From assembly GCA_015852425.1 (NCBI GenBank), contig JAAAIG010000693.1, positions 2,322 to 20,738 of the forward strand: DNA of 18,417 bases. Direction: 5' to 3'. The stretch is from Gryganskiella cystojenkinii. Taxonomy: Eukaryota; Mortierellomycota; Mortierellomycetes; Mortierellales; Mortierellaceae. This document shows positions 1 through 18,417 of the stretch, in pieces (position 1 is the first letter of the stretch; every line of letters starts with the position of its first letter). The translations under genes and the position numbers were made by a program. The notes under the pieces are model-generated. The model was not told the origin of the DNA, did no database searches, and saw only the letters and a list, made by a program, of their open reading frames with translations.

Positions 1-69
1 AAAAGAAAGAAAGTCAGTGCAAACAGAACAAATGGGGCTTTGTCTATGACGCTGGATCTCGTTCTTTAC

Positions 70-2099
70 CTCGGCTGACTTCATCCGGATCGTTGGCCAG
101 GAGGTAATAGAGTGGACCTAAAATCTCATTCATCCCTTGCACATATCCAACACCAGGGTTGAGTTTTGCATATATGAACAGGACACGCTCAATCGCCTCC
201 CAATGCAGATCCTGTGGGAGTTGATCCTGATCCTCTCCTTCCTCGTTCTTCTCTGTGGGTGACATTGACCCTTCAGTGGAATCAGGTGTTGACTTGTCCG
301 AGGCAATCCGTTCGCCCTTCTTGTTTCGGCGTTTCTTAATCCAGTCATCCTGCGACTTGGAGGCCTGAAGTGTATGAGGTTGGTGTTCGCGTGAACCAAA
401 GTCTCGGTTCAGATGAGCGACTCGTTTGAACAGTGATCGTCGTGTCGGGATTGGAGAGAAGAGGTAGTCTGGTAGAGGAAGTTCCTCCTGTTTATCTCTA
501 TCCTCATCACTTTCGTCGGGCGACTCTCCAATTGCAGAAGCCATGCCTCGAAGTCTCGAGGGTATAGGCGACGAATAGTTGTTGTTAGGTGTCCTATATC
601 CATTTGAAAGAGACGTCGGCGGGGTCTCAGTCCCACTTCCAGCCGAAGGGGTAGACAATATCGCACTCTGCCATGGATCCGTCGCTTCTGGTGGAAATCT
701 ATCCTGTTTTTTTTCTGCTCTCGGGGACATCAGCGTCACGGTTTGGCGACGTACGAGGTTAGGCGTGATGCATCGCGATACAGGGTTTCGTTTCAGATCG
801 ACGCTAACGCTCTGCAGCATGCCTCCCCGTTTTGGTGTCGTCGAGACCAAGCTTTTGCTCATTCCGCTGGACCCAGATTGTGATGTAAAAGCAGCCCCTG
901 TTGTCGTTGACGATGATGTTACTTTTGACGAGGATATTGCGTCTGTTGTGTCTGTTGATGGCAGAGTGGCTGCTGTAGTCTCTGTCACAGGGATCGGGGG
1001 CGAAGATTTTGGAGAGCTTTCCCTTGAGGAGGCAGCAGCAGCGGCAGCCTTTCTGGCCTTTAGAATCTGTGGTTCGATACTCAAGGGACAGAGAGGTGAG
1101 TAAGGAATGGGTAGCTGAAAGAAGGCGAAATCCGGTAGTGTTCTTCGAACATCTTTATCGATCTGTTCCAGAGTTTTGTTGTCCTGAAAGTACCGGGACC
1201 ACTCCGAGTCGTCCTTGCGCCTGGATGACTATTTTTTGTTTTCGAGAAAAGGAAGGGATAGAGATCGTAATTAGCACCGGATCTTTACATAAAGAGGCGC
1301 TTTAAGTGTAGGCCATCCAATACTACATTTTTTTTTTACCTCATCATCATCTCCGGTCGAGTCGCTACCAACCAATTCAGGTTCGACAATTAGGTCCTTG
1401 ACAAAGCTCTGTTGATTTGTTCATTAAACAATTCCATATGTCAGTTTCCGTTCTCATATCTCGAGATGAGCAGGTTCATTCTGGTGGTGAGATACAATCG
1501 AGGCAATGAGACTTGCATAATAGAGACGTCTTTGTTCCATGAGGACAGTTTCCCATCTCGATTTGTCCAAGGGCAGATAGCCAAGCAGAATCTAATTGTT
1601 ACAATAAAGACCCCCCAGCCCGTGTGGCAATGAGTGTCGAGCCTTTTTCTTCTCTTAGTTCGTTGGAATGGTTCCTGAATCTTTTTCGATGTGTTTCACC
1701 TTCCAGCAGACTTGACGAAGTCCAGGTTTGTCCGGGATACCTGTGTTAATCACGATGAATGAGCAGAGTCAATAACAAAAAGTCCACGTTGGATCAAAAG
1801 AAACGCGAAATCTACTTTTGTCAAACAGAATCAATGGTTTTCGATTTCGATGTTTTCTTTGTATAATATCTCGCGCACGGTCCAGAGAGGAGTTCCTTTT
1901 CTTGTCTTCATTACCACTAAAGCACAGCTCTTTGAACTCGTCGATGGATATCATTGTCTCCTCCCCGTCTGTCACCAGGTACTTCTCGAACTGACTTATC
2001 CTAGTGCAGAACAAAGATAAAGGAACTTAGTGTCGAATTTGTGGCAAGAGTCTTCGTTTTTCCTGTTAAAAATGGGTACCTCGCTATATAGCTCTCCAT
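70..2099 (-). CDS. TBC1D13: TBC1D13-like Rab GTPase-activating protein (TBC domain), 3' part outside window
   Basis: TBC-domain Rab-GAP; family members speed GTP hydrolysis on Rab proteins at intracellular membranes. I rebuilt six minus-strand exons: 2099-2080, 2000-1915, 1740-1700, 1591-1517, 1408-1340 and 1228-70 (donor GT at 69-68). They join in phase to 483 codons plus one base. The reading begins MESYIARISQFEKYL, continues through FSGIPDKPGLRQVCWK and ILLGYLPLDKSRW, and follows animal TBC1D13 closely. Catalytic signatures are present: the arginine-finger motif IxxDxxR (I120, D123, R126) and the glutamine finger in YVQGMNE (Q461). Between them lies a Ser/Pro/Lys-rich, probably disordered insert of about 280 residues, far longer than the linker in animal proteins. 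The fourth intron uses a GC donor. The start is the only ATG that splices in phase onto exon 2. The rest of the TBC domain must lie beyond position 1. Family assignment is very secure; the very short first exon is inferred from splice phase. Confidence 0.9.
1409..1516 (-). other. GC-AG intron in the TBC1D13-like gene
   Basis: Read on the minus strand, the exon ending ...RRLYY is followed by gcaagt and the next exon starts with AGC after ...caacag. Joining these keeps frame and length against TBC1D13 (LYY then SFVKDLIVEP, no gap). The nearby GT at 1512-1511 gives the wrong phase. GCAAGT is the normal consensus for the minor GC-AG class spliced by the major spliceosome. Intron length is 108 nt. 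Confidence 0.75.
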
Positions 2100-2892
2100 G
2101 GGTGGTTTTGTTTTATTCTTTCGAAATGGCAATGAATGAACTGACAAAGTGGAAGAGAAGGAAATGTGGAATGAAGAAGGAAAAAAATAAAACAAACGGA
2201 ATGCATCCTCTTTTGGGACTGAAAGACAAAGTTCTTTCCTCCCTTTTGGGTTGGTAGGATTGACCCTTTTTTTTCTACCCCACCCATCCTACACGCACAT
2301 CCTCCTTCCTTGTTCCTGTCCCTGTCGTTTTTTTTTCTCTCCTTAGCCTCCTTAACAAAGAATACGACAAAAGAAACGTGCATCGTTATTGTTGGGTCGT
2401 TGGCCCGACTCTCCCCTCTCACACTCTCTCCCTTGTTCCCACAGTTACAAATAACAATAACCACGCTCACACCTGCAGTGCACTGCACGCGAATGCCCCG
2501 TTCCAACTGTTGTCTTTCTTTAACTAAGTCTATTTTTGAAAAAAGAGGCTGTGTTGGTTGCACGTTTTTAAAAATAAAACTAAAACAACACGAGAATAAA
2601 AATAAAAATAAAAACGTATGAAATAGAGGCCCCTTAATCAATTAGTGATCGCGTTGTGACTGCGCGTCTCGCGTTCACTAAAAAGACAACGACGCGATGT
2701 CGACATCACAATCGACATCTCTCTTCCCACCCCGCCCTCTCCCTCACAACCGACTTTTCTCTTTTTCACATTACTCTTTCAATCTCGGGCAGAAACAGGA
2801 GAGCGATTCCCAACCGAGATCAAACTCACTACTTCACCACTTCAACCCGAATAACGACTTCATCTCACCCCTCCTTTTTTTTGGGCTCCAAC
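2100..2892. promoter_or_regulatory. divergent intergenic region between the TBC1D13-like and APSES genes
   Basis: About 0.8 kb separates the two start codons, so it should hold both promoters and 5' leaders. It is rich in C/T on the plus strand (2260-2350 and 2700-2880), as is common upstream of fungal genes, and has an AAAAT-type short repeat at about 2594-2614. I found no ORF with recognisable protein character. The long open frame running into the APSES gene from 2656 has no in-frame ATG before 2893 and low-complexity content, so I treat it as leader. A CGCG-site cluster is listed separately. Confidence 0.6.
2649..2697. promoter_or_regulatory. cluster of MCB/StuA-like CGCG sites upstream of the APSES gene
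   Basis: Within 49 bp there are TCGCGT (2649-2654), GCGCGT (2662-2667), TCGCGT (2669-2674) and ACGCGA (2692-2697). A further ACGCGA lies at 2487-2492. APSES proteins of the Mbp1/StuA type bind a CGCG core (MCB is ACGCGT), so these are candidate binding sites about 200 bp before the ATG. Function is inferred from motif match only. Confidence 0.45.
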
Positions 2893-5456
2893 ATGACAGC
2901 CAACATCTACACGGCTGCTTACTCGGGTGTACCAGTCTACGAGATGATGTGCCGAGGCATCGCCGTCATGCGTCGACGGGACGACTCTTCTTTGAACGCG
3001 ACCCAGATCCTCAAGGTTGCTGGAATCGAGAAGGGCAAACGTACCAAGATCCTCGAACGAGAGGTCTTGATCGGTGAACACGAAAAGGTCCAAGGCGGCT
3101 ATGGCAAATATCAAGGCACCTGGTAAAAAAAAATGGCCCCCATGTTTCCATCAATTTGATGAACACTTTCATTTTTTTATATTTTTTTTACGTTCTAACG
3201 TGGACTTATCCTTTTATCAAATAGGGTCCCGTTTCAACGTGGCAAGGATCTGGCGAGACAATACAGGGTTGAAAGTCTCTTGCAACCTCTATTCGAATAT
3301 GACTTTCAAGTCGGCGAGGTCGACACCATCACCCCAACAAAGGAAATGGCCCAGATGGCTCAAAAGAACAAGGACCAATTCCGATACTCGAAATCTTCCT
3401 CCACAAGTTCACCCAGAGCCAGTCCTATGTCGAAACGTCCTCGAGGCGCCTCTGTCAAACTAGGATCTCATGCACCTTCATCGATGACACCTTCACCTTT
3501 ACATCCGTCCGTCAATAGCTCATCTGTGCCTCCCTCGCCTCAATGGCAACACCCGGATCTCGGTCCCCGGAAACGACTTCGCGCTCAAAATTCACCACCT
3601 CCAGGCGCTTACGACTACGATTATGCTACCAATCAGGAGAACGGTAACGGCGGTCTTGTGGGTTATCACAGCAACAGTGGTCATGACAGGTCCTCGTCCT
3701 CCAACTCTCAGCTTCATGTCCTTTCGTCCATGGAAAATCAACAACACCAACAACAACATAATCAACTAGAGGGTGCAGAGCGCTATCGATCCATCCTAAT
3801 GTCGATTTTCTTGACCGACGATACTGAGGAACATGTACCCATCCCAGATCTCCTGACCAATCCAACCATCCCACAAGATCTCGATATCGATCTTGTGATT
3901 GATGATCAGGGTCATACGGCTTTACACTGGGCTGCCGCATTGGCCCGTGTACCCGTGATGGAACTCTTGGTCCAGCGAGGATCCGATATCCGCCGCGTGA
4001 ACTATAGCGGCGAATCATGTCTTGTCCGAGCTGTCCTCGTGACGAACAATTACGATCGACAGACGTTTCCTCATTTACTCAATGTCCTTCACAAGGCGAT
4101 CCCGATCGTGGACCGGAGCAACCGGACATTGCTGCATCATATCGCGTTGACCTGTGGGATCAAGGGGAGAAGTTCTTCGTCACATTATTACATGGAATGT
4201 CTACTGGAATGGATTGCCAGGAATGGGGGCGATTTCTCGTCAATCATTGATATCCAGGACAAGAATGGAGATACGGCCCTGACGATCGCAGCAAGATTGG
4301 GGGATCGATATATTAGCAAGTTTTTGGTCGATGTGGGCGCGAACCGGGATTTGGAGAACAAAGTCGGGTTGAAGGCTGCGGATTTCGGGGTCGAGGATGG
4401 AAAAGTATGTTTGTATTCAGAATGGACCCGAAGGATCGAACTCTGGAGCACACACATGAACGCATTAACAACATGCTCACATTTACCATCCTTTGTTCTT
4501 AATGCCATTCTTAGTACATCTCGACGGATCAGCCATTTGCGCCTCGAACACACGTGGTACCAACGCCTACCAAGGAATCACCAACGAAACGTGGCAAAGA
4601 TATCATGCATGGTGGGGAAAACAATCAAACATTGAAGAGTTGATAATGTTGTTCGTTTTGTCAAATCGATCTCTTGTACACTGATTAACGGATGTTTTTA
4701 TATATTTTTCTTTTTCTGTTGCTTTATTCTCACATAATAGTCGTACAGAAGATGGTCGACGAGTTGGATGTTGAGTTCTCGCATGAGATCCTGACCCGTC
4801 ATTCCCAACTCGAGGATGCTCAGATTCAACTGCGGAACGCGACGAGAGCCTTGACCGAGACCCGGAAAGCGATTCAGGAATACAAATCTCAGGTGCAACA
4901 GCTGGCTGAGGCCCAACAAAAGATCAAGAACCTCGAAGTTTCTTTAGAAGAAGAAAATCAACGGACAAGAAACCAAAAGGGGTATACGACCAAGATGCGA
5001 AGCAATCCTAGTAATCATGAGGATATCGATTTGCTCTTCAATGTACGTCCCGGTGCTGGCGCCGGCGCAACAACAGAGAGCAGCGGTGGGCTATCACGGG
5101 AAGAACAGGCAGAGCAAGACGTCATCCTTCTCCGCTCCAGGGTTCTGGCCTACCAACGGAATCATGAAGAGCTGGTCCAAGAAGTTGCTGAGGCCAAGAG
5201 CAAGAGTTCTGCGAACGAGTTGCTCTGCAAACGGGTCATCTCCATCTGTTGTAGTATCCCGCTGGAGCAGGTTGACGAGATGTTGATACCATTGACGTTG
5301 GCAGTTGAGAGCGAGGGTGCAGGCTTGGATCTTTCTAGAGTCGCAGGGTTTATGAGTCGAGTCAAGCAACAGGAGGGCATGGCGTCATCCAACATTGCGA
5401 CAACGACGTCCATGGGTCCTGGTGTCAAGGCTTCGGGGCCAGCCAATGTCTTGTAG
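2893..5456 (+). CDS. MBP1: APSES-domain, ankyrin-repeat transcription factor of the Mbp1/Res (MBF) type
   Basis: Likely DNA-binding subunit of an MBF-like G1/S transcription complex, acting in the nucleus. Exons are 2893-3122, 3225-4404, 4515-4638 and 4741-5456, with phase-consistent introns of 102, 110 and 102 nt, giving 749 residues. The N-terminal APSES/KilA-N winged-helix domain (about 1-105) is near-canonical: [40 protein letters not shown] and [15 protein letters not shown], the last split by intron 1 inside the Trp codon. A Ser/Pro-rich linker follows, with basic patch RKRLR (192-196) and a short Gln-rich run. Ankyrin repeats start near 303 ([10 protein letters not shown], 306-315) and end near 470. 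A coiled coil starts near 513 ([12 protein letters not shown]), the usual site for pairing with a Swi6-like partner. ATG 2893 is the first in-frame ATG. The third intron donor, GTTGAT, is weak but is the only phase-correct choice seen. Orthology to Mbp1 rather than another APSES paralogue is not certain. Confidence 0.92.
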
Positions 5457-5676
5457 TTTTTTGTAACAACAAAAATCCTTTGTTTTTTTTCGTGCTTTTG
5501 TCTGTAAAACCCCCTCTTTTAGAACTAGTTGTGTGTTCTTTGGTCTTGTAGCTCGTCTTTCCTCGCCACTCAATACAAGAAAAAGCTTTTTGTTCGTTTG
5601 TCTTCTTATTTGTTCAAGATTTTTTTTCTTACTATTGTTACGATTAGGATTACGGGCTAACATAACATGGGTATAT
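5457..5676. other. convergent 3' intergenic spacer
   Basis: Only 220 bp lie between the stop codons of the two tail-to-tail genes. The spacer is T-rich on the plus strand, with A/T runs suited to polyadenylation for either strand. No hairpin or further gene was recognised, and the two 3' UTRs probably overlap. Confidence 0.5.
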
Positions 5677-8600
5677 TCAAACATTGTTGACATGCGTTTG
5701 CGCGGTTCGTTTCCGAAAAAATCTCCAGGGGGATCTCTTGCGGTGAACCTCGGAAGGTTGATCTTCGTCACCGCTTCCAATGACCATGGCATCAATGGAG
5801 CTGGTCTTTCGATGACCGCTCATCATAGATACAGACCCCGATCCTGTCCCTGATGCGGATCCAAGTGCTGTTGCTGCCACTGCATGGGCTGTGGCTTGCT
5901 GTAGCTCTAGCTCTTGGATCGGTGACATGGGTCTTTTTCTGGTCAAGTTATAATGACCTGTAACTTCGGAGTTAGAATCACCAGCGGAAGAATGGAAGGG
6001 AGGGAAAACCGGTGGTGGCGGGGGCATCGCAAAGCTCGACATGGAATAGGCCGAGGCTAGGTCCATCTCTTCTTCTTCATCCTCGGTATCAAAGTAGCGT
6101 CCAATGCTGCTTCCACCGGCACTGTTGCGACTGCCATTGTAAAGAGATCCTCGTTGTCCTCCCCTGGACTTGGAGACGATCGAGTTGGAGGGCTCGGACC
6201 CTGACCTGTAGTGGTGTCGTCTCGTGCCCAGGAATCCAAAAGGACCTGACTTGGTTGCTGTCTTTGTGGTCGTTATTTCGGAATCTGATGCATATGATGT
6301 GGTGAGCGTTGATCTTTCAGGAACTGACTTTCGATCGGGGACGGGTTGTAGGTAGAGTAAAATGGGTTTGCAGGAGAACATTCGGTCCATCATCTTGTCC
6401 ATGAGTCTCTCTGCTATGCTGCTGTTGGAGAGTTTTCGGATCATCCTTCCAGTGAGGTTCTACAACAAGAGTCAACGAGAAGAGAGCACCATTAGTCACT
6501 CTAGCAAGGAATCACGCAGGTAAGTACCTTGCTCAAAGAAAAGGAAAAGATAAAATCCTTACTCGATTGAAGAATAACTGGTCCTGTTTGTTGGCACACC
6601 AGAGAGCATCTTGGGTCATCGACGATCGTTGTTTATACTGGGTCTGGAAAATCTCTTTGATATCACTGGAGGAGCTGGATGGTAGCTTTGACAAGAGGTT
6701 TGCGAGGTTGATCGCGTCCATAATCGCCTGAGTCGGCCCATGCCCGGTCGACATTTGAAATTTGTGGCAAGCTAAACAAAAAAAATAATCCATTGAAAAA
6801 CGAAACACAGTTCGTTAGCGCAACCAGATGAGAACAACATCCGAAATGATAATTCTCGGAATAAAATTAGAACAGCCTTACCATCGCCAACAAGAATGGT
6901 CCTTCCATGAGACCAAGTCCGATAGATTTTTTCTTCGACAACAGAGACGCCTAACATCCTCCTTGAGGTCGCATCGACAATGTCTCCCAAGGTCCCCCCG
7001 AACGGACAGGGTTGTTCCCGAATCGATTTTTCGATCGTCAACTTTCTGTCAAGGTAGCCCCAGTTCCTACCCATGCATAGCTCTTGAAGTTGTTTCAACT
7101 GAAATTGTTGCTCATCCCTGTCCAACTGAGCGATCTCTTGAGCGGTCGAGTCGACCGGCTCGAGCACAGTCGCGTATTTTGGAATCGCATGCGAGCAAGA
7201 AAATAACCCTCCGTTAGGTTTCGAATTGCTGGTCCGATTGTTTTCCTTGACCCTTATTACTGATGTTGAAGTTCCTGACCGTAAGAGCAATCCAGGTCCT
7301 GCTGCGGTTAAGGTTGCAGATGTCAAGGTTGTAGACTCTAACTGGGGTTGATCGTTCGCAGAAACGCCAGGAAAAACCAAAGGTGCTGACAGCGACAATG
7401 GTACCTCGGCAATCTGCTCTATGGGTATAACAGCTCCGAATACTGTCTGCTGAGTTCGCCTTCCAGTGTGTTTCCCCACACCGCCACCACCGCCTGTTCC
7501 CTCGAACCGCGATTCTAGACTGACTCGGGTTCCTGTCTCGTCAGGATGGTCCATCAAATTGGCTGGTGGTCGAGGTTTTGGAGGGACAGAAGCCGTGACA
7601 CCCCAGCCAAAGCGACAATCCGCCATCGGCACGTACCAGACCTGTGATAGATGAAAGAAGACTATTGTGAGTAAAACAGACTATCCGACTGTTCTATCGT
7701 TCCTCTTCACATTCGTCATACATACTGTGTAGTTTGCGTCCTTGGGCATGGTCAGCATGAGTTCACAGTTTTTGGATTTCAAAATTGGGTATATAGCCGT
7801 GTCCAACGGTTCTGTAATCCCTACGATGCACTGTTGATCCGTCCTGGAGGGCGACAGGTCCGAGGGGTGAAGAAAGATCCTTTCCGAATTAGAGCGTACG
7901 GTGCCTGCTTTGCGGATCTCTCGAAACATGTTTTCTCGTACGGATGACGCGCCTCCGTCTGCTCCAACAAGAATATCGCCGAGGTACGAGGATCCGTCCT
8001 CACAACGAACAATGATACTCCTGACAGTGTTTTCCTGCTCGGTTGTTTTCCTGTTGTTACTGTTATTATTGACTTGGTAGCTCAATTCCAAGAGACTATC
8101 GTTGTTCAGAATCGTTGAGCTAGAGTCTGTGCTGACAACTTTTTTGCCAAAGAGGATCTTGTAGGCCGGTATCCTGGAGAGCAAGATGTCATAGAGCTTG
8201 GGTCGCACGATCGTGAGAGCGTTGTAACCGTACCTGTAAACAGCCGAGAAAACGTCCGAAAACCACAAACGGAATAGGATAAACTTTGAGTGAACTCTTT
8301 TCTCACCTTATTCTTTACTGCTTTTCTTGTCCTTTTACTGCCTTTGTTCGTCATTTTTTTTTAGCGCCATTTCTGTGCCTGGTTTCCTTTCCTTTCCTTT
8401 TTTTTTTTTTTGCTTTCCGTTCCTTGGAGCTGTCTGTGCTGAATCGACAGACTTTACGGAGGGCGTGATTATGCATGGTGATGCCAGTCATATAGTTCGA
8501 GTGTCGGATAAGGTCGTCCAAAAGTCCTAATTGCTCCATGACACGCATCACAGGTGGACCCAGGTAGATACTTCCACCGAGAGAAAGGATATGATCTGCG

Positions 8601-8707
8601 GCCTCGAGGATCACATAGTCAATCCCTGCGCGCTCCAACATTACACCAAGGGAAAGACCAGCAATACCACCACCAGCGATGACGACCTTGAAATGAGGAG
8701 GGGCCAT
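5677..8707 (-). CDS. FAD-dependent monooxygenase (PF01494-like) with long disordered C-terminal tail
   Basis: Class A flavoprotein monooxygenase-like oxidoreductase; substrate unknown. Minus-strand exons: 8707-8418, 8233-7726, 7641-6882, 6771-6563 and 6459-5677, which sum to 849 residues. The N-terminal Rossmann motif is VVIAGGGIAGLSL (GxGxxG at 12-17), followed by an acidic strand end (ILEAAD). RPKLYDILL follows near residue 107, then the NADPH/FAD-associated GADGG (187-191), and GRTILVGDACHKF with the flavin-binding GD at 518-519, split by intron 3 exactly after Asp. The usual proline after the GDA-H motif is absent (FQMSTGHG). A Gly/Ser/Thr-rich insert lies between about 290 and 430. The last 200 or so residues are low-complexity, with an acidic run, MPPPPPVFPPF and a basic end (RKRSPWRFFRKR). 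Intron 1 (8417-8234) has no GT donor in the needed phase. No upstream in-frame ATG extends the start. Family secure, exon 1-2 junction uncertain. Confidence 0.85.
8234..8417 (-). other. intron 1 of the FAD monooxygenase gene with a non-GT donor (apparent GA-AG)
   Basis: The acceptor (gtttacag before G-TAC-GGT) is clear because it opens straight into RYGYNALTIVRPKLYDILL. It requires a donor leaving two bases of a codon. The exon 1 frame reads FSTDSSKER and then runs into AAA-rich sequence and a TGA. The only phase-2 position giving smooth protein is CG followed by gaaagc. The GT dinucleotides nearby (8456, 8450 and 8446 on the minus strand) give phase 0 or 1 and break the frame. Either this is a rare GA donor, a mutated gtaagc, or the true junction differs from my model. 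Confidence 0.45.
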
Positions 8708-10321
8708 TAATCTATCAATAGCAATTGAACGCGAAAGGATGAGTAAGGTGATGGTACCTTTGGTCGGTGATGCTGTGGAGAAAAAAAATACCAAAGACGG
8801 TATTGGAGGCGGAGGAGAAGATAGGACAGAAGACAGAGGCACAACAGAGAAGCGGTTGTGAGAGAAAGGAAGAAAGACCTTCTACCAAAGGGAGGACAAG
8901 GAAATCCTCTCGAAGCGACTTCTTGTTCTTTCTTTTAAGGTTGCTGAGTTTGCAAATGAGAAGAATGAATGAATGTGAGGAGTGAGGTCCAAGTCCTAAA
9001 GAGATGAGATGCGAGTTGAGAGAGAGTGAGAGAGAGATGGAGAATGTAAAGAAGCGGGGACGTAAATGGACTTGAGGGAGGTCACAAAGAGCGAAAACAG
9101 AACAACGAGAACAGACCCCTCTCTTTACCCACTAGATTAGGAAGGGTCCATGTTTTGACCGTTTTGAGGGGGCATGTCAATTAAAAAAAATGAAAGGTGC
9201 AGACCAAACGAAAGTAATAACGAGCAGAGAGCAGCAGCTTTTGTGTACATTTAGCATCATGTCCCCCCCTGTCCTTTGTGGGAATCATTTTTTCCCGAGG
9301 TTGCACAAAACAAAACTTGATCATTTGTTACCAACACAATAAGGCCCAGGCGAGACGATTATTTTCACATCAAGGACACGATCCCAAGTGGGAGCCAAGT
9401 CAAAGCGCAATATTTTTTTTGCAAAAGAAATCCGAGAGCCGTGGGGTTTCGCTCTTCTCTGTACCATTCAAACGGCACGGACAGGGCACACGATTGAGAA
9501 AGAGATTGCATTCTCGTTCCATATCCGCACTTCTTTTTTAGCACGAACAAGGATAGGAGGGAAAAGGGGGAGGGAGGAGGAGGAGGAGGAGGGGGGGCAA
9601 CAACGACGTTAGTTCTGGTTACTCCTGGGCACTCCGTCCCACAACCCATTCGTGCTGCTCAATCAAAGAAGAAGTAATAAAACAACAGCACAGCAGACAG
9701 AGGAGACATCATTGGCCTTTTCCCCATCAATGTAAAACCGAAGAGCGCGAACGAACAACACGTTGTAGGCAGTCGAAACCTACCAGGGTCAGGACAAAGG
9801 TTAAAGAGGCAGCACGAAGAAGAATGCCACCACGATCGAAAACACAACTGGAGCAGGACATGGCTAAGTCGAAGTGAAAGCACCTGAATCCAAGCGCACG
9901 GTCAGCCAAGAAAAGGCCCTACTTTATGATAAGGAGCCTTTATTCAAAACCAAAGATCGTTTATTATCATTGTTTCTGGAAGAAAAAGACTCCCACGCCA
10001 ATCTCCCTGTTGCCCATCGATCACTAGTAGGGGTGGAATAGCGTGAGAGGGACAGGGAGGATTTCTATTGACATGAAACAAGGGTAGAGCTTCAACTATA
10101 AAAAAAGACTCCAGCATGAGAAGTGAGGAGACGTTTTTTTCCACGTCCATGACGCATAGGATTATATGTCGCGCAAAAAACAAATATTACGCCACCAACT
10201 TGGAACACGACTTTTAAAGTTGACCGAGGAAGCGGTCAAAGTTGCCAGCCAAGAAAACAAGAAAGGACGCAACCAAAAGACGCGCACCGTACCCGGTCCC
10301 CGGCCAGGCGACTCTTGATCT
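8708..10321. other. gene-free stretch upstream of the FAD monooxygenase
   Basis: About 1.6 kb in which I see no supported gene. The part next to 8707 must hold the monooxygenase promoter (minus strand). Plus-strand purine-rich stretches dominate 8770-9080, including a GA-rich run near 9017-9040. A long G/A tract lies at 9556-9597. Open frames here are short, low in complexity and without recognisable domains. No tRNA-like cloverleaf was seen by eye. Confidence 0.5.
9556..9597 (+). repeat. homopurine G-rich tract with AGG triplet repeat
   Basis: A 42-base run of only A and G holds GGG, GGGGG and GGG blocks, five AGG triplets and a final run of seven G. This pattern can form a G-quadruplex or triplex and is also prone to slippage. 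It lies in non-coding DNA between 8708 and 10321. Confidence 0.7.
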
Positions 10322-11836
10322 ATGACTGTCGTCCGCCTTCTTCCGTCTGGGTTTCATCGTCTTTGGAAACGCAATCAGGAGCGGCGGGATCTGGATCCAC
10401 TATGAAAAACAACAGAATCGACGACCACAACGACAACTCGATACTGTTTCATTTTTTTTTATCTGCTTGCCATTTCTCATGCCTCTCATCGCGAGTTATA
10501 CAAAGCGACTGACCGACAGACATTCGTATTGATATCCTCTCCTCGCTTTTCTGATGTCCTCTTCTTCCCTCTTTAGAAACGATAATACTAACCCATCATC
10601 ACCAATTGCTGATCAACGGATCCGTTGTTTCCAAAGGAACAATGAACGCAATTACAAACTCAAAGAGATCATTGCAACCTTTACCGAGTTGGATGCCGAT
10701 ATCTTGCGTATTCCCGAGATCGATATAGGTTGTCGACGGTACGGTCATGATCGCGATCATTTCTAGGAGAACTGTGCCCTTAAGGTTTACTCCAGCTTGG
10801 TCCTGGCTTCGACGCTTCGGCATTTTGGGTTTTGGTACTGGAGCAAACTCCACAGGTGTTTCATTTTGATCCGCGGATTCCAAGTACTCGGGATGGCTGA
10901 AACGACTTGTCGAGGCTGAACTGGATAAGGTCAGACAAGCACGTCAAGACCAACTCGCGAATGATATCTTTGTAAACTTGGAAATAGCCAAGAGATTCGA
11001 CAAACTGGCTCTCTCGGACAATTGAACAAGAGCTCGCTCTCAGCTCTGGAATCATCCTTGACTTGACGCCAGGAGGCAAGAGATGACGAATCGTCTGTGG
11101 CAGCGACAATGGGGTCCTCCGAGGGAGATGGACGTACTGCCATGATGAGCGAATGGGGCTTTTTATGAGAACGTCGAGGGCAGCATGATAGCACTCGGTC
11201 GTATATTATCAACATTTTGGACCCCAGTTTAATGGACAAGAGCGATTACAGTTATATCCGATAATCCAACTCGACCTCGACTTCCTCGCCGACTTGGTCC
11301 TTGCCCTCAACCTCGTCGCCCATGCAATTCGATCGAGAGGAAGAACACGAGAACAATGTTCAGCACGTCGAAGATTCTGGAGAGAGCCATATTTCGACCT
11401 GAATGACCATCACCGTATCCCCAGGACCCACAGCCGCCCTTCCTGCTTTCACATTTTGATGACAAGAAGGGCAAGGTCGCGGTCTCTTTCTTTGCAAGAG
11501 AACGACTCTGGTTCGGATTCACACCTTTGGTCCTGCATCGGGCTCGTAGCCCAGGATTTTAACGATCCATGGAGCTCTAGTAAGGATCTGACTTCGCATA
11601 AGCCGGCATTCCTGGGTCTCCTGAAAGCAATACTGGATTATACGCTCTTGCGGAACTTGAGATGCGAGAGTCGAGCGATCGGGAACCATGACTATAATGC
11701 GAGTGATCACAAGTGGCTGTTGGTCGAGGCGTCATTGAACGCGAGTTTAATTCGTCAACCACTATCAAAGCGCCAACGAGCAGCGAGGACAACCAGGAGT
11801 CTGAGAGTGAGAGCAGAGAGAGAAGATGCCGTCTAA
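10322..11836 (+). pseudogene. decayed endonuclease/exonuclease/phosphatase (EEP, CCR4/DNase I fold) family gene
   Basis: Broken plus-strand frames read as pieces of one EEP-superfamily protein. A possible start at 10322 gives MTVVRLLPSGFHRLWKRNQE and then a stop (10412). After a probable intron ending at ...ctctttag (about 10577), NYKLKEIIATFTELDADILRIPEIDIGC resembles the family's ELDADIICLQEID block, with the catalytic Glu kept but the preceding Gln changed to Pro. This frame stops at 10764. Near 11400 a worn FDLN could be the GDLN catalytic loop. From about 11470 the frame reads FFARERLWFGF...RARSPGF. A one-base frameshift in the T run at 11557-11560 then leads into NDPWSSSKDL, AFLGLLKAILDYTLLRNL and HDYNASDHKWLLVEASLN. 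The last piece carries the terminal SDH motif typical of the fold. Several stops and two or more frameshifts argue against a working gene. Exact limits are uncertain. Confidence 0.55.
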
Positions 11837-13675
11837 GCAGCAGCAGTACCTGTGGTGGTGCGAAATGGAGACAGCCTGTCCATCCTTGTCCTTGTCGTTA
11901 CATCTTCATCATCAACAACAGCAACAAGATATAAAGAAGGAAACTATAAAAGGACTGCAGTTGTGGCGGTTGGAGGGTGCCTTTGGTTGACCCGAGGCGG
12001 CAAGTAGTGGTAGTGGTCTTTGATCAGTCAAACAAGTCATTAGACTTTCAGAGCACTCAGAAACATAGAATCCGGAACCCCAAATGGAACAACTGAACAA
12101 CTTTTTGCACAAGGCAATAACGCGCACTGTCACGAGGAATTGATAACCTCGTTCCACGACACTCCTTACACCATGACGACTCCAACAGACCCATACACCT
12201 CGAGTGGTCAGCTTACTCTATCTCTCTATCTTCTCTGCTGCCTCCAGCAAAGGCTCTCCTGGTTCCCGAGATTCTGATGACATTGCTTCCTCCCTCAAGA
12301 TTCGTGATAACCGATCCTGTCTTTTGTATGTCATGTCTTCTGCAGGAGTTCTGGTGCGACCCATTACTGAAAGACAACAAATGCTGTCCTCTCCCTCGAG
12401 AGACTGTCCAATCTAGTGCTCCATTTGTCAAGACCGTGACCCCCGTTTAGAACCAAGCAGTGGTGGTGACCGAGACTGTCGCGAAAGTGTCTATGATGCG
12501 GCCTGTAGGAGGTCCTATTTTCCATCTTTCAATCAACCGTTCTTCCTGGTTACCAACAAATTCTTCAAATCGCCGAAGACTTTATAAAAAGGCCGTCTAT
12601 GAGAGTTCTTGCGGCCGCGTCACAGTTTCTGTTGTCGATTAGCTGGCGTGAACTGCAGGGAAAAGAAAAGAACGACAAGGTTGAACAAACTAGGCGATGT
12701 TGCGAGGGGAGGACTCTTGGGGGATATGTGGGAATATGGTAATCCCAGCAATGACTCTTCTAAATGGGTATCAAGCAGATCACTATTATGCGTACAACGC
12801 TTGTATCAGTATCTCTGGATGTACTAAGGAGAATAATGAGCAAAGACAAAAGACGGATAAAGAACAAGAGAGAGGGTTAACGTTAGGGGGTAATGTAGAC
12901 TGCAGGAAGCTTGGACACAAAACATTTCTGGAAATTGAAGGGCGCGCAAAGTCAACAGTGGGGGAATCTTTTTTGTGAGCATGGGGGCAGGGATGTCGCT
13001 TTTCGTCTCTTAGCCTTAAATCCTCCATCTCATTTGCAAACGCCATTTACCATCCAGAGAGAGAGAGTGAAGTTTTCATTCTCATTTCATCTCCTCAATC
13101 GATTGTGTGCCAGCCATCTCTTGTCCTTTATTTATTCTTTCTCGGTAAAGCGTGTTCTTTGTCGCAGTCAGACTCGGTTCCTGTCAACTCGTCATTTTTT
13201 TTTTTGCGGTCCATAGCACGACAGTCGTAAGTAGAAGTGGTATGGCGTTACCACTGGAGACAACAACAACAACGACGTTGCATGTCCTTACGATTAGTTT
13301 TCTATGACCTATCTAGGAGTTCCCTTTCTGGCATTTCTTTCTCTCGAGGACTCGGCCAGTCGCTGTTGTTGTCCATGTGAGTCGCTCGCAATGAACGACG
13401 AAACTCAATGTTGAGAGTATTTTTATATTTTTTTAATCAGGTTCTAAAGAATAACTCCTTATTCCTTAGACAAACAAACTCTTCAACCTTCCAGGTCCCA
13501 TCCTCAGCAGCAATAACGAAGCACAGTCCTGTTAGTTGATTAAATAATCCAACTCATAAAAATGTGAGATAAAAGCGATCTGCCGTGCTTCGCCCATTCC
13601 TTTCTTTGAATTTCGAAGAGGGCCATACTCATACGATTTTCTTTGCGCCGAGTTAGAAAAAAATCTGATCTATCC
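11837..13675. other. gene-free stretch upstream of the STAND gene
   Basis: About 1.8 kb with no supported gene. A plus-strand frame at about 12170-12453 is open but lacks a start and any family signature I can defend (it includes ALLVPEILMTLLPPS). The remaining frames are short or low in complexity. The last 250 bp should carry the promoter of the STAND gene; A/T-rich words such as tttttatatttt occur near 13420-13435. I saw no terminal inverted repeats, transposase motif or tRNA. Confidence 0.45.
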
Positions 13676-16600
13676 ATGACGAACCCGAAGACGAACGCGC
13701 TTCTGCCGCCTCAAACAAGAGGGTCGCATTCCAGGGACCTCAGCACGGACTCAAGCGGAAAGAAGAAATCATTTTTCCGCAACCTATTCCGATCGAGGTC
13801 TCCGACTCCTACAGCAGTCAACCATGTGAGCACGACGACTCTTGCTCCTAATTCAGTTCAGGGAAACATAAATGCATCTGGATCATCGCCAAGCATGTCC
13901 ATCGCGACCGCAAGCTCGGGTGTCTCTACTGGACAGGTAGCTCTCTCGCCAGCAATTGCATCCAATCTTGCCACAATAGCATCCACGACCAACATAGACA
14001 CTCTCTCGGTCAGCTCTTCTTCCATGGGTGTGACGACTATGCCTACGTCTGCCGGATGCAATAAGATCTCGCCCGGTCTCACTCTAAGTGCTCCAAAGGG
14101 AACGGGAACGGGAACCACCACTCTGTCCATCGCGACCGCAAGCTTAGGTGTCTCAACTGGACAGCGGCACCCTCTCTCGCCAGCAATGGCGTCCAATCAT
14201 GCCACGGTCGCATCCACGACCAACGTAGGCACCCTCTCAGTCAGCTTTTCTTCCTTGGGTGCGACGACTACGCCTACGTCTGCCGGACGCAATCAGATCT
14301 CACTCGGTCTCACTCTTAGTGCTCCAAAGGGAACGGGAACCACCACTTTGACCTTAAGATCCGATATCTTTCCAAAGAACGGCATCGCCAGAGTCAACTT
14401 CGCCATCTCTGCACCCAAGATCGGCTACGACTTTCAAAACACAGCCCAATTCACCATCTGCGCTGGTATCCTCAACAATGTTCTTCAAGCAGCACCCGTC
14501 CCCTCCTCCTCTTCATCGTCCACTCAGTCGACAGTATCCGCTGGCGACCATCCTAACCTCAGCTCGCTCAGTGCATCACAGAAAGAATGGATCTTGGAGA
14601 TGGAAAAGAATCCCATCGAAAGGAAGTACGTCTATCAGACTATGGATCAAATGGTGAACCAGTTTGTCTCCAATGACTCGAAGGACGCTGAATCCATTCG
14701 CGAGATTGTCCTCCTGGGACCCGTACTGAACGCTAAACCTTACAAAAAGCTTCTGGACTGCTTCCGTCAACGTTTGGACGGATCTACTCTCATCGATGTT
14801 GACGATCTTCTTGGATTGGCGCAGTTGGTCCAAGTTGCACCCAAGGGCCACCTGGTAGCTGATGATTTAAACCGGATCCTTCTCCGCCTTAGGGGTTGCG
14901 TCGAGCTTTCTTCACAACTCGACAAGAATGTGCTGGCCCATATTGTCCTTGTGATCGCCATCGTCCTTATACGTCTAGTAGATTGCCGTACCAATGGTCT
15001 CAGTCGTGAGAAGGAGTATGAGCCACTGCTCAAGCTTCTCCTGGACCTGAGAGAGGACGACGACCCTCTTGTGAGATATCAAGCCTGTTACGCCTGCCAG
15101 AGTCTACTCTTAGTACCTGACGACGAGACCCTTCGCCAAGAGTTCTGTCGCCACCTTCTTAGTCTGTCCAGCGGCCTGTTGAAAATGTCAGGTATTGCTC
15201 GACTCGAGTTTGACGGGATTGCTGAAGGTTTACCTGACACGATAAAGGGTGCGCGAGGACTGCTTGCCTTTTTAAAAAAAGAGCTCGGATCAGGAGGCAA
15301 AGAACCATGGTTCTCAGCGATCGGTAAGGCGAAAGCTCATATCCAAGAAGGCGATCTTTCCCACCTGAAGTACATGGTCTGTGATCCGCGCCATCGTCAG
15401 GATCCCAAGTTCTTGTGGGGAATCATTCAGCTGCTAGGCGAGATTGCAGCCGATCCATATTGGGATGTAGCCAGTAGGGAGCAGGCTGTCGAGTTCCTGG
15501 GCGAGCTCTTCCGGGCCAGCGTCAACTCCAAGCAGGACCACGACCAGGACATTTTGCGATGGATCCTGACGGTTCTTGACCATCTCTCTGGCCTGTCAAC
15601 CACGGACTCTTCTGAGGGCACCAACTCTGCGCTGACGAATCTCCACACACCAATCAGAGCGAAGGCACAGGCGTTGTTTGACATCTTGTCGCAGAGCAGT
15701 ATCAAAAAATTCGAGTACATTCATCCATTGCGCATTAGCCTTCCCCTCCCAGAATCATCTAAACTACTGAAGGACGTCAACGACCACCCTGATCTGGACC
15801 ACGCCATCTACAAACTCCAGCATAAGAGACAAAGCGAATACAAAGCCCAAAAATCCATATTTATTCCACCAATGTCCAAAGTGAGCTTGGTGGCCACCGA
15901 TAACAACCCTGTCGAGCTTCATACCCGTGCTCAGGAATTTTTGGGAGGAACGGCCCAGGTAATGTTGATCTTGGGCGATTCTGGAGCAGGAAAATCGACC
16001 TTTAATAGACATCTGGAAAACAAGCTTTGGGGAGAGTACAAACCGAAAGAGAGCCGCATCCCGTTGTTCATCAACTTGCCCGACATTGATCATCCTCGAC
16101 AGGATATGATTGACAAACAATTACGCATCTACAAGTTCTCTGAACCTCACATCAAAGAGCTAAAGCTTCACCGACGGCTCCTTTTGATCTGTGATGGTTA
16201 CGACGAGGCTCACCTCGATGACAATCTTCACACTACCAATTTTCTCGACAATACAGAAGAGAAGGACGTGAAGATGATGGTCAGTTGCAGAAGTACGTTT
16301 GTTGGCCAGAGCCATCGCGATCTCTTCAGTCCTCAAACGCGCGATCGATACCAAGCTGCCAAACCCGACCAGTACACTGAAGCTGTGATCATTCCGTTCT
16401 CAGAAGACCAGATCGAGGACTATGTCAGTCGGTTTGTGCGAGACTCAGAGGTACACAAACCGGCGGACGAAGAGCCTATCTGGGGTGCTGGGGACTACAT
16501 GCACAAGCTAAAGTCGATCCCCAACTTATTGGAGCTGGTCAAGAACCCGTTTCTACTCTCGCTCTCACTCAGTGCATTGCCAAGGATAGTAGGAAGAGGG

Positions 16601-18417
16601 ACCGATCTGGCGACAGTCAAAGTGACTCGCCTGACCTTGTATGATTCCTTCATTGATCATTGGTCCGAGACGAGCCGACTTCGACTGAGACGGACTACTC
16701 TCTCCGGTGAATTCAAGACTGCCTTTGATCTCCTCATTAACGACGGCTTTGCTGTGAGTATTGTTGATTTTTCGAAAAACCTTGCCGCTGCCATCTATCA
16801 TCAACATAATGGAGTCCCGGTGGTGGAGTACAGGCCAAGACGCGATCGAACAACATGGAAGTACGAGTTTTTTGATCCTGCTCCAGAGACGACACTGCTC
16901 TTGGAGTCAAGTCCAATGTCTCGTGTCCATGACAAATATCGGTTTGTGCACCAGTCTTTATTAGAGTATTTTTACTCGCGATATGTGTTTGAGACAGGAT
17001 CAGACGACTATGCTGTATCGCAAGACCTCGAGGATATCTCTTACCATCCGTTGAGCAAGAGACACCTTGTCAAGGAGTCATCGATCCTTCAGTTCCTAGC
17101 CGAGTATGTTCAAGCATATCCAGATTTCAAAGAAAAATTGGATCAGATCATCGAGCGATCCAAAGTGGATACTCAAGCAAGTCAAGCTGCTGCAAACGCC
17201 ATCACGATTTTAGTCCGCGCAGGAATTCGATTCCACGGAGCTGATCTGAAAGGGATCTGCATTCCTGGCGCAGATTTAAGTTATGGTCAGTTTGATTCTG
17301 CACAACTGCAAGGCGCAGATTTGAGAAACACCACTGTTCGCAACATTTGGCTGCGCCAGGCTAATTTGAGCGAGGCACAAATGGAAGGCGTTGAATTCTG
17401 TGAGTGGCCCTATTTATTAGTGGGCGACTCGATCTCCTGCAGCACATATTCTCCAGACGAAAAAGCATGCGCTGTTGGTCTTTTTGATGGCACAATCAGA
17501 GTGTACAATGCCTCAACTTGGTCCAAAATTTTTTCTTTGGAAGGACATACTGGCCGTGTTACAAGTGTGGTGTATTCACCCAGTGGCCATCAAATCGCGT
17601 CAGGGAGTTGGGACAAGACTGTGCGACTGTGGGATGCACAAACTGGTGCAGCTGGTCCTGTTGTAACTGGCCACACTCACTATGTTACAAGTGTGGCATA
17701 CTCACCGAGTGGCCATCAGATCGCGTCAGGCAGTTGGGACAAGACTGTGCGACTGTGGGAGCCAGAGACTGGTGCGGCTGGTCCTGTCTTAACTGGCCAC
17801 ACTCACTATGTTACAAGTGTGGCATACTCACCGAGTGGCCATCAGATCGCGTCAGGCAGTTGGGACAAGACTGTGCGACTGTGGGAGCCAGAGACTGGTG
17901 CGGCTGGTCCTGTCTTAACTGGCCATACTGAATGGGTTAGAAGTGTGGTATATTCACCCAGTGGCCATCAGATCGCGTCAGGCAGTGACGACAGCACTGT
18001 GCGATTGTGGGAGGCACAAACCGGTGCAGCTGGTCCTGTCTTAACTGGCCATACCAATATTGTCACAAGCGTGGTGTATTCACCCAGTGGCCATCAGATC
18101 GCGTCAGGTAGTCATGACAAGTCTGTGCGGCTGTGGGATGCGCAGACTGGTGCAGCTGGCCCTGTATTAACTGGCCACAGCAGAGATGTCACAAGTGTGG
18201 TGTATTCACGCAGTGGCCATCAGATCGCGTCAGGCAGTGACGACAGCACCGTGCGATTGTGGGATCCACAATCTGGCGCAGCAAGTCCTGTCTTAACTGG
18301 CCACACTGAATGGGTTAGAAGTGTGGCGTATTCACCCAGTGGCCATCAGATCGCGTCAGGCAGCTGGGACAAGACCGTGCGACTGTGGGAGGCACAAACT
18401 GGTGCACCTGGTCCTGT
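13676..18417 (+). CDS. STAND/NLR-like protein: NACHT ATPase with pentapeptide and WD40 repeats, 3' end outside window
   Basis: An open frame of 1580 codons with no stop or intron needed. Residues 1-225 are Ser/Thr-rich and include two copies of a 75-76 residue block. About 300-740 is Leu-rich and helical (ARM/HEAT-like by eye), ending in IYKLQHKRQSEY and IFIPPMSK. The NACHT ATPase follows: Walker A GDSGAGKS (767-774), Walker B LLLICDGYDE (D840, D843, E844) and sensor MVSCRS (R872). The helical tail contains NPFLLSLSLSALP and YRFVHQSLLEYF (from 1088). Pentapeptide-like A(D/N)LxG repeats span about 1186-1241. One degenerate WD blade (YSPDEKACAVGLFDGTIRVY) is followed by seven 42-residue WD40 units that run off the window. 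STAND proteins are ATP-driven oligomerising switches; in fungi some act in non-self recognition. The ligand and effector here are unknown, and no known N-terminal death-effector domain (HET, HeLo, Goodbye) was recognised. The start is the first ATG giving continuous frame. Domain calls are firm, role inferred. Confidence 0.93.
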   Translation, partial: MTNPKTNALLPPQTRGSHSRDLSTDSSGKKKSFFRNLFRSRSPTPTAVNHVSTTTLAPNSVQGNINASGSSPSMSIATASSGVSTGQVALSPAIASNLATIASTTNIDTLSVSSSSMGVTTMPTSAGCNKISPGLTLSAPKGTGTGTTTLSIATASLGVSTGQRHPLSPAMASNHATVASTTNVGTLSVSFSSLGATTTPTSAGRNQISLGLTLSAPKGTGTTTLTLRSDIFPKNGIARVNFAISAPKIGYDFQNTAQFTICAGILNNVLQAAPVPSSSSSSTQSTVSAGDHPNLSSLSASQKEWILEMEKNPIERKYVYQTMDQMVNQFVSNDSKDAESIREIVLLGPVLNAKPYKKLLDCFRQRLDGSTLIDVDDLLGLAQLVQVAPKGHLVADDLNRILLRLRGCVELSSQLDKNVLAHIVLVIAIVLIRLVDCRTNGLSREKEYEPLLKLLLDLREDDDPLVRYQACYACQSLLLVPDDETLRQEFCRHLLSLSSGLLKMSGIARLEFDGIAEGLPDTIKGARGLLAFLKKELGSGGKEPWFSAIGKAKAHIQEGDLSHLKYMVCDPRHRQDPKFLWGIIQLLGEIAADPYWDVASREQAVEFLGELFRASVNSKQDHDQDILRWILTVLDHLSGLSTTDSSEGTNSALTNLHTPIRAKAQALFDILSQSSIKKFEYIHPLRISLPLPESSKLLKDVNDHPDLDHAIYKLQHKRQSEYKAQKSIFIPPMSKVSLVATDNNPVELHTRAQEFLGGTAQVMLILGDSGAGKSTFNRHLENKLWGEYKPKESRIPLFINLPDIDHPRQDMIDKQLRIYKFSEPHIKELKLHRRLLLICDGYDEAHLDDNLHTTNFLDNTEEKDVKMMVSCRSTFVGQSHRDLFSPQTRDRYQAAKPDQYTEAVIIPFSEDQIEDYVSRFVRDSEVHKPADEEPIWGAGDYMHKLKSIPNLLELVKNPFLLSLSLSALPRIVGRGTDLATVKVTRLTLYDSFIDHWSETSRLRLRRTTLSGEFKTAFDLLINDGFAVSIVDFSKNLAAAIYHQHNGVPVVEYRPRRDRTTWKYEFFDPAPETTLLLESSPMSRVHDKYRFVHQSLLEYFYSRYVFETGSDDYAVSQDLEDISYHPLSKRHLVKESSILQFLAEYVQAYPDFKEKLDQIIERSKVDTQASQAAANAITILVRAGIRFHGADLKGICIPGADLSYGQFDSAQLQGADLRNTTVRNIWLRQANLSEAQMEGVEFCEWPYLLVGDSISCSTYSPDEKACAVGLFDGTIRVYNASTWSKIFSLEGHTGRVTSVVYSPSGHQIASGSWDKTVRLWDAQTGAAGPVVTGHTHYVTSVAYSPSGHQIASGSWDKTVRLWEPETGAAGPVLTGHTHYVTSVAYSPSGHQIASGSWDKTVRLWEPETGAAGPVLTGHTEWVRSVVYSPSGHQIASGSDDSTVRLWEAQTGAAGPVLTGHTNIVTSVVYSPSGHQIASGSHDKSVRLWDAQTGAAGPVLTGHSRDVTSVVYSRSGHQIASGSDDSTVRLWDPQSGAASPVLTGHTEWVRSVAYSPSGHQIASGSWDKTVRLWEAQTGAPGP
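13895..14347 (+). repeat. in-frame tandem duplication in the N-terminus of the STAND gene
   Basis: Unit 1 (13895-14122, 228 bp) and unit 2 (14123-14347, 225 bp) align along their whole length. Both begin with SIATAS.GVSTGQ and end with LSAPKGTGTTT-like sequence. They differ by scattered substitutions, a codon insertion after STGQ in unit 2 and one fewer GGAACG (Gly-Thr) hexamer in unit 2. The length difference is a multiple of three, so the frame is kept. Confidence 0.9.
17543..18417 (+). repeat. array of seven high-identity 126-bp WD40 repeats (seventh cut by the window end)
   Basis: Units start at 17543, 17669, 17795, 17921, 18047, 18173 and 18299, each 42 codons (the last truncated). The shared frame is GHTxxVTSVxYSPSGHQIASGSxDxTVRLWxxQTGAAGPVLT, with the WD40 GH and the terminal aromatic-Asp/Glu pair. 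Units 2 and 3 are identical over all 126 bp. Differences cluster at residues 3-7 (GRV, HYV, EWV, NIV, SRDV), at the W/D/H after GS, at the following K/S, and in the two or three residues after LW. The array continues beyond the window. Confidence 0.95.

What the first reader, a model, noticed from the sequence alone, without database searches (positions are those of the whole stretch)
17543..18417. Near-identical WD40 repeats with variation confined to a few codons: a hypervariable recognition array
Seven 126-bp units share almost all bases, and units 2 and 3 are identical. The changes sit in the loop after GH, the GSxDx position and the residues after LW. In fungal HNWD/NWD-type STAND proteins, high repeat identity with a few variable surface positions marks concerted evolution, repeat shuffling and diversifying selection on a ligand-binding face. 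Here the same layout appears in a gene that looks Mortierellomycote, far from the Ascomycota where it is best known. The sequence pattern is seen directly; the recognition role is inferred.
Basis: partly seen in the sequence, partly recalled or inferred. Interest (0 to 1): 0.75.

Follow-up and report, generated by a model that had tools for sequence, protein, structure and literature searches.

The report
Fungal immune-type receptor with hypervariable WD40 sensor
A soil fungus far from the well-studied moulds carries an immune-type receptor gene whose sensor end is built from look-alike repeats that change mainly at the few positions expected to touch a target, the pattern known from self/non-self recognition genes of Podospora.

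Summary
The feature is real. Window 17543-18417 holds seven in-frame 126-bp WD40 units, the last cut by the contig end; units 2 and 3 are identical. They end a large NLR-type gene (ARM/HEAT solenoid, NACHT, pentapeptide, WD40) of Gryganskiella cystojenkinii (Mortierellaceae). Variation is confined to a few codons only for amino acids: silent changes are spread out (pS 0.30), so most units are not fresh copies. In 173 units from 19 fetched arrays of this genome the five most variable positions (5, 23, 7, 4, 25; G of GH is 1) include the four positively selected in Podospora HNWD repeats. Against a shared synonymous rate only these five have beta>alpha; with a free rate per site only 5 and 7 are significant. 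The model places them in loops and at one strand start. The same five lead in 435 units of 48 other Mortierellaceae proteins; gene pairs with bodies at least 85% identical differ at 79% of these positions, 12% elsewhere. Ligand, function and variation between isolates are not shown. No HET domain was found: the sensor looks HNWD-like, but the gene is not an HNWD. A variant of a known kind.

The parts
13676..18417 (+). NLR-type (STAND) gene, 3' end beyond the contig; open frame 13610-18415, first ATG of the frame at 13676 taken as start (inferred)
   Evidence: 1602 codons, no stop, open 3' end; contig ends at window base 18417
13896..14340 (+). 231-bp tandem duplication (1.9 copies) inside the coding, S/T-rich N-terminal region
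   Evidence: no Pfam family at E 0.01 in 13610-14605
14609..15616 (+). ARM/HEAT-like helical solenoid, Pfam ARM_5 (PF23948)
   Evidence: searches (E 6.2e-32, aa 334-669; E 1.9e-33), helices in model m271fd6ef8ace
15959..16444 (+). NACHT NTPase domain with Walker A GDSGAGKST and Walker B LLICDGYDE (motif names recalled)
   Evidence: searches (E 1.5e-11; E 9.1e-12), alignment
17300..17401 (+). pentapeptide repeats (PF00805) between NACHT module and propeller
   Evidence: E 1.3e-9
17423..17542 (+). degenerate first WD40 blade (four strands in the model)
17543..17668 (+). WD40 unit 1
17669..17794 (+). WD40 unit 2, identical to unit 3
17795..17920 (+). WD40 unit 3, identical to unit 2
17921..18046 (+). 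WD40 unit 4
18047..18172 (+). WD40 unit 5
18173..18298 (+). WD40 unit 6
18299..18417 (+). WD40 unit 7, cut by the contig end

Best explanation
This is an intracellular NLR/STAND receptor of a Mortierellaceae fungus. The C-terminal WD40 array is the sensor: similar blades give a uniform propeller scaffold, and codons 4, 5, 7, 23 and 25 of each blade (d-a loop, start of strand a, b-c turn) form a ligand face on which change is favoured, most clearly at codon 5. Repertoire comes from point change at these codons, from gain and loss of blades, and from many paralogues. Inferred: ligand binding releases the NACHT module to oligomerise, and the N-terminal helical solenoid and tail pass on a defence or cell-death signal. 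Shown: architecture, hypervariable positions, codon-level pattern, predicted fold, family-wide occurrence. Inferred: ligand binding, oligomerisation, output, and whether the cue is conspecific non-self, endobacteria or other microbes.
For: Architecture ARM_5-NACHT-pentapeptide-WD40. Top five variable positions 5, 23, 7, 4, 25 in 173 own-genome units and again in 435 units of 48 proteins, out of 120 listed homologues. Codon model, 172 distinct units: 5 (omega 4.4, p 6e-7) and 7 (2.6, p 0.001) with free site rates; 4, 5, 7, 23, 25 and no other site with a shared synonymous rate. 49 independent closest pairs (34 of them within one gene): N/S 5.9 at the four Podospora sites against 0.88 elsewhere; single-base codon changes only 53 N: 5 S, neutral ratio about 3.0, p 0.0016. 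Propeller model pLDDT 93, pTM 0.89; sites 4, 5, 23, 25 outside strands in 7 of 7 units. In 25 homologue pairs with bodies at least 85% identical, unit number differs in 16; mean positional difference 0.79 at the five sites, 0.12 elsewhere.
Against: No isolate data. With free site rates, 4, 23 and 25 have omega about 1, while 11 and 16, not among the five, have omega 1.9 and 1.6 without significance. In the close group of 61 units 7 and 25 are not significant. The single-base test is not significant with stricter pair cut-offs (5 pairs p 0.29, 22 pairs p 0.11) and gives p 0.036 when position 4 is added; it leaves out the codons with several changes (44 at the four sites). Recombination and multi-base change can inflate such tests. 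The 19 arrays come mostly from the 30 best DNA matches to the window array (of 88 listed), so they lean towards it. No known effector domain at the N-terminus. Body model confidence is low (pLDDT 65). Unit number and order come from an assembly that breaks in these arrays.
Confidence: 0.67

Rival explanations
1. Relaxed constraint rather than diversifying selection: loop residues of a stable propeller drift freely while the scaffold is kept by purifying selection; the receptor's specificity is not being selected for change.
For: Free-rate codon test gives omega near 1 at 4, 23 and 25; 7 and 25 are not above 1 in the close group; single-base counts are not significant in the closest 22 pairs. 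Hu et al. 2017 (PMC5587647, passages) report that in highly repetitive WD40 proteins generally the predicted interaction hotspot sites stay diverse.
Against: Position 5 omega 4.4 and position 7 omega 2.6 on all units; single-base N:S 53:5 against neutral about 3:1, p 0.0016, in 49 pairs; no site besides the five exceeds a shared synonymous rate.
Confidence: 0.2
2. Recently amplified propeller with no recognition role: blades multiply by slippage or unequal crossing-over, and near identity is only a sign of youth.
For: Units 2 and 3 are identical; amplified WD40 propellers are prevalent in fungi and several bacterial phyla (PMC9218822, passages).
Against: Silent divergence within the array is 0.298, similar to that between the bodies of the closest paralogues (0.323-0.372), so most units are not young; changes are not random along the unit.
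Confidence: 0.05
3. Assembly artefact: short reads were wrongly joined, so the identity of units 2/3, unit number and order are not real.
For: The contig ends inside the array; at least 11 contig ends of this genome lie within 100 bp of array matches (with lengths; no chance expectation computed); N's occur in the fetched stretches of two other array contigs, C690 and C693; for Podospora, Illumina-based assemblies failed on these arrays (PMC12222747, abstract and passages). How G000 was sequenced is not known to me.
Against: The position pattern does not depend on order and recurs in 19 arrays and in homologues, among them proteins from megabase-scale contigs of Mortierella alpina and Linnemannia hyalina.
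Confidence: 0.07

Closest known systems
Podospora anserina HNWD/NWD receptors (het-d, het-e, het-r)
   Same: Central NACHT, C-terminal WD40 units with high internal identity, variation concentrated at corresponding unit positions (2007 paper: codons 7, 9, 25, 27; 2025 paper: 10, 11, 12, 14, 30, 32, 39), many paralogues.
   Different: N-terminus is an ARM/HEAT-like solenoid behind an S/T-rich region, no HET domain found; a pentapeptide stretch precedes the propeller; mean unit identity is lower in the other 18 arrays (64-79%, window 82%) than the 80-100% given for Podospora; allorecognition role unknown.
Mortierellomycota NOD-like receptors of NACHT-PPR-WD40 architecture (PMC11291939; abstract and passages)
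   Same: Phylum, NACHT-pentapeptide-WD40 order (I take PPR there to mean pentapeptide repeats), large expansion: the body search gave 1147 proteins; of the 120 listed, those with an organism name are Mortierellaceae genera (family membership of the genera recalled).
   Different: That paper concerns origin (shared with the endosymbiont Mycoavidus); the passages read do not treat repeat identity or site-wise selection. No bacterial name appears among the 120 rows listed here; the other 1027 were not shown.
NLR_Helical N-terminus shared by Pezizomycotina, Mortierellomycetes and Mycoavidus (PMC9815663; passages)
   Same: Long (over 500 aa) N-terminus with an alpha-solenoid in front of the nucleotide-binding domain.
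   Different: Identity with that cluster was not tested; here it is inferred from helices and ARM_5/HEAT matches.
WRAP and other highly repetitive WD40 propellers (PMC9218822, PMC5587647; passages)
   Different: The WRAP of Npun_R6612 is reported without synonymous substitutions, i.e. very recent; here silent divergence is substantial.

Membership tests
Fungal NLR (STAND) receptors | Central NACHT or NB-ARC nucleotide-binding domain | tested here: met
   PF05729 above its cut-off, 45.6 bits against 26.7; P-loop and DGYDE motifs visible
Fungal NLR (STAND) receptors | C-terminal superstructure-forming repeats | tested here: met
   WD40 PF00400 seven stretches; propeller model
Fungal NLR (STAND) receptors | N-terminal effector or accessory domain | tested here: inconclusive
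   helical ARM_5 region present; no Pfam family at E 0.01 in 13610-14605
Fungal NLR (STAND) receptors | Ligand-dependent oligomerisation and signalling | not testable with these tools
   needs experiment
HNWD (Podospora het-d/het-e type) | N-terminal HET domain | tested here: not met
   none at E 0.01 in the two pieces, 13610-14605 and 14606-15622, that lie in front of the NACHT part; on the whole frame showed 25 of 40 families, none of them HET
HNWD (Podospora het-d/het-e type) | WD40 repeats of over 80% identity within the gene | tested here: inconclusive
   window mean 82% aa, range 67-100%; the 85% over 100 aa rule of Dyrka 2014 (PMC4986451, passages) was not applied as such
HNWD (Podospora het-d/het-e type) | Diversifying selection at the four codon positions | tested here: inconclusive
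   four of four with a shared synonymous rate on all units, two of four in the close group; two of four with free site rates
HNWD (Podospora het-d/het-e type) | Concerted evolution within and between paralogues | tested here: inconclusive
   same-gene nearest neighbours 78.1 of 173 against 9.0 shuffled; units less diverged than C-terminal tails in 111 of 136 gene pairs, but less than bodies in only 15 of 28
HNWD (Podospora het-d/het-e type) | Length polymorphism between isolates and recognition of HET-C | not testable with these tools
   one genome held; no allelic pair recognised among the rows listed
Mortierellomycota NACHT-PPR-WD40 receptors | NACHT, pentapeptide, WD40 in this order in Mortierellomycota | tested here: met
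   domain order; species
Mortierellomycota NACHT-PPR-WD40 receptors | 45-50% identical homologue in Mycoavidus | tested here: inconclusive

The most novel reading that the evidence does not exclude
Mortierellomycota run, in parallel with Dikarya and in a different receptor family (ARM/HEAT-NACHT-pentapeptide-WD40, reported elsewhere as shared with their endobacteria), a diversified recognition repertoire: dozens of genes per genome whose WD40 blades exchange and change at the same five surface codons, used for fungal non-self recognition or for screening endobacteria.
Probability: 0.35. Interest if true: 0.72.

Novelty: new variant of a known kind. Interest (0 to 1): 0.5.

Why it matters
High-identity WD40 sensors under diversifying selection are documented in Dikarya, above all in Podospora. 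The corresponding unit positions leading here, in a receptor family of different architecture and in another phylum, suggest that the WD40 propeller is a recurrent scaffold for a variable receptor repertoire in fungi. Burkholderia-related endobacteria are common in Mortierellomycota (PMC11291939, passage), so the system makes it testable whether such receptors watch resident bacteria, other strains or both.

Full report
What is there. The window is G000:C760:2322-20738, and the contig ends at window base 18417. One open frame, 13610-18415 on the + strand, runs 1602 codons without a stop. Pfam shows ARM_5 (14609-15616), NACHT (15959-16444), pentapeptide repeats (17300-17401) and WD40 repeats to the contig end. 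The neighbouring open frame 3199-4635 is 100% identical, over 82% of its length, to a SWI6 protein of Gryganskiella cystojenkinii on a contig of 20738 bases, the length of C760. The genome holds at least 60 NACHT matches.

The repeats. Seven units of 42 codons start at 17543 and every 126 bases after it; units 2 and 3 are identical; the other pairs share about 79-89% of bases. Within the window array nonsynonymous difference is 0.49 per site at the four positions known from Podospora and 0.07 elsewhere, while synonymous difference is 0.30 overall. So the protein variation is focused but the DNA variation is not, and only units 2 and 3 look freshly duplicated, or duplicated by the assembly.

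Numbering. I count G of GH as 1. The 2007 Podospora paper (PMC1805685, passages) names codons 7, 9, 25 and 27, flanking conserved codons 8 and 26. The 2025 paper (PMC12222747, abstract and passages) uses 10, 11, 12, 14, 30, 32 and 39. I place conserved V6 and D24 here on 8/26 and 13/31; the spacing of 18 and the loop positions agree. The papers' sites then become 5, 7, 23, 25 and, for the longer list, also 3, 4 and 32. This correspondence is inferred; the passages I read do not print the repeat sequence.

Own-genome test. From fetched loci, mostly the 30 best DNA matches to the window array out of 88 listed, I extracted 173 units in 19 array stretches; two stretches of C690 may belong to one gene. 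Mean within-array amino-acid identity runs from 64 to 82%; the window array is the highest. The five most variable positions are 5, 23, 7, 4 and 25. Random sets of four positions reach the mean entropy of the four Podospora sites in 1 of 100,000 draws, of seven in 0 of 100,000. A site-wise codon model on an ML tree of 172 distinct units, with its own synonymous rate at each site, supports positive selection at 5 (omega 4.4, p 6.4e-7) and 7 (omega 2.6, p 0.0011) only; 4, 23 and 25 lie between 0.87 and 0.99; positions 11 and 16 have 1.9 and 1.6, not significant. With one synonymous rate for all sites, 4, 5, 7, 23 and 25 and no others exceed it, all after Bonferroni correction. In 61 units of the window gene and its closest paralogues 4, 5 and 23 do, while 7 and 25 do not differ from it. 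Tree-free counts on 49 independent closest pairs, 34 of them within one gene, give N/S 5.9 at the four sites and 0.88 elsewhere. Counting single-base codon changes only, there are 53 N and 5 S at the four sites against a neutral ratio of 3.0 (p 0.0016), with 44 multi-base codons left out; with position 4 added p is 0.036; with the 22 closest pairs 17 N to 2 S (p 0.11); with five pairs 4 N to 0 S (p 0.29). I read this as diversifying selection at 5 and probably 7, with 4, 23 and 25 either selected or unconstrained.

Concerted evolution. Leaving out the five codons, 78.1 of 173 units have their nearest neighbour in the same gene, against a mean of 9.0 when gene labels are shuffled. But silent divergence within the window array (0.298) is only a little below that between its units and those of other genes (0.319-0.602) and that between the gene bodies of its closest relatives (0.323 for C198, 0.342-0.372 for C658, C754 and C25). 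Units are less diverged than the C-terminal tails behind them in 14 of 15 pairs of the body set and 111 of 136 pairs overall, but less than the bodies in only 15 of 28. Some exchange between paralogues is possible; strong homogenisation within this gene is not shown.

Other species. A search with the body found 1147 proteins among 7991 scored; the 120 listed are, where an organism is named, Mortierellaceae, 34-55% identical. Of these 120, 48 have at least four units, 435 in all; the five most variable positions are again 5, 23, 7, 4, 25. Their mean within-protein identity has a median of 63%, so high internal identity is a property of some: 5 of 48 reach 80%. With a second search I had 166 distinct homologues, 64 of them with at least six units and a body. 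In 25 pairs with bodies at least 85% identical the unit number differs in 16, and positional differences average 0.79 at the five sites and 0.12 elsewhere. The closest pair, P0021 and P0023 of Mortierella alpina, has 96% identical bodies, 13 and 12 units, and differs at 77% of the five sites; matched without regard to order the difference is still 0.45.

Comparison with print. I saw abstracts or passages of PMC4986451, PMC12222747, PMC1805685, PMC9815663, PMC11291939, PMC12258605, PMC10197012, PMC5587647 and PMC9218822, not whole texts. High-identity WD40 sensors with selected positions are described there for Dikarya; Mortierellomycota receptors of NACHT-PPR-WD40 type and a helical N-terminus are described; I found no report of site-wise selection on WD40 repeats in Mortierellomycota in the searches. 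That library holds open-licence papers only.

Verdict. A new variant of a known kind: an NLR of a non-Dikarya fungus with an HNWD-like variable WD40 sensor on a different N-terminus. By sequence evidence its sensor works like that of HNWD; it is not filed as an HNWD member because no HET domain was found. Function remains inferred.

Noticed in passing
window 13896-14340: 231-bp tandem duplication (1.9 copies) inside the coding, S/T-rich N-terminal region of the same gene.
   Followed up: no
window 13760-13798: Basic stretch KKKSFFRNLFRSR near the N-terminus resembles KRDKFLNLFRS in several Mortierella alpina homologues; a strict pattern hits 14 of 112 homologues. Possible signalling or membrane motif.
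   Followed up: partly
G000 contigs C492, C1002, C143, C358, C631, C654 (L001-L006): A second NACHT group: the five aligned members (L001, L003-L006) are 20-23% identical to the window NACHT, with GRAGIGK and DGLDE motifs; all six loci score higher against Pfam NACHT (76.8-99.5 bits) than the window (48.7).
   Followed up: no
G000:C213 (L007, L029, L035): Body closer to the window group (pS 0.31-0.43) than to C352 (0.589), but C-terminal tail nearest to C352 (0.334) among the tails printed: recombination through the array, or a chimeric assembly.
   Followed up: partly
G000:C953 (L043): Close paralogue (72% aa) with one in-frame TGA in the body, perhaps a decaying copy.
   Followed up: no
G000 contig ends C107, C902, C784, C993, C142, C104 (both), C754, C760, C494, C133: At least 11 contig ends lie within 100 bp of WD40 array matches, so arrays seem to break this assembly and gene counts are lower bounds.
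   Followed up: partly
window 44-1228 (-), 2638-4635 (+), 7681-8881 (-): Ordinary neighbours: RabGAP-TBC frame, SWI6-type KilA-N/ankyrin regulator, FAD-binding oxidoreductase frames.
   Followed up: no
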